From assembly GCA_019912315.1 (NCBI GenBank), contig JAIOJA010000019.1:1-64000 (forward strand): a DNA stretch of 64,000 nt. The letters are read 5' to 3'. This DNA is from Planctomycetota bacterium (lineage in GTDB: Bacteria > Planctomycetota > UBA8742 > UBA2392). Made by a program: the position numbers and the translations under genes. Below are positions 1 to 64,000 of this stretch, piece by piece. The first letter of the stretch is position 1. Each line of letters starts with the position of its first letter. The notes beneath the pieces are model-generated. The model was not told the DNA's origin, did no database searches, and was given only the letters and a program-made list of their open reading frames with translations.

Positions 1-94
1 GGCTGGCGACGTATGATGAGAGGACAAAGGAGATGAAGCAAACAGGCGGAAGCGCACGTGCATGCAGCAAGGGCAAGAAGTACAAACAACGAGT

Positions 95-139
95 GTCACC
101 CATGCGCCCGGTCTAAACTGTCACCCATCTGCCCGGTTC
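95..139. repeat. Two direct repeats tgtcaccca(t/tc)..gcccggt, probable IS-end terminal repeats
   Basis: tgtcacccatgcgcccggtct (95-115) and tgtcacccatctgcccggttc (119-139), 24-bp period; resembles multiple terminal repeats at IS ends (inference). Confidence 0.45.
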
Positions 140-231
140 AAAAAGGAGCCTGACCCCTTATTCCTACCTTTGACGCCTTGACCCCCTTGACGATCCCGGC
201 TCGTACTGGGTTTGTACTGTAGGCTGCCCCT

Positions 232-1770
232 ATGCACGCCGAAGATGCCTATCTGTTTCGTCATGCATTGCTGCGGGATGCCGCGTATCAGATTCAACTG
301 CCGCTTCATCGGGCGCGACTCCACGCCCTGGCCCTCGAGCTTATCGAGCGTGTTCTTGGTGGCCGGCCGGAACTACGTCCGCTGCTGCGCGACACCAGAA
401 AAGGGCATTCGCAGCACCCCACTGACATCGCTGCGGTGGAGCTCGCCATCCATGCGCGCGAGGCCAGCTGGGCAGACCCTGACATGATCGACTTGCAGAG
501 GCTCTACCTGCAACGTGCCGCCCGGCATGCTGCAGCCCAGTTTCGCGGAGCCGAAGCTGCAGGCCTTTGGGCGCAATTGTCGGAGTTGCTCGTTGGCGTC
601 GAGAGGGCCGAGGCCCTTCGCCTCTCCGCCGTGGAGTCCTATCACATCGGTTTGTTTGATGCTTCCGAATCCCGCCTGATGCAGGCTTTGAGGCTGGCCG
701 AAGGAACCCATGAGCCGCGCGTCCGAGCGGACCTGCAGATGGCCCTCGCTGGAGTACACCAGGTGACCGGCCGTGCAGCTCAAGCAAGGCAAAGCTACGA
801 CGCAGCAATCGAGATTGCGGAGCGCGCGGGCGAGCTGGAGTGTCTGGGTATGGCTTTGGGAAATCTGGCGGCTGCGCTCAGCCGAATCGGGAACGCGAAG
901 GAAGCCGAGCCGATGCTGCATAGGGCGCTGGCACTTCATCGAGAACTGGGGAACGACCGGTCTTACGGGATCACACTCGCCAACCTGGGACTGATGTTGC
1001 TGCATACAGGACGCGCGGGACCCGCCGAAGATGCGCTCACGGAAGCCCTTGCGGTTTGTCGGCAATGCCGCGACTTACGCACCGAGGGCGCAATTCTCGT
1101 GAACCTGGGCGTGGTCTACCAGCGCACGAACAGACCTGAACGTGCCGAAGCTGTCTATCTCGATGCGCTGAGGCTCCTTCGGGAGACGGGTTTACGGGGG
1201 GCCGAAGCAATCACCCTGGGCCAGATCGCAATCCTGTTTGCGCAAGCTGGACGCCACGAAGAGGCGGAACGCGAATTCGTTACTGCGGTCCGGACACTGG
1301 AAGAGATCGGTGATCGCATCGGCATGGCGTCAACGCTAGGCGACCTTGGGGTCCATTACTTCGAAACGGGCCGACTTGGACTTGCTGCCGACACCTTCAC
1401 AGAGGCGATCAGAGTGTCACGGGCAGCGGGTGACCGGCGAGGCGTGGGCGTGTCCCTGGGCAATCTTGCGCACGTCCACTCCAGTTCTGGAGACTTAGTC
1501 CAGGCGGACAATGAGTTTCGCGAAGCCCTGGCCATTCATGCCGAGATCGGCAACCGGCGGTTTACCGGTGTCCACACGTGCGAACATGCGATTTGCCTTC
1601 TTCGGGCTGGGCAGGCGGACGCCGCCCGCAGAACATGGAGACTGGGGCACGAGGTACTTTCGACGCTTGGGGATGTTCTTGAAGCGTCACGCCAGGCCGA
1701 ATTGATGCGCCGGGCTTGCATCGACGCCGGTATTGATCCCTTCGACATTCCCGAGCCCGGCTCAGGCTAA
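232..1770 (+). CDS. TPR-repeat protein, probably 5'-truncated remnant of a larger AAA ATPase/kinase-TPR regulator
   Basis: Starts inside an 'AYLFRHALLRDAAYQIQL' motif typical of the end of AAA-type NTPase modules, followed by many TPR-like repeats (GMALGNLAAALSRIGNAKEAEPMLHRAL..). Confidence 0.7.
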   Translation: MHAEDAYLFRHALLRDAAYQIQLPLHRARLHALALELIERVLGGRPELRPLLRDTRKGHSQHPTDIAAVELAIHAREASWADPDMIDLQRLYLQRAARHAAAQFRGAEAAGLWAQLSELLVGVERAEALRLSAVESYHIGLFDASESRLMQALRLAEGTHEPRVRADLQMALAGVHQVTGRAAQARQSYDAAIEIAERAGELECLGMALGNLAAALSRIGNAKEAEPMLHRALALHRELGNDRSYGITLANLGLMLLHTGRAGPAEDALTEALAVCRQCRDLRTEGAILVNLGVVYQRTNRPERAEAVYLDALRLLRETGLRGAEAITLGQIAILFAQAGRHEEAEREFVTAVRTLEEIGDRIGMASTLGDLGVHYFETGRLGLAADTFTEAIRVSRAAGDRRGVGVSLGNLAHVHSSSGDLVQADNEFREALAIHAEIGNRRFTGVHTCEHAICLLRAGQADAARRTWRLGHEVLSTLGDVLEASRQAELMRRACIDAGIDPFDIPEPGSG

Positions 1771-1910
1771 CTGCTCATCAAAGGGGTCAGGCTACTTTGT
1801 GTTGCCCTGTTTATAGGCGTTTGTAGCCAGCCTCCGCGCCTCGGCCTGTTTGCGCATCCTAAGGTGATGCCTGCTGCCGGCGTTGCAGAACCGCGCCAGG
1901 GCCGTGCGCG

Positions 1911-3791
1911 TCATTTTGCCAGCTCAGCGACAAGCTCGCGCGCGTACCTGGCCGAAATGGCCTCGCCCTGTGTGCCCTCGAAGCGGCGCGTGATCACACC
2001 AACAACCTTGCCGCTGCTGTTGATCAAAGGCCCGCCGGAGTTGCCGGGCAGCACGGGCGCGGATGTTCCGATCACCCCGACCTCAAATTGCAGGCTGCGG
2101 ATATCGCCCGTGGCGGGGCTGGTCGTGACGGTCGTGCCCTTGATGACGCTCAACCCGAGCGGATAGCCCAGCGACATGACCTTGTCCATCTGGTGCAGCG
2201 ATCTCAGCTCGTCGTCGCTCGCGATCGGCAGCGGCGTCGTAAGCTCCGTTGCATCGCGACGGTCAAACTCGAGCACCGCCAGGTCATTGAACGTATCCAT
2301 CTCGTGTACGCCCGCGGCCTTGACGCGCTCCAGCATCGCCTGGGGCAGATCCGTTTTGAAGCCCGCCTTGGCAAGGTGGGCCGCGTAGTCATCACCGAAG
2401 CTGGTCCAGTCATCGGGTGCGAAGCCTTTTAGGCTCAGGGATCCCTTGCCGCCGCGCCCGCCGGGCAATGTGGCCCAGGCTTCCGCGACGCTCAGGTTCG
2501 AGTCGCCGACTTTCTCGCGCAGTTTCGTGCCGGGGCGCCAGGCCGCGATCACCCAGTCTTTCATGGGCGCGGGGCTGACGTTTCGAATCGCGTGGCTGAT
2601 CGCGAGTTCCGCGTTGAACAGAAACGGCTTGACCACGTGCTTGTTGGTGACGACCCAGGCCTTCTTGTCGCTGGTTCTGGCCAGCCAGCCGGTGCCGGTG
2701 CCGCTTTCAATGCCGACGGCCTTGCCGGTTTCGTCCAGCAGGGGGTACTGCACGAAAATCAGAAATACGGACGCGTTGTATTTGTCCAGCAATTTGCGGA
2801 AGTCGCCGTCGGAAGGCTCTTTCGAAAGCTCTTCAAGGCGCTTGATCTGGTCTGCGGTCGCGTCGCGCAATTCCTTGAACTGCGCCTCGCTGATCTCCTG
2901 GACGCGCGCGGCGGTCTGCTCGTCCACTTCCTTGCGCAACTCTTCAAAGCGTTTGTCCTGCGCGGCCTTGAGCTCCGCTACCTGGTCCGCCATGGCGGTC
3001 TCCAGCGCGCTGAGCTTGTCGCGAAGGTCAGCCAGCTCTTTTTCGCGGTCTTTGTCGGCCTGGGCGCGGCGGCGCTCAGCCTCTTCGCGTTCGCGCTCAC
3101 GTGCGTCCAGGGCCGCGCTGCTGTCGTGCTTTTCCTGGGCCTGCAGGCGCTCGTTGTTCTGGTAGTACCAGACGCCGATGGCTCCGACGGCGGCGATCAG
3201 CATGAACAGCGCGCCTACCAGGGTTACCAGGCTTGCGCGGCGCCGGGCGGCGCGAGCTTCAAGTTTCTGGGCGACGGCCTTGATGATGTGCCTGGTCTTG
3301 TCGCCTGCACCGACCTGCGCGCCCACGGAATCAACCATCATGGTGAGGCTCTGGGAGCTGTCGTCGGTAGTGCTGTGAGTTGCGGGTGCGGGCGGCGCGG
3401 CGGTCTTGGCCTCCGGTGGGGCCGGATCGCCGGGAATGATCAGGCGCAGCAGGGCGCCCTCCTGCCCCAGGTTGATTTCAAAGCCGTCGTAAACGCGCGT
3501 GCCTTCCGCCGTGGCACGCTGCTTTTGTACGTACAGTCCGTTGCTGCTGCCCTGGTCACGCAGGTAGATGCCGTCTTTGCGTTCCTCAAGGAGCGCGTGG
3601 TGGCCGGAGACCTTCAGGTCGCGGGCGCCGTCGAAGCGCAGGTTGCAGTCCGGCGCGCGTCCGACCAGCACGCCCTTGCGCAGGTCTTTGCTTGTGTAGG
3701 CGAAGCGTTTGCCGGCCAGCGAGCTGGTCATTACCTCGACAATCAGTCGAGGTGTGTTGGGCTCGCGCATGGTGGACGGCTCGTCGTTCAT
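1911..3791 (-). CDS. FHA domain - TM - coiled coil - trypsin-like (S1C/HtrA-like) serine protease
   Basis: N-terminal FHA (VGRAPDCNLRFDG..SGHHALL..DQGSSNG), TM segment, Ala/Glu-rich coiled coil, protease motifs TNKHVV, FNDLAVLEF, LPGNSGGPL. Confidence 0.85.
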   Translation of the reverse strand: MNDEPSTMREPNTPRLIVEVMTSSLAGKRFAYTSKDLRKGVLVGRAPDCNLRFDGARDLKVSGHHALLEERKDGIYLRDQGSSNGLYVQKQRATAEGTRVYDGFEINLGQEGALLRLIIPGDPAPPEAKTAAPPAPATHSTTDDSSQSLTMMVDSVGAQVGAGDKTRHIIKAVAQKLEARAARRRASLVTLVGALFMLIAAVGAIGVWYYQNNERLQAQEKHDSSAALDAREREREEAERRRAQADKDREKELADLRDKLSALETAMADQVAELKAAQDKRFEELRKEVDEQTAARVQEISEAQFKELRDATADQIKRLEELSKEPSDGDFRKLLDKYNASVFLIFVQYPLLDETGKAVGIESGTGTGWLARTSDKKAWVVTNKHVVKPFLFNAELAISHAIRNVSPAPMKDWVIAAWRPGTKLREKVGDSNLSVAEAWATLPGGRGGKGSLSLKGFAPDDWTSFGDDYAAHLAKAGFKTDLPQAMLERVKAAGVHEMDTFNDLAVLEFDRRDATELTTPLPIASDDELRSLHQMDKVMSLGYPLGLSVIKGTTVTTSPATGDIRSLQFEVGVIGTSAPVLPGNSGGPLINSSGKVVGVITRRFEGTQGEAISARYARELVAELAK

Positions 3792-3907
3792 GCTGAAAGG
3801 ATATTGGCTGGGAGCATTCGGGCAAGCACAGTGAATCCGCGAAACGGGCTGACACCCAGTTATCGCGAATACGGGAAGACGAAAATCGCGTCACTGATTC
3901 GATTCTG

Positions 3908-4557
3908 TGCCCCTCCCCGAAATTTTTGTCGGTCCAATTGAGTAAATGGGTGGAGGAATTGCCTCTTCCTTAGCCGCGGCTTTGCCGCACTAAAGGGAGA
4001 AGCGATGTCTGAAGCACACGAACCGCCGTTTGAAGATCAGCAGGAAACAGGAGAATGGGACGAGGCCGAAAGACTCGACACCAGCTCCGAAATCGAAGAG
4101 CAGCCCGAGCCCACACCGCCACGTCTGTCGGCCATGGCCCCGGCACCAAGCGGCGCGTGGCACGCACCGTCATAGATCCAGCCCCCAGACAGAGTTTCAC
4201 GCCCGAGCAGCGGCTGCTGATCCTCGACACCTGGCAGCGCTCCGGCCTGCCCGCCACGGACTTCGCACCGCTGGTTGGTATTTCCAATCACACCCTCTAC
4301 GCATGGCGCAAGCGCTTCAACGAACTGGGCCCGGCAGTCCCTGGCAGAACGGCTACGTGGAGAGTCTGAACGGCAAGCTGAGAGACGAGTGCCTGAACGA
4401 GGAGTTGTTCTACAGTCGCGGGGAAGCGCAGGTGCTCGTGGACTGGTGGAGAGAGGTGTACAACAAAGAACGACCGCACATGTCACTGGGCTACAGAACA
4501 CCGGCAGAAGCGGCCGAAACTAACATTACGGTGGACCAAAGGACGGGGTAAGGTCAC
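3908..4557 (+). mobile_element. IS3-family remnant, internally deleted
   Basis: OrfA-type HTH (FTPEQRLLILDTWQRSGLPATDFAPLVGISNHTLYAWRKRFNELGP) followed directly in another frame by OrfB C-terminus (SPWQNGYVESLNGKLRDECLNEELF..NKERPHMSLGYRTPAEA); boundaries approximate. Confidence 0.7.
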
Positions 4558-4896
4558 TGCAATTTCGGCGGCGCGGCGCAAGTACAGCCGGCGCAAGCCG
4601 CCGAACCCGGAAGCCTGATCGCCCTTCGCAGTGCCACCGAGTCCCGCGTGGTGGGCCAGCTCCAGTGCCACTGCATCCGTTTCGTGTTGTGTGAATTTGC
4701 CCGGGTTCGCGGCATCCAGCGGCGGGGGCTCGGGGGCGCGTCCGCCGAAGGCTTCCTCAATGAGGTAAAAAGCCAGCTCATGGAGCTTCGCCCGGTCGCT
4801 GGGCAGCTGCATCTCATACGCCGCATCGCGCAGCAGCGCATGGCGGAACAGGTAGGCGGTTTCGGCGCTAATGGCCCGTTTGGTCACCGGGGACTC
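4558..4896 (-). pseudogene. Fragment paralogous to the start of the 232-1770 TPR protein, cut by the IS3 remnant
   Basis: AETAYLFRHALLRDAAYEMQLPSDRAKLHELAFYLIEEAFGGR.. vs AEDAYLFRHALLRDAAYQIQLPLHRARLHALALELIERVLGGR..; homology stops at the IS3 remnant edge. Confidence 0.75.
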
Positions 4897-5375
4897 CGAC
4901 CGATAATGACTTGATGAACATATGTTGTGCGATGCATTCGTTGTGCTAGAATTTCCAGCGGTCCGCAGTATGGCACATGGCCGGCGGACGGTGCGACTGG
5001 ATTGACCTGGGGTTGCTGCCCCTTGTCGCCGCCACTGTCCCCTGCGGTTTACAGATACGTTGAACTTTATGGATTCCCAGACGGCCTGAAACGGCCGTAT
5101 ACGCAAGCACCAAATGACTCCACTTCGCCCTGACACTAGCCAGGCGATGGCGCCCGCGACATGCGGAAGCGCCGCGGGAATTGGTGCAGCTGTATCGACT
5201 GGCGCTTACACCACGATTGCGGACAGTTCAGGTCCGCCGGGCCTGGCATTCAGGCTGGTGGTCCAGCGCAGACGGGGCAATCCCTAGTTCGACGTACCTC
5301 GCTGGCAACACGGTGTGTTGCCAAGGCGACATCGGCTTGGCCGATCCGCGTTAGCGGTGATCGTGGAGGCACGTC

Positions 5376-6944
5376 ATGGAATACGTAATCGGAATTTTCA
5401 TAGGGTTGGTCGTCGGCGCGGCGGTGGTCGGCGGTGTTTTGATGTCAGTCATGAAAACAAAGGTGGCCGCCGCCACGAAATCCAGTCAAGAAGACGCCGA
5501 ACGCCTTAAAGAGGAAGCAAAGAAAGAAGCCGAGAACATCCTCACGGCGGCACGTCTGGACGCCAAGAACGAGGCCCTGAAGCACCGTGAAAAGATTGAG
5601 CAGGAACTAGACAAGGACCGCAAAGAGGTAAAAGAGCTCGAAAAGCGCATGGCCAAGCGTGAGGAATCCATCGAACAGAAGTTCGAGATGCTCGACAAGA
5701 AGGCCGACCAGATCGAGAAGCGCGAAGCAGAAGTCGCCAAGCAGCAGGAACACGTGGATCAGCTTCAGCAGGACCGCGAAGTCCTGCTTGAAGAAGTGCG
5801 CGGCAAGCTGTCCGAAGTCGCCGAAATGACACCCGAAGAGGCCCAGCGCGAGCTGCTGGAGCGCATGGACGCCGCCCTGGTCACCGAAAAGGCCGAGCGC
5901 GTCAAGAAGATGATCGAGAGCATCGAGGAAACCGTCGACGAGAAGGCGAAGTGGACGGTCAGCCAGGCCATCTGTCGCCTGGCCAGCGAGCACACAGGCG
6001 AAACGACCACCAGCACCGTTGAGATTCCCAGCGATGAAGTCAAGGGGCGCATCATCGGGCGCGAGGGGCGCAACATTCGCCACTTCGAGCGCGTGACAGG
6101 TGTGGACGTGATTGTGGACGACACGCCCGGCCTAGTTGTGGTCAGTTGCTTCGATTCGACCCGCCGCGAAATCGCCCGCCGCACACTGGAGAAACTGATC
6201 CAGGACGGGCGCATTCACCCGGCCCGCATCGAGGAAATCCACGAGCTGTGCACCCAGGAAGTGGACAAGGAAATCATTGAAGCCGGCAAGCAGATCCAGT
6301 TCGATGCCGACGTCCACAATGTACATCCGAAGGCGCAGCGCCTGCTGGGCCGTCTGAAGTGGCGCAGCAGCTATGGCCAGAACAACTACAAGCACAGCGT
6401 CGAAGTAGCACACCTGTGCGGCATGATGGCCGCGGAGTTGGGGCTCGACGTCAAGCTCGCGCGTCGCTGCGGGCTGATGCACGACATCGGCAAGGCCATA
6501 GACCACGAGAAGGAAGGCGGGCACCCGCTGGTCGGCAAGGAATTCCTGATCAGCATCGGCGAGCGCCCGGAGGTGATCGAGGCCGCCGGCGGCCACCACG
6601 ACCAGCCCATGCACCACAAGTATCCGTATGTGTCGCTGGCCGCTGCGGCCGACGCGATTTCAGCGAGTCGCCCGGGCGCGCGCCGCGAAAGCATGGAGCG
6701 CTACGTGCAGCGTTTGACTGCGCTGGAAGCCGTCGCAAAGAGTTTCGACGGAGTCTCAGAAGCCTTCGCCATGCAGGCCGGCCGCGAGCTGCGAGTGCTC
6801 GTAAACAGCAAAAAGGTGACCGACGAGGAAGCCCTGCTGATCTGCCGACAGATGGCCGAAAAGATCGAAGACGAGCTCACATACCCCGGAGAAATCCGCG
6901 TAACCCTAATGCGCGAAACCCGAGTAACCGAGTACGCCAGGTAG
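5376..6944 (+). CDS. rny: Ribonuclease Y
   Basis: N-terminal TM, long coiled coil, KH domain (VKGRIIGREGRNIRHFE), HD domain (MHDIGKAIDHE). Confidence 0.95.
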   Translation: MEYVIGIFIGLVVGAAVVGGVLMSVMKTKVAAATKSSQEDAERLKEEAKKEAENILTAARLDAKNEALKHREKIEQELDKDRKEVKELEKRMAKREESIEQKFEMLDKKADQIEKREAEVAKQQEHVDQLQQDREVLLEEVRGKLSEVAEMTPEEAQRELLERMDAALVTEKAERVKKMIESIEETVDEKAKWTVSQAICRLASEHTGETTTSTVEIPSDEVKGRIIGREGRNIRHFERVTGVDVIVDDTPGLVVVSCFDSTRREIARRTLEKLIQDGRIHPARIEEIHELCTQEVDKEIIEAGKQIQFDADVHNVHPKAQRLLGRLKWRSSYGQNNYKHSVEVAHLCGMMAAELGLDVKLARRCGLMHDIGKAIDHEKEGGHPLVGKEFLISIGERPEVIEAAGGHHDQPMHHKYPYVSLAAAADAISASRPGARRESMERYVQRLTALEAVAKSFDGVSEAFAMQAGRELRVLVNSKKVTDEEALLICRQMAEKIEDELTYPGEIRVTLMRETRVTEYAR

Positions 6945-7033
6945 TCCGCTATCCCTTGCGGCATAAGGAAATTAGATCAGCAGCGACCGTCTGTCCAACG
7001 GCAGATTCTATTGCAGGCCCTCCGACAACACCG

Positions 7034-7066
7034 CCCATCCTTGCCGGGATATTTGGCAAGGATGGG
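7034..7066. terminator. Hairpin between convergent genes
   Basis: cccatccttgcc-gggatattt-ggcaaggatggg, 12-bp perfect stem; no U-tract. Confidence 0.5.
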
Positions 7067-7079
7067 CCGTTAAATGTGG

Positions 7080-7451
7080 CTAACAGTCGGCGCAGACTTC
7101 CGTTACAAAATTCTCCGGATCCTGACCCGGGATGGGGGTGTAGGTGCAATCGTCCTCTTCGTCCCCACATGAACCATCCTTCTGAACCGCGTTGTAGGTT
7201 GTTTCCACGCATTTCTTCGTCTTCGGCTCCTCTGACGGGACAATGTTCCGGCACTTGGCGCTGTGTTTCTGGCCTGCCGCGAGCTCGATTGCCTTTTTCC
7301 AGCAGAACCAGATGGTTATCGTTCCGTCATCATTCGTAATCGCGCAGGGAAGCTGATTGGCGGTGGTCAGTGGTGTCGCCATGACGCCGCCGTCCTGTTC
7401 GTCGCAGAGGTGGTAGCAATCATCGTCCGCACTGACGAACGTTGAACTAGT
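7080..7451 (-). pseudogene. Cys-rich ORF interrupted at its 5' end by the IS630-like element
   Basis: Frame of the 100-aa ORF 7080-7382 stays open upstream (SADDDCYHLCDEQDGGV-MATPL..) into the IS TIR at 7447. Confidence 0.5.
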
Positions 7452-8072
7452 GGGGCCTCAGATTTGTTGTAGCGGCTGACGTTGGTTTGCCGGTTGGTGG
7501 GTATCCTCTTTCTTGAGCCCTACCACGGCGAAGAAGTACGGTGTCTGACTTGCCCCCGATGAGCGTCAGCAGCTTCTCTCCTTGACCAAGGCGGGGAAAG
7601 CCTCGGCCCGCGCCGTTCAGCATGCCAACATCCTGTTGCTGGCCGATGCCAACGCCGACAACCGAATGGACAAGGAGATTGCCGCTGTCCTGCATGTAGC
7701 GCTGCGTACCGTCGAGCGCATCCGCATGTGGTGCGTAACCGAGGGCATCGAGCGCGCCCTGCACCGCAAGCCGTCGCTGTACGAAGCCTTCGATGCCAAG
7801 ACGGCGAACCGGCTGGCAAAGCGGATCGATCTGCACTTCACCCCAAAACACGGAAGCTGGCTGAATATCACGGAGATCGAGTTGCGGGCGCTGACGGGGC
7901 AGTGCCTTGACCGCAGGATCGCCACGCTGAAGGAATTGCGGAAGCAGGTGACCGTCCGGCAGCACCAGCGAAACAAGGAGGTCCGGGCAGTGGACTGGCG
8001 CTTCACTACGGAGGACGCCAGAATCAAGCTGAAGCACCTATACCCGATACTTCAAACCTGAGCGCCCACTAG
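7447..8072 (+). mobile_element. IS630-like element with TIRs, internally deleted
   Basis: TIRs ctagtggggcctcagatttg (7447-7466) and caaacctgagcgcccactag (8053-8072), 17/20 match as inverted repeats, CTAG at both ends; contains a 159-aa transposase-derived ORF. Confidence 0.8.
7582..8061 (+). CDS. Internally deleted IS630-family transposase
   Basis: N-terminal HTH part (KEIAAVLHVALRTVERIRMWCVTEGIERALHRKP) joined in frame to C-terminal part (ANRLAKRIDLHFTPKHGSWLNITEIELRALTGQCLDRRI..VDWRFTTEDARIKLKHLYP). Confidence 0.8.
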   Translation: MTKAGKASARAVQHANILLLADANADNRMDKEIAAVLHVALRTVERIRMWCVTEGIERALHRKPSLYEAFDAKTANRLAKRIDLHFTPKHGSWLNITEIELRALTGQCLDRRIATLKELRKQVTVRQHQRNKEVRAVDWRFTTEDARIKLKHLYPILQT

Positions 8073-9598
8073 TCCGAGCTGGCCTTGTGGATCCACCAAA
8101 AACTAACCTCATCCCCCTGCCGCATTTCAACGTAAAGCCCGTCCTCCGCCTCCAGAATCGTTGAGGCACCGGTTGGCATGGCCTTGCCGTCCGCCTGGGC
8201 GATGGACGCCAGTTTGCCATCTGCCTTCACGCGCCTCAGGTAGGTGAGGTATCCACCGTCTTTGTGTCGAACCCACCAGGCAACGAAGGGCTGCTGTTCG
8301 ACACCCATCAACTGGTAGGAGTCGGCAAAGATTAAAGTTGATCCATTGGCGCCGCGGATCGGCACGGCCTCGTTTTCATTCAGAACGTAGACCGTCTGGT
8401 TGGTCAAAAAGCCGGAAGTGATGCCGAAGCACGCTCCACCAGAATCGAGGTACGTCACGCCTGGCAGCTGGAAAGGCTTTCCGTCGGGCGTCAGTATCGG
8501 CTCGAACGACTCGTCATTAAGTTTCCAGTATCGCGCGCCCTCTTCAAATCGTTGCCAGAGGAACAACTGGCCGCGGCGGTGCTCGAACCTTGCCTGTGCT
8601 GGGTCGACATTGTCCGGCCAGGACAGTGCCTCCGCCTTGTCGCCCAACAGGTGGTATGCAACGACGCTCTTTCCGTCCGGCGTGGCGCCCGCAACGTAGA
8701 TCGTGGCGCCCGCCCACTTAACCATGGTGAAGATGTGTTTGATCGGCTCGTCACCATCTTTCAACCACACGGCCTTTCCATCGCGTTCAAGCCAGATGTG
8801 GTAGCCGCTCCCATCGGCGTACCGCGCAAACACAACGAATTCGTTACCGATGTAGTAGCGATCCAGAACCAGGTCCGTTTCAGCCAGTTCATCTGGAAAG
8901 GCGGGCATTGCGGAAAGCTTCGACGCCACGGCGGTTTCGCCGTCCAGGCGGTAGTACTTCGGTTCTTGCTCGGCAGCGCCATCCGTCTGCTCGACAGCGG
9001 CAAAAATGCCAGGCGCACCGGCGACGCCATACCAATCCTTGGCCTCAAAGGGCTTGCCGCCCTCCGTCATGATCGGTTTCACAACGTCGCCACCGACGAC
9101 ATGCAGCACGTCGACGCTGCCAAACAGCTCGATTTCGCGATGAATGGAAAGCATCGGCAGCCCCGGAGTAAACGAAAACTTTACGCCAGCCCCGATGAAC
9201 TCCTTGCCGGCACCGCCCTTCAGGGCGCGCATCTCCAGCCCGTCCAGGCGGCAGATACGACGTTCAACACCCTTGGCAAAGGTGGTCACGTAGAACCCGT
9301 TGGGTGTGTTCCATAACTCGGCGTGTTTGTCGGAACTCAGTTTCCCGTCCGGGAACCGCAGTGGTGTGATTTTGCCGTCCTTGAGATACAGCAGGCGCGA
9401 CTTGTCCGGCACGTCCATCAGAAGCAGCAGCCCACCCTGATAGGGAAACAGAAACTCCCCAGCCAGGGACGCACCTTCAAAATCTGGTTTGATGCGTTCG
9501 GCCACCCACTTGCCGGACTCCGTATTCTGGGCGGTGCCTGTCGCAATGAATGTGAAGCCTAAAAATAAGGCGAAAAGGACCAACCGAATAGTTCTCAT
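8069..9598 (-). CDS. Secreted hypothetical protein
   Basis: Signal peptide MRTIRLVLFALFLGFTFIATGTAQ; 509 aa; repeated tryptophan/glycine-rich beta-propeller-like segments; no family recognised. Confidence 0.7.
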   Translation of the reverse strand: MRTIRLVLFALFLGFTFIATGTAQNTESGKWVAERIKPDFEGASLAGEFLFPYQGGLLLLMDVPDKSRLLYLKDGKITPLRFPDGKLSSDKHAELWNTPNGFYVTTFAKGVERRICRLDGLEMRALKGGAGKEFIGAGVKFSFTPGLPMLSIHREIELFGSVDVLHVVGGDVVKPIMTEGGKPFEAKDWYGVAGAPGIFAAVEQTDGAAEQEPKYYRLDGETAVASKLSAMPAFPDELAETDLVLDRYYIGNEFVVFARYADGSGYHIWLERDGKAVWLKDGDEPIKHIFTMVKWAGATIYVAGATPDGKSVVAYHLLGDKAEALSWPDNVDPAQARFEHRRGQLFLWQRFEEGARYWKLNDESFEPILTPDGKPFQLPGVTYLDSGGACFGITSGFLTNQTVYVLNENEAVPIRGANGSTLIFADSYQLMGVEQQPFVAWWVRHKDGGYLTYLRRVKADGKLASIAQADGKAMPTGASTILEAEDGLYVEMRQGDEVSFWWIHKASSD

Positions 9599-10135
9599 GC
9601 CACCCCCTGATGTGATGTCCGCAACATCAGCATAGCGCGCATTGAATGTCCGGTAAGCGAATACCGGCCTTCATTTGCCGATCAAGGCAGCAGACGGTTG
9701 GGCTGACGAGTCGATCACGGACTACGACCCGGAATTCCAGGCAGCCATGCGCAACAACGTGCTGCCGGCCGGCGGCGGCAGCCAGATCATCGGGCTGGAC
9801 AAGGCGATCGAGACCAAGCTCAATCAGCTAGGCGGCGGCAAAGTAACCAAGGTAGGCGAGCCTATCTACGCCGTACCCCTGCGGAGAGCCACTGCCAAGG
9901 CGCAAGGTTCCGCTACGGCTCACTCGTCTTTCAGGCTCGGGACCCGTTTCCGAGCCTGGCAGCACTCGTGGCGTTCCTCGCGTCTTGGCGTTGTGCCTTT
10001 CTTCACGACGGCCAGGCCCCGAATTCAACTGTTATGAACCCCTGGGACTACGGGCCCAAGATTTTTCGAAACCTTGCGCGACCTGCTGTGTTTCATGGGC
10101 GCAACACCGCACCCACACCTCACAGGAGAACCATC

Positions 10136-10492
10136 ATGCAGTACACAAAGATTCTGGCAGTCGCTCTCATGCTTGCACTCGGCGCCGGCGCAGCCTTCGC
10201 CCAGGATGCCGGACGCAAGCAACGGCCGGAAGGCGAACGCAAGGAGCGCCCGGATCGCGCAGAAGGCGACAAGGGCGACCACGCCAAGAAGCACGCTCTG
10301 CACCGCCAGGTACTCAAGGGCATGGAGGCGCGCCTGGAGCTTCTCAAGGCCAAGCAGGCCAAGGGCAACGCCGAAGACCCGGAACGCCTGGCCGAGGCCA
10401 TCGCGAAACTCGAGGCCCGGATAGCCAAGATGAAAGAGAACGCCGCCGAGCACATGGAAAAACACAAGGAACGCGAAGGCAAGAAGTCCTGA
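10136..10492 (+). CDS. Small secreted Lys/Glu/His-rich coiled-coil protein
   Basis: Signal peptide MQYTKILAVALMLALGAGAAFAQ, upstream caggag RBS, helical charged remainder. Confidence 0.7.
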   Translation: MQYTKILAVALMLALGAGAAFAQDAGRKQRPEGERKERPDRAEGDKGDHAKKHALHRQVLKGMEARLELLKAKQAKGNAEDPERLAEAIAKLEARIAKMKENAAEHMEKHKEREGKKS

Positions 10493-10519
10493 TCCACACA
10501 CCCCTTGCAGGATGAATGA

Positions 10520-10557
10520 CAAACGGGAGCGGCGATTGCCGCCCCCGTTTGTTTTTT
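10520..10557 (+). terminator. Rho-independent terminator
   Basis: aaacgggagcggc-gatt-gccgcccccgttt gtttttt, one mismatch in the stem, T-tract. Confidence 0.85.
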
Positions 10558-10561
10558 CACA

Positions 10562-11683
10562 CTACTTGCTGCGCTTGAAGGTCATTTCCACTTCTTTGAC
10601 CTCTTCGTCCGTGCCGTCGTACATGGTGAGAACCGTCGCGGTGTACTTGTCGTCGCTCTCCCATTTGTAGATCGCGCGGGATGTGCCGCTGAACTTCTCG
10701 CCGTTCATTTCGCCGCTGATGTCGGCCTTGAACTCGAGGGTTCTGCTGGCCGCGTCGTACTTGCCCTTCCAGACGATCATGGAGCCGCTCATGGAAGTCA
10801 TGCGGATGGACTCGTACTCGCCGGACGCTTCGTTGTAGCTGATGTACTCGATACCCTTGTGCGGCATGGCTTCCATGTCGCTGGCGTCGTACTCCATGAC
10901 GATGCTTTGGCCGTCAAGCGTCCAGTCGTAAGTCATGGATTCGGTCATTTCGATCGCGTCAGGGCCCATCCAGATTTTCATGTCCACTGTGAAGTCGCCT
11001 TGCAGCTTCTTCAGGATGCCGTTCGGGTCCTGGGTAGCCGGCGCCTTTTCCTTGGCGCGGGTGAAGATGATTTCGACTTCCTTGTGCTCGCCTTCCATGC
11101 CCTCGACGCCGACGTACTCGGAATAGCCGGTGAAGGTGCGCTTGTCCGGGCTGTCGAAGGTGTAAACATTGCGGCCTTTGACATCGAAGACGCTGCCACC
11201 CCAGGCCATTTTGTAGTCGGCCTTCAACTCAAGCGACTTCTTCTTCTCGTCGTACTTGCCGTGGAAGACGATAATGCTGCCGCTGCCCGACGTGATGCGG
11301 ATGTTTTCGTACTCCTGGGTCGCTTCGTTGAAGCTGTAGTACTCGACGCCCTGGTGCGGGAAGGGGCCTTCCTTCATGTTGTAGCTGGTGCTGACGAACT
11401 GCTCATCGAGCGTCCAGTCGGCGTTCAGGTCGAACTCCATCTTGACGGGGTCGGTCCCCGGCTCCATCCACACCGTGAATTTGCAGTTCCAGTCGCCCTG
11501 CATCATCTTGAGTACGCCGTGGGGGTCCTGACTGCCCTTGGGCGGTGCTTCCGGTGGAGTCTCGCCGCCGCAGGCTTCGCCGCCGCAGGCTTCGTCGCCG
11601 CCCATGTCCTGGCTGAGCACGGGCGCCAGCCCGATACCAACCGCAATCAGCAATCCTGCACAGATAAGCCAAAATGTCTTCAT
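10562..11683 (-). CDS. Exported protein with two DUF1579-like domains
   Basis: Signal peptide, ACGGEACGGE tandem, then two homologous halves (DPHGVLKMMQGDWNCKFTVWM.. / DPNGILKKLQGDFTVDMKIWM..). Confidence 0.8.
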   Translation of the reverse strand: MKTFWLICAGLLIAVGIGLAPVLSQDMGGDEACGGEACGGETPPEAPPKGSQDPHGVLKMMQGDWNCKFTVWMEPGTDPVKMEFDLNADWTLDEQFVSTSYNMKEGPFPHQGVEYYSFNEATQEYENIRITSGSGSIIVFHGKYDEKKKSLELKADYKMAWGGSVFDVKGRNVYTFDSPDKRTFTGYSEYVGVEGMEGEHKEVEIIFTRAKEKAPATQDPNGILKKLQGDFTVDMKIWMGPDAIEMTESMTYDWTLDGQSIVMEYDASDMEAMPHKGIEYISYNEASGEYESIRMTSMSGSMIVWKGKYDAASRTLEFKADISGEMNGEKFSGTSRAIYKWESDDKYTATVLTMYDGTDEEVKEVEMTFKRSK

Positions 11684-11814
11684 GTTCTCTCCCGTCTGGT
11701 TATAGGACCGGGCAGTCTGCCTGCCGGCCCTTGTATACGCAACATATTCCCGGACTTCCGGGCGCTATGAAAGGACGGACAGGGCGACGTGCGGGATACG
11801 TCTATTCGGAGAAA

Positions 11815-12252
11815 CTAAGCCTTCAGCCCCAGGTCGGGGTTAGCGAGCCAGGCTTGCAGCCTGGCTTTGATCTCGTCGCGCACGCGGCGGAACTCGGCCA
11901 GTTGCTCGTCCCGGCTGCCGGTGGCCGCGGCCGGGTCGTCGAATGGCCAATGGTAGCGCCGCTTCACGCCCGGGAAGTCGGGGCAGTGGGATTCGGCGTG
12001 GCTGCATACGCTGATCAAGTCGTCGAACTGCACGCGACCCAGATAATCGCGCAGGTTGGTTGATTCCGCGTCACTGATGTCGATGCCTTCCTCTTTGAGC
12101 GCGTCGACCGTCAGCGGGTGCACTCCCTTCGGCTCCAGCCCGGCGCTGTGAACTTCAAAGCGGTCGCCGGCGAGTTTGCGCAACAAGGCCTCGCCCATCT
12201 GGCTGCGTGCTGAGTTGCCGGTACATAAGAACAGTACCCTGCGTCTGCTCAT
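11815..12252 (-). CDS. arsC: Arsenate reductase, LMW-PTP/ArsC family
   Basis: [22 protein letters not shown]-loop; [27 protein letters not shown]. Confidence 0.92.
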
Positions 12253-13307
12253 GCTTGCTCCCCCGCTGATTTTTGCGTACTGGGAAACCAGTGCTGCGTG
12301 CGGTTTGCAAATGCCACCAGCGACAGCATGACCGGCACTTCAATCAGCACCCCCACGACAGTCGCCAGCGCAGCGCCCGACGCCAGCCCGAACAGGCTGA
12401 TCGCCACGGCCACCGCCAGCTCAAAAAAGTTGGACGTGCCGATCATCGCCGCCGGCGCCGCGACTTTGTACTCGAGCTTCAGCAACCGGGCCGCGAAGTA
12501 GGCGATGAAGAAAATGCCGTAGCCCTGTATCAGCAGCGGCGTCGCGATCATCACCACGCGCAGCGGCTGGTCCAGCAGGGTTTCGGCCTGGAACGAAAAC
12601 AGCAGCACGATCGTCAACAACAACCCGAGAATGGAAAAGGGCTTCAGTCGGGCGGCAATCGCGTCAACGGCCTTCTCTTTGGATTCCGGGTCGCCGCCAC
12701 GCAGTTTCAGGTAGCGCGTCAGCAGACCTGCCATCAGCGGCAACACCACGAAAATCGCCACGGAAAGCACCAGCGTGTCCCAGGGCACGAACAGGTCCGT
12801 CACGCCCAGCAGCAACCCGGCAATCGGCGCGAATGCAAACACCAGAATCAGGTCGTTGATCGTCACCTGTACCAGCGTGTAGGCCGGGTCGCCTTTGGTC
12901 AGGTTGCTCCAGACAAACACCATGGCAGTGCAGGGCGCGACGCCGAGCAGAATCATGCCGGCGATGTAGTGGGCAGCGTCGTCCGCCGGAACGTAGGGGG
13001 CGAAGACGAACTTGAAAAACAGGATCGCCAGCCCGGCCATGGTGAAGGGCTTGATCAGCCAGTTGATCACCAGCGTGAGGATCAGCCCCTTCGGACGTCG
13101 CCCCACTTTAGCGATCGCGCGCGGGACGACCTTGAGCATCATGGGGTAAATCATCACCCAGATCAGCGCGGCGACCACGAGGTTGACGCTCGCGAACTCA
13201 AGCTTCGCAATCTGCTGGACCAGCTCAGGCGCGGCGGTCCCCAGCAGCACGCCCGCACCGATTGCGAGCGCGACCCAGACCGACAGATACTTTTCGAACA
13301 GCCCCAA
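12249..13307 (-). CDS. acr3: Arsenite efflux transporter, ACR3 family
   Basis: [64 protein letters not shown]; overlaps arsC start. Confidence 0.93.
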
Positions 13308-13328
13308 GGCGCGCTCCTGGAAACATAA

Positions 13329-13355
13329 AGCCGGGGCGCGCGCGGCGCCCCGGCT
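13329..13355. promoter_or_regulatory. Strong intra-operon hairpin between arsI and acr3
   Basis: agccggggcgc-gcgcg-gcgccccggct, 11-bp perfect stem. Confidence 0.6.
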
Positions 13356-13368
13356 GTCGTTGCATGAA

Positions 13369-13878
13369 TCAGCAGCAGCCCTGGTCGGCGGCCTGCGCTT
13401 CGGTCTTCTGGGCCGGCGTGCAGCAGGCGGATTCAGCCTTTGCTGCCGGCGCGGGTGCGCAGCACTGCTCGCCTGTCGCCGCCGATTCGCCCTTCATGGC
13501 GTCGGCCTCTTCGAGGCGCACCCAGAATTCCCACTCGTTGCCGTCCGGGTCTTTGGCCCAGAACTTGTCGGATTTTGCGTAGCAGCAGATCACTTCCTCT
13601 TCATCGCGCAGGCTTAGCCCTGTCTGCGCGACACGCTCGCGCCAGCCCTTCAGGTCGGCGTCGGCGAACAGTTCGACGCCGAAGTGGCGGACAGGATTCG
13701 CGCCGCGGGCGTGCTCCGGTGACTGGACCAGCGCCAGGTGCAGCGCGGGCTCGTCGAGGCGCCAGTTGGCATAGTCGTCCTTGACTTTGGTTGGGGAAGC
13801 GCCGAACAGCGCCGCGTAGAATTTCCTGCTGGCTTCCAGATTGCTGACCGCGAGGCCGATGTGAATGCGGGTTTTCAT
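13369..13878 (-). CDS. arsI: ArsI/CadI-type VOC protein (candidate C-As lyase) with Cys-pair tail
   Basis: [49 protein letters not shown]-terminal ECC..ACC..GCC-like pairs. Confidence 0.85.
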
Positions 13879-13887
13879 AAGGTTCCT

Positions 13888-14262
13888 TTATTTTGCCGCC
13901 ACTTCCGCGCGCTTGCTGGCCGGAACGCAGACGCCATCGACGCAGCACTGCTGCATGAAGCGTTTGTGCAGGTCGGCCGTGAGCTCGGGAGTCAGCAGCT
14001 TTTTCAAAACTCTGCGGATGATCCCAATCTGCCCATCCGAATCAGGGGATATGCGGTAGTGAACCCAGACGCCGACGCGGCGGTCCTGCACGAGGCCTGC
14101 GTGCAGTAGATAGCGCAGGTGGCGGCTGGTCTTGGATTGAGTCGCCCCGATGACGTTTTCGATGTCGCAGACGCAAAGCTCGCCGTGCTGGATCAGCAGG
14201 GCCAGAATGCGCAGGCGCGTTTCGTCGCCGAGTGCCTTGAAGATGTCGCTCAGTTCCCGCAT
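13888..14262 (-). CDS. arsR: ArsR-family metalloregulator
   Basis: winged helix with ELCVCDI plus C-terminal QQCCVDGVCVP. Confidence 0.92.
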   Translation of the reverse strand: MRELSDIFKALGDETRLRILALLIQHGELCVCDIENVIGATQSKTSRHLRYLLHAGLVQDRRVGVWVHYRISPDSDGQIGIIRRVLKKLLTPELTADLHKRFMQQCCVDGVCVPASKRAEVAAK

Positions 14263-14267
14263 GGCAT

Positions 14268-14297
14268 ATGTATAACCGTTTATGCGGGTATATACAT
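14268..14297. promoter_or_regulatory. Candidate ArsR operator
   Basis: inverted repeat atgtata (14268-14274) / tatacat (14291-14297) just upstream of arsR start. Confidence 0.45.
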
Positions 14298-14320
14298 CCG
14301 TGAATTTCAGAAATTCCCCA

Positions 14321-14376
14321 AGCCGCTAGGTGCTAGCTACTAGCTCCTAGGAGCCAGCGGCTGACAGCTAGTAGCT
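14321..14376. repeat. Fold-back repeat of tagct-type words
   Basis: agctactagct (14335-14345) / agctagtagct (14366-14376) 11-bp perfect; agccgct (14321-14327) / agcggct (14356-14362) interleaved. Confidence 0.7.
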
Positions 14377-14464
14377 GGTCACATGGCCAGTTGGGTTGGC
14401 GCGGCAAAAATCCCGCGCGCAGTAGATGATTGACGGCTATACTTGGGCGGAATCGGGTACAACC

Positions 14465-14629
14465 ATGAGTGACAAGACAAGAGCCTTCAAGGTACTGGTG
14501 AAGGGTGACCTGCGCGGCCCCTTCAAGGAATCCAGCATCATCAACGGGATCCGCAGCGGCATGGTGCCGCTTAGCGCCAAGCTGCTCGAGATGTCCACCA
14601 ACGAATACATCATGCCCGCGACCTGGTAG
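14465..14629 (+). CDS. Short GYF_2-like protein or fragment
   Basis: MSDKTRAFKVLVKGDLRGPFKESSIINGIRSGMVPLSAKLLEMSTNEYIMPATW. Confidence 0.4.
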   Translation: MSDKTRAFKVLVKGDLRGPFKESSIINGIRSGMVPLSAKLLEMSTNEYIMPATW

Positions 14630-14859
14630 GCGAACAGGAACGCACCGACTTCGACAACACAATCCCCCTGTTCGACGGCGAGTTTTAGGGGCTCTGTACC
14701 GGTCGCCACTTTCCTGCAGACTGTGTGCCACCGGATTGTCGATGGGACTGATGTGACAACTCACCAAAAATGACTAAATCGGGGGGGGCGGGAATCAGAC
14801 TTGACATCAGAATCCCTGCGCGTAGGTTCGGCTCTCTAACGGAGATGGAGATCGAACAA

Positions 14860-15918
14860 ATGAAACATCTAGCGAAGGGCTTTGCCATCGTAGCGTTACT
14901 CGTGTCGTGCATCGGCGTTGTTGCCGCCAACCAGGGGGTACAGGAACAGACGATCAGCCTCCCTCATCCGATAGATCCGGTACACCCCGCCTACACAGTG
15001 CGTCTGGTGGCACCGCCAGTCACCGTTGTTACGGGGATACAAGATAACGGCGACCCACATCCTGAGCTGAAGTTTGAGGAGTGGATCGACAGCCAGTTCA
15101 TGGCCGCGGATGTATCCAGCTGGAAGCAAGGCAACCTGTTCCTGGATGCCACGCGTTACGGTGACGGCGATGGGCAAGTCAACTGCATGGAGCACATCAA
15201 ACGCATACCCGGCGGGAATCTTACGCCGCCGCTCTACGGCGTCCGTTGCTGGATGCCGGCGGCTGATTCCCGGGACGTTGACGTTGTGAAGATCACGCTC
15301 GACCAGCTTGATGCGCCATTTGGCGAAGTGGAAGTTGAGTTGGTACAGAAGACAAAGAAGATCATTCACGGCAAGTTCACTCGGAACGACGCCGACAATC
15401 AGCACAAGTATTTTTACTGGAAAGTCAACAATACCGACATCAAAGGCACGCCTCATGATCTGGTCCTGCAATGGGATGCGTCAACGATGACCTCGAACAC
15501 CACTGGTGGAAGCTTAACCATCAATCAGACTGGAGCCGGAGGTCTAACTTGGTCTCAAACTGTTAGCCAAGGAGCAGACAATTGGGAATACACGGCGGAA
15601 AGCTATCACGAATCGAAGGAAAAATGGACCTTGGCTGCCGACCCCTATATTACAGTAGAGGAACCCGTGAACGTCGATGCTTTTGTCCATTGGGAATTGA
15701 AGACCGAGGACCAAAATAGCTCCTCCCTGTGGCGCGACGTGAGCAAGCTGCAAGGGAACTTCAACTTCTACACGGTTATCGGATTCGGTACCATACGAGT
15801 TACCAAAAATGGTGACGGGTCAGCGGCAGACGCGACCTACCACAGAGGAACCGACATCGGCAGCCCGCTGTTCCCGAACGACCGAAAGGTAAAGCCTACC
15901 GAGAACTACGTAAGATAG
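14860..15918 (+). CDS. Secreted hypothetical protein
   Basis: MKHLAKGFAIVALLVSCIGVVAA signal peptide; 353 aa; no family recognised. Confidence 0.7.
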   Translation: MKHLAKGFAIVALLVSCIGVVAANQGVQEQTISLPHPIDPVHPAYTVRLVAPPVTVVTGIQDNGDPHPELKFEEWIDSQFMAADVSSWKQGNLFLDATRYGDGDGQVNCMEHIKRIPGGNLTPPLYGVRCWMPAADSRDVDVVKITLDQLDAPFGEVEVELVQKTKKIIHGKFTRNDADNQHKYFYWKVNNTDIKGTPHDLVLQWDASTMTSNTTGGSLTINQTGAGGLTWSQTVSQGADNWEYTAESYHESKEKWTLAADPYITVEEPVNVDAFVHWELKTEDQNSSSLWRDVSKLQGNFNFYTVIGFGTIRVTKNGDGSAADATYHRGTDIGSPLFPNDRKVKPTENYVR

Positions 15919-15927
15919 ATCGGAGAC

Positions 15928-18306
15928 ATGGTGACTGGCAAACAGACAACTTCGCCTCCCAGGGGAATCCTTGTGATTCTCCTCCTGCTTGTCGCCGCTG
16001 TTGCCGGTTTGTTTCTGCTGTGGAATTATTACGGGCAGCCTACGCCCGGTCAAAGCAACCGAAATGATGGGGGTGGCTCGCGGCGGCCTGCGGATATCTC
16101 GGCCGACGTGCCTCCCCCCATTTTTCGCAACTCATCCATAAAGAGCAGCCCCACCACCAACGCTGCCGATCCGGACGACGAACCCATTACCATCGCTGTC
16201 AAATGGCTCACCGACCCTGTTTCAGGACGGATTCCGGTCCCGCTGCAAGACCTCGATGATCCTGAGCGAGATCCTGTCTCGGGAAGCCTGGATGGAACGA
16301 CTTTTACATTTCATCCGGGCTCCGGTACGCGGTTCGCAATCCAAACACCTTCCGCGGCAGTTATCATGCTTGCCCGCGGGCTGATCTTGGAGGATGACCG
16401 AAAAACGGCGCACGCCGTGACCCTGTTCGGCGCCCCTAGCCCACACATCGAAGTGCTTGCCGGAGCATGGACCACGCTAGCCGCCGAGAGCCCCGCTGCG
16501 GCTCTTCAGGGTCGCGAGGTGAATGTTACCATGATGGCGCTTTCTTCCGGGCGTCCACTTGCAGTGATTCCTATGAGACTGACAGTTGGACAGTCCATTG
16601 AGTGTATCACCCCGGCGGTAGGTGTTCACTTTCAAGTAAAGAACGATGAATACTACCTTGCCAGCACGACGCCGGATGACCTGACTACGATGCACGACGG
16701 ACAGGTTGTGACATTGCATTTGCGGTCACTAGTGATGCTGACCGTAGAAGTTCATGAGTCCGAACCGGGCGCGTGGAAAGATTTGCTACGACTGATGGCG
16801 AAGGCTATGGAAGGCCCGAAGGGATGGGAACCGTATGCCCTGTTGGACGCAAACGTGCATGTCCGAGACGGCGGCGGACATGGAGGTACCGTTCGTCAAC
16901 ATTCCATAAAAAGAACACCTGACGAAGTTGTTTCTGTTGGAACGCTGGCCGACCGGTTCGAGGTTCCCATCGCGGTTCCGGACACCGGGCCGCTTGAGTT
17001 CACCGTAACAGTCAGAGCCGTTGCGACCAGTTTAGGCATTATAGCTTCCGGGGCCGGACGCTTGGCCCGTTTTGATGGCAACGCGGTCATCCGCGTTGAT
17101 GTGATCAAGGACCAGCCCGACATTCGGGTTGTAGTTGTCGATACGATGGGTGAGCCCTTTGCCGATATTCCCGTATCGGCGGATCTTTCCTACCCATTGG
17201 ACTCCCACACTTTTATGGCATCAGGCGCGTCCATTGAAGCCTCAACCGACGCCCAGGGCGTTGCGGTGATTCGCGGCGTACGTGGAGCGCCGGAAGCAAT
17301 TCTCACGCTAAGAGTGGAAGCCGAATTGAAGGAAGTAGGAAGACCGGAGCGGATCAGTTTGGAGGAAGCCGCAAAGCAGGAAGAGTTCCGGTTCGTGTTG
17401 GTCCGTGCCGGCGGGCCGGTGAAAATTGAAATGTCGCCGGAGTTGCCCGCCATGGTTCCAAGGATGCCCGGGCCCGCAGGGAATCTGCGCGAGCTGTACC
17501 TGTTTCCACATGCGGAAAGGTCGGAGCCGCTGGTCCGTGACACAGGTTCGTCATTGCAGTTTCCGCTCGTCTATTCGGACATTCCGGCCGGGGTTTACGA
17601 CTTGATCTTGTCGATATACGGGATCCCTTACCACGCGTCCTCCATCGTCGTTGACGAACACACAGGGGCGACTGTTGTGCTCAGACCTAAGCCGGCCGGC
17701 GCGACTACACTCAGAATTACAGGCGAGGATTCAAGTGTTTTGACCGGCGCACGGCTGCTTCCAATGCGGATGCCCGAGTCACTGGCATGGGCGGTCCTTC
17801 GGGAGGCCAAGCAGGTTGGCGGGTCACGTTTTCCGATTATAACCCTGGCGCAGACCGGTGAAGTCCAGCTTCCATGGAGTGCCAGCGCTGCTGATTTAGA
17901 ACATTGGTGGATCGAATTCGATGACGGAAAACGTCTGGCGCGGCTTATCAACGTCAGGAAGTCGGCTGAGCCTGGCGTTATCGAGGCCGGACTGGATACG
18001 ATCCCAACGGGAACCGTGCAAGTTGACATTCAAGATTCCAGCGACAGCGCCGAATTGACCCGGGAAATTGGGATAACGGCGGTATCCCGGGAGGATGAAC
18101 ACTCATGGACTGCAAACATGCACTGGGGGACGACATTCCCTGTGGTCGATGGGCGTGCTGTGCTGACGGTCGTTCCCGAAGGTACTTACACGGTGTTCGT
18201 GATAGAGCGTAAGGACGGAAACGTATCGCTACGCTCAGACGAAGCACACCGCGCACACATCACGGTTCGCCGAAACGAAATCACTAAAGTCAACCTTCCT
18301 CGGTAA
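15928..18306 (+). CDS. Large membrane-anchored extracytoplasmic protein
   Basis: N-terminal TM (GILVILLLLVAAVAGLFLLW) then ~730 aa beta-rich repeats; 9 bp after the previous gene. Confidence 0.7.
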   Translation: MVTGKQTTSPPRGILVILLLLVAAVAGLFLLWNYYGQPTPGQSNRNDGGGSRRPADISADVPPPIFRNSSIKSSPTTNAADPDDEPITIAVKWLTDPVSGRIPVPLQDLDDPERDPVSGSLDGTTFTFHPGSGTRFAIQTPSAAVIMLARGLILEDDRKTAHAVTLFGAPSPHIEVLAGAWTTLAAESPAAALQGREVNVTMMALSSGRPLAVIPMRLTVGQSIECITPAVGVHFQVKNDEYYLASTTPDDLTTMHDGQVVTLHLRSLVMLTVEVHESEPGAWKDLLRLMAKAMEGPKGWEPYALLDANVHVRDGGGHGGTVRQHSIKRTPDEVVSVGTLADRFEVPIAVPDTGPLEFTVTVRAVATSLGIIASGAGRLARFDGNAVIRVDVIKDQPDIRVVVVDTMGEPFADIPVSADLSYPLDSHTFMASGASIEASTDAQGVAVIRGVRGAPEAILTLRVEAELKEVGRPERISLEEAAKQEEFRFVLVRAGGPVKIEMSPELPAMVPRMPGPAGNLRELYLFPHAERSEPLVRDTGSSLQFPLVYSDIPAGVYDLILSIYGIPYHASSIVVDEHTGATVVLRPKPAGATTLRITGEDSSVLTGARLLPMRMPESLAWAVLREAKQVGGSRFPIITLAQTGEVQLPWSASAADLEHWWIEFDDGKRLARLINVRKSAEPGVIEAGLDTIPTGTVQVDIQDSSDSAELTREIGITAVSREDEHSWTANMHWGTTFPVVDGRAVLTVVPEGTYTVFVIERKDGNVSLRSDEAHRAHITVRRNEITKVNLPR

Positions 18307-18388
18307 CACCTGGCGTGCCTGACCGTCATGCCGTTGATTTCAGGCTGTTTTTCGGATGCACCTTCGATTGCGAGAGTTTCGGCACCGC

Positions 18389-18594
18389 CTACAGAAACTT
18401 GGCGAAGGCGCCGTAGCCCTGGGTGTAGTGGTTCTTGAAGAACACCAGCGCATTCTTGCGGGCTTCTTTGGCTTGCTTGGCTTTGCTGTCTTCGGGGTAG
18501 AGCTCAAGCGCGTTCTTGTAGTGCAACGCGAGCGCCATCACCTGCGGGTTCACCTGCTTGTCGAGGCTGTAGCCAGACGCACGTACGCCATGCG
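18389..18594 (-). pseudogene. 3' gene fragment
   Basis: open frame ..SGYSLDKQVNPQVMALALHYKNALELYPEDSKAKQAKEARKNALVFFKNHYTQGYGAFAKFL* without credible start. Confidence 0.4.
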
Positions 18595-18708
18595 TGTAGT
18601 GCGGCGAGCAGCACGAGCGCCAGAAAATGCCAGCAGGTGCATCAGGTGCTTCTTCTGTTGCGGGATCACCACCGGAAGTTGCCCCGCATGTTCCCGATGC
18701 AAATGGAC

Positions 18709-18749
18709 ATCGCCCGGGAGGCGGCCTTTGTAACTATCTCCCGGGCGAT
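18709..18749 (-). terminator. Hairpin downstream of 18762-19766
   Basis: atcgcccgggag / ctcccgggcgat 12-bp perfect inverted repeat, no U-tract. Confidence 0.5.
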
Positions 18750-18761
18750 TGATGAGTGCGG

Positions 18762-19766
18762 TTACTTTGCGGTCTGGAATGCTTTCAGGGCTTCTTCCAG
18801 GTCTTTCTCACTGTCGTACCACTCGATGTCGCCGCCACCTTCGGCGTAATTGAAGTACAGCGCACCGTACCCCAGCGCCTCGTCTTCAACCGGCTCGGCC
18901 ACGATGGCGCCTCGTTCCATGTCCGGCTTCTTGTAGACGGTTTCGCGCACCTTGAAGTATTTACCCTCGAAATCCCCTGCTCTTGTCAGCTTGGTCGGTG
19001 CGGTTCCTGTCTTTGCGTACTCCACCCGACTCCAGTCCCGCGCAGCTCCCATCAGTTGCTCACCCTCAGAGCGGCGTGCGTCACGGGTGGCGGTGGCGGG
19101 AGCAGAAATCATGTCCTGGTCGCTGAGCTTCAGTGCAAGGTCGGCACCGAGCTTCAGTTCGAGGTCGACGACCTGCCACGCGTCTCCGTCGGCGACAGCG
19201 TGTACCGAAATGCTGTCTCCCCTGATCGTGGCGAATCGGACCAGCCCACGAGTAACGTCGGCTTCGACGTACTCACCATTGTGCTCGACTTCTTCTTTCG
19301 CGGTGAAGACGAGTCGTTCGACTTCATGCCAGCGCGCCTCGCGGTTTTCTTTCAGGTCAGCACTGGCTTGCATCTTGGGTGTGCCGAACTCAAGGGCCAG
19401 GAACTTCGCACTGCTGAGCTTGGCCAAGTCGTCAAAGGACGTGATGCCGAGGACGCCGTTGGGGTCGTCGTCCTTCAGTTCTTCCAGAAACTCCCTTTCG
19501 CTTTTCGCTCGCTTGTCCGCGTCGAGATCCTTCAGGAAATCCTTGACCGTTCCCACGAATTCTTCCGTGGACAGGTCAATCCGGCCCTGCATCCACGGCG
19601 CCAGCGCGTTGTAAAACTCTTCGGGGGTGCCGCTCAACAGTGCCAGCCGCAGGCTGTCGGCCTTGTTGTGCAGTGCCTGGCCACCCGGAGCCTGGGCTTG
19701 CGCAGGCTGCCAGGTCAGGGCAAAGAGGAACATCGCAGCCAAGGAAACTGCAATCACTTTTCGCAT
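18762..19766 (-). CDS. Secreted hypothetical protein
   Basis: MRKVIAVSLAAMFLFALTWQPAQAQ signal peptide; no family recognised. Confidence 0.65.
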   Translation of the reverse strand: MRKVIAVSLAAMFLFALTWQPAQAQAPGGQALHNKADSLRLALLSGTPEEFYNALAPWMQGRIDLSTEEFVGTVKDFLKDLDADKRAKSEREFLEELKDDDPNGVLGITSFDDLAKLSSAKFLALEFGTPKMQASADLKENREARWHEVERLVFTAKEEVEHNGEYVEADVTRGLVRFATIRGDSISVHAVADGDAWQVVDLELKLGADLALKLSDQDMISAPATATRDARRSEGEQLMGAARDWSRVEYAKTGTAPTKLTRAGDFEGKYFKVRETVYKKPDMERGAIVAEPVEDEALGYGALYFNYAEGGGDIEWYDSEKDLEEALKAFQTAK

Positions 19767-20145
19767 TCGAGGCTCCTGAATGTGCTGGTAATAATAGAGC
19801 AACGTACTCTACGGCGGGGTCACCCGGTGGGCAATGGAAGCCCTGCCAATTCCGCAGGGTTGTCAACAAACCTGCCTTGATGGCGGGCGGATTGGTCGCA
19901 GGGGCACGAATCGGCTAGGCACGAGCTTTGCAACCGGATCCTTCGCAAAGCTTTTCGGAATCACGCCTACAGGTAAGGCGTTCTTTCCACAACGTTCAGG
20001 TGGTGCGTGTCCGCAAACCCGCCTGATCCACAGCAGAAATGCGGAATCGGCCACAGCGCATGTCGTTGACGCACTCACAGCGCACGGATACCGTTGAGGA
20101 AACTGTGACTACAGCCCCGCTCGCTGGGCGGGATAGAGGCGGAAC

Positions 20146-22719
20146 ATGTTCGAGCAATTCACCGAGCGCGCACGAAAAGTACTGGGACTGGCACGCCAGG
20201 AAGCCCAGAAGTTCAACCACGAGTACATCGGCACGGAGCACATCCTGCTCGGGCTGATTCTCGAAGGCTCCGGCGTTGCAGCCACCGTCCTGCGCAACAT
20301 GGACGTTGACCTGCGCAAGATCCGCCTCGAGATCGAAAAGCTCGTACAGCAGGGCCCGCAGGTCATGACCGCGCCCTCCAAGCTGCCATTCACCCCGCGT
20401 GCCAAGCGCGTGATCGACCTGGCCAAGGAAGAAGCCGCCACACTGAATCACGAACACGTAGGCACGGAGCATCTGCTGCTTGGCCTGCTGCGCGAAAACG
20501 AAGGCATTGCCGCGCAGGTCCTCATGAACCTCGGCGTGCGCCTTGACGAAGTGCGCGAGGAAGTGCTTGAGCTGCTGAGCCCCGACGCCAGCGCCGGCGA
20601 CAAGGGCGACACCGGCCGTCGCGGCAAGCCGCGTGACACGGCCAGCATCGGCCCCGGCGCCGCGAACGCCGGCGGCGAAAAAAGCAAAACCCCCGCGCTT
20701 GACGCTTTCGGGCGCGATTTAACAGAGCTCGCCCGGGAAGGCACGCTTGACCCGGTCATCGGGCGCAAAGATGAAATCGAACGTGTCATCCAGGTTCTCT
20801 GCCGCCGCACCAAGAACAACCCGGTGCTGATCGGTGAAGCCGGCGTCGGCAAGACCGCTATTGTTGAAGGCCTGGCCCAGGAAGTGATTTCCGGTGCCGT
20901 GCCTGAGCTGCTGCGTGATCGCCGTATTGTCGTGCTCGACCTTGCCATGATGGTGGCGGGCACCAAGTACCGCGGCCAGTTCGAAGAGCGCATCAAAGCC
21001 GTCATGACGGAAGTGCGCCGCGCCAAGAACGTGATTCTGTTCATTGACGAGCTTCACACGCTGGTTGGCGCGGGCGGTGCCGAAGGCGCCATCGACGCCA
21101 GCAACGTGCTTAAACCCGCGCTTTCCCGCGGTGAGGTACAGGTGATCGGCGCGACGACGCTGGATGAATACCGCCGCTACATTGAGAAAGACGGAGCACT
21201 GGAGCGCCGCTTCCAGCAGGTGCTGGTCGAGCCGCCAAATGTCGAAGACACGCTGGCGATCATGCACGGCCTCAAGGATCGCTATGAGACGCACCACCGC
21301 GTGCGCTACACCGACGACGCCCTGAAGGCCTGCGTGGACCTGTCCTCGCGCTACATCCCCAGCCGCTTCCTGCCGGATAAGGCCATCGACGTGATGGACG
21401 AGGCCGGCGCGCGTATCCGCCTGCGGTCCATGAGCAAACCGCCTGACCTGTCGGAGCTCAACGGCGAAATCGAGAAGCTCGAGGCCGAGAAGGACGACGC
21501 CATCAGCAACCAGGAGTACGAGAAGGCCGCCCAGTTGCGCGACAAGGCCATGCAGTTGCGCAAGGAAAAGGAGCGCACCCAGCGCGAATGGCGTGAGCAG
21601 TCGAACCTTATCAGCGGCGAAGTGGATGAAGAGATCATCTGCGAGACCGTCAGCAAAATGACCGGCATTCCGCTGACTCGTATTGACCAGGGCGAATCCG
21701 AGCGCCTGCTGCGCATGGAAGAAGACCTGCACAAGCGCGTGGTCAGCCAGGACGAAGCCATCGGGCAGATCGCCCGGGCCATGCGTCGCTCACGCGCGGG
21801 GTTGAAGAACCCGAAACGGCCGATCGGCAGTTTCCTGTTCGTCGGGCCCACGGGCGTCGGCAAGACCCTGCTGTGCAAGGCGCTGGCCGAGTTCATGTTC
21901 GGCAGTGAAGATTCACTCGTGCAGATCGACATGTCCGAGTACATGGAAAAGTTCAACGTCAGCCGCCTGGTCGGCGCGCCCCCGGGCTACGTCGGCTACG
22001 AAGAAGGCGGACAGTTGACCGAGAAAATCCGCCGCCGCCCCTACGCCGTCGTGCTGATGGACGAAATCGAGAAGGCCCACCCGGACGTCTACAACATGCT
22101 TCTTCAAGTCATGGAAGAAGGCCAGTTGACGGACAGCTTCGGCCGCATCGTCGACTTCAAGAACGTCGTGCTGATTCTGACCAGCAACATCGGCGCGAAC
22201 ATCATCAAGAACCAGACCGGCCTGGGTTTCGTCAAGAAAGACGACGAATCGCGCCACGAAAAGATGCGCGAGATGCTGATGCACGAGATCGAGCGCCACT
22301 TCAAGCCGGAGTTCCTGAACCGTCTCGATGAAATCATCGTCTTCAAGCCGCTGACCAAAGAGGACATCTTCAAGATTTTCGACATCGAGATTCGCGGCGT
22401 GCGCAAGCGCCTGGCCGAGCACGAGGTTGAAATCGATGTGCCGGTCGAGGCCAAGGAGTGGGTGCTCGAAACCAAGGAAGTCCAGAACCTTGAGTTCGGC
22501 GCGCGGCCATTGCGCCGCGGCATTGAGAAGTACATCGAGAACCCGCTGAGCGAGGAGCTGCTGCGCGGCAAACTTGAGGGCAAGAGCAAGGTCACGGTCA
22601 AGGTGAAGAAGGTGAAGGGCGAAACGGACAAGACCGAGCTCGACTTTGTCTACACCGACAAGCCCAAGGAAAAGAAGAAAGAGAAGTCCGAGACCGAAAA
22701 GGTCGTCAGCGAAAACTAG
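20146..22719 (+). CDS. clpC: ATP-dependent Clp protease ATP-binding subunit ClpC
   Basis: Clp_N repeats ([20 protein letters not shown]), two AAA+ Walker A motifs ([29 protein letters not shown]), UvrB-like middle segment. Confidence 0.96.
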
Positions 22720-22759
22720 CTACGGGCATACAGTGAGCACGCTCGCTCAAGACACCACG

Positions 22760-22785
22760 CAAACGCCCGCTGACGCGGGCGTTTG
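22760..22785. terminator. Hairpin between clpC and convergent tRNA-Ala
   Basis: caaacgcccgc-tgac-gcgggcgtttg, 11-bp perfect. Confidence 0.65.
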
Positions 22786-22856
22786 TCGTGCTGGACCCGA
22801 GGCGTAAGCGAAGCGGCCGTGCGAACAGGATTGTTCACACGACCGCTGGCTGACTC

Positions 22857-22932
22857 TGGTGGACCCGAGGGGAGTCGAACCCCTGACCTATGCATTGCGA
22901 ACGCATCGCTCTACCAACTGAGCTACGGGCCC
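22857..22932 (-). tRNA. tRNA-Ala(CGC), CCA encoded
   Basis: gggcccgtagctcagttggtagagcgatgcgttcgcaatgcataggtcaggggttcgactcccctcgggtccacca; anticodon loop TTCGCAA. Confidence 0.93.
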
Positions 22933-23059
22933 ACTATCGGCGCAAAACGTACATTCCCTCACTCAAACGGCAACAGCCCGGCATCAAGTTGCGGGAATCC
23001 TGTTAGATTCCGGGCCCTCAGGCGACTACCCTGTCACCGCACTTGCCGTTGGAGAACAC

Positions 23060-24268
23060 ATGAAAAAGCTCGCTGTGCTGCTGCTGGCGACCCTGATTCT
23101 GCCGGCCCTGGCACTCAATACCGCCGCCCAGGACAAGACCAAGGCCAAAGAAGACAAGTGGCCCGATTCCAACCCGGAAGCCAGCCTGCCCGCCACCCAG
23201 CCCGAAAAAGGCCCCGGCGGCAGCGATTACGCCCACGAGGAAGTTGCGGTCTACGAAGCCCTCGAGGCTGGCGAGCACTACTGGCTTTATACGCCCGCCA
23301 AGCCCGTCCCCAAAACCGCGCCGGTCGTCGTTTTCGTGCACGGCTATAACGCCCTGAAACCCGAGGGTTACGAAGCCTGGCTGCAACACCTGGTCAAACG
23401 CGGCAATATCGTTATCTACCCGCAATACCAGGCACACGGGCTCGACCCGGCCGTCAACTGGTGCCCCAACGTCGCCACCAGCGTGCTCGACGCCTTCAAG
23501 TATCTCGAAGCGGACGAAACCCGTGTCCAGCCTGACAAAGAGAAGTTTGCCATCGCCGGCCATTCCGCGGGCGGCGTGACCACGGCGAATCTCGCGGCCG
23601 ACTACGAGAACCTGAAGCTGCCCAAGCCGAAGGTCGCCATGCCGATCCAGCCCGGGCGCGCCTTCAACTACAAAAACAGCGGGCAGAAGTCGTCCATGCT
23701 GATCCCGTTCAATGACTTCAGCAAGATACCCGCGGACTGCCTGCTGCTGAGCGTCTTCAGCGACAGCGACACCACAGTCGGTTCCTGGTGCGCCAAAACC
23801 TTCTTCGCCGAAGCGACCGGCGTGAAGGCGGAAAACAAGAACCTCGTCGAATTCGTAAGCTGCGATTACTGCGGCGCGCCCGCTGTCGCAAGCCACTACT
23901 TCCCGGCCTGCCCCGAAGACGCAAGCCTGGGCGGCATTGACCACTTCGACTGGCACGGCACCTGGAAACTGCTGGATGGTCTGTGCGACGCCGCCTTCTA
24001 CGGCAAGAACCGCAAGTACGCCCTCGGTGGCACACCCGAGCAGAAGTTCATGGGCAAATGCAGCGACGGGCGCCCGCACGACGAGCTCAAGGTCTGGACC
24101 GGCGACGCAGAAGTAGACCCGGACGCCGTCGAGTACGAGCCCGTATACGACCGCAACGGCAAACGCATCGCGTCCAGGAAGCAGCCTGAAGAAAAGCACG
24201 CCGAGCCCAAGAAGGAAAAGCCCTCCAAGACGCCCGGCCGCAAAGAAGAAGACGAAGAAGAGTTTTAG
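23060..24268 (+). CDS. Secreted alpha/beta hydrolase
   Basis: signal peptide; VVVFVHGYNA; nucleophile elbow FAIAGHSAGG. Confidence 0.8.
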   Translation: MKKLAVLLLATLILPALALNTAAQDKTKAKEDKWPDSNPEASLPATQPEKGPGGSDYAHEEVAVYEALEAGEHYWLYTPAKPVPKTAPVVVFVHGYNALKPEGYEAWLQHLVKRGNIVIYPQYQAHGLDPAVNWCPNVATSVLDAFKYLEADETRVQPDKEKFAIAGHSAGGVTTANLAADYENLKLPKPKVAMPIQPGRAFNYKNSGQKSSMLIPFNDFSKIPADCLLLSVFSDSDTTVGSWCAKTFFAEATGVKAENKNLVEFVSCDYCGAPAVASHYFPACPEDASLGGIDHFDWHGTWKLLDGLCDAAFYGKNRKYALGGTPEQKFMGKCSDGRPHDELKVWTGDAEVDPDAVEYEPVYDRNGKRIASRKQPEEKHAEPKKEKPSKTPGRKEEDEEEF

Positions 24269-24284
24269 TTGCGCACGTAGTTCA

Positions 24285-24367
24285 GCCCCCAGAGGGGGCG
24301 TTAGAGACTAGCCCGGGGCGTGAGCCCCGGGTTTGCGTTGGCGAGAAATCCAGAGCCCCGTAGGGGC
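24285..24367. repeat. Three consecutive GC hairpins
   Basis: cccccagaggggg; cccggggc-gtga-gccccggg (24312-24331); gcccc-gta-ggggc (24355-24367). Confidence 0.65.
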
Positions 24368-24495
24368 GACAGAATTGCTCCCACTTGCGACCGAACCTCG
24401 TACCAAGGACCATACCCACGTGCGGAGGTGGCATCGAGGCGCACGTCGGCTCGAAAGTGGAGCTTGGCGAAACGGCAGCAGACGCGCTGGACATT

Positions 24496-24580
<85 letters not shown>

Positions 24581-24742
24581 GACTTCGCCCGCCACGATCT
24601 GCCGACCGCGGCGCGCTTCGTCTGGTCGTTCAGGCTAAACCCCGTGAGTGGCGGGCCTGCCCGCCGAAGCTTTGTCGAAGGCGGGTTGCCCCAACCCCGC
24701 AATTCCGTTTATAACCGGGGAAACGCCACCGCAGGGATTGCC

Positions 24743-25951
24743 ATGACAACAACCGAAGCCACAGCCACCAACTTCGACCTGACTGAAGAGCAGCAGCAGA
24801 TCCAGCAGGCCGCGCGCGAATTCGCCCGTGATGCCGTCGCGCCGCTCGCACAGGAGCTCGACGAAAAGGCCGAGTTCCCCGTCGACAACTACAAGCAGAT
24901 GGCCGAGCTGGGCTTCCTCGGGCTCAGCATCCCCGAAGAGGCCGGCGGCAGCGGTTTTGACACCCTGAGTTTCATTCTCGTCGTCGAAGAACTCAGCAAA
25001 GTCTGCGGCAGCACCGGCCTCGGCTACGCGGCCCACATCAGCCTGGGCGTCACGCCGATCCACCTGTTCGGCACGGATGAACAGAAGCAGAAGTATGTCC
25101 CGCAACTCTGCAAAGGCGTCGATGACGCAGGCAATCTAACCCTCGGCTGCTTCGGCCTGACCGAGCCCGGCGCAGGCTCCGACGCCGGCGGCACCAAAAC
25201 CACGGCCGAGCGCAAGGATGACCACTGGCTAGTAAATGGCAGAAAGGCCTGGATCACCAACCCGCATTACGCGAAGACCTGCATCTTCACCGCCAAGACC
25301 AACCAGAACCCGAAAGATGGCAAAGGCATCACCGCGTTCATCGCCGAGCTCGACACCCCCGGCTTCAAGGTCGAGGCCAAAGAGGACAAACTGGGGATGC
25401 GGTCTTCCGACACGGCCCAGCTCGTGTTCGAAGACATGAAGCTGCCGCTGGACGCCGTCGCCGGCGGCGAGCCCCAGGTGGACGTCGGGTTTAATAAATT
25501 CATGAAGACCCTGGCGGGCGGGCGCATCAGCATCGGCGCGCTCGCGCTCGGTATCGCCGAAGGGGCCTACCAGAAGGCGCTGGAGTACGCGCGCCAGCGC
25601 AAGCAGTTCAACAAGCCGATCGGGACCTTCCAGGGCGTGGCCTTCATGCTCGCGGACATGGCCATGGAGATCAGCGCCGCGCGCCACCTCGTGTATCACG
25701 CCGCGCGCCTAAGGGACGCAGGCCGAGACTTCGCCCAGGCCGGCAGCATGGCCAAGCTGATGGCCAGCGAAGTTGCCATGAAGACCTGCACCAACGCGAT
25801 TCAGGTGTTGGGCGGCGTAGGCTACACAAGGGAGTACGACGTAGAGCGCATGCTAAGAGACGCCAAGCTCTGCGAAATCGGCGAAGGCACCAGCGAAGTC
25901 CAGCGGCTGGTCATCAGCCGCCAGATCCTCGGCGATTTGCGAAACGTCTAG
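24743..25951 (+). CDS. Acyl-CoA dehydrogenase
   Basis: FGLTEPGAGSDAGGTKT, YARQRKQFNKPIGTFQGV, QVLGGVGYTREYDVERMLRDAKLCEIGEGTSEVQRLVISR. Confidence 0.95.
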   Translation: MTTTEATATNFDLTEEQQQIQQAAREFARDAVAPLAQELDEKAEFPVDNYKQMAELGFLGLSIPEEAGGSGFDTLSFILVVEELSKVCGSTGLGYAAHISLGVTPIHLFGTDEQKQKYVPQLCKGVDDAGNLTLGCFGLTEPGAGSDAGGTKTTAERKDDHWLVNGRKAWITNPHYAKTCIFTAKTNQNPKDGKGITAFIAELDTPGFKVEAKEDKLGMRSSDTAQLVFEDMKLPLDAVAGGEPQVDVGFNKFMKTLAGGRISIGALALGIAEGAYQKALEYARQRKQFNKPIGTFQGVAFMLADMAMEISAARHLVYHAARLRDAGRDFAQAGSMAKLMASEVAMKTCTNAIQVLGGVGYTREYDVERMLRDAKLCEIGEGTSEVQRLVISRQILGDLRNV

Positions 25952-25998
25952 AGCCCCGGCCGAAAGGCCGGGGACACCCGCCGATGTTGGCGGGTGAA
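25950..25998 (-). repeat. REP-like double hairpin, copy 1
   Basis: reverse complement ttcacccgccaacatcggcgggtgtccccggcctttcggccggggctct. Confidence 0.85.
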
Positions 25999-26132
25999 AG
26001 CAGTTTGGGGTTTCGTTCACGGGGCAACGTTGCGAATTGATGCCGGATTCGTTCACGTGGCAACCGCGCCGTCACGCATCGCGCACGTTTGCTACGCGAA
26101 CCCGCGGCCTTTCGGGCACTTATGCCGGATTC

Positions 26133-26182
26133 ATTCACCCGCCAACTTCGGCGGGTGCCCCCGGCCTTTCGGCCGGGGCTCT
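26133..26182 (+). repeat. REP-like double hairpin, copy 2
   Basis: attcacccgccaacttcggcgggtgcccccggcctttcggccggggctct. Confidence 0.85.
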
Positions 26183-26187
26183 GTTTA

Positions 26188-26727
26188 TTAAATGTCGGGG
26201 CCTTGATCTTCGAGGACGTACTTGATGGCGCGTTTCAGTGAGCGCTCGCTTCGGATGCGTCCTTTGTTTCCTCGTTCGGTCCATATTGGTTGATCCGGCG
26301 GGAATGCCTTCTCCTCGCGGAGGATGCGGGTGGCGCGGGCCTTGATGGCGTTCAGCATCTTGCTGGCTGGCTCGGCGGCTTCGACTACCAGGTGCACGTG
26401 GTTGGTGCGGACGTTGATGGCGTGGAGCCCCCAGCTTTTGAAGTTGCAGTAGTTCTCGATGGTCTCGCGCACGATGCGGCGGGCGTTTGCGTCGAGCTTG
26501 ACCTTCGGGTGCTTCAGGCGCTCTTCCATGTACTCGTGCAGGATGGGGTCGGGCGCGACGTACTTGCGATCGATGTCCTTTGACTTGCGATCAACTGAGC
26601 CGCGCTCATTGCCGTGCAGCCAGGTTCCGTAGGTGGTGAACGGTTCTGGTGGTCGATTCGCCCGCCAACTTCGGCGGGCGTCCCCGGCGTTTCCGCCGGG
26701 GCTCTGATGCCCCGGGGTGTGTCGCAT
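26188..26727 (-). CDS. REP-associated tyrosine transposase (RAYT; HUH/Y1 family)
   Basis: FTTYGTWLHGNERGSVDR, NHVHLVV (HUH motif), IKYVLEDQG (candidate catalytic Tyr); N-terminus translated through REP copy 3. Confidence 0.85.
   Translation of the reverse strand: MRHTPGHQSPGGNAGDARRSWRANRPPEPFTTYGTWLHGNERGSVDRKSKDIDRKYVAPDPILHEYMEERLKHPKVKLDANARRIVRETIENYCNFKSWGLHAINVRTNHVHLVVEAAEPASKMLNAIKARATRILREEKAFPPDQPIWTERGNKGRIRSERSLKRAIKYVLEDQGPDI
26656..26705 (+). repeat. REP-like double hairpin, copy 3 (inside RAYT 5' end)
   Basis: attcgcccgccaacttcggcgggcgtccccggcgtttccgccggggctct; compensatory g/c change in hairpin 2 (ggcGttt/CSgcc). Confidence 0.85.
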
Positions 26728-26774
26728 GCCTTGTTACGATTTCCTGCATCGATCTTGGTGAAAGGGAAATCGTT

Positions 26775-27482
26775 ATGAACAAGGCTCAACGTAAACGGGA
26801 GGCTCGGGAGAAGAAGGCTCGGGCCAAGGCGGCCAAGAAGGCCAGGAAGACGGTGGCTACTGAGCCGGTGGTGAAGGAGCCGGCCGGGCTTGCTACGGCG
26901 CAGCCCGTGCCTGCTGCTGCCAAAGCTTGTGCGGGCAAGGATGCCCGCACCTCAGATGCGGACAAGGATGTCCACACCACTAAGGACGTTCAGGGCTCTG
27001 AAAAGCCGTGGTACTCGATGACTCAGGAAGAGCTGGTTGCTGATCCTGAGTTGCTGGAGGCCGTGCTGGCCAGTCAGCATCGGGATGAGGAATCCTTTGA
27101 CCTGGCCGACACGGCGCGCGAGGCGGAGCACGAGCTGAAGTGGGCTCGCGGCAAGGCCAAGGAAGCCACGGCTGAGTTGCCACGCCGCCGGCGCATCTCC
27201 GACCAGCGCGCGCTGGAGATGCTGGAGGATGCGGCCGAGGCTACCCACGAAATTCTGCTGATGGTGCGGGACGCCCTGCGCGGCGTGTCACCGGAAAGGC
27301 GCGAGGCCGCGCGCGAGGTCTTGAACGCCAAGCCGCAAACGGGCGTGGACGGGCGCAAGTTGCCGCGCCGCGCACCGGACCCGGTGGTGACGCTTGAGAG
27401 GCTCAACCTCCAGGCTGCGAGTCTGCTGAAACGGATCCTGGCCAAAACCAACCCGGACGCGGGCAAGAAGAAAGCGGCATGA
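26775..27482 (+). CDS. Lys/Ala-rich hypothetical protein
   Basis: MNKAQRKREAREKKARAKAAKKARK N-terminus, helical remainder; REP-like element embedded in frame. Confidence 0.65.
   Translation: MNKAQRKREAREKKARAKAAKKARKTVATEPVVKEPAGLATAQPVPAAAKACAGKDARTSDADKDVHTTKDVQGSEKPWYSMTQEELVADPELLEAVLASQHRDEESFDLADTAREAEHELKWARGKAKEATAELPRRRRISDQRALEMLEDAAEATHEILLMVRDALRGVSPERREAAREVLNAKPQTGVDGRKLPRRAPDPVVTLERLNLQAASLLKRILAKTNPDAGKKKAA
26929..26976 (+). repeat. Two hairpins gtgcgggc-aaggat-gcccgcac / tgcggac-aaggat-gtccaca inside CDS
   Basis: 8-bp perfect stem plus near-identical second copy, encoded peptide AGKDARTSDADKDVHTT. Confidence 0.7.
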
Positions 27483-27598
27483 GTTCGGGCGGCATATGCG
27501 GAAGAGTCGCCTGATTGAAGCAGAGACGGTGTGATCCAGGTCGCCTAGTGAAAAAAGACAAGGGGCGTTGGCCCGCCAAACACCGCGCATCGCCGGGG

Positions 27599-30500
27599 TC
27601 ATTCGCCGGAAGCGGTTTCGACGGTGACTATCAGTTTCTCGGAGAGTTGGCCGAACCACTCTTTGCCGTCCTGGACCATGCGCCACTGCATGGCGACGGC
27701 TCCGACGGTTGAGGGCGCGGTCACCGTGAAGCTGAAGATGTACGTTTCTTTCGGGCGTACTTCGGTCCCCTGCGGGATCGGCACCCGGTTCATGCCCCAG
27801 GTGTTGTTGTCCTGTGGAGCCTGGCTGCCGAGGCGCCACGGCTTGTTGCCGGCGCTGGTCCAGGTTGTGCTGCCCATATTTTTGACCGTGACTTCCACCG
27901 TGTACTGCTGCCCGGCGGTCATGGATGTCGGCGCGCTGATACTCAAAACCTGCGCGTAGTTGCCCTGGATGTCGTCGCGAAGGGGAACTTCCAGCTGAAG
28001 ATTCAAGCTGCCGGCGGCGACGTTGCTGCCCTCGGTGGTGAAGCTCTCATGCGAACTGGTCTGCGGCACATAAAAGTAGTAGTCACCCGCGGGCACGCGG
28101 AAGGCGAAGTTGCCCGCGTTGTCCGTCTCCAACTGGAAGAAGTTGCCGTCGCGACCATCGACACCCGTCGATGCAATATGCGCGCGCACGATTACCTGCG
28201 GCAGGGGCTGCATGGTGTCCTTGTCAACGACGCGTCCCTTCAGGTCGTAGGCGGGCTCAAGCTCTATGGTGAACTCGCGTTCGGGCTCTTCCTTCAGGTT
28301 GTTGAAGTTCACGAATGCCACTTCGCTGCCGTGATAGGCGACAATCTGGTAGTTCCGCACCCAGTGGAAGTTGATGTATTTCTCGCCCTTTGCGTCCGTT
28401 GTCCCGATATCGAAGTGGCGCTTGAAATCATTCGGGTCGTCGCCCTCGGCGTCGTTGCGATAAATATGAACATGCGCGCCGGGCTGCGGTGTGCCGTTGT
28501 TGGCGACAATGATGCGGATTTCGTTGGCCCCCACCATCACGAGTTGCAGGGGCTCCGGGTCTTCACTTTCAATCGTCACGACGCTGGCTTCCTGGTAGTA
28601 GCTGGTCTTGAAAGCGGTGATCGTGTATTCGCCGGCTTTCATCTGCCCGAACTCAAAATAGCCGTAGATGTCCGTGGTCGCCTGCATGTTCCAGGGGTTG
28701 TTCTTGTCCTTGCTCAGCCCGACGCTTTCGATGCCCGCGCCCTCGGAGTCCTTGACGTAGCCCTTGATGATGAAGGCGCGCTCAAGCACAAGCTCGATCT
28801 CGCCGCCGTCCTGTACTCCCGCTAGGGCTTGCGCGGACAGCTTGGCCTCGAAGAAGCGGTTATGACTGAACGTCGCCTCGTAACTCACGCCGTTCAGCAG
28901 GCTCAACGGCAGGTCGGCGCGCCCTTCGGGCAGGTCGATCGCCAGCACCTGGGTCTTGGGTGCTTCGACGCCGGCAGGGGGCGAGCCAAACACCGGCTTG
29001 ATCGTTACCTGCACGCCGGTCTCCGGCGTGTTCGGCTGCGTGATCACCTTCACGGTAATCTTGCGGTCAACGGCCGCCTCGAAGGACTTCACTTCAATAT
29101 TGAGCGTCTTGCTTTCGGCCAGCTTCACCTCAAGCTCTTTTTCCGTGGGCAGGTAGTAGAAGCTCAGGCCGTCGGTGGTGAACACCGGCAACTGGCGAAT
29201 CTGGTCGTCAGCGATCGGATATTCATTGAGGATCTTCACTTTGTGCTTGCCCGGCTTGATGCCGCCCAGCGTGTAGCTGCCGTCGTCGGCGGTCGCCCCC
29301 GTGGCTTTGCCGTTCAGGGCCAAGGTGACCTTGGCAATGCCGACACCTTCGCAGCTTACAATGCCGGTAATGGCGGAGCCCGTCGTCAGCTTCAGCTTGA
29401 TCGGCCCGACGTTGGTGCGCGGCTTGACGTCTGTGGTGGCCTCTTCGCTGTAAAGCCCCTGGTACGTGGCCGTCAGCAGTACGCGCCCGTTGGCGAATTC
29501 GCCAAACTTGAACTTGCCCTCGGCATCCGTGACCACGGCGTCATAGGGGTAGCGCGCGCGGTCTTCCAGGTAGGTGCACTCGACAAGCGCGCCGGCGATG
29601 GGCTCGTTCTTTTCGTTGATCACCAGCCCGTGCAGGGCGCCTTCCTGTTCCAACTCGATGCGCACTTCGTGGTCATTCGCCAGAACCTTTTCATTCCGGG
29701 GCGCGAAGCCCTTGGCGGTAATGCGCAGATTCACGTCGTTGCGGAATATCCGGTCCTTGACCATGTCGAAAGTGAACTTGCCGTCCGCGCCCGTGACCGA
29801 GGCCGTGCCGTCGTCGCGTGCCAGCACGTTGGCGCCTTCGATCGGCTTGCCGGCCGGGTCAACGACAATGCCGCTGATGCCGCGCGCGAACTCGAGCAGG
29901 ATCGTCACCTCGCGCTGATCCTGCCGGAAGTTGAAGACGCGGGACGTGTAGCTCGCGTAGCCGGGCTGTTTCACTTCGAAGGTGTACAGGTAGGAATCCG
30001 CCAGCTTCAGGGTGAACTCGCCAAGCGCGTCGGCCTGGATGCTGAAGCGGTTGGCGGGGGTTGCCGCATCGCCCTGCCTGGTTGTCTGCAGGATATCCAC
30101 GTTCGCGTACGCCACGGCCCCGCCGCGCTTCTCGCGCACTTTGCCGGTCACCCGGACGCTGGGGTAAACCTTGAACGTAACCTCGGCGCCGGTCTTGAGA
30201 TCCGGGATTGCCAGGGGCTCAAACAGGTCTGCGTAGCCGATGGCGCTGACCAGCACGCTGGTGGTCTGATCTTCGGCGTCTTTCTGGTCTTCGATCAGCC
30301 TGGCAAGCTCTTTGTCACTCCAGATCACCACACCGTGCTTGTTGGTTCGCTTGGCCAGACCGGCGACAGGACCGACGAGCTTGACGTCACCGCCTTCGGT
30401 ACGCAGGGAACTGCCACGAATGGGGAAATACACGGCCGTGCCCGGCAGGGCGCGCTCGTCTTCCTTGTCAGTCACGCGGATAAGCAGATGCCCGGGCACG

Positions 30501-30859
30501 GGCTCGTTGATTTCTTCGGGGTCAAAGCTGACCGGAACATCCGAGGGGGCCTCGTTGCCGGGCTGGTCTTCGGGATTCTCGCCCGCCGCGCCGGTGCCCG
30601 CCCGGGTACTTCCTCCATTGTCACCGCCCGCCGCCATGGCGGCGTCGGCGTCTGTGCCCGCGCTCTTGTTCGTGCGCCCGCCGCCCCGGGCTTCATCGCC
30701 CCAGGGGTCCAGGGGGTTGCCGTCAGCGTCTCTGGCGACGCCGGGCTTCACGATTGGCTCGCTGGAATCGTCGGATGCGAGCAGCAGATACCCGCCAACC
30801 ATGCCCAGCAGAATGAGCGCCCCGAGAATACTGACCAGTGCGCCGTTGCGCCCCTTCAT
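27599..30859 (-). CDS. Membrane-anchored protein with carboxypeptidase-regulatory-like repeats and C-terminal NBR1/FW-like Ig domain
   Basis: N-terminal TM; repeated GxVxDxxGxPIxGAxVxA units; C-term VKNMGSTTWTSAGNKPWRLGS. Confidence 0.75.
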   Translation of the reverse strand: MKGRNGALVSILGALILLGMVGGYLLLASDDSSEPIVKPGVARDADGNPLDPWGDEARGGGRTNKSAGTDADAAMAAGGDNGGSTRAGTGAAGENPEDQPGNEAPSDVPVSFDPEEINEPVPGHLLIRVTDKEDERALPGTAVYFPIRGSSLRTEGGDVKLVGPVAGLAKRTNKHGVVIWSDKELARLIEDQKDAEDQTTSVLVSAIGYADLFEPLAIPDLKTGAEVTFKVYPSVRVTGKVREKRGGAVAYANVDILQTTRQGDAATPANRFSIQADALGEFTLKLADSYLYTFEVKQPGYASYTSRVFNFRQDQREVTILLEFARGISGIVVDPAGKPIEGANVLARDDGTASVTGADGKFTFDMVKDRIFRNDVNLRITAKGFAPRNEKVLANDHEVRIELEQEGALHGLVINEKNEPIAGALVECTYLEDRARYPYDAVVTDAEGKFKFGEFANGRVLLTATYQGLYSEEATTDVKPRTNVGPIKLKLTTGSAITGIVSCEGVGIAKVTLALNGKATGATADDGSYTLGGIKPGKHKVKILNEYPIADDQIRQLPVFTTDGLSFYYLPTEKELEVKLAESKTLNIEVKSFEAAVDRKITVKVITQPNTPETGVQVTIKPVFGSPPAGVEAPKTQVLAIDLPEGRADLPLSLLNGVSYEATFSHNRFFEAKLSAQALAGVQDGGEIELVLERAFIIKGYVKDSEGAGIESVGLSKDKNNPWNMQATTDIYGYFEFGQMKAGEYTITAFKTSYYQEASVVTIESEDPEPLQLVMVGANEIRIIVANNGTPQPGAHVHIYRNDAEGDDPNDFKRHFDIGTTDAKGEKYINFHWVRNYQIVAYHGSEVAFVNFNNLKEEPEREFTIELEPAYDLKGRVVDKDTMQPLPQVIVRAHIASTGVDGRDGNFFQLETDNAGNFAFRVPAGDYYFYVPQTSSHESFTTEGSNVAAGSLNLQLEVPLRDDIQGNYAQVLSISAPTSMTAGQQYTVEVTVKNMGSTTWTSAGNKPWRLGSQAPQDNNTWGMNRVPIPQGTEVRPKETYIFSFTVTAPSTVGAVAMQWRMVQDGKEWFGQLSEKLIVTVETASGE

Positions 30860-30964
30860 GCCCCTACCTCAGTCGAATTCGATCTCGCACCAGTGTATGC
30901 AATCTATCTACGGACAGCCAACGGAACATCCTGAAGCAAATTGGCGGGGTATGTTGGAAACTCC

Positions 30965-32713
30965 CTAAGCGACGCCCTCATGCCGCTCCATGTAAGCCTG
31001 CAACAACTCGCGCTGGGTGATCGTTCCTACCAGGAGGCGCCGCCCGTCTTCGGCGTGTTTGATAACCGGCAGAGCTGTATTGGGCAGGTCACGCAGCTTG
31101 AAGTAGGCCCCGTCGATGTCGTCTTCGTCCAGGTCCACGGCGACCGGCGAGGTAATCAAGTCGGCCGCGCGAACGAGGTCTTTCATGACTGGGTCAAAAC
31201 CGGCGTCCTTGATCTCGTTAAAACTGATGAAGCCCACATAGAAGCCGTCTTTATCGACGATCGGGAAGCTGTCGTATGGGTAGGTCTCAATGAACTTGGT
31301 GATCTTGTCGAAGCTCGCGTCCATGGGCAGCGCCTGTGTCTTCTTCTGTACAAGGTCGCCGAGGGTCTTTTCGGGCCGTTTGCGGCGCAACCCAAGGTGG
31401 CTGAGGAACTCCGCCACCACCGCCACAAACTGGTTGCCCGAGGATATGCGTTCCTTGTGCTTCACGGCGTCCACGATGCTGACTTCACCGGAGCGGATTA
31501 CGGCAACCTTCACCAGAATCGGACCGGCAATCTCGAACACCAGCACCGAGCCGAGCACCAGGGTCAGCACCTCGTTGGCCAGCGGGTGCTGACGCTCAAT
31601 CAGTACGGCCGCAATCGCCAGCGCAATGGCGCTTTGGGACAGCAGGGAGTAGCTGAGTTTGCTGCCTTGGTCGCGAGGCAGTTTCGCCCAGCGCGCGCCG
31701 ATGTAAGGCCCGACGGTTTTGCCGATCGTGCGCAACACGAGAAACGCGGCGCCAATCAATCCCAGCGCCGCCAGCTTGCGAACATCCAGCTTCGCACCGC
31801 TGAGGATGAAGAAGATTACATAGAACGGTATTTCCAGCGTGCGCATCTGGTCGCGCAGTGCGCCGCTCTTGATGGTGCTGTTGCCGTAGCAGAAGCCGGC
31901 GATCAAAACGGTAAGAATCTCGCTGCACTCGAACTTGTCGGCAAGCCCGATACACAACATCAGCCCGCCGAGTGCCAGCAACATGCGCAGGGGGTCTTTT
32001 TCTTCGACGGTTTCAAGATACGACATGCCGACGCCGACCACCGCGCCGATCGGGAACGGCAGCAGAATCCAGCGCAGCCCGGGCGCGACGTTTCCGGAAA
32101 GGAAACTTTCGCCGCCGGGCGTGTCGAAGATAAAGATCGAGACTACGCCGAACATCATCAGGGCCACAATGTCGCTGCGTGCGACCGCGGCCTTGATGTG
32201 TTTGGTGACCGGGCCGTCGGAGTTGTATTCGCGCAGCACCGCTAGTGTCGCCGCCGGCGCCGTTGCAACGGCGAAGCAGACGAGTATCAGCCCGAGGCGC
32301 CAGTCCGCGCCGGTTGCCAGCACCACACCCATCACCCCGCCGCCCACCAGCACGAAGGTCAGACTGATTTCGGCCAGTGCAATGCGATTGGCGCTTTTGC
32401 TGACTTCGCCGAGGGTTTTGAGTGTCAGCTCGGTGCCGACAAGGAAGACAATCAGCGCCAGGCCGATCTCCTTGACGACGGCCATCTGGTCAAGGAAGTC
32501 CTTGCTGATCAGCCCGGCCGCATAGGGCCCGGCCGCGAGACCGACCAGCAGATAGGCGGTGACCTTGGGCAGGTATTTGATCTTGGAGGAGAGCCTGGCG
32601 ACGACCAGCGCGGCAATAAACAGAAATGCCAGCACGATCGCGCCGTTGTTGGCAAACAACTCGTCGCGCAGCCAGGTCAACCACTGCTGCACATCAATCA
32701 GGGCAATCTGCAT
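30965..32713 (-). CDS. Kef-type cation:proton antiporter with C-terminal CBS domains
   Basis: CPA2-like TM core (LPKVTAYLLVGLAAGPYA..EIGLALIVFLVGTEL), then CBS-like C-terminus. Confidence 0.85.
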   Translation of the reverse strand: MQIALIDVQQWLTWLRDELFANNGAIVLAFLFIAALVVARLSSKIKYLPKVTAYLLVGLAAGPYAAGLISKDFLDQMAVVKEIGLALIVFLVGTELTLKTLGEVSKSANRIALAEISLTFVLVGGGVMGVVLATGADWRLGLILVCFAVATAPAATLAVLREYNSDGPVTKHIKAAVARSDIVALMMFGVVSIFIFDTPGGESFLSGNVAPGLRWILLPFPIGAVVGVGMSYLETVEEKDPLRMLLALGGLMLCIGLADKFECSEILTVLIAGFCYGNSTIKSGALRDQMRTLEIPFYVIFFILSGAKLDVRKLAALGLIGAAFLVLRTIGKTVGPYIGARWAKLPRDQGSKLSYSLLSQSAIALAIAAVLIERQHPLANEVLTLVLGSVLVFEIAGPILVKVAVIRSGEVSIVDAVKHKERISSGNQFVAVVAEFLSHLGLRRKRPEKTLGDLVQKKTQALPMDASFDKITKFIETYPYDSFPIVDKDGFYVGFISFNEIKDAGFDPVMKDLVRAADLITSPVAVDLDEDDIDGAYFKLRDLPNTALPVIKHAEDGRRLLVGTITQRELLQAYMERHEGVA

Positions 32714-32737
32714 GAACACCCATGATTAAAAAAAGGC

Positions 32738-32757
32738 GACCACAGATAGCACATAAA
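32738..32757. repeat. gaccacagatagcacataaa spacer motif
   Basis: resembles accacagataacacagat-type intergenic repeats (recollection, not searched). Confidence 0.35.
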
Positions 32758-32797
32758 CCCGCTCAGCGCCAAAGCTTTCGATGAATCGGCAGGTGCG

Positions 32798-33013
32798 CTA
32801 TCGATCCAACAGGCGCACGTCGATGACGCCGTGGATGTCCTCAACGGCGTGGACGGCGTTGGCCTCGTCGTCGAGTGTGCGGGTGACGGTCTTGATCTTC
32901 ACGGTCCCGTCGCGCATGGGGATGCCGTTAATGGCGACACCCGGCACGGACTTGAGCGTCCGCATGACCTCGTTCTTCAGGTCGTAGTCGAATGTTACGA
33001 TAAAATGCGACAT
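32798..33013 (-). CDS. Small ferredoxin-fold-like protein (possibly NapD/ACT-like)
   Basis: 71 aa, alternating beta-alpha-beta pattern; weak resemblance only. Confidence 0.45.
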   Translation of the reverse strand: MSHFIVTFDYDLKNEVMRTLKSVPGVAINGIPMRDGTVKIKTVTRTLDDEANAVHAVEDIHGVIDVRLLDR

Positions 33014-33015
33014 GG

Positions 33016-33107
33016 GTTCGGATTCAGAATTCAGGACGAAGAATTCAGCATCTTTGTCAGCAGACCAACATGCCCGCCTGAATTCAGCATCCTGAATCCT
33101 GAATTCA
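33016..33107. repeat. Fold-back repeat of gaattcag words
   Basis: ggattcagaattcagga .. gaattcagcatc .. tgaattcagcatcctgaatcctgaattc; arms are inverted. Confidence 0.75.
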
Positions 33108-34121
33108 AAAGTCCCGCCCGACAGCTCTCGCGACCTCCGGAATACGCCGGGCCATTTCGGTGAACTGTTCGATGAACAGGCTCTGGGCGCCGTCGCTCTT
33201 GGCCTGCTCCGGGTCGTTGTGCACCTCCACCATGATGCCGTCCGCGCCCGCTGCCACGGCCGCCAGCGCCATGGGCGGCACGTAGTTTCTCATGCCGGTG
33301 CCGTGGCTGGGGTCGACTATAACCGGCAAATGCGACAGCTCTTTGACGGCCGGCACGACGCTCAGGTCAAGCGTATTGCGGGTGTGGTTTGCAAACGTCC
33401 GTATCCCGCGCTCGCACAGCACCACCTGCGAGTTGCCTTCACTCAGTATGTAGTCGGCTGCTGTCAGCCATTCATCGAGTGTCGCGCTCATGCCGCGTTT
33501 TAGCAGCACCGGCTTCTTGGCCTGTCCGGCCTTCTTCAACAGTGCAAAGTTCTGCATGTTGCGCGCGCCGATCTGGATCATGTCGGCGTGTTCCTCGACC
33601 AGCGCCAGCGAACGTTCGTCCACGGCCTCGGTCACGAAGCGCAGCCCGGTTTCGCTGCGCACAGCCTGCATCAGCTTAAAGCCGTCGTCGCGCAGTCCCT
33701 GAAAGGTGAACGGGCTGGTGCGCGGCTTGAACAGCCCGCCGCGCATGATGCCGGCGCCGGCGTCCTTAACCGCATGGGCAATTGCCATTACCTGCGCTTC
33801 GCTTTCGAAGCTGCAAGGCCCGGCCATGATGCAGAGCTTCTGGCCGGCGCCGATTTTCACGCCGCTGACGTCGACGACCGTATCGTCCACATGAAATTCC
33901 CGCGCGGCCAGCTTGAACGGCGCGCTCAGACGCATCACCTTGCTGACGCCCGCCAGGGCGGAGAACACGGCCGGGTCTAGCCCGTTGTATTCGCCGGTTA
34001 CTCCGACGACCGTGCGACTGCTGGATTGCAGCGGGTGAGGGGTCAGCCCCAGTTCACGCACGCGGGCCGCGACCGCTTCAAGCTGGTCGGCGCCGGCGTT
34101 CGACTTCATGAGGATGAGCAT
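33105..34121 (-). CDS. aroF: 3-deoxy-7-phosphoheptulonate synthase
   Basis: [55 protein letters not shown]. Confidence 0.95.
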
Positions 34122-34178
34122 GAAAGCCCTTCCATATCTTGCTTCCCCCGCGGGCATGGTAATGACGCAAGGCGCGGG

Positions 34179-34270
34179 TGTCAGGGGCGGGAGTCAGGTT
34201 TCAGGGACTGCGGGATATCCGGCTATCCACCACTGCAACTGCCCCCTAAACCCTGATCCCTGTCCCCTGT
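34179..34270. repeat. Fold-back repeat of tcaggg words
   Basis: caggggcgggagtcaggtttcaggga .. ccccctaaaccctgatccctgtcccctg inverted arms. Confidence 0.7.
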
Positions 34271-34287
34271 AACCTTACACTGGACCC

Positions 34288-36372
34288 ATGGCTGACAAAG
34301 CGCAACCATCACCCGAAGTGCAGCTTTACGCGCGCGTGCGTTTGCAGCGCGTTGTCTTCGGCGCATTCGCTATCGTGCTGGTGTGCCTGTTTGCGCTCGG
34401 GCTCAGTGCCTACCGGACGATGCAGGTTGAGCGCGACGCCGCACGTCTGGCCGAAGCTGACGCGCTGGCGCGCGCGGCGCGCGCCCGAAACCAGAGCGTC
34501 GCAACGGAAAAGGCAAAGCAGCAGACAGAAGATGAACTGTCCGTCCGAGAGCGCGAACTCGCCCTTGGCAAATGCCGTCTGGCTATGCTGGATGTTCGCG
34601 ACGGTAAGATCGCCCGTGCGGCGGCCTTGTTAAACGACGCGCGGGGTTTGGGGCTGCCCGCCTGGTCGCCCATGATTGAGCGCATGACGCGCGACGCGAC
34701 GCCCCGCTTTACCGGCAGTGAGCACTCCGACGCACCCGTAGTGGCGGGCGCCGTCAGCGGTGACGGTCGGGTTGTCGCCATCGCGCGTCAGACCGGCGCC
34801 GGGATCATCGTCGAAACCTGGAACGCGGCCGGCGGCGAGATCATTGCCGCCTATCCCGCAGCTTCACCGGCGCCGGACCTCACGTCCCGTCCCGCCCGAT
34901 TGCTATTGAGCCACGACGGCAGCGCCTGGTTTCTGCCCCTGCCCGAAATCTCATTCCACGGCAGCGAAGGCGGCATCACGCCCATCCACATCGATCGCTG
35001 GCCCCGCGGCGTGCCCCTGGCAGCTGTGACGGGCGACGCCAGTTTGACGACGGTGCATCTCGCGGCCGGGACGTTGATTCGCCTTGAGCGCAACGCCGCC
35101 CGCCAGTGGGGCGAGAGCGCGGTGTCCCTGGGCGAACACCAGTCAGGGGTCGCCGCCCTGTGCATGATGGAGGGGCGCCCCGTGGTGGCGACGGCGACGG
35201 GCATATACAGCATTGGGATATCCGGCGCGCTGATCAGCCTGCACGAGTTCACAGAGGCGCCGGGGAAAGTCGCGCTGCATGGCGGCGCGGGGGCCGTGTT
35301 CGCGGGTGTTTTGTACGGGCGGGAAGTGCGCCTGCTTGCGCTGTCCCTGGGCGATCAGACGCACCTCGCCACCAGTCGTCACGAAATGCCCGATGAGCAC
35401 TGCGAAGACCTGCTGTTCCTGCGGGACGACAGCCTGGTGTGGACCGGCCGATCCGGGCGCGCCTTCACTATGAGCTTCGCCGGCAAGCGGGAATGGGTGC
35501 TTGGCGGGTACACGCTCAGTTTTATGGAACGCCACAGCCAGGGGTTGCTGTTCGGCAATCGCCGGGGCGAAGTCAGCGTCCGCGTACTGGATGAGTCCCG
35601 CGACCTCGGGTTGTCGCGCCATGTGGTGCCGCCGCGGTTCACGCCTGAGGCGCGGGGGCACGGGTTCGTGATGCGCGCACCGGATGCCTGCTTGTTTGTC
35701 GTGCGGGGCCATGAGGTGCAGAGTATGGGCGAGTTGCTGTCTGCGGAGCTTGCGCCGCAGGGGCCCGCCTGGCGCGAGGGCGACACCCTGCGCCTGCCTG
35801 GGGGCGGGGTCAGTCATGAGCAGGGCGTGCTGCTGGGCGCAATGCGGGACGGCAGCGTGCTGCTGCACGACTCACCGCGCAAACTGAAGCTGGTCACGCC
35901 GGACGGCGTAATCGAGCGCCTGCTGCCCGTGGATCGCGTGCCGGAAACCGTGGTGGTGGCGGCCGGGGCGCGGGTGACCGCCATGCGTATCCGTGACGAC
36001 GTTTACGTAACCGATTTCCGAGCGGACCCGGAGCCCGTGGGCGGGCGCCTGGAGGCGTCGCCCGACCTGCTGGCGCTGGACGCCACGGGCACGCGCCTCG
36101 CGATCGCCTATGGGGCGACGGTGCTTGTCCAGGCCGTGAGCGACGAAAGCACATACACCTTGCGCACGGCGACATCGCCGCGACAGATCGCGTTGCTGTT
36201 CGAGGGCACGGTACTGGTCACCATCGAGACCGGCGCGCTGGTGTTTTATGAAGTGGAAACAGGGCGCGAGCTCACGCGCGCGGGCACGGAAGTAACGTCC
36301 ATCGCCGCGAGCGGCACGCGCTCCCTGAATATCGTGGCGTCCAATCGACTGCACGAACTGTCCTGGGATTAG
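34288..36372 (+). CDS. Membrane-anchored coiled-coil and beta-propeller-like protein
   Basis: N-terminal TM and coiled coil, then blade-like repeats; no specific family recognised. Confidence 0.65.
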   Translation: MADKAQPSPEVQLYARVRLQRVVFGAFAIVLVCLFALGLSAYRTMQVERDAARLAEADALARAARARNQSVATEKAKQQTEDELSVRERELALGKCRLAMLDVRDGKIARAAALLNDARGLGLPAWSPMIERMTRDATPRFTGSEHSDAPVVAGAVSGDGRVVAIARQTGAGIIVETWNAAGGEIIAAYPAASPAPDLTSRPARLLLSHDGSAWFLPLPEISFHGSEGGITPIHIDRWPRGVPLAAVTGDASLTTVHLAAGTLIRLERNAARQWGESAVSLGEHQSGVAALCMMEGRPVVATATGIYSIGISGALISLHEFTEAPGKVALHGGAGAVFAGVLYGREVRLLALSLGDQTHLATSRHEMPDEHCEDLLFLRDDSLVWTGRSGRAFTMSFAGKREWVLGGYTLSFMERHSQGLLFGNRRGEVSVRVLDESRDLGLSRHVVPPRFTPEARGHGFVMRAPDACLFVVRGHEVQSMGELLSAELAPQGPAWREGDTLRLPGGGVSHEQGVLLGAMRDGSVLLHDSPRKLKLVTPDGVIERLLPVDRVPETVVVAAGARVTAMRIRDDVYVTDFRADPEPVGGRLEASPDLLALDATGTRLAIAYGATVLVQAVSDESTYTLRTATSPRQIALLFEGTVLVTIETGALVFYEVETGRELTRAGTEVTSIAASGTRSLNIVASNRLHELSWD

Positions 36373-36388
36373 CGCAGTCATGACGGTC

Positions 36389-36464
36389 GATCTCGCGGAG
36401 TACGCAGAGACCGTTTAAAGGAAGCATTTGTTTTCTCTTCGATCTCAGCGCCTCTGCGCGATGG
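36389..36464. repeat. Fold-back repeat of cgcagag words
   Basis: gatctcgcggagtacgcagaga .. gatctcagcgcctctgcgcga inverted arms. Confidence 0.65.
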
Positions 36465-36558
36465 TTTGCAGTGCTTTGCGGACTGATGCTGAAAACGCAT
36501 AGCCTGAATCGCCGCAAGCCCCGGGAATACCGCCGCATCCTTGCCGGTTTAGTATGGC

Positions 36559-37815
36559 GTGATGATCCAGTACGTCTTCATGGCAATCGGGTTTCTGGTC
36601 ACCATCCTGAACCTGCTCGTGTTTCTGGCGCTGCGGCGGCGCATGATCATCGCCTTTCCCCGGCGCGGCGGCCTGATCTCGTTCATACTTGCCGCGCCCT
36701 TCTGGCTGCTGCTGCACCCGGCAATCCTGCTGATGTTCGGCGGTGCTTCGGTCCTGATGGTGCTGCGCAACGACGCGCCCCTGGCGCTGCAGCTCAGCAG
36801 CATGTCGTTCCAGATGGCGGTGTGGATCTACGGCGGGATTCTGCTTCTGGCGGGCACACCAGGCACCTTCGCGGGCGCCGCCCGCCGCCTGCGTCGCCTG
36901 TTCAACAAGCACCCCGACGGCACCCGCCCCGAGAAGGACCTCGCCGTTGACGAACGCCGACGCAACCTTGTGAAGGCCGGGCTGGTCATGCCGGCCGCGA
37001 TCGTCGCCACCGCGGCGGGCGGGACCCTGGCCGCGCGGCAGGCGCCGGTCGTGAACCGGATTCGACTTCGCGTGCCGAAAGACCGCACCAACCTGCACGG
37101 GCTGACGATCGCGCAGGTCAGTGACGTACACGTTGGCAGCTACATGGATCGTGAGCGCCTGCGCATGATCAGCGACGTGATGAACTCCCTGAAGGCGGAC
37201 TATCACGTGATGACCGGCGACCTGCTGGACAACGACATGATCCAGCTTGAGCACTCGCAGGACTTCCTGCGTGACTTGAGCCCGCGTCGCGAAGTGCTGA
37301 TGTGCATGGGCAACCATGAGTACATCGCGGCGCGCACCGGCGACGTGAAGGATGTCGTCAACGGGCTGCGCGAAACCGGCGCTCAACTGCTGATTGACGA
37401 CGCCCGCAAGCTGAGTGTCGGCGGCGATCACCTGTGGGTCGGCGGCATCGACTACCCTGCTCAGGCGGGTCTGCCCGGCTCAAGACGCACGCCGCATGAC
37501 AGCCTTTCGCACACGCTGGCGCTTATGGACGACGACGGCGCGCCGCGCATTGTGCTGGCCCACCACCCGAAGTCCTTCGCCGCGGGCAAGGACATGCAGC
37601 TTGACCTGATGCTCAGCGGGCACACACACGGCGGGCAATTGAAACTCGGGCGCATCGGTGACTTCGCCATCACGCCCGTACTGCCGTTCGAGTTCTTCCA
37701 TAACGGGCACTACGAGCGCAACGGGCGTCGCCTGTACGTCAACGCCGGGGCCGGCGGCTGGATGCCCGTGCGCATCAACTGCCCGCCCGAAATCACGATC
37801 ATCGAGCTGGTCTAA
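36559..37815 (+). CDS. Membrane metallophosphoesterase, copy 1
   Basis: QVSDVHVGSYMD, MTGDLLDNDM, MGNHEYIAA, LSGHTHGGQLKLGRIG. Confidence 0.88.
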   Translation: MMIQYVFMAIGFLVTILNLLVFLALRRRMIIAFPRRGGLISFILAAPFWLLLHPAILLMFGGASVLMVLRNDAPLALQLSSMSFQMAVWIYGGILLLAGTPGTFAGAARRLRRLFNKHPDGTRPEKDLAVDERRRNLVKAGLVMPAAIVATAAGGTLAARQAPVVNRIRLRVPKDRTNLHGLTIAQVSDVHVGSYMDRERLRMISDVMNSLKADYHVMTGDLLDNDMIQLEHSQDFLRDLSPRREVLMCMGNHEYIAARTGDVKDVVNGLRETGAQLLIDDARKLSVGGDHLWVGGIDYPAQAGLPGSRRTPHDSLSHTLALMDDDGAPRIVLAHHPKSFAAGKDMQLDLMLSGHTHGGQLKLGRIGDFAITPVLPFEFFHNGHYERNGRRLYVNAGAGGWMPVRINCPPEITIIELV

Positions 37816-37823
37816 ACGCTAAC

Positions 37824-38978
37824 ATGCAGGCGATGCGGATCGCGCTGATCATGCTGGTCGTCAACGGGCTGATTTTCTGGGCCCTGTGGGTGCGCATTTC
37901 CGCGCTGGCCGACAAGCGCAAGAAACGCGCGCGCATTGCGCTTGCCGCAGTGTATTGGCCGCTGCTGATCCCGACGTTCTTCTTGCCGTTCACGCCTTCC
38001 GTTCCGCTTTGGCTGTCCCTGCCGAGTATGGTGTTTCAATTTGCCATGCTCTGTTACGGCATCTGGCTGATCCTGTTCGCGTTTCCGCTGTTTGCGGGGG
38101 GCAAGCTGTATAGACGCATCGCAAAGCCGGTCGACACGGAGCGCCGTGAATGGATGAAACGGGCGGCGCTCGCCCCGCCGGCCTGCATTCTCATCGGCAG
38201 CACGGCCGGCGCGTTCGGCGCCATGAGCGAGCCTGTGATCCGCAAAGTCCGCCTGGATACGCCGCGCGACATGACCAACCTGCATGGCCTGCGCATCGTG
38301 CAGATCAGTGACGTGCACATCGGGCGCTTCATGCGCACAGACAAGCTGCGCGAAATGGTTGCCCAGGTGAACGCCCAGAACCCGGACATCGTGGTCTGCA
38401 CGGGCGATCTGCTCGATCACGCCATGGAACAGCTCGAAGACGCGCAGATGGTGCTGCGCGGCATGAAGTACCGCCAGGGGCTGTTCATGTGCCTGGGCAA
38501 TCATGAATACTACGCGGCCGGCGGGAAGCTGGATGCGCTGATCGCGGGCGTCGAGGACACCGGCTGTGTGCTGCTGCGCGACGCAAACTTGCGGGTGCAA
38601 GTCGGCGGCGACCACCTGTGGATGCTGGGCGTGGACTACCCGGGGCGCCGCCAGCCGCCGGAGAGTTTCGACTTTGCATTGGCTGACGTCGCCGACGACG
38701 GCGCGCCGCGCATCGTGCTGGCACACAACCCGACCAGTTTCTGGGAAGGGCGCGAACGGCCTATCGACCTGATGCTCAGCGGGCACACCCACGGCGGGCA
38801 GGTAAGTTTAGGGCGCATCGGGCACTATGAGCTGTCGCCGGTGCTGCCCGTCGAGCTGTACCACGCGGGCGAGTACGATCACGAAGGGCGCAAATTGTAC
38901 GTCAACAGCGGAACAGGACAGTGGATGCCGATCCGCGTGAACTGCCCGCCGGAAATCACGGTTATCGAGCTGGTCTAG
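37824..38978 (+). CDS. Membrane metallophosphoesterase, copy 2
   Basis: QISDVHIGRFM, CTGDLLDHAM, LGNHEYYAA, LSGHTHGGQVSLGRIG; same C-term IRVNCPPEITVIELV. Confidence 0.88.
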   Translation: MQAMRIALIMLVVNGLIFWALWVRISALADKRKKRARIALAAVYWPLLIPTFFLPFTPSVPLWLSLPSMVFQFAMLCYGIWLILFAFPLFAGGKLYRRIAKPVDTERREWMKRAALAPPACILIGSTAGAFGAMSEPVIRKVRLDTPRDMTNLHGLRIVQISDVHIGRFMRTDKLREMVAQVNAQNPDIVVCTGDLLDHAMEQLEDAQMVLRGMKYRQGLFMCLGNHEYYAAGGKLDALIAGVEDTGCVLLRDANLRVQVGGDHLWMLGVDYPGRRQPPESFDFALADVADDGAPRIVLAHNPTSFWEGRERPIDLMLSGHTHGGQVSLGRIGHYELSPVLPVELYHAGEYDHEGRKLYVNSGTGQWMPIRVNCPPEITVIELV

Positions 38979-38989
38979 CGACCACTACC

Positions 38990-39700
38990 ATGCGCGGCGT
39001 CGCGAACTACCCTTCCCTCATGGGCTATCCCTGGACTGGCAACTCACTTGAGGCCGTCGCCTTCGACATGGACGGCACGCTGCTCAACTCCGGCATCTTC
39101 GGCGTGCGCGCGATTGAGCTGGCGTTTGAGGAACTGATCGCCGACGGCGTGTTGCCGGGTGTCGAAGCCGTGCCCGGCGCCGACGCGATTCGCGGGCAGA
39201 TCGGCAAGCCGCCGATCGAGTTCTACGCGGGGCTGATTCCCGACAATCTCGCCCATCGCGCGCGCGACCTGCATGAACGCGCCTCGCACCATGAGCGCAG
39301 CCTGCTCCGCAACGGCAGCGGCAGGATGTTCGATGGCGCGCGTGAGCTGCTGGTCGGGCTGCGCGAGCGCGGGCTGAAGTTGCTGCTGGTGTCGAACTGC
39401 GACACCGGCTACATGGATTCCGTGGTCGAAACATTCGCGCTTGACGACGTTCTGCATTTCCGCGCGGCGGCCGGTCGCAGCGCCGACGTCAACAAGACGG
39501 GCGAGCTCAAGCGCGGGCTTGAAACCGTCGGCGCGAAGACCGGCATCATGGTGGGCGACCGGTTTCACGATCACGACGCCGCCCGCGCCAACGGGCTGTG
39601 GTTTGTGGGCTGCACTTACGGGTATGGCGGGCGCAACGAGCTGGCGGGCGCGGACGCACTGATAGATGACATCCGCGAGCTGACGAACCTGCTGGCATAA
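38990..39700 (+). CDS. HAD-superfamily hydrolase
   Basis: AFDMDGTLLNSG, LLLVSNCDTGY, IMVGDRFHDHDAARANGLWFVGCTYGYG. Confidence 0.88.
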   Translation: MRGVANYPSLMGYPWTGNSLEAVAFDMDGTLLNSGIFGVRAIELAFEELIADGVLPGVEAVPGADAIRGQIGKPPIEFYAGLIPDNLAHRARDLHERASHHERSLLRNGSGRMFDGARELLVGLRERGLKLLLVSNCDTGYMDSVVETFALDDVLHFRAAAGRSADVNKTGELKRGLETVGAKTGIMVGDRFHDHDAARANGLWFVGCTYGYGGRNELAGADALIDDIRELTNLLA

Positions 39701-39761
39701 GGCGCCCGTTTTCGCTCCGCCGCCCGCTGGCAACCACGCCCCGTGCCGTTAAGGTGTTGGT

Positions 39762-40376
39762 GTGACTGAGCCCGAAACCCAGGTCTCGGAAGTCCCGCTC
39801 GAAACCGCGCAGGCGAAACCGCGCGGCAACAACATTCTGCTGCTTGTCCTGCTGTTCAGTATGGTCGGCTCTGCCGCCGGCGTCGCCATCTGGTGGATGG
39901 AACGCAACAGCGGGCAACCGGACCCGCACACCACCTACTGGCCCGACTCGCACGACGACGACTACTACCACGTTGACCAGGGCGATTACGATGGCGGGCA
40001 GGCCCACATGCGGAAACTCGCGGACGCGCTGCTGGCTTATCGGCAAGGGCCCGAGGGCGGCGGCGTGCGCTGGCCCAATGAGTTGAGCGAGCTGCGGTTG
40101 TTCGGCCTGCTGGAGCCGGACTTCGACATGACTGGCAGGCTCAGCGGTGAGCCGGTTGTCTACCAGCCCGAAATGCCGATCAACCACGACCCGTCCCGCT
40201 GGGTATTGTGCCACGACATCGAGATCGGCTGGCGCCGCGTCGCCAACACCGGTTTATCCAGCAAGGGCCCCCGCGCCGCCGTCGTGATTCTTGGCGACGG
40301 CACGGTGAAGCTGCTGCAAGGGGACGAGCTTGAGTACTACGGCGGGCTGAACCTGCAGGTGGAATCGGCCCGATGA
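39762..40376 (+). CDS. Single-TM hypothetical protein, start-stop overlap with thiS
   Basis: TM NILLLVLLFSMVGSAAGVAIWW; C-term VVILGDGTVKLL resembles pseudopilin-type tail; ATGA overlap with thiS. Confidence 0.65.
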   Translation: MTEPETQVSEVPLETAQAKPRGNNILLLVLLFSMVGSAAGVAIWWMERNSGQPDPHTTYWPDSHDDDYYHVDQGDYDGGQAHMRKLADALLAYRQGPEGGGVRWPNELSELRLFGLLEPDFDMTGRLSGEPVVYQPEMPINHDPSRWVLCHDIEIGWRRVANTGLSSKGPRAAVVILGDGTVKLLQGDELEYYGGLNLQVESAR

Positions 40377-40573
40377 AGATTACCGTGAATGGCAAAGAGC
40401 GCGAAATCGCGGACGGCGCCACCATCGCGCAGCTTGTGGACCAGCTTGCGCTGAAGACGGACCGCATCGCCACGGAGCGCAATTTGAGCGTCGTGCCGAA
40501 AGCGAAGTATGCGGAAACAAAACTCGCGGAAGGCGACAAACTGGAAATCGTTACGTTTGTAGGCGGCGGATAG
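40373..40573 (+). CDS. thiS: Sulfur carrier protein ThiS
   Basis: 66 aa MKITVNGKEREIADGATIAQLV..VTFVGGG, C-terminal GG. Confidence 0.9.
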   Translation: MKITVNGKEREIADGATIAQLVDQLALKTDRIATERNLSVVPKAKYAETKLAEGDKLEIVTFVGGG

Positions 40574-40637
40574 AACGGATTCAGGGTCCGGCGCCGCTGC
40601 ATCCTGAACCATGAATGCTGATTCCGACAGGACTGAC

Positions 40638-41471
40638 ATGACAGCGACGGCATCTGAACTGGATACACCCCTCAAGGTCGGCGACTATACGTTCAACTCG
40701 CGCCTGTTTGTGGGCACGGGAAAGTACGCGAGCTTTGAGCTCATGCGCGACTGCCTTGCCGCCAGCGGCACGGAATGCGTCACCGTCGCCGTGCGACGCG
40801 TGAAACTTGACGGCGCGCCCGGCGAGAATCTGCTCAGCTTCGTGGATGAGTCCCGCTACAAGATCCTGCCCAACACAGCCGGCTGCTTCAGCGCCGAAGA
40901 CGCGATCCGCACGGCGCACCTGTCGCGCGAGGCGTTGAACACGCCGCTGGTGAAGCTCGAGGTGCTGGCCGACCCGAAGACCCTGCTGCCGGATCCGGTG
41001 GGCACGCTCGAGGCCTGCGACAGACTCGTGAAAGAGGGCTTTACAGTGCTGGTCTACACCAGCGACGACCCGGTAATGGCGCGCAGGCTGGCGGACCTCG
41101 GCGTCGCGAGTGTGATGCCCGCGGGCTCGCCTATAGGCAGCGGCCAGGGCGTGCTGAACCCGAACAACATCCGCATTATCCTGGAGACCGTGCGTCCCGA
41201 GTTCAAGCTGCCCATTATCGTCGACGCGGGCGTCGGCACGGCCAGCGACGTCAGCATCGCCATGGAGCTGGGCGCCGACGGCGTGTTGCTGAATACAGGC
41301 ATCGCCCACGCACAGGACCCGCTGAGAATGGCCTACGCCATGAAAGCGGCAACCGAGGCGGGTAGACTGGCGCACCTGGCGGGTCGCATCCCGCGCAAGC
41401 TGTATGCGAACGCCTCAAGCCCCATGGAAGGGCGCATCGCGGGCGCCAAAGACGCCATCCCCGGGGAGTAG
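40638..41471 (+). CDS. thiG: Thiazole synthase
   Basis: [88 protein letters not shown]. Confidence 0.96.
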
Positions 41472-41474
41472 ACG

Positions 41475-41918
41475 CTACTCGAAGAATTGATCGTACTCGT
41501 GAAGAAGGTGGGTCACCTGCTCACGCGCCATGCCTGACCTGGCGTCGTCCGTTTCCGCTGCCAAGTGGTCCACAGCCGGCATGTATCTGTTCAGCCATAT
41601 GTGCAGTTGGTTGTGAGGCTCACCGGTCATGGTGCACTTGCGAACCAACTCGCTGGTTTGCTTCTGCAGCACTTTCCCGAGTGCCATCGAGTCGCCGGTG
41701 TGCTCTCGAACGGTCTGCTGCATCCGGTTGACCGCCTCACGGGTGTTGGTATCAGCCTGCCATTTGCTTCCATCGTTCAGCTTCAGCGTTTCTCCGGGGG
41801 CTGCTTCGTGCCGGTGTTCCAGTGAGTTGGCGGCTGGCGACGCGTTGTCGCCGTTGCAGCCTGCAAACACAACGGTCATCATTGTAAGCGCGGCGAAAAT
41901 CGCGACCGTGGCTTTCAT
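41475..41918 (-). CDS. Lipoprotein, hypothetical
   Basis: MKATVAIFAALTMMTVVFAGCNGD lipobox. Confidence 0.65.
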   Translation of the reverse strand: MKATVAIFAALTMMTVVFAGCNGDNASPAANSLEHRHEAAPGETLKLNDGSKWQADTNTREAVNRMQQTVREHTGDSMALGKVLQKQTSELVRKCTMTGEPHNQLHIWLNRYMPAVDHLAAETDDARSGMAREQVTHLLHEYDQFFE

Positions 41919-42036
41919 GGGAAGCTCCTATATTCGGATGTTCACGTCTGAATATAGAACAGGGATGCTAGTGGTGAGTATTCCCGCGAGTCGAAGTCGC
42001 ACCGCTAATGCGGCTTAGCGGCAAGCCTGACCCGGA

Positions 42037-42813
42037 CTACAGCCGCGGCTGCCAGGCGCGTGTGAAGGCGCGGCGGCGCACGATCTGCAGCACCGCAACC
42101 GCCGTGATGCCGTCGCCGAACACCAGCATGAACATCACTACCAGTTGGTACTTCGCCGCAACGAGTGGCTCCACGCCGCCCAGCAGCGTGCCCACCATGA
42201 CGCCCGGCAGCTTGACGATCCCGACGATCAGCATGGCGTTGATCACCGGCGTGACGGCCGCCATGAACGCTCGGCTCGCCATCGCTCGCGTCGCTTGCGC
42301 CGGAGAGGCGCCCAGCGACAGCGCGGCCTCGATCTTCTCGCGCTGCTCAACAAGATCTTCGGCATAACGCGTCGTCGCCAGCACGGCGGCCGTCATTGCG
42401 TTGCCCAGAATGATCCCGCCCAGAGGAATGAAATACTGGGCCGTGTAGTCGTGTATACCGACAACCGCCTGCGTCACGTAGATCAGCGTCAGCGCCGTCA
42501 CCACCGACAGCACCAGCGTGATCAGCGGGCCCATGCCCCTTAGCAGCTTGTTCACGCGGCGGCCGGCCGTGAAGCCTGCGGTCGCGGTCATGGCGATCAG
42601 TATCAGCGAGATTGCCCACCACTGCTCGCGCGCGAAGACCCAGCCGAGAATCATGCCGATGGCAATCAGTTGTACCGTCGCGCGCGCGGTTGCGATCGCG
42701 CCGTCCTTCACCATATTGATGCCGAAGGCAAACGCGACGGCGACCACTACCACCATCAGCGCCATGGCGGCGCCGAGCCCAAGCCAGCCGGGGTCGATCA
42801 CCTGCGCGATCAT
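42037..42813 (-). CDS. fetB: FetB-type (UPF0014) ABC transporter permease
   Basis: ATARATVQLIAIGMILGWVF, GGIILGNAMTAAVLATTRY, VKLPGVMVGTLLGGVEPLVAAKYQLVVMFML. Confidence 0.88.
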   Translation of the reverse strand: MIAQVIDPGWLGLGAAMALMVVVVAVAFAFGINMVKDGAIATARATVQLIAIGMILGWVFAREQWWAISLILIAMTATAGFTAGRRVNKLLRGMGPLITLVLSVVTALTLIYVTQAVVGIHDYTAQYFIPLGGIILGNAMTAAVLATTRYAEDLVEQREKIEAALSLGASPAQATRAMASRAFMAAVTPVINAMLIVGIVKLPGVMVGTLLGGVEPLVAAKYQLVVMFMLVFGDGITAVAVLQIVRRRAFTRAWQPRL

Positions 42814-43571
42814 GACGGGCTCCCGAGAAACGCGCTGACGTCGGCATCGACTTTGCCGGCGGCCACATCCGCGGCGGGGTAGCGTCCGGCCACTTTGCCA
42901 CCCAGCAGGATCAACGCGTCACCGCCTAGCACTTCAAGGTCCTCCGGGCGGTGCGTGATGCACATCAGGGTGATGCCTTCGTTTTCGACCCAGCGCTTGA
43001 TCTCGCCCAGCATCTCCCGGGCCGTGCGTACATCGAGCGCGCCGGTCGGCTCGTCCAACAGGAGCAGCTTCGGGCGCAGCAGCATAGCCCGCGCGATGTT
43101 CAGCCGATGGCGCTGGCCTTCGGAAAGCTCTTTGGATGGACGCTCAAGCTCGACCTTCAACTGCACGGCCTGCATCACGTCGGCAACGGCCAGCTTCAGT
43201 GTCGGCTGGCCGTTCCATTTCTGGGGCAGATACAGCTCCTCGCGCACCGTGCCGCCGAACAGGTATGAACGCTGGGCAACGTAGACGGCCGTGCGGCGCA
43301 ACCCGCGGATGTCCCACTCGCGCACGCCTTTGCCCAGCACGTTGACATTGCCGGCGTCGGCATCAATCAGGCGGTTGATCGTTCGGAACAGGGTGGACTT
43401 GCCGCCACCGGATTCGCCAAGCACGCTCAGCGTCGCACCCGCCGCAACTTCCAGTGACACGCCGTCAAGGATGACACTGTCCGCGCCCTCGCCGCCGGTG
43501 TTCAAACGTGCCGCCCTTAAACCCCGCGAGGTCACGCGCACATCAGTCAGTTGAACGGCCGCTTCCACCAT
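42810..43571 (-). CDS. fetA: FetA-type ABC transporter ATP-binding protein
   Basis: Walker A GESGGGKSTLFRTI, LSEGQRHRLNIARAMLLRPKLLLLDEPTGALD; overlaps fetB. Confidence 0.88.
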   Translation of the reverse strand: MVEAAVQLTDVRVTSRGLRAARLNTGGEGADSVILDGVSLEVAAGATLSVLGESGGGKSTLFRTINRLIDADAGNVNVLGKGVREWDIRGLRRTAVYVAQRSYLFGGTVREELYLPQKWNGQPTLKLAVADVMQAVQLKVELERPSKELSEGQRHRLNIARAMLLRPKLLLLDEPTGALDVRTAREMLGEIKRWVENEGITLMCITHRPEDLEVLGGDALILLGGKVAGRYPAADVAAGKVDADVSAFLGSPS

Positions 43572-43708
43572 GTCGCAATTGTGGCTTCGCTATCAGCAAA
43601 GGACAGTGGCATTCGCTTCCGGTGAATGCGCGGCGCCTGCTTGCAGCAAGCGGCTGGAAGGCGATGCCACCGCGTTGCACCTGCCCCCCGCGCCGATATG
43701 CTGCGCCC

Positions 43709-44518
43709 ATGGCCGACACGCCTGCTAAGCCTGTTTCGAAGCCTTTAAACATCCTGCGCTGGTCGTGGGGTGTGTTTTTGATTTTGCTGTTTGCGTTTTC
43801 GATCCTGATGGCTGCCTGGGGTGACCTGCGCGAAGCCTTGATGCTGAAGGTTCTGGACGACCGTTACAACAAGAGCTTCATCATCCAGGCGCCGCACGAG
43901 GCAAAAGTCTGGCTGGGCGACGAATACCTGGGCATCAGCGAGCCGCACCCGCTGGCCGTCAACGAGCCGGAAGACTCGCCCACGGAAGTGGAAGGCATGT
44001 CGGTGCTGTTGCCGCGCGTGTACTTCTACGAAGTGCCCCTGCTTGAGACCGCCACCGAGTTTGAAGTCGGCGAGTCCACCACCGACTTGCTAAAGAAGCT
44101 GCTGCCACACAGCGAGCCCCTATGGACCGAAGCGGCCAACATGCCCGAGATTGGCTGGGTGCCGGCCCTGCTGAAGACCGAAGACGGGCGTTTTGATTTC
44201 GTAAACATCGGGCGCGCCGACTGGCCGACGCGCGAGGGCGGAACCCAGCGGTACGCGTTTTTGATTCGCGTGGTGCTGAACGAGTCGCCGGCGTTCGTGC
44301 TGGAGCGCACGGAGATCTGGTCGGATCAGTTGTACGCCGACGAAGGTGGGTTCTGGTCAAGGCGCGATCAATGGGACGGTTTTCCACCACACCTGGCCGG
44401 GCAGAGCAAAACCGTCTGGCGCTGGTTCATCGCGACCAGGGACGTCGCCTGGCTCAGCCAGCGCAGCGGCGTGGACATGACCGACGCCGAGTGGTTCCGT
44501 TTGCCTGAGACCGATTAA
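43709..44518 (+). CDS. Single-TM hypothetical protein
   Basis: TM WGVFLILLFAFSILMAAWG; 269 aa. Confidence 0.65.
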   Translation: MADTPAKPVSKPLNILRWSWGVFLILLFAFSILMAAWGDLREALMLKVLDDRYNKSFIIQAPHEAKVWLGDEYLGISEPHPLAVNEPEDSPTEVEGMSVLLPRVYFYEVPLLETATEFEVGESTTDLLKKLLPHSEPLWTEAANMPEIGWVPALLKTEDGRFDFVNIGRADWPTREGGTQRYAFLIRVVLNESPAFVLERTEIWSDQLYADEGGFWSRRDQWDGFPPHLAGQSKTVWRWFIATRDVAWLSQRSGVDMTDAEWFRLPETD

Positions 44519-45057
44519 CGCCCCAGGTCTTTACGCGTAAACAGTGCTTCGTAGTCGTAGCCGGCCGCCTTCAACTTTTCTGTCGCGCCGGCCTGCCGAT
44601 CTACCAGGCAAAGAATCTTGACGATCGTGGGGCTGTACTGGGTCCTCATGCCCTCGATGGCTTTCAGGGCGCTGCCGCCGGAGGTCACGACGTCTTCGAT
44701 CAGTACGACGCGCTCGCCGTCCTTGAGCGGCGGGCCTTCGACCCACTTCTGCATACCGTGAGCCTTCGCTTCCTTGCGAATGAGGAAGCCCTTCAGGTGC
44801 GCGCCGTCCGCCGCTGCCGCCATCAGGATGCCGCCGACAATCGGGTCCGCGCCCATGGTGGGCCCGCCGACGGCCGTAACGTCCATGGTCTTGATGCGCT
44901 CCCACATCAGCTGCGAGGTAAGGTACAGCCCGCGCGAATCGAGCGAAGTCTGCCGCCCGTCGATATAAAAATCCGACGTCGCGCCACTGGCCAGGGTAAC
45001 AGTGCCCTCAGCAACGGTGCCCTTCACCAGTTTCATCAGTTCGTCGCGATTGCTCAT
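44515..45057 (-). CDS. pyrE: Orotate phosphoribosyltransferase
   Basis: ASGATSDFYIDGRQTSLDSRG, VVLIEDVVTSGGSALKAIEGMR (PRPP motif). Confidence 0.93.
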   Translation of the reverse strand: MSNRDELMKLVKGTVAEGTVTLASGATSDFYIDGRQTSLDSRGLYLTSQLMWERIKTMDVTAVGGPTMGADPIVGGILMAAAADGAHLKGFLIRKEAKAHGMQKWVEGPPLKDGERVVLIEDVVTSGGSALKAIEGMRTQYSPTIVKILCLVDRQAGATEKLKAAGYDYEALFTRKDLGR

Positions 45058-45664
45058 TGGTATCTCCCGGTTTCGTCAGCACGCTTGCAGCGGCACCACT
45101 TAAACCACCAATTGTCATGCAAACAAGCGCGCCCTGCAGGACGCCGCCAATGAACTGGGCGTCCGTTCCGCTCCATCGCGAGGCGGCCGCGCCAATCCCA
45201 CTCTCCAGCGTCAACCCCAATGCCCACACTCCAGAAACCGCGGCGGGCCAGGCCCAGGTGCGCGGCAGAGCTTTGCGAAGCGGGATCATCTGCGCCGCGG
45301 CGAGCCCCAAGCCGATCATCAAAGCTGAGAGCAGCGTCACGGACAGGTGAGCCCGCCCACTCGCGTCAGTGCTGTAACCGATGGATTCGAGCGTCCATCG
45401 GATCGCCATGTAAGAGACCAGCCCTGCGGCGGAAGTCCACGCGGTAAACAACGACACGGAAACATCGCGCCCTGCTTCCTTCAGCGCAAAACCCTGGATC
45501 AACCCCATCAAGCCAAACGCGAAGGCTCCGCGGGCGCCTGTCCAGACGACTTCAACCCCGGGAAACTGCAGGACATCAGGAGCACTCGTGAACAGCATTC
45601 CCGCGACATATGCAAGGCTGAATGCCGCCGTCCAGCGTCCCACCAGTTTTCTCTCCGGGTTCAT
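45008..45664 (-). CDS. Multi-TM hypothetical protein overlapping pyrE
   Basis: 218 aa, several hydrophobic segments; 50-nt overlap with pyrE. Confidence 0.55.
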   Translation of the reverse strand: MNPERKLVGRWTAAFSLAYVAGMLFTSAPDVLQFPGVEVVWTGARGAFAFGLMGLIQGFALKEAGRDVSVSLFTAWTSAAGLVSYMAIRWTLESIGYSTDASGRAHLSVTLLSALMIGLGLAAAQMIPLRKALPRTWAWPAAVSGVWALGLTLESGIGAAASRWSGTDAQFIGGVLQGALVCMTIGGLSGAAASVLTKPGDTNEQSRRTDETGEGHRC

Positions 45665-45728
45665 GAACGTTCCAGAAGTCGTCGTGCCAACTCCCCACCG
45701 ACCCCGCAGAGACAGTGGTTCCAGCCAG

Positions 45729-46694
45729 CTACTCGAAGTCTTCTTCTTCGGCGCGGGTATGGATTTCGGCGACGTCTTTGTCGAGTTGCGCTTTCAACTC
45801 TTCCAGCCCACTGAACTTCTGTTCGCCGCGCAGGTGAAACAGAAACTCGACGTCGATCTCCTTGCCATATAGGTCGCCGTCGAAGTCGAGCACGTGGACT
45901 TCGAGTAACGGCTCGTGTCTTGACGGGTCAACTGTTGGACGGGTGCCGATGTTGGCGGCGCCTACATACCACTTGCCTTCGAGCTTGGCGCGCACGCCGT
46001 AGACTCCCAATGGCGGGAAGGCCAGCCCCTTCAGCGGAATGTTCGCCGTCGGGAAGCCGATACTACGCCCGCGCTGGTCGCCCTTCACCACAGTCCCGAC
46101 GATGCTGTATGGTCGCCCAAGCATCTTGCGCGCCCACAGGAAGTCGCCGTTGGCGACATGCTTGCGGATCGCGCTGCTGGACATGGCGTCGCCGCTGACC
46201 TCGATGCGCTCGCCCTCGCGCACCTCAATGCCGATCTCACGCCCGATGTCGCGCAGCACTTCGAACGTTCCTTCGCCATCTTTGCCGATGCGGTTGTTGA
46301 ATCCCGCCAGCATGGCGCGCGCGCCGACGGCGTCGCGTATGCAGCCCCGCATGAACTCGCCGGCCGTCAACTTTTGCAGTCGCTCGTCAAAGTCGAGCAT
46401 GATCACAGCGTCCACGCCGGCCTTGGCCAGCAGGCGTAACTTGTGCTCGGGCGTATTCAACGAAGGAATCTCTATGTTCAGCATGATCTCGCGTGGGTGC
46501 TTGCGGAACGTCACGACGACCGCGGGCGCCTGCTCGCGCCGGGCCCACTCAACGAGTTCCGCCAGCAGGTACTGGTGCCCCAGGTGCACGCCGTCGAAGC
46601 TGCCGACACTGACGATCGGGCGCGCCTCCGCCAAGCGCCCGCCGTCGGCGCGGAACTCCTCGAAGCTGTTGAAGATGTGCGTGCGGTGGGGCAA
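45729..46694 (-). CDS. ribF: Bifunctional riboflavin kinase/FAD synthetase
   Basis: VSVGSFDGVHLGHQYLL, VVVTFRKHPREI, SSSAIRKHVANGDF, GRSIGFPTANI; likely TTG start at the stop of the upstream gene. Confidence 0.93.
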   Translation of the reverse strand: MPHRTHIFNSFEEFRADGGRLAEARPIVSVGSFDGVHLGHQYLLAELVEWARREQAPAVVVTFRKHPREIMLNIEIPSLNTPEHKLRLLAKAGVDAVIMLDFDERLQKLTAGEFMRGCIRDAVGARAMLAGFNNRIGKDGEGTFEVLRDIGREIGIEVREGERIEVSGDAMSSSAIRKHVANGDFLWARKMLGRPYSIVGTVVKGDQRGRSIGFPTANIPLKGLAFPPLGVYGVRAKLEGKWYVGAANIGTRPTVDPSRHEPLLEVHVLDFDGDLYGKEIDVEFLFHLRGEQKFSGLEELKAQLDKDVAEIHTRAEEEDFE

Positions 46695-46695
46695 A

Positions 46696-47376
46696 TCAGC
46701 GCCGTTTGATGGTCTTGTTGCTCGTGCCATACTCGGCGTCGCCCTTCGGCAACGCGCCCGATATGGCCTGCATGAAGACGGCCTGACATTCGTTGAAGCT
46801 CTTGCTGCGCTCCCATGTCGTGGGGTCGTCGTCACGATCGACGTAGGCCTCGCCTTCGATGCGGGCAAAGTAGCTGGTGTTGACCTTGCCGCCCTTGATT
46901 TGCTGCACGGCGATAACACGCTGGGTGCGGGGCTCGCGGTCGGCGCGGGCAATTGGATCGTCGCCAAGGATGTTGATGCTGTGCCCGGTGTCGAAGAAGC
47001 CAAGTTCTTTGAAAATGCGCAGCAGGTCGTACATGTCAGCGTTGTAAAGGATGTGCTCTTCATCCGGCAGCATGTAGTCCTTTTCATCGCGATACATGGA
47101 GTGCCCCTTGTTCACCAGAATGTGCTTCTGTTCTTCCTGCCGGGCGAACGAGTCCTTGTCGCGGGCGCTGGGGATCGTCATTGACTTGACGTAATAGTAC
47201 ACGCGCACGTCACCGATCGCGTCGTAGGCCTGGTTTTCAAGCTTGTCGGCTTCGGTGTTGGGATCAACGCCGTCAGCCTCGGTGACGCCGCCTCCGCCAT
47301 TCGTGGCGGGAGTGGAGGTCGCGCACGCGGCGCTGATCAGCAGAAGTGACAACGACAGTACGGCGAAGATTCGCAT
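46696..47376 (-). CDS. Lipoprotein, hypothetical
   Basis: MRIFAVLSLSLLLISAACATS lipobox. Confidence 0.65.
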   Translation of the reverse strand: MRIFAVLSLSLLLISAACATSTPATNGGGGVTEADGVDPNTEADKLENQAYDAIGDVRVYYYVKSMTIPSARDKDSFARQEEQKHILVNKGHSMYRDEKDYMLPDEEHILYNADMYDLLRIFKELGFFDTGHSINILGDDPIARADREPRTQRVIAVQQIKGGKVNTSYFARIEGEAYVDRDDDPTTWERSKSFNECQAVFMQAISGALPKGDAEYGTSNKTIKRR

Positions 47377-47418
47377 GATCGGTCAGCCCAAGGGGTGGTC
47401 GGGGCTCAGAGGTGGCTA

Positions 47419-48324
47419 CTAAAAAATCCCAACACTCGACAGGTAGTCGCTGCCGAACCGCAGCTTCGTGCCCTTGTCGTCGTCCACCACCATAACGCGC
47501 ACGGTGGCCCGCGCCAACTCCGGGGCAAGCTGCTGGAAGTCTATTTCTCCAAGCCCGGGCGCCTGTTCGCCGTGTCCGCCGAGCATATCCTCAAGGTATA
47601 CGCCCTTGAGGCGCGGGGCGAAGCGCTCGATCCACTCCCCCTCGGGCATCCCGCCCAGCTTGCGCAGGATCGCCACGTTGCTGGTGCAGTGCCAGTAGCC
47701 GATGTTCCGTCCGCCCAGATCATCAAACACGTGCTGCATGTTGTCCGCCTGCAGTAGCCCGAAAGGGTTGTCCGGGGGCAGCAGGCAGACTTCCATGGGG
47801 GCGACGCCCTTGGCAACGGCGTGCAGGTTTCGGCAGAACTGGTCAAGCTGCCGGTCCACGGTGTCGCGATCAATCTTGACGACGTCAGCAAGGTGCGCCT
47901 TGCGCGTGTCTTCGCATTCGTCGCAATCGAGCAGTTCATCAAGCTGCAACAGGCGCTCGTTCAATGCGGGGGCCTGTACGTAGCCGCCCTCAAGTACCGC
48001 GAACTCGGGCCTTGCGGGGGCAAGCTGCTCGGCGGTCTGTATAACCATTTCGCCGGAGCGCCTTGCAATCGCCTCGTCGAGTGCGCCAAGCTTCGCGTAG
48101 CCGGGCTTGCGCGTGACAATGGCGGCGTGGCGATGCTCACGAAGGCGCACCGCGCATACGCTGACGTGATGTTCACGGAGCGCGGTAACGATACGCCCGA
48201 GTGCGGTCTGGGGGCTGCAGATGCAAAGGTCGAATTTCTCGAACCCGAGCTCCTGGCCCACGCGCACGCGTTTCAGCAGCCCGTCCAGCCCGCCGTCGTC
48301 AAGCCTTACCGTGATGGCTTTCAT
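47419..48324 (-). CDS. Sugar phosphate isomerase/epimerase-like TIM-barrel protein
   Basis: ~302 aa, AP-endonuclease-2-like pattern (VCLLPPDNPFGLLQ..NIGYWHCTSNVAIL..LKGVYLEDMLGG). Confidence 0.55.
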   Translation of the reverse strand: MKAITVRLDDGGLDGLLKRVRVGQELGFEKFDLCICSPQTALGRIVTALREHHVSVCAVRLREHRHAAIVTRKPGYAKLGALDEAIARRSGEMVIQTAEQLAPARPEFAVLEGGYVQAPALNERLLQLDELLDCDECEDTRKAHLADVVKIDRDTVDRQLDQFCRNLHAVAKGVAPMEVCLLPPDNPFGLLQADNMQHVFDDLGGRNIGYWHCTSNVAILRKLGGMPEGEWIERFAPRLKGVYLEDMLGGHGEQAPGLGEIDFQQLAPELARATVRVMVVDDDKGTKLRFGSDYLSSVGIF

Positions 48325-48449
48325 GGGTACAAGGCTAGCAGTTCGGGGTAGGCGGTCAAATGAGTTCCCACGCGCAATGCCTTTGAGATGGGCATTCGGA
48401 GCGATCTGATAGTTGCGAACGAGTAGCTGCTTGCTACCCTTCGCGCGAT

Positions 48450-48524
48450 TGGCCCATGGTGTAATTGGTAACACAGCGGTTTTTGGTACCGTTATTCGGG
48501 GTTCGAGTCCCTGTGGGCCAACCA
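48450..48524 (+). tRNA. tRNA-Gln(TTG), CCA encoded
   Basis: tggcccatggtgtaattggtaacacagcggtttttggtaccgttattcggggttcgagtccctgtgggccaacca. Confidence 0.94.
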
Positions 48525-48531
48525 AAAAAGC

Positions 48532-48560
48532 AGCCCGCCGATCACTCCAGTCGGCGGGCT
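48532..48560 (+). terminator. Hairpin after tRNA-Gln
   Basis: agcccgccga-tcactccag-tcggcgggct. Confidence 0.6.
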
Positions 48561-48763
48561 ACCTTCATTAAGGAACCCCTCGAACCCCGAATGGCACGCT
48601 TCGCGCGCTCTTCATTTGCTGATTCCGGCCTTTCGCATCCTCGCACCCCCGACCATGCCTGAGCCGTTCCGCACAGTCATCTTGCCCGAGCGCTTTGAAG
48701 CTAAGCGCAGCCTTCCTCTATAATCCACGTAGCGCCCCAAGCGCCCGTTTCCTGGTACAACCC

Positions 48764-51700
48764 ATGCGCCACACACGCCTGATCCTCGCGTTTGTCCTGC
48801 TGGTGGTGGTCGCCGCGGTTGCTGGCTGGTTCGCCCTCGGTGGCGGGCAGCGCGCACAGATCAACGCCGCCAACGAATCGCTGCTGTCATGGAATTCACC
48901 GGACGGCGACCCGCTGCACGCCAGCAACCCCGTTGCGCCGGCGAATATCGCGCCGGACGCCAACGCCGAACCCGCTCCAACGCCGCACGACACCCCACCC
49001 GCTGATGACGACAACGCCTTTGTCCTGACGGGACGCATCGAGCCCGCGAGTGACTTCCCCGCGCCCATGCGCAAGTGGCTCCAGGATGACTGCGAGGTCC
49101 TGATCGTGTACCTCGCCGATGGCGGCGAGCCTGACACGGCCTGCATGATCTATGTCGGCCTGGACGAGCAGCTCGGCTTTGCCGCCACGGAGCCGCCCGA
49201 GGCCTTCGGGCTTGGCGAAGGCGAAGAACTCGCGCCGGGGCGCTGGCAAGTGTTGTGCCGCCGTGACGGCGAGTTCGACGACAGCCTCGCGGATGCGCCG
49301 GAAGGCGACTTGAAGGGGCTGATCTCGCCGCGAATCCAGGGGCGCCACATCGACTTCGGCGTGATCCCGCTCAGTGGCGACGCGTTTCTCGGCGACAGCC
49401 TGGTGTTCAAGGGGCGTCTGCTGCATACGTCCGGCAAGGCGCTCGCTTACTCGAATGGCATGGGGCTGTACGGTGACAACGAGAACCAGCCCGGCAACGG
49501 CGAAATCGTGTACCTTGAAGCCGAAGCCTATACATCGGGCGATGGGCGTTTCTTCGCACCGGCGTATGTGGATGGAACGGCTCCCACAGATTTGTCGGGC
49601 TTTCAGTTCCGCCTGCACGACCTGGGAACCGAAGGCGACTTCGAAGAGGGCTACTTGCTGCCGCCGCCTGTGCGCGAGGGGCGGGTGCTCGACTTCGGCG
49701 ACATCACGCTGAAGGGCGCGCTGGTTGAGGTCGTGGTCAAGGGCCCCTTCAACTCCGAGGGCGTCGAGCCCTTTGAAACACTTGACGACTACGACGGCGA
49801 CAGCGTCGGTCTGGAATTCGACAACGGCAACGACTACGCCTACGCCATGACACTGCCGCAGCCGTACACCAGCACGCTACTGCTGCCGGAGGGGCGCTTC
49901 ATTTGGGACGCCTGGGCCAGTACGGACGATTGGTATCCCGCGAAACGGGGCACCCTGCTGACGCGCGTCGGCGATGTACATCGCCTGGAGCTGGAGTTTG
50001 AGCCCTACCCGTCCATACCGGTCGAGATCATCCCGAACGAGGGCACGCCCGAGGACGCAATCGTGCATTGGGAAATCAGGCGCGGCGAGGAACCGGTTGA
50101 CAACGGTTCATTATACCACCGCCAAGGCCACGAACGCGTGGGCACTGTTCCGGTGCTGCAGGACACCATCACAACCGTGGAGGTCCACGCAGCGGACTAT
50201 GACATCGCGAAGGCCGAGGCCGGGCCAGACACAAAGAAGCTGGTCATTCCCCTGATCCGCAACGCGAGCCCCCGCGGCACACTGATAGTGACCGTGCCGG
50301 CGTTTCCGGGTGCCATGGACCCCGCTTTCGGGTCATCGGTGCTGCGCCTGTCCGGTACGGGGACAAACCGGGCGGCCTATGTACAGGTCACCGAGTGGCA
50401 GCGCGAAAGCCAGGAAATCACATTCGACGTGCGCGAGTTCGGTAGCTTTGTGCTGGGGCTTACGGGTGGCGAGGCGTACGGGTTTCCGAACGGCGTCATC
50501 TACGCGACGCCCGAGTTCGAGCTCGCGGCCGGCGAAACCCGACGCATCGAGATTCCGCCGCTGCCGACGCCGCCATGGCCCCGGGGCATCAAGAACACCC
50601 GCATCACCGCCCTGGCCGGCGGGCGCCCCATGAATCTGGAGTGCTGGCTTGCCTATGAGGCTTCTGACACGCCGCAACCCATTGATGTGAGCCACGATGG
50701 CGACTTCCGGGCGCGCGGGCGTCCCGTCGCGATCAAAGATGATTTCAGCTCCCACCCGGTCGAGTTCACGCTGCCTGCCACGGGCGACGAGGCGCAGTTG
50801 CGAATCGACTTTCCCCACACCATCGAGGTGCGCGTCACCCGCAACAGCGAGCCCGTGTCCGATTTTACTGCCACGGCCACGAGCGAGGACGCGGAACTCG
50901 CGATTACCTGCAGCGCTCGCGCGGTCGACGGCGCGGCGCAGTTGTGGTTTCCGCAGGGCAAGGCCCGCGTCATTGTGTGGACGTTCGGGGACATCGTTTA
51001 CTCGCAGTTACACTCGGTCTCTCCCGGCGGCATGGTGCGCATCGAGGCAAAACTCGACCTCGCGCGCCTGACGGTCGAGTTCGCCGGCGGGCCCCGGGAC
51101 GTCGTGTATACGAACAGCGAACTGCCCGAGTTGTGGCGTCTGGACCGGCAAACCAAGGACGGCGCGTGGAAAGAACATGACGCCGTCAGTTACCCCGACG
51201 AACTGTATCTGGAGCCCGCGCTGTACCGTCTGGTCCCCTGGAACGGCGGCGCCGGCCACGCGGTCGAGGCCGACCTGCGCGACGGCGACCGCACGGTTAC
51301 TCTGCCGGAGCTTCCGGCACGGGAAATCGGCGCGCTTGTACTCAAGTTCGACGTCAGCCGGCTTGGCGACCATTGGGCGTCAGCGGAATTCATGTACCAG
51401 ACAACCCATCGCCTGACTTCCGGCAACAGGGACGAGCCCGAAGGGCTGTGGACCGAAACCAAGGTCGTGCCGGACGGCTTCCGGATTGAAGGACTTCCCA
51501 TGCACACGGAACTCGCGATCTGGGGAGGTATCTGGATTGAAGACGAAGATCGCGAGCGAGCCCTGGTGCTGACGCCGTTGCGCGTGACGATCGAGGAAGA
51601 CGGCAAGATGGTCGATGCAGACCTGCGTCCGGGGGTGCAGCTTCACGACGAGTGGTACGACATCAGCGCGCGACTGATCACCGGCATTGAGGGGCTTTCC

Positions 51701-51901
51701 GTGAAGGTTGACTACTACGTGTCGAGCGGCCGCAACGAGTACGCGTTTTACGACCACAACGGCAAGTTCCTGCTGAAAGAGTGGGCAACGTTGCCGGAGA
51801 CAGCTCCCGAGGGCGGCGCGAAAATCCCCGCGCACATACGCGCGCGCCTCGAAGCCATGGAAGCCCTCCCGCCCCGCGACGACGAGGATGACGATGAGTA
51901 G
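48764..51901 (+). CDS. Large N-anchored exported hypothetical protein
   Basis: MRHTRLILAFVLLVVVAAVAGWFALGG, ~1000-aa beta-rich repeats. Confidence 0.7.
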   Translation: MRHTRLILAFVLLVVVAAVAGWFALGGGQRAQINAANESLLSWNSPDGDPLHASNPVAPANIAPDANAEPAPTPHDTPPADDDNAFVLTGRIEPASDFPAPMRKWLQDDCEVLIVYLADGGEPDTACMIYVGLDEQLGFAATEPPEAFGLGEGEELAPGRWQVLCRRDGEFDDSLADAPEGDLKGLISPRIQGRHIDFGVIPLSGDAFLGDSLVFKGRLLHTSGKALAYSNGMGLYGDNENQPGNGEIVYLEAEAYTSGDGRFFAPAYVDGTAPTDLSGFQFRLHDLGTEGDFEEGYLLPPPVREGRVLDFGDITLKGALVEVVVKGPFNSEGVEPFETLDDYDGDSVGLEFDNGNDYAYAMTLPQPYTSTLLLPEGRFIWDAWASTDDWYPAKRGTLLTRVGDVHRLELEFEPYPSIPVEIIPNEGTPEDAIVHWEIRRGEEPVDNGSLYHRQGHERVGTVPVLQDTITTVEVHAADYDIAKAEAGPDTKKLVIPLIRNASPRGTLIVTVPAFPGAMDPAFGSSVLRLSGTGTNRAAYVQVTEWQRESQEITFDVREFGSFVLGLTGGEAYGFPNGVIYATPEFELAAGETRRIEIPPLPTPPWPRGIKNTRITALAGGRPMNLECWLAYEASDTPQPIDVSHDGDFRARGRPVAIKDDFSSHPVEFTLPATGDEAQLRIDFPHTIEVRVTRNSEPVSDFTATATSEDAELAITCSARAVDGAAQLWFPQGKARVIVWTFGDIVYSQLHSVSPGGMVRIEAKLDLARLTVEFAGGPRDVVYTNSELPELWRLDRQTKDGAWKEHDAVSYPDELYLEPALYRLVPWNGGAGHAVEADLRDGDRTVTLPELPAREIGALVLKFDVSRLGDHWASAEFMYQTTHRLTSGNRDEPEGLWTETKVVPDGFRIEGLPMHTELAIWGGIWIEDEDRERALVLTPLRVTIEEDGKMVDADLRPGVQLHDEWYDISARLITGIEGLSVKVDYYVSSGRNEYAFYDHNGKFLLKEWATLPETAPEGGAKIPAHIRARLEAMEALPPRDDEDDDE

Positions 51902-51903
51902 GA

Positions 51904-52122
51904 TCAGTCGTCGCGATCCCTGCGCGGCATGACCACATCGAGCACCTCTCTCATGCTCAGCACCAGGTTCACCACGATCATCGCCAGCGCGGCGCCACCC
52001 AGCCAAACGAAAAAGCTGCCCGTGGCGATGTAGTCAATCAGGCAGATCGCCGCCGGAATCAAACAGATCAGCCAGCGCGACCACCAGGGCCGATCCATCC
52101 ACCACACTACGAAGCCTGACAT
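51904..52122 (-). CDS. Small membrane protein
   Basis: 72 aa with two hydrophobic segments. Confidence 0.5.
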   Translation of the reverse strand: MSGFVVWWMDRPWWSRWLICLIPAAICLIDYIATGSFFVWLGGAALAMIVVNLVLSMREVLDVVMPRRDRDD

Positions 52123-52179
52123 TGCCGCTCCTGTTCAAGACAGTGCCCAGTAAAGCGCGCAACCCGGCGGGCCGCCATT

Positions 52180-52653
52180 CTACTCGCCCATCACCTTTAT
52201 AATGACGCGCTTGCGGCGCTGTCCGTCGAACTCCGCGTAGTACACCTGCTGCCAGGTGCCCAGATCCAGGCGCCCGTCCGTAATCGGCACAATCACCTGA
52301 TGGTGTACCAGGATGCTCTTCAGATGGCTGTCGCCGTTGTCCTCACCGGTGCGGTGGTGTTTGTACTCGTGGCGCACGGCCTTGACCGGGGCTTCCTCAC
52401 CGGGTGCCGGCCACTTGATCTGGGGGTACGCGCCGTATGGCGTCAGGCTTTCGAGCCAGTGGTCGATGTCGTTGATCAGCCCGTCTTCGGCGTCGTTTAC
52501 CCAGACGCCTGCCGTGATGTGCATGGCCGACACCAGCGCCATGCCCTCGCGCACACCGGACTGCTGCACCACTTCGTCCACCTTGTCGGTGATGCGGATG
52601 TACTCGCGCTTCTTGCGAGTGTTGAAGTACAGGTACTCAGTATAGGTCTTCAT
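52180..52653 (-). CDS. YjbQ/UPF0047 family protein
   Basis: [63 protein letters not shown]. Confidence 0.9.
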
Positions 52654-52741
52654 TCCAATCCCTTGCTTGACACCCGGCGCAGGCGCGAGTGTACTGAACA
52701 GGACCAATGTAGTCCGCTATTTCACTCCCGGAAGGAACCTC

Positions 52742-53164
52742 GTGATCTTCAGCAGGAAAACCGACTACGGATTGCGCGCCCTGATGTACCTGGCGGAGCG
52801 CCGCGCCCGTGGCCCCGTGACACTCAGCGAGATCGCGGAAAAGCTGATGATCCCCAAGGCCTTTCTATCGAAGATTCTTCAGCAGCTTGCCAAGAAGGGC
52901 GTCGTCCGCAGTCTCAAGGGCCCCAGCGGCGGCTTCGTGCTCGCCGTTGAGCCCGCCGAAGTCACGCTGCAGGAAATCCTGACCGAGATTGACGGCCCCA
53001 CCCGCGTCTTCGAATGTTTCGCCACGGAGTCCGACTGCACTCTGTATGGCGACTGCCTGATGCGCGACGTGTTTGGCGAAGTTGAGGATCAGATCGGCAA
53101 AGTGCTGGCGCGCTACACACTGGCCGACTTCCGCTACACAGACAAGTTGCCCGCCAAAGCCTGA
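52742..53164 (+). CDS. Rrf2-family transcriptional regulator
   Basis: IFSRKTDYGLRALMYLAERR..AEKLMIPKAFLSKILQQLAKKGVVRSLKGPSGGF; GTG start. Confidence 0.9.
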   Translation: MIFSRKTDYGLRALMYLAERRARGPVTLSEIAEKLMIPKAFLSKILQQLAKKGVVRSLKGPSGGFVLAVEPAEVTLQEILTEIDGPTRVFECFATESDCTLYGDCLMRDVFGEVEDQIGKVLARYTLADFRYTDKLPAKA

Positions 53165-53193
53165 CAGTTTCCCCGCACACATGCGGCTATCGC

Positions 53194-53904
53194 TCAGGGC
53201 CCGGTCCGGACCCACAGCCCGCGCGCGGCGTCACGGACTTCCAGCTCAAGAAGAATCTCTCCGTCCCAGCGGCGCGCGCGCAGTGTGGCCGTCAACTGCC
53301 CGGTGACAACGAGCTCCCAGCCGGTGCCGCCGTGCCTGCGCGACAGTTTCAGCTCGTCGGGTCCGGCCAGATGGTCAATCTGAAGAGTGCCGTGCACCTT
53401 TCCGTCAGCAGTTGATTCGACGGGACGGTTATCCTGTCTGGCGACGCCTTTGGCGAGGATTGGTCCACCCGGACCCAGCGAGCCGTTGTTCTCCTGGCAG
53501 TACTGTTTCAGACGCATCGTGAGAAGATCCTGGTCGGCGTACATGCGCTCCGCCAGGTTTTCTTCCTGTTGTTCCTCGCCGGCGCGCATCAGCACCATAA
53601 AGCCGACAAAGGCGGCAATGGTCGCCACAATGCCGAGGGCCGACAGTACCGTGCCCGCAATCGCCAGCCCACGACCGGCACGGGAACCGTTCTTGCCCGT
53701 CTCAATGATCGCGAGGGTGCCCATGATCAGCCCGACGATCACCGCAACACCAAGCGGCGGGCAGAAAAGCGCGCAGAGCGGCCCGGCCAGCCCGCACACC
53801 ATTGCGGCGATGGCCTTGCCGCTGGTGGGTTTCGCCGGCGCCCAGCTCTCGGGCGGCGGGGGTGGAGGCGGCGGAGGAATGTACGAGGGCGGCGGTCCGG
53901 TCAT
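53194..53904 (-). CDS. Proline-rich DUF4190-like membrane protein, paralog 3
   Basis: PPPPPPPPESW N-term, TMs, YCQENNGSLGPGGP. Confidence 0.7.
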   Translation of the reverse strand: MTGPPPSYIPPPPPPPPPESWAPAKPTSGKAIAAMVCGLAGPLCALFCPPLGVAVIVGLIMGTLAIIETGKNGSRAGRGLAIAGTVLSALGIVATIAAFVGFMVLMRAGEEQQEENLAERMYADQDLLTMRLKQYCQENNGSLGPGGPILAKGVARQDNRPVESTADGKVHGTLQIDHLAGPDELKLSRRHGGTGWELVVTGQLTATLRARRWDGEILLELEVRDAARGLWVRTGP

Positions 53905-54689
53905 TTCAGCTTCGCGGTCGTCTCGATGCTTGAATTGATGTAGCGCGCATCCTTGATTGTCAGACGCAAGCCGCCCTTGCCGTTGGTCAGGGTGAACCCT
54001 TTCTCGTCCGACGATATCTTCAACTCGTAATCCCCAGCAGGATTCAACAACTCGTCATCATACACGAGGTGCTTGATTTGCAGCGGCTCCTCGACCTTCA
54101 GGTGATCTTCGGGGATCAGCCCGCCGTCCGGGTAGTCACGGACCAGAGGCCCGCCCGGCGCAAGGCTGCCGCCGTTGTCCACGCAGTAGGTCTGAATCCG
54201 CCGCGAGATCAGGTCCATATCCTCGCGGGCGTCTTCTTCGTAGGCGTACTCCTGCATCCGGACGGTTCGGTCCCGGTCCATCCGGTCCGCCTGGTCTTTA
54301 GCGAACGCGAACACCCAGACGAACAGCGCAACCAGCCCGAGACCGATCACGAACATGCCGGCGCTGACGATCACGCCGGCCAGAGCAAGCCCCCAGCCGC
54401 GATGAGTGGCGCCGGGCTCTTTGCTGTCCTTCATGCCCATGAAGCCTATGATGGCGCCGACAAGCCCCGTAATCGGCGCGACCGGCCAGAACAGCACCGA
54501 CACGCCGCCGCAGACGATAGAAACAATGGCCTTGTTGCTGAACGGCTTCAGCGGCGCGTACGGCTGCTGGTACCCGTAAGACTGGTAGTTTGGCGGCGCC
54601 TGGTTGGGGCCCGGATACTGCGCGGGACGCGGGCCCTGGTTGCCGGGATATTCAGGGCGGGGGCCGTAGGGGTTCGAGTCCTCGGTCAT
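53901..54689 (-). CDS. Proline-rich DUF4190-like membrane protein, paralog 2
   Basis: NPYGPRPEYPGNQGPRP N-term, TMs, YCVDNGGSLAPGGP; ATGA overlap with the next gene. Confidence 0.7.
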   Translation of the reverse strand: MTEDSNPYGPRPEYPGNQGPRPAQYPGPNQAPPNYQSYGYQQPYAPLKPFSNKAIVSIVCGGVSVLFWPVAPITGLVGAIIGFMGMKDSKEPGATHRGWGLALAGVIVSAGMFVIGLGLVALFVWVFAFAKDQADRMDRDRTVRMQEYAYEEDAREDMDLISRRIQTYCVDNGGSLAPGGPLVRDYPDGGLIPEDHLKVEEPLQIKHLVYDDELLNPAGDYELKISSDEKGFTLTNGKGGLRLTIKDARYINSSIETTAKLK

Positions 54690-55726
54690 TACTTGCTCCT
54701 GGGGGGCGGCTGGAACTCGCTGTCGAAATCGAACTCGTCGAAGCTCGCCATTCGCCCGTATGAGCCGACTTCCTGGCGCTGCCCGTCGGGCGGGCTCCAC
54801 CAGATCGTTGCCGTATCACCGGCGATTTCCAGCGAGTACTGCTCGATGGGGTTCTTGAGTTCACTGGGCATCACGAGGTCCTGCACCGTCAGTTGCGGGC
54901 CTGTTACCGCAGTCGGGTTTTCGAACCCCTTGCGCATCTGGGGGCCGCCCGGCTTCAGGTCGCCCTTGGCCTTTGCGTAGTCAAACAGGCGACTCTGAAT
55001 CAGCGGGCCGTCCACGATGAAGGCGTTGTTGTTGCGCTCGACCAGGTCAACGGTCGAGCTGCCCAGCCACAGCAGCCCGACGACCCCAACCGCGTTCAGG
55101 GCCAGCAGCGCGCCGTTCGCGATGGTGCCGCCCATGGCGACGCCGCGCCCGGATTTGCGCCCCCAGGCCGCGGTCTCGCGCAATCCCAGGTAGCCGAGGA
55201 TGCCGCCCGCGATAAAGAATGGCCAACTGAAGAACCCAAGGCTCAACAATCCGACAAGACAGCCCACACCGGCCAGCACCAGCGCGATGACACCCAGAAT
55301 GGTAATCGGCTTCTTCGGCACGAAGTTCGGGTCGCCGTAGGGCTGCTGCGGCTGCGGTGGCGGCGGATAAGGCTGCCCCTGGGGCGGCACCTGCCCGGGA
55401 TAGCCAGCCTGCGGTGGGTACTGCGGGGGCGGTCCGCCGCCGTAAGCGGGCGGAGGCGGCGCTTGTGCGCCGGCGTCATGTTGCCGGGGCGAAAACGGCT
55501 GCCCGATCATTGGCCCATCCCCGCCCTGCGGGGGCTGGTTGGGTATCTGGCGTGTGCGACCGCGTCCCATGTCTTCGCCGCCAAATGCGGCCGGCGCGGG
55601 CGGAGGCCCATATCCGGGCGGTGGAGCGGCGTAGCCCGGAGGCTGCGCCTGCGGGCCCTGGGTCTTTTTCTTGCCGCCCGCTTCCCATGGAGCGGGTTTG
55701 AAGCCTTCTGGGCTGGAGTCGGTCAT
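54689..55726 (-). CDS. Proline-rich DUF4190-like membrane protein, paralog 1
   Basis: PPGYAAPPPGYGPPP N-term, TMs, KAKGDLKPGGP; TAATG overlap with the next gene. Confidence 0.7.
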   Translation of the reverse strand: MTDSSPEGFKPAPWEAGGKKKTQGPQAQPPGYAAPPPGYGPPPAPAAFGGEDMGRGRTRQIPNQPPQGGDGPMIGQPFSPRQHDAGAQAPPPPAYGGGPPPQYPPQAGYPGQVPPQGQPYPPPPQPQQPYGDPNFVPKKPITILGVIALVLAGVGCLVGLLSLGFFSWPFFIAGGILGYLGLRETAAWGRKSGRGVAMGGTIANGALLALNAVGVVGLLWLGSSTVDLVERNNNAFIVDGPLIQSRLFDYAKAKGDLKPGGPQMRKGFENPTAVTGPQLTVQDLVMPSELKNPIEQYSLEIAGDTATIWWSPPDGQRQEVGSYGRMASFDEFDFDSEFQPPPRSK

Positions 55727-55965
55727 AAGGGACCCTCCGAATTCCGGGTTGGCGCGCAGCCAAAGATACGCGCGGATATTACCAAACACACAAAAGCAGT
55801 CATACCGCACACCCTTATGTTAGGCGCGTTCTGAAGCCCGCGCGGTTACAAACCCCCGGCGGTGTTTGGAACGCCGCCGGTGATTGCCAATGGGGCCTGC
55901 GGGATTTCGGGCGGGGGGAACGCCCCTGATTGTGGGCGCAACGGCTATCCGTTACCTTCTTGCCG

Positions 55966-57306
55966 ATGACCGACGCGACCACCAAAACCGGCAACGCCTT
56001 CATGTACACCATCGGGTGTCAGATGAACGTGCTGGACACCGAGCTCGCGCTGGCAACCCTCGAAGGCGACGGGCTGAACGTCGTTGAGGCGGCAAACGAG
56101 GCCGACGTGGTGCTGGTCAACACCTGCAGCGTGCGCGAGAAGGCCGAGGAAAAGGCCTACTCGTGGCTCGGGCGCATGAAGGTGCTCAAGCGCAACAACC
56201 CCGAGCTGATCATCGGCGTGCTCGGCTGCATGGCCCAGAAGGAGGGCAAGCTGATATTCCGGCGCGCGCCCTACGTTGACATCGTGGCGGGCACGGCTCA
56301 CTTCACGAAAATCGACGACTACGTGCGCCAGGTGCGCGCGACGGGCAATCGCATTCTGGCAGTCGGGCGCGACGAAGAAGTCGAGACGGAAAAGCGCCTG
56401 AAAGCGCGCGAAACACGACATAGCGCCTACGTGGCAGTCATGCGCGGCTGCGACCACCACTGTACGTACTGCGTTGTGCCCAACACGCGCGGCACGGAGA
56501 GTTCACGGGCGCTGGAGGAAATTGTCGAAGAGTGCCGGATCCTCGTCGGCGAGGGCACGCAGGAAATCACGCTGCTTGGCCAGAACATCGACAGTTATGG
56601 CAAACGCCTGCGCCCGCGCCGCAGAACACTGTCCGAGTTGCTGTACGCCGTTGCGGATGTGCCTGGCCTAAGGCGCCTGCGCTTCATCACCAGTCACCCC
56701 AGCGACCTGAAGCCCGAGCTGTTCCAGGCGTTCAAAGACCTGCCGAACCTGATGCCGTACCTGCACTTCCCGGCCCAAAGCGGCAGCGACGAAGTGCTGA
56801 AGCGAATGCGCCGCGGCTACACCTTCGGGCGCTACATGGACCTAGTCGCCGCCGCGCGCGAAGCCGTGCCGGATATGGGGCTGGCCGGCGACACGATCGT
56901 TGGCTTCAGCGGCGAGACAGACGAAGACTTCGAGAAAACCATCGAGCTGCATGAGCGCACCCGCTACCAGAACGCGTACATCTTCATGTACAGCGAGCGC
57001 GACTACACGCCCGCCAGGGATTTGAACCTGCCGGACGACGTGCCCCACGACGTGAAGAAACACCGCATCAACCGACTGATGAAACTCCAGCGCCAGTGGG
57101 CCAACGAAGAGAACCAGAAGAAGGTAGGCCGGGTGCTTGAGGTCTTCGGCGAGGGCCCAAGCCGGAAAGACCCCGACAAACAGGAAGGGCGCAGCCCCCA
57201 GAACCAGGTCGTGATCGTGGAATCCGGGCGAGACCTGAAGGGGCAGTTCTACAAGGCTGAAATTACGGCGGGCACCGATGCCGCGCTTTACGGCAGGCTG
57301 GTGTGA
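55966..57306 (+). CDS. miaB: tRNA-2-methylthio-N6-dimethylallyladenosine synthase
   Basis: YTIGCQMNVLDTE, VNTCSVREKAEEKA, MRGCDHHCTYCVVPNTRGTESSR radical SAM. Confidence 0.95.
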   Translation: MTDATTKTGNAFMYTIGCQMNVLDTELALATLEGDGLNVVEAANEADVVLVNTCSVREKAEEKAYSWLGRMKVLKRNNPELIIGVLGCMAQKEGKLIFRRAPYVDIVAGTAHFTKIDDYVRQVRATGNRILAVGRDEEVETEKRLKARETRHSAYVAVMRGCDHHCTYCVVPNTRGTESSRALEEIVEECRILVGEGTQEITLLGQNIDSYGKRLRPRRRTLSELLYAVADVPGLRRLRFITSHPSDLKPELFQAFKDLPNLMPYLHFPAQSGSDEVLKRMRRGYTFGRYMDLVAAAREAVPDMGLAGDTIVGFSGETDEDFEKTIELHERTRYQNAYIFMYSERDYTPARDLNLPDDVPHDVKKHRINRLMKLQRQWANEENQKKVGRVLEVFGEGPSRKDPDKQEGRSPQNQVVIVESGRDLKGQFYKAEITAGTDAALYGRLV

Positions 57307-57484
57307 AAAACTGTTTTCTATTTCAGCCTGCCGCCGCGGGGAATTTCGCCCCCGTGATTCGTTAACATCGCCGGGATGGTCATTGTGCAGCACGGTTGCT
57401 CATTGACTTGCAGGGGTTCTCTGTTGCAATACGCACTTTGGCTTGGCGCCCCCGCCGCTCGGCCGGTTCTCATGAGGCAACCAG

Positions 57485-58519
57485 TTGAACGCACCCGTGA
57501 TCCATGCCGCCGCCCCGGCGCTTTCGGAGCGTGAATTACTTGCAGCAACGCGCCCTTATGCGGCAGAAAGCAAGTGGCGCAGCTGGTGGCACGTGGGCTC
57601 GACGCTCGGGGTAATCGGCGGCGTGCTGACGCTGGCGGCGCTCGCGCCGTGGTGGTGGCTGCAATTGATCGCGTCGCTGCTTGGTGCGCTGGTAATGGTG
57701 CGCGGTTTCATTCTGTTTCATGACTTTGCCCACGGCGCGATCCTGCGCAATTCCTGGACGGCGCGCCTTCTGCTGAGCACCTACTCAATGATCTTTCTGG
57801 CCGGCGTGAGTTACTGGCGCGAGGCCCACAACTTTCATCACGCGCACGTCAGCGAAAACCATGACACCAGCCAGGGCTCGTTTCCGATCATGTCCCTGAA
57901 AGATTGGGGCGAGGCCAGCCTCATGCAGCGCCTGTTTTACCGAATCAACCGCAACCCGGTGACGATCCTGCTGGCTTACGTGACCGTGTTTCTTTTCAGC
58001 AACACCATTGAGCCGTTCATTCGCCACCCGCTCAAGCACTGGACCTCGGGCTTCTCCGTGATCGTACACGCCGGGCTGATTGTCACGCTATGGCTTGTCG
58101 GCGGGCCCTGGACGGCTTTCTTCGCGTTTCTGCTGCCGTATTCCGTGGCGGCGGTGCTGGGCGCGTACCTGTTTTATGCGCAGCACAACTTTCCGGGCAT
58201 GGAGATTCTGCCGAAGGAAGAATGGACGCGGACCGCCGCGTCGTTGCGCTCGACGAGTTACATGAAGACGAACAGGTTCGTTGACTGGTGCATCGGCAGC
58301 ATCAGCTACCACCACGTGCATCACCTGAATTCGGCAATTCCGTTCTACCGCCTCAAGGAAGCCATGGACGGCATCCCCGCCTTGCAGAATCCTCACACTA
58401 CGACTCTGCATCCCCGCGATATCTGGCGTTGCCTGCGCCTCAAGCTGTGGGACGAAGTTGACCACCGGATGCTGACCTGGCGCGAGGCCCGCCACGCCAT
58501 GCGCGCGCGTTCGGCTTGA
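57485..58519 (+). CDS. Membrane fatty acid desaturase
   Basis: His boxes HDFAHGA, HNFHHAH, HHVHHLN. Confidence 0.9.
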   Translation: MNAPVIHAAAPALSERELLAATRPYAAESKWRSWWHVGSTLGVIGGVLTLAALAPWWWLQLIASLLGALVMVRGFILFHDFAHGAILRNSWTARLLLSTYSMIFLAGVSYWREAHNFHHAHVSENHDTSQGSFPIMSLKDWGEASLMQRLFYRINRNPVTILLAYVTVFLFSNTIEPFIRHPLKHWTSGFSVIVHAGLIVTLWLVGGPWTAFFAFLLPYSVAAVLGAYLFYAQHNFPGMEILPKEEWTRTAASLRSTSYMKTNRFVDWCIGSISYHHVHHLNSAIPFYRLKEAMDGIPALQNPHTTTLHPRDIWRCLRLKLWDEVDHRMLTWREARHAMRARSA

Positions 58520-58550
58520 GCAAAGTCACGCGATGCGCTAAGCTTTCGCC

Positions 58551-59024
58551 ATGATCAACGGTGTTCACGCACTGATTTACGCCCGGGACGCCGAGAAGGC
58601 CCGGGCGTTCTTTCGTGATGTGCTGGACTGGCCATTCGTTGACGCGGGGCACGGCTGGCTGATCTTCGCCATGCCGCCCAGCGAGGTCGGCGTTCACCCG
58701 ACCATGCCGGGCGATGCCCAGTCGCACCAGTTGTACCTGATGTGTGAGGACATCAAGCGGGCAGTCGCGGAGCTTGAGAGCAGAGGCGTCCAGTGCGCCC
58801 CGGTTCAGGACGCCGGCTTTGGTCTGCTGACCAGTTTCGAGTTGCCCGGCGGGGGACCGTTGGGCATGTATCAGCCCCGCCACCCGGTCGCCGCCGGCAA
58901 GAAGAAACGCAAGCCCGCGGCAAAGAAAGTCGTGAAAAAACCCACGAAGAAAGCTGCGAAGAAAGTCGCGAAAAAGGCCGCGAAAAAGCAGTCGCCCAAA
59001 AAGCCCGTGCGCAAGAAGCGCTAA
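58551..59024 (+). CDS. VOC/glyoxalase-like protein with Lys/Ala-rich histone H1-like tail
   Basis: VOC fold (VHALIYARDAEKARAFFRDVLDWPFVD) then KKKRKPAAKKVVKKPTKKAAKKVAKKAAKKQSPKKPVRKKR. Confidence 0.85.
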   Translation: MINGVHALIYARDAEKARAFFRDVLDWPFVDAGHGWLIFAMPPSEVGVHPTMPGDAQSHQLYLMCEDIKRAVAELESRGVQCAPVQDAGFGLLTSFELPGGGPLGMYQPRHPVAAGKKKRKPAAKKVVKKPTKKAAKKVAKKAAKKQSPKKPVRKKR

Positions 59025-59028
59025 CCGG

Positions 59029-60285
59029 CTATTCCTCCAGGATCTTGGCCATGTTGATGCGCGTCAGTTTCTTGCGGATTTCGTCGTACTCAGGCTCGCC
59101 CTTCTTATAGAGCTTCTTGAGCTCCCGGTAGCACTTCTCCGCTTCCTTCCAGTCCTCGAACTTCTCGGCCTTGCGCGCTTCAAGCCACAGGCGCTCCGAG
59201 CGCTGCTTGTTCACCCAGTCCTTGAACTTGGGGTCGTTCTCAAGTTCCTTCAGTGCCTCGTCAATGCGGGTCTTGGCGTAGTCGCCGTACTTCTTCTTGA
59301 TGTCCTTAAAGCGCTTTTCAGCGCCGTTGAAGTCGCCCTGTTTGGCTTCCTCAATCGCCTCATGCACTTCGGCGTCGATGATTACCCGGCACTCCTCGAT
59401 GCGCTCCAGCGACGCTTCGTAGGCTTCAATGCGGACTTCAACCGCCGTGGCCGCCAGGTAAAAGTTCAAGGCCTGCAGGTAGTTCTTCGCCTCAAAGGCC
59501 TGCTCGCCCCTGGCGTAATTGTTTTTGATCTCGTTGATCAGCCCGTCGTCAGGCCCCTTGTTGCCCGATACCGGGTTCGTGCCGTACTGGGGAACGCCGT
59601 TGTCCGCCTCAAAGTCCTTGAAGCGGCACGGGTAGTCGATCATGCCCTTCCAGATGCAGAAGTGCAGGTGCATGGACTCGTTGCTGCCCTGGCAGAGTTT
59701 CTGCCCCGCCAGTACCTTGTCGCCCACAGCGACCAGCGCCGTGTTGCTGCCGTTATGGGCGTAGACGCTGGTTTCACCGTCCGCGTGCTCGATGTAAATG
59801 ACGTTCGCGTTCTCGTTGCCAGCAGGCTCGTTGTCCACGACGTTTGTGACTTTGCCGTCGCGCGCCGCACAGATGTACTGCCCGCGCACAATATGAAAGT
59901 CCCAGGCGTAGTAGTTCTGCGCCTTCATGTGCGTGGCCCGCGGCGGACCGATCTTGTTGCCATTCCAGCTCTGGTACACCTGGTGCCCGACGCCCGCCGG
60001 CCACGGCAGGAAGTACTTCGCGGGCCAGGTCAGTCCCACACCCTGCTTCTGCTGCCAGCCCGCAATCCCCGGGCGATCCGGGTTGCTGCCGACGGACACC
60101 AGCTTCTCGGTTTCCTCGTAGGCGGCCTGCAACTCTTCTTCGCTTAGCTCGTCGCCCTTCTTCTTCGCCTGCGCGAACAGTGCCGGGCCCAGCGCGCTGG
60201 CGGCAACGGAGAACCCGACGGCCTGCATCCAGACGCGGCGATCTTTCCGGAATTTCGGTGTGTGCATCTCGGAGTTATCCGGCAT
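59029..60285 (-). CDS. M23-family peptidase-like protein with C-terminal helical/TPR-like region
   Basis: NYYAWDFHI.., VYIEHADGETSVYAHN, ESMHLHFCIW; exported N-terminus. Confidence 0.75.
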   Translation of the reverse strand: MPDNSEMHTPKFRKDRRVWMQAVGFSVAASALGPALFAQAKKKGDELSEEELQAAYEETEKLVSVGSNPDRPGIAGWQQKQGVGLTWPAKYFLPWPAGVGHQVYQSWNGNKIGPPRATHMKAQNYYAWDFHIVRGQYICAARDGKVTNVVDNEPAGNENANVIYIEHADGETSVYAHNGSNTALVAVGDKVLAGQKLCQGSNESMHLHFCIWKGMIDYPCRFKDFEADNGVPQYGTNPVSGNKGPDDGLINEIKNNYARGEQAFEAKNYLQALNFYLAATAVEVRIEAYEASLERIEECRVIIDAEVHEAIEEAKQGDFNGAEKRFKDIKKKYGDYAKTRIDEALKELENDPKFKDWVNKQRSERLWLEARKAEKFEDWKEAEKCYRELKKLYKKGEPEYDEIRKKLTRINMAKILEE

Positions 60286-60369
60286 GTACCTTACCCTCTT
60301 GCCCAGGGTTGAGCGACAAACCTGTCCCGAAGCCGCTCTGCTAAGGTTGTGCATGTTAACGAATTGTTC

Positions 60370-61203
60370 TTACGGTGGTTCGGCGTTTTTTGGAGTCTCC
60401 GACTCCGCGGCAATGGCCAGAATAGTCGCCGCGGCCGCCCCGGCGGGCACCACGAACAGGTTTACACCGGGAACAAGCAGAAACAGGCTGGCACCCGCAC
60501 CCATGCCGGCGGCGGCCCAGAAGTTGCGCTTTGCCCACTCCAGTTTGCGTCGCAGGGTGTAATCCTTCAGTGCCAGCGGATAGTCCATCAAGTCGGCGCC
60601 CATGATGATCGCGCCGACGGGAAGGGCGACGAAGCCCAATACCACTGTCAGCAGGGCGCCGATCGCAAGCGGAATCTCGATCAGCAGCACCACCAGCGTC
60701 CACTTGAGCCCCTGTACCAGGGCAAACAACTGGCGCCGGACGTAGTGCAGGCGGGGCTTCTCGCCAACCAGCGCGCGCCCCGTATAGCGCCCGTAGACGC
60801 GCTCGCAGATCGGGTCAATGAACAGGGGCCCGAATATGGCCATCACCGGCACAAACAGGAAATACGCAAGCACCAGCGCCAGCAGGAACGCAAGAACACC
60901 GCCCAGCCAGGCGATCCAGCTTTCCTGAAGCCATTCAACCAGCCAGTACTTCGCCGCGAAGAAGGCGCCGATGGACACGCCCAGCAGCACCATGGCGCAC
61001 AGGATCACGGGTGCGAGCGCGTACCGGAACAGCCCGCCGCCCGGCGCCACCAGTTTCAGCCCCGTGGTGAACGCGGCGAACCCGCTGACGAAGCCGCGCA
61101 TTCCACCCGGCAGGGGCGTCGTGACGGGCAATGGCAGGGGCGGGTTCACTGTGGCTTTTCCGTTTGTCCGAGGCGCAGAGTGTGGGCGTGAACGTGATCC
61201 CAT
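60370..61203 (-). CDS. EI24/CysZ-like membrane protein
   Basis: FVSGFAAFTTGLKLVAPGGGLFRYALAPV.., FGPLFIDPICERVYG; start uncertain (possibly 61101). Confidence 0.75.
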   Translation of the reverse strand: MGSRSRPHSAPRTNGKATVNPPLPLPVTTPLPGGMRGFVSGFAAFTTGLKLVAPGGGLFRYALAPVILCAMVLLGVSIGAFFAAKYWLVEWLQESWIAWLGGVLAFLLALVLAYFLFVPVMAIFGPLFIDPICERVYGRYTGRALVGEKPRLHYVRRQLFALVQGLKWTLVVLLIEIPLAIGALLTVVLGFVALPVGAIIMGADLMDYPLALKDYTLRRKLEWAKRNFWAAAGMGAGASLFLLVPGVNLFVVPAGAAAATILAIAAESETPKNAEPP

Positions 61204-62063
61204 TCCGGTGGCGGCGGGTGCTTGCGATACAGCGTGCAGCGCCGCAGATACAGCCGCGAAGGCCCGTCGTCGCCAGTGATCTTGTCGGCATCCTGGAAGC
61301 GCTTCTCCGCGCGGTCCCAGTCCCGGTCGCGAAACGACTTCAGTCCCCGCTCAAAGATTTCGACCATCAGACGGTTCTGGTCCGGCACGTCTTCGCGAGG
61401 CCCGACAAGCTCATAAATCGGGGTTGTGCGGTCCGTGCCGTGTACCTTGACCACGTCCAGTTCACGCGTCAGGAACTGCTCTTTGACCGCGGCGTTGGTC
61501 TCGCGCGAGATGATAATCGGCGAACGATACAGCCGGGCCGCCTGCTGCAACTGCACTGTCAGGCTGACGGCTTCTCCGATTGCCGTGTACATGGCGCGCT
61601 CAGACGTGCCGACGTTGCCCACAATGGCGGGGCCGGTAACCAGCCCGATGCTCTGGCTGATGCGCCCGAAGCCCTTGAGTTGCCACTCGGCGGCCATCTT
61701 GTAGGTCTCGCGAAGGGCCGAATAGGCGGCCTTGCAGGCGTGCAGGGGGTGGATGTCGTCATCCACGGGCGCGCCGAAAATAGCGAAGATGGCGTCGCCG
61801 AAGAACTTGTCCACGAAGCCACGGTTGCCGCGAATCAGGTCGGTCATGCGCGAGAAGTAGTTGCACAGCAGCTCAACCACCGCGTCGGGTGAGGCGTAGC
61901 TTGTGACTTCTGTGAAGCCCCAGATGTCCAGATACGCCAGCGTCACGTTGCGCCGCGACGCGCCGAGCCTCAGCACGTCCGGGTTCTTCTCGGCCGTCTC
62001 GACCAGCAGTTTGCCGGCGTAGCGCACGAGGTGATCACGGGTAACTTTGCGCCCGAATGCCAT
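61146..62063 (-). CDS. Class III adenylate/guanylate cyclase
   Basis: VTLAYLDIWGFTEVTSYASPD, VDKFFGDAIFAIFGAPV, GLVTGPAIVGNVGTSERAMYTAIGEAVSLTVQLQQAA. Confidence 0.88.
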   Translation of the reverse strand: MAFGRKVTRDHLVRYAGKLLVETAEKNPDVLRLGASRRNVTLAYLDIWGFTEVTSYASPDAVVELLCNYFSRMTDLIRGNRGFVDKFFGDAIFAIFGAPVDDDIHPLHACKAAYSALRETYKMAAEWQLKGFGRISQSIGLVTGPAIVGNVGTSERAMYTAIGEAVSLTVQLQQAARLYRSPIIISRETNAAVKEQFLTRELDVVKVHGTDRTTPIYELVGPREDVPDQNRLMVEIFERGLKSFRDRDWDRAEKRFQDADKITGDDGPSRLYLRRCTLYRKHPPPPEWDHVHAHTLRLGQTEKPQ

Positions 62064-62170
62064 GTTTCTCCTGTGAAGCCCGCGCGAGATTACCATAAGG
62101 CGCGATGACGGGAACCAAGCCGTCGACGCCGGGCTTTGACGCGCCGCCGTAATCGGCCATAATCGTGCTC

Positions 62171-62857
62171 ATGGACGCCGACCCGAACTTTCGCCTGAAA
62201 GCATTTGCCGTCATCGCATGTGTGCTGGGGGTGTTCCTGGTTTCCTTTGTGGCGCAGCGCGTCTGGTTCTGGATGCGCACCCGAAGGCGCGAGGACGTCG
62301 ATACGTCGAAGGTTGAGCCGATCATCGACTTGGGGCTGCTGGGGCTGGGCGCAATCGTGATATGGATGGCCGTAGAGGCCCTGGTGCTGGCCGTTCTCAC
62401 CACCGATTTGAACGTCCAGCCGAACCAGCAACGCAAGATTGCCGAGATCGAAGTCGGCAAACTGGACAATGAGACCGACCAGCTGAACCTGTTGTTCTAC
62501 CCCGTCGATCCGGCCGGGCGCCGTCTGCCCGCACAACGCCGCCCCGTGCTTACCAGCGGCGATGAGCTGGAGCTGATCGTTGAGGTGATCGAGTGGCGCG
62601 GACCATGGCGATGGCTGGGTGAGGGCGGTTTCTACCGGTTCGTCAGCCTGGGCGGCTACGACGATGGCTCGGGCGATACACCGGAAAGGACGCTGCTGGA
62701 CCCTGCGGGAGTACCCCGCACCATCGGTGCGACGGTATTTCTGCGCAAGGCCAAGCAGTGGGAGGTGCGCCAGATTTGTGAAGAAGGCGACATCTTCGAC
62801 GTGTGGCTCAATCCCGAAAGCGGCGAGCTGCAGGTGCGCGAACACTCCGGCGGCTAA
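62171..62857 (+). CDS. Two-TM hypothetical protein
   Basis: hydrophobic segments at N-term; no family recognised. Confidence 0.6.
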   Translation: MDADPNFRLKAFAVIACVLGVFLVSFVAQRVWFWMRTRRREDVDTSKVEPIIDLGLLGLGAIVIWMAVEALVLAVLTTDLNVQPNQQRKIAEIEVGKLDNETDQLNLLFYPVDPAGRRLPAQRRPVLTSGDELELIVEVIEWRGPWRWLGEGGFYRFVSLGGYDDGSGDTPERTLLDPAGVPRTIGATVFLRKAKQWEVRQICEEGDIFDVWLNPESGELQVREHSGG

Positions 62858-62870
62858 GCGGCCCGGGGCG

Positions 62871-63986
62871 TCATTCCGGCTTGTCGTCGTCGGTGATCAC
62901 CTGGTCGAAATCGGGCAGGTCGGGCGGGGGCTGGGCAGGCGCTTCGGGTGTCGGCATCGGCTGCACCTGCGGCGCCGTCACGGCCGCGATGGCGGCATCA
63001 ATCTGAGCCTGGGTAGCCTCGACGGGCTGGGGCAGCGGGTCGCCGCCGGCCTGGCTTAGCTCGTTCACTCGGGCGAGAATCCGGCGGCGGCTGGCCAGAT
63101 TGGTGACCAGCAGCCCTCCCGCCAGCGCCGCGCCGAACGCGGCGTACGTCACCCAGCGCCACTGGAAATCATCCGCGCGGCCCGCGTGGCGCTCGCTCGC
63201 GTTGCCCGGAACAATTGCCGCCCGCCCCTTCTCTTTGCCCCAGGACATCGCGCTGATCGAGCCGTGAATCGGCGAAAACTGGGATACCGTCTGCCGCTCC
63301 GGGGAGTCGCTCGATCCGCCGATCAACTGCGCGATGTACGGAACAACAAGCCACACCACAATCAGCAGCCCCGCCAGCACGCCCGCAAGCGCCCGCGAGA
63401 TACCACTAAGCGTCAGTCGCCAGGTAACCTGAGCCGCCGCAAGCAGCGTAATCCCGATCACCAGCAGCAGCGCCAGATAGCCCCGGAACTCGTGGTCGCG
63501 GAAGGTTGTCACGGCGTCGCGCAACTCGGATTCCGGCTTCATCGCGACTGACGTAAACCCGCCCGCCGAAGCGGGACCGCCGCCTCCGAAGGCCGATTGC
63601 GTGTCCAGCCCCATGACTTGCGTGTAATCATCAATCAGCGCGGCCTTGTCGTCGATGCGGGCGTCTAGCTGGGCATAGCAGATCCACGCCGCAAAACCCA
63701 GCAGCGTAAGCCCCACAACGGTAATGATCGCGCTGTGCAGGGCACCCCGGTCACTGCCCGGAAAAAACAGGCGACCGCCCGCCTTCATCATGCCCTCGGG
63801 CATCTTCTCCATCTGCCGGCGTACCCGGCGGCTCGGTACGGGTGCTTCCGCCGGCGCGGTCACGGCCGGAACCATCAGCACCAGCCCGAAGTAGACAGCG
63901 CCGAACAACAGCGCGCCGATACTGGAATCGTGGTACGGGGTGCGCGCAATCAGGAAGTACAGCGCGATCTGCGCCGGAATCACCAC
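62871..63986 (-). CDS. Multi-TM hypothetical protein, possibly continuing beyond the window
   Basis: several TM segments, Pro-rich C-term; 5' end within 15 nt of the window end. Confidence 0.55.
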   Translation of the reverse strand: MVIPAQIALYFLIARTPYHDSSIGALLFGAVYFGLVLMVPAVTAPAEAPVPSRRVRRQMEKMPEGMMKAGGRLFFPGSDRGALHSAIITVVGLTLLGFAAWICYAQLDARIDDKAALIDDYTQVMGLDTQSAFGGGGPASAGGFTSVAMKPESELRDAVTTFRDHEFRGYLALLLVIGITLLAAAQVTWRLTLSGISRALAGVLAGLLIVVWLVVPYIAQLIGGSSDSPERQTVSQFSPIHGSISAMSWGKEKGRAAIVPGNASERHAGRADDFQWRWVTYAAFGAALAGGLLVTNLASRRRILARVNELSQAGGDPLPQPVEATQAQIDAAIAAVTAPQVQPMPTPEAPAQPPPDLPDFDQVITDDDKPE

Positions 63987-64000
63987 AGCCGCCAGCGACC

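Follow-up and report, generated by a model that had tools for sequence, protein, structure and literature searches.

The window, a stretch of 64,000 nt from a Planctomycetota genome, carries on its minus strand a RAYT-like gene for a Y1/HUH transposase, recognised in a sequence-only reading of this DNA by its HVH and YVL motifs, together with three copies of a short palindromic repeat (REP), the first of which shares the stop codon of an acyl-CoA dehydrogenase gene (Table 1).

Table 1. Coordinates of the RAYT-like gene, the REP copies and the shared stop codon, numbered along the window.
Feature	Position	Strand	Details
TAG stop of acyl-CoA dehydrogenase gene (called 24743-25951)	25949..25951	+	T25949 plus AG of the REP tag
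REP copy 1	25950..25998	+	AGAG 25950-25953; hairpin A 25954-25973; linker 25974; hairpin B 25975-25996; AA 25997-25998
REP copy 2	26134..26182	-	AGAG 26182-26179; hairpin A 26178-26159; linker 26158; hairpin B 26157-26136
Inverted doublet (REPIN-like, AGAG outward), copies 1 and 2	25950..26182		233 nt
RAYT-like Y1/HUH transposase ORF	26188..26727	-	179 codons
Putative catalytic tyrosine Y170 of YVLEDQ	26218..26220	-	from sequence and alignments
HUH motif HVH, residues 110-112	26392..26400	-	from sequence
REP copy 3	26657..26705	-	AGAG 26705-26702; hairpin A 26701-26682; linker 26681; hairpin B 26680-26659

The three copies are 49 nt long (n=3) and 90-96% identical in pairwise comparison; folded as single-stranded DNA, each adopts the same structure of two consecutive hairpins, ....((((((((....)))))))).(((((((((....))))))))).., at an energy of -23 to -25 kcal/mol (z of -6 to -8 against shuffles, with 0 shuffles equally good). 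The sequence-only reading had thus described the copies correctly, as three units of about 50 nt with two perfect hairpins each, and also their compensatory change: hairpin A of copy 3 is a GGCG/CGCC variant, paired like the GGCC/GGCC of the others. Rfam matches in this region lie far below gathering scores and result from its palindromes. As for the arrangement, copy 1 is indeed inverted relative to copies 2 and 3, its AGAG tag lying on the plus strand and theirs on the minus strand; the proposal that oppositely oriented copies bracket the gene holds in so far as copies 2 and 3 flank it, but these two have the same orientation. Copy 1 is not a flanking copy, since it lies with copy 2 on the 3' side of the gene, where the two form an inverted doublet, and copy 3 is found inside the 5' part of the ORF rather than beside it. 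Between copies 1 and 2 (26004-26130) lie degenerate sequences related to the repeat (TTCACGNGGCAAC arms, CCCGCGGCCTTTCGGGC), so this long doublet is probably an old cluster.

The transposase has the Y1/HUH core, with an HUH motif and a single catalytic tyrosine, and matches Pfam Y1_Tnp at 29.6 bits (cut-off 23); against NCBIfam REP_Tyr_transpos it reaches 37.8 bits, below the cut-off of 80, and it is therefore filed as RAYT-like and not as a member of that equivalog. A phmmer search of the PDB gave 0 matches for the RAYT, and only fold comparison gave any: a model of a congener RAYT, modest in quality (pLDDT 70, two-row alignment), has as its best PDB match 4er8, the E. coli RAYT with REP DNA, at 15% sequence identity, the Foldseek matches also including the IS608 and ISDra2 transposases. 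Residues 30-179 of the window protein are homologous to intact RAYTs, residues 1-29 being read through REP copy 3. Missing are the start codon, the inner repeat of the 5' doublet and the first strand (AYHLT, for example); this strand, which precedes the FTTYGTWLHG segment, is present in 25 of 26 relatives and predicted at residues 9-17 in the congener. The simplest reading of this N-terminal loss is a deletion that fused the RAYT to copy 3, but the genome was assembled from a metagenome, and a misassembly could also account for it. With start codon and first strand lost, the window RAYT is probably dead, and it is the genome's one match to its RAYT clade; eight further Y1_Tnp (PF01797) genes in the genome (L030-L036, L038) belong to other RAYT/IS200 branches.

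The repeats are not confined to this locus. The genome (4.01 Mb in 87 contigs, about 89% complete, metagenome-assembled) was searched with a pattern of tag and hairpin A in which two covarying stem positions were left open, with the reversed pattern as control; this yields 50 copies at up to 3 mismatches (control 2) and 38 at up to 2 (control 0), so that the genome-wide search proposed in the sequence-only reading finds the repeats dispersed. At up to 2 mismatches, all six genomes of the genus hold 13-38 copies each (control 0), the five others 13 to 31; some other genomes of the bacterial family hold up to 18, and the pattern is absent, at the same threshold, from 44 Planctomycetota genomes outside the family. 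The copies were examined in detail in a set of 155 from five genomes, gathered by pattern search, in which orthologous repeats of different species are counted separately. Read in the sense of the tag, the consensus is AGAG, hairpin A, one base (usually A), hairpin B, and then usually AA; the foot of the hairpin thus carries AGAG and not the canonical GT[AG]G tetranucleotide. Hairpin A is near-invariant, with a stem of 8 bp (mostly CCCCGGCN/NGCCGGGG), a GNNA loop in 150 of the 155 copies, mostly of GNRA type in the mRNA sense, and paired changes at the third pair from the loop and at the loop-closing pair. Hairpin B (about 6 to 10 bp) varies freely in sequence while its pairing is kept: 114 copies show 73 distinct stems, and, with no selection on pairing, 53% of copies score at least 6.5, against 1% of shuffled downstream sequence. 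Covariation is seen in both hairpins and is strongest in hairpin B. Two ungapped sets show pairing in 98.8-100% of cells, and 10 and 9 pairs changed on both sides, which 0 of 500 shuffles reach; these counts lean towards structure, because pairing in hairpin B was what the sets were chosen for, and hairpin A was itself found by pattern. The arms therefore co-vary across the genome, as the idea of selection on structure, first drawn from the change in copy 3, had demanded.

Relatives of the RAYT, at 62-66% identity, occupy the same place in four congeners, making the locus syntenic in five genomes: on one side lies the acyl-CoA dehydrogenase gene, adjoining or one stretch away, and on the other the same conserved hypothetical gene. 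The latter (26776-27482 in the window) adjoins the RAYT in all five and has a variable, low-complexity middle and no Pfam match; in two congeners the palindrome GGGGACTGTCCCC is repeated inside the gene next to the RAYT (L042:2282-2504, L043:2265-2296). REPs of the window type flank the homologous RAYT in the four congeners, which bears out the association of RAYT and REP proposed for the window; the gene accordingly has at its sides REP-like repeats of a kind scattered through its own genome, and it is present in low copy and inherited vertically without moving as a unit. Most RAYT paralogues and relatives in the bacterial family have inverted flanking repeats of their own, with different stems and often CAG before the stem; at the RAYT loci L051, L052 and L067 flanking repeats were not seen. 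The double-hairpin form, suspected from the window to be uncommon, is indeed that of a minority in the family: on the RAYT tree it occurs in one clade of seven only (support 92/80; the inner branch joining L050 is weak, 83/17). The flanking hairpins of the RAYT clades (L044-L066) mostly share a GNNA-type loop (GAAA, GGAA, GTAA, GCAA) despite their differing stems; this loop is a possible shared recognition feature.

Close pairs of REPs in the 155-copy set are inverted with AGAG outward in 41 of 42 cases, and all but two of these doublets are 82-145 nt long, most commonly 107-112 nt, the two longer ones being the window pair (233 nt) and one in the congener genome G001 (244 nt). Inverted doublets of a preferred length are the REPIN arrangement (Bertels and Rainey 2011, PMC3116915). 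Genes being called with our own codon-usage script, 136 of the 155 copies lie outside called genes, though about 77% of the loci is coding; copies inside genes are rare.

Where a copy follows a gene, it very often lies exactly on the stop codon. In 68 of the 155 copies the TAG stop of the upstream gene consists of a T and the AG of the AGAG tag, as against 8 of 21,800 random positions that form such a stop; in the window genome alone the overlap occurs in 14 of 38 copies (first count), that of the acyl-CoA dehydrogenase gene included. This offset of 2 from the stop thus accounts for 68 copies, every other near offset for 1-3, and for 71 copies there is no gene end close by on the same strand; 7 of 38 doublets provide, with their two ends, the stop codons of two convergent genes. 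For 14 genes with a REP stop, the congener orthologues terminate at that residue or very near it, in most cases with no repeat there, and use TAG, TAA or TGA (genes without a repeat use TAG in 47%, TGA in 28% and TAA in 25%). GTAG REPs often supply TAG stops (Di Nocera 2013, PMC3733652), and the phenomenon is therefore not new in kind; new here are the precision of the overlap and the comparison with orthologues.

This precision can be understood in two ways. The repeats may sit at stop codons because selection removes insertions elsewhere, with site choice by the element playing no aimed part; this is a serious possibility, if somewhat short of an even chance. It agrees with the rarity of repeats inside genes and with the variable base before AGAG at ends off stop codons (C 28, T 27, A 24, G 8), on account of which no simple target rule is visible; yet sites a few bases past the stop should be as harmless, and they are near empty (1-3 copies against 68). 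Alternatively, insertion of the RAYT-mobilised doublet could be aimed at stop codons, entering after the T of any stop so that its own AG makes a TAG, and between convergent genes supplying both stops and filling the gap from end to end. We regard this as doubtful; if true, the element would spread as a portable stop-plus-hairpin module that leaves the proteins unchanged. Presence and absence of the repeat at orthologous stop codons among congeners fits gain and loss alike. An exact empty site at nucleotide level was sought between the close genomes G001 and G002, where L238 and L239 can be aligned on both sides; at the REP-free site in L239 there is a palindromic spacer of 18 nt, TAGTAGGGGCGGCCCCTA, which may have been left behind by a deletion and need not represent the site before insertion. 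Short palindromic spacers replace the doublet in L239, where the TAG stop follows AACGATTAC, and in L235, at the end of RNase PH; TAGTAGGGGCGGCCCCTA and TAGCGGCCTA, respectively, join the stops of two convergent genes there, and are possibly deletion remnants or true pre-insertion sites. Entry of the doublet at overlapping convergent stops (YTAR) was rejected as a simple model, as it fits only some doublets.

The same overlap could be taken to mean that the repeats are RNA elements recruited by the host, which at stops would end transcripts, stabilise the mRNA or slow translation, with an incidental link to the RAYT. With AGAG overlapping the stop, hairpin A begins 2 nt past the TAG, and most of its loops read as GNRA in the mRNA, both of which suit such a role. 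Hairpin A is followed by no T run, however, and a terminator role was therefore rejected; the 71 copies away from any same-strand gene end, the same repeats flanking the RAYT in five genomes and a repeat form that tracks the RAYT clade likewise make this explanation improbable, and any host role may be secondary to mobilisation by the RAYT, not an alternative to it. The Y1_Tnp match and the Foldseek matches to IS608 and ISDra2 transposases might suggest a common IS200/IS605-type insertion sequence with its two ends, but this is scarcely credible given a single clade copy in the genome, the same locus in five genomes and dozens of short dispersed repeats without a gene.

The observed anatomy, dispersal, covariation, doublet orientation, synteny, clade-specific association, stop-codon overlap and N-terminal loss are best explained by a lineage-specific, non-GTAG REP/RAYT system (REPtron) whose doublets are mobilised in trans by a Y1/HUH RAYT, the family here probably being no longer mobilised by the RAYT of the window (probability roughly 0.86). 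Within this REP/RAYT reading we infer the steps of binding, cleavage and mobilisation and the loss of activity. Against it stand the NCBIfam score below its cut-off, the AGAG tag in place of GTAG, a congener distribution that suits gain as well as loss, and the chance that the N-terminal deletion is a misassembly. The mobile unit would be the inverted doublet, about 107-112 nt long, in which each half is composed of the AGAG tag, the conserved hairpin A with its GNNA tetraloop, and hairpin B, kept only as structure. The RAYT, vertically inherited at its fixed locus, would bind the tag together with hairpin A in single-stranded form, cleave the DNA at CT sites close by and, in trans, move doublets or copy them; the copies would build up between genes and in very many cases right at a stop codon, where T plus AG preserves a TAG. 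In the window genome the clade's only RAYT appears fused to REP copy 3, and mobilisation of the family by that RAYT has probably ended. Hairpin B has no counterpart function that we know of; it is possibly a structural spacer or a second protein contact. In known RAYTs the tag at the hairpin foot contributes to the choice of where cleavage occurs, the AG at the end of the tag matching CT (Corneloup 2021, PMC8266576). As AGAG also ends in AG, and the far end of the doublet reads CTCT, CT cutting by the RAYT clade of the window is a reasonable prediction.

Among known systems, motifs and phylum point to TnpA_Y1 class 3 (Quentin 2018, PMC6006769) as the closest to the window RAYT. Shared with it are the occurrence in Planctomycetes, NHVH, W[TA] (here WT), a Y followed by four residues and Q (here YVLEDQ, in relatives YVLNEQ or YVLHEQ), an extended N-terminal conservation (here in the relatives), and atypical flanking secondary structures with repeats dispersed in the genome; YVLEDQ departs from the class 3 consensus YV[VI][AENY]EQ at two positions while keeping the Y-four-Q spacing. 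The class 3 foot is CnGA (PMC6006769), whereas the window clade has AGAG and relatives such as L063 and L066 have CAG or CAGAG before the stem; the available part of the class 3 description contains neither a double hairpin nor a link to stop codons. GTAG REPINs and RAYT-REP systems (Bertels and Rainey 2011, PMC3116915; Nunvar 2010, PMC2817692) likewise combine a single Y1 gene with short palindromic repeats on either side, form inverted doublets (about 71 or 110 bp long) and show co-evolution of repeat and RAYT; the window family differs in its AGAG in place of GTAG/GTGG, in its two hairpins per repeat and in its copy number of tens, not hundreds. TIRYT/TIRtrons and GTAG REPs (Di Nocera 2013, PMC3733652) comprise tyrosine transposases with double-palindromic TIRs, REP termini that often supply a TAG stop, and repeats overlapping transposase ORFs; phyla and tags differ, and the accessible text makes no orthologue comparison at stops. 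With E. coli TnpA_REP (4ER8; Corneloup 2021, PMC8266576) the window system shares the fold, at the 15% identity of the match, and a 4-nt tag at the hairpin foot that ends in AG, proposed to select CT cleavage; the E. coli REPs are bulged single hairpins, those of the window have two.

These observations bear on how REPs choose their sites and on how REP transposases are retained, congeners differing in the presence of repeats at the same stop codons. A single bacterial family contains several RAYT clades, each with its own hairpin, and the change from one hairpin to two maps to a single clade; REP recognition and target choice thus become directly testable outside the Proteobacteria.
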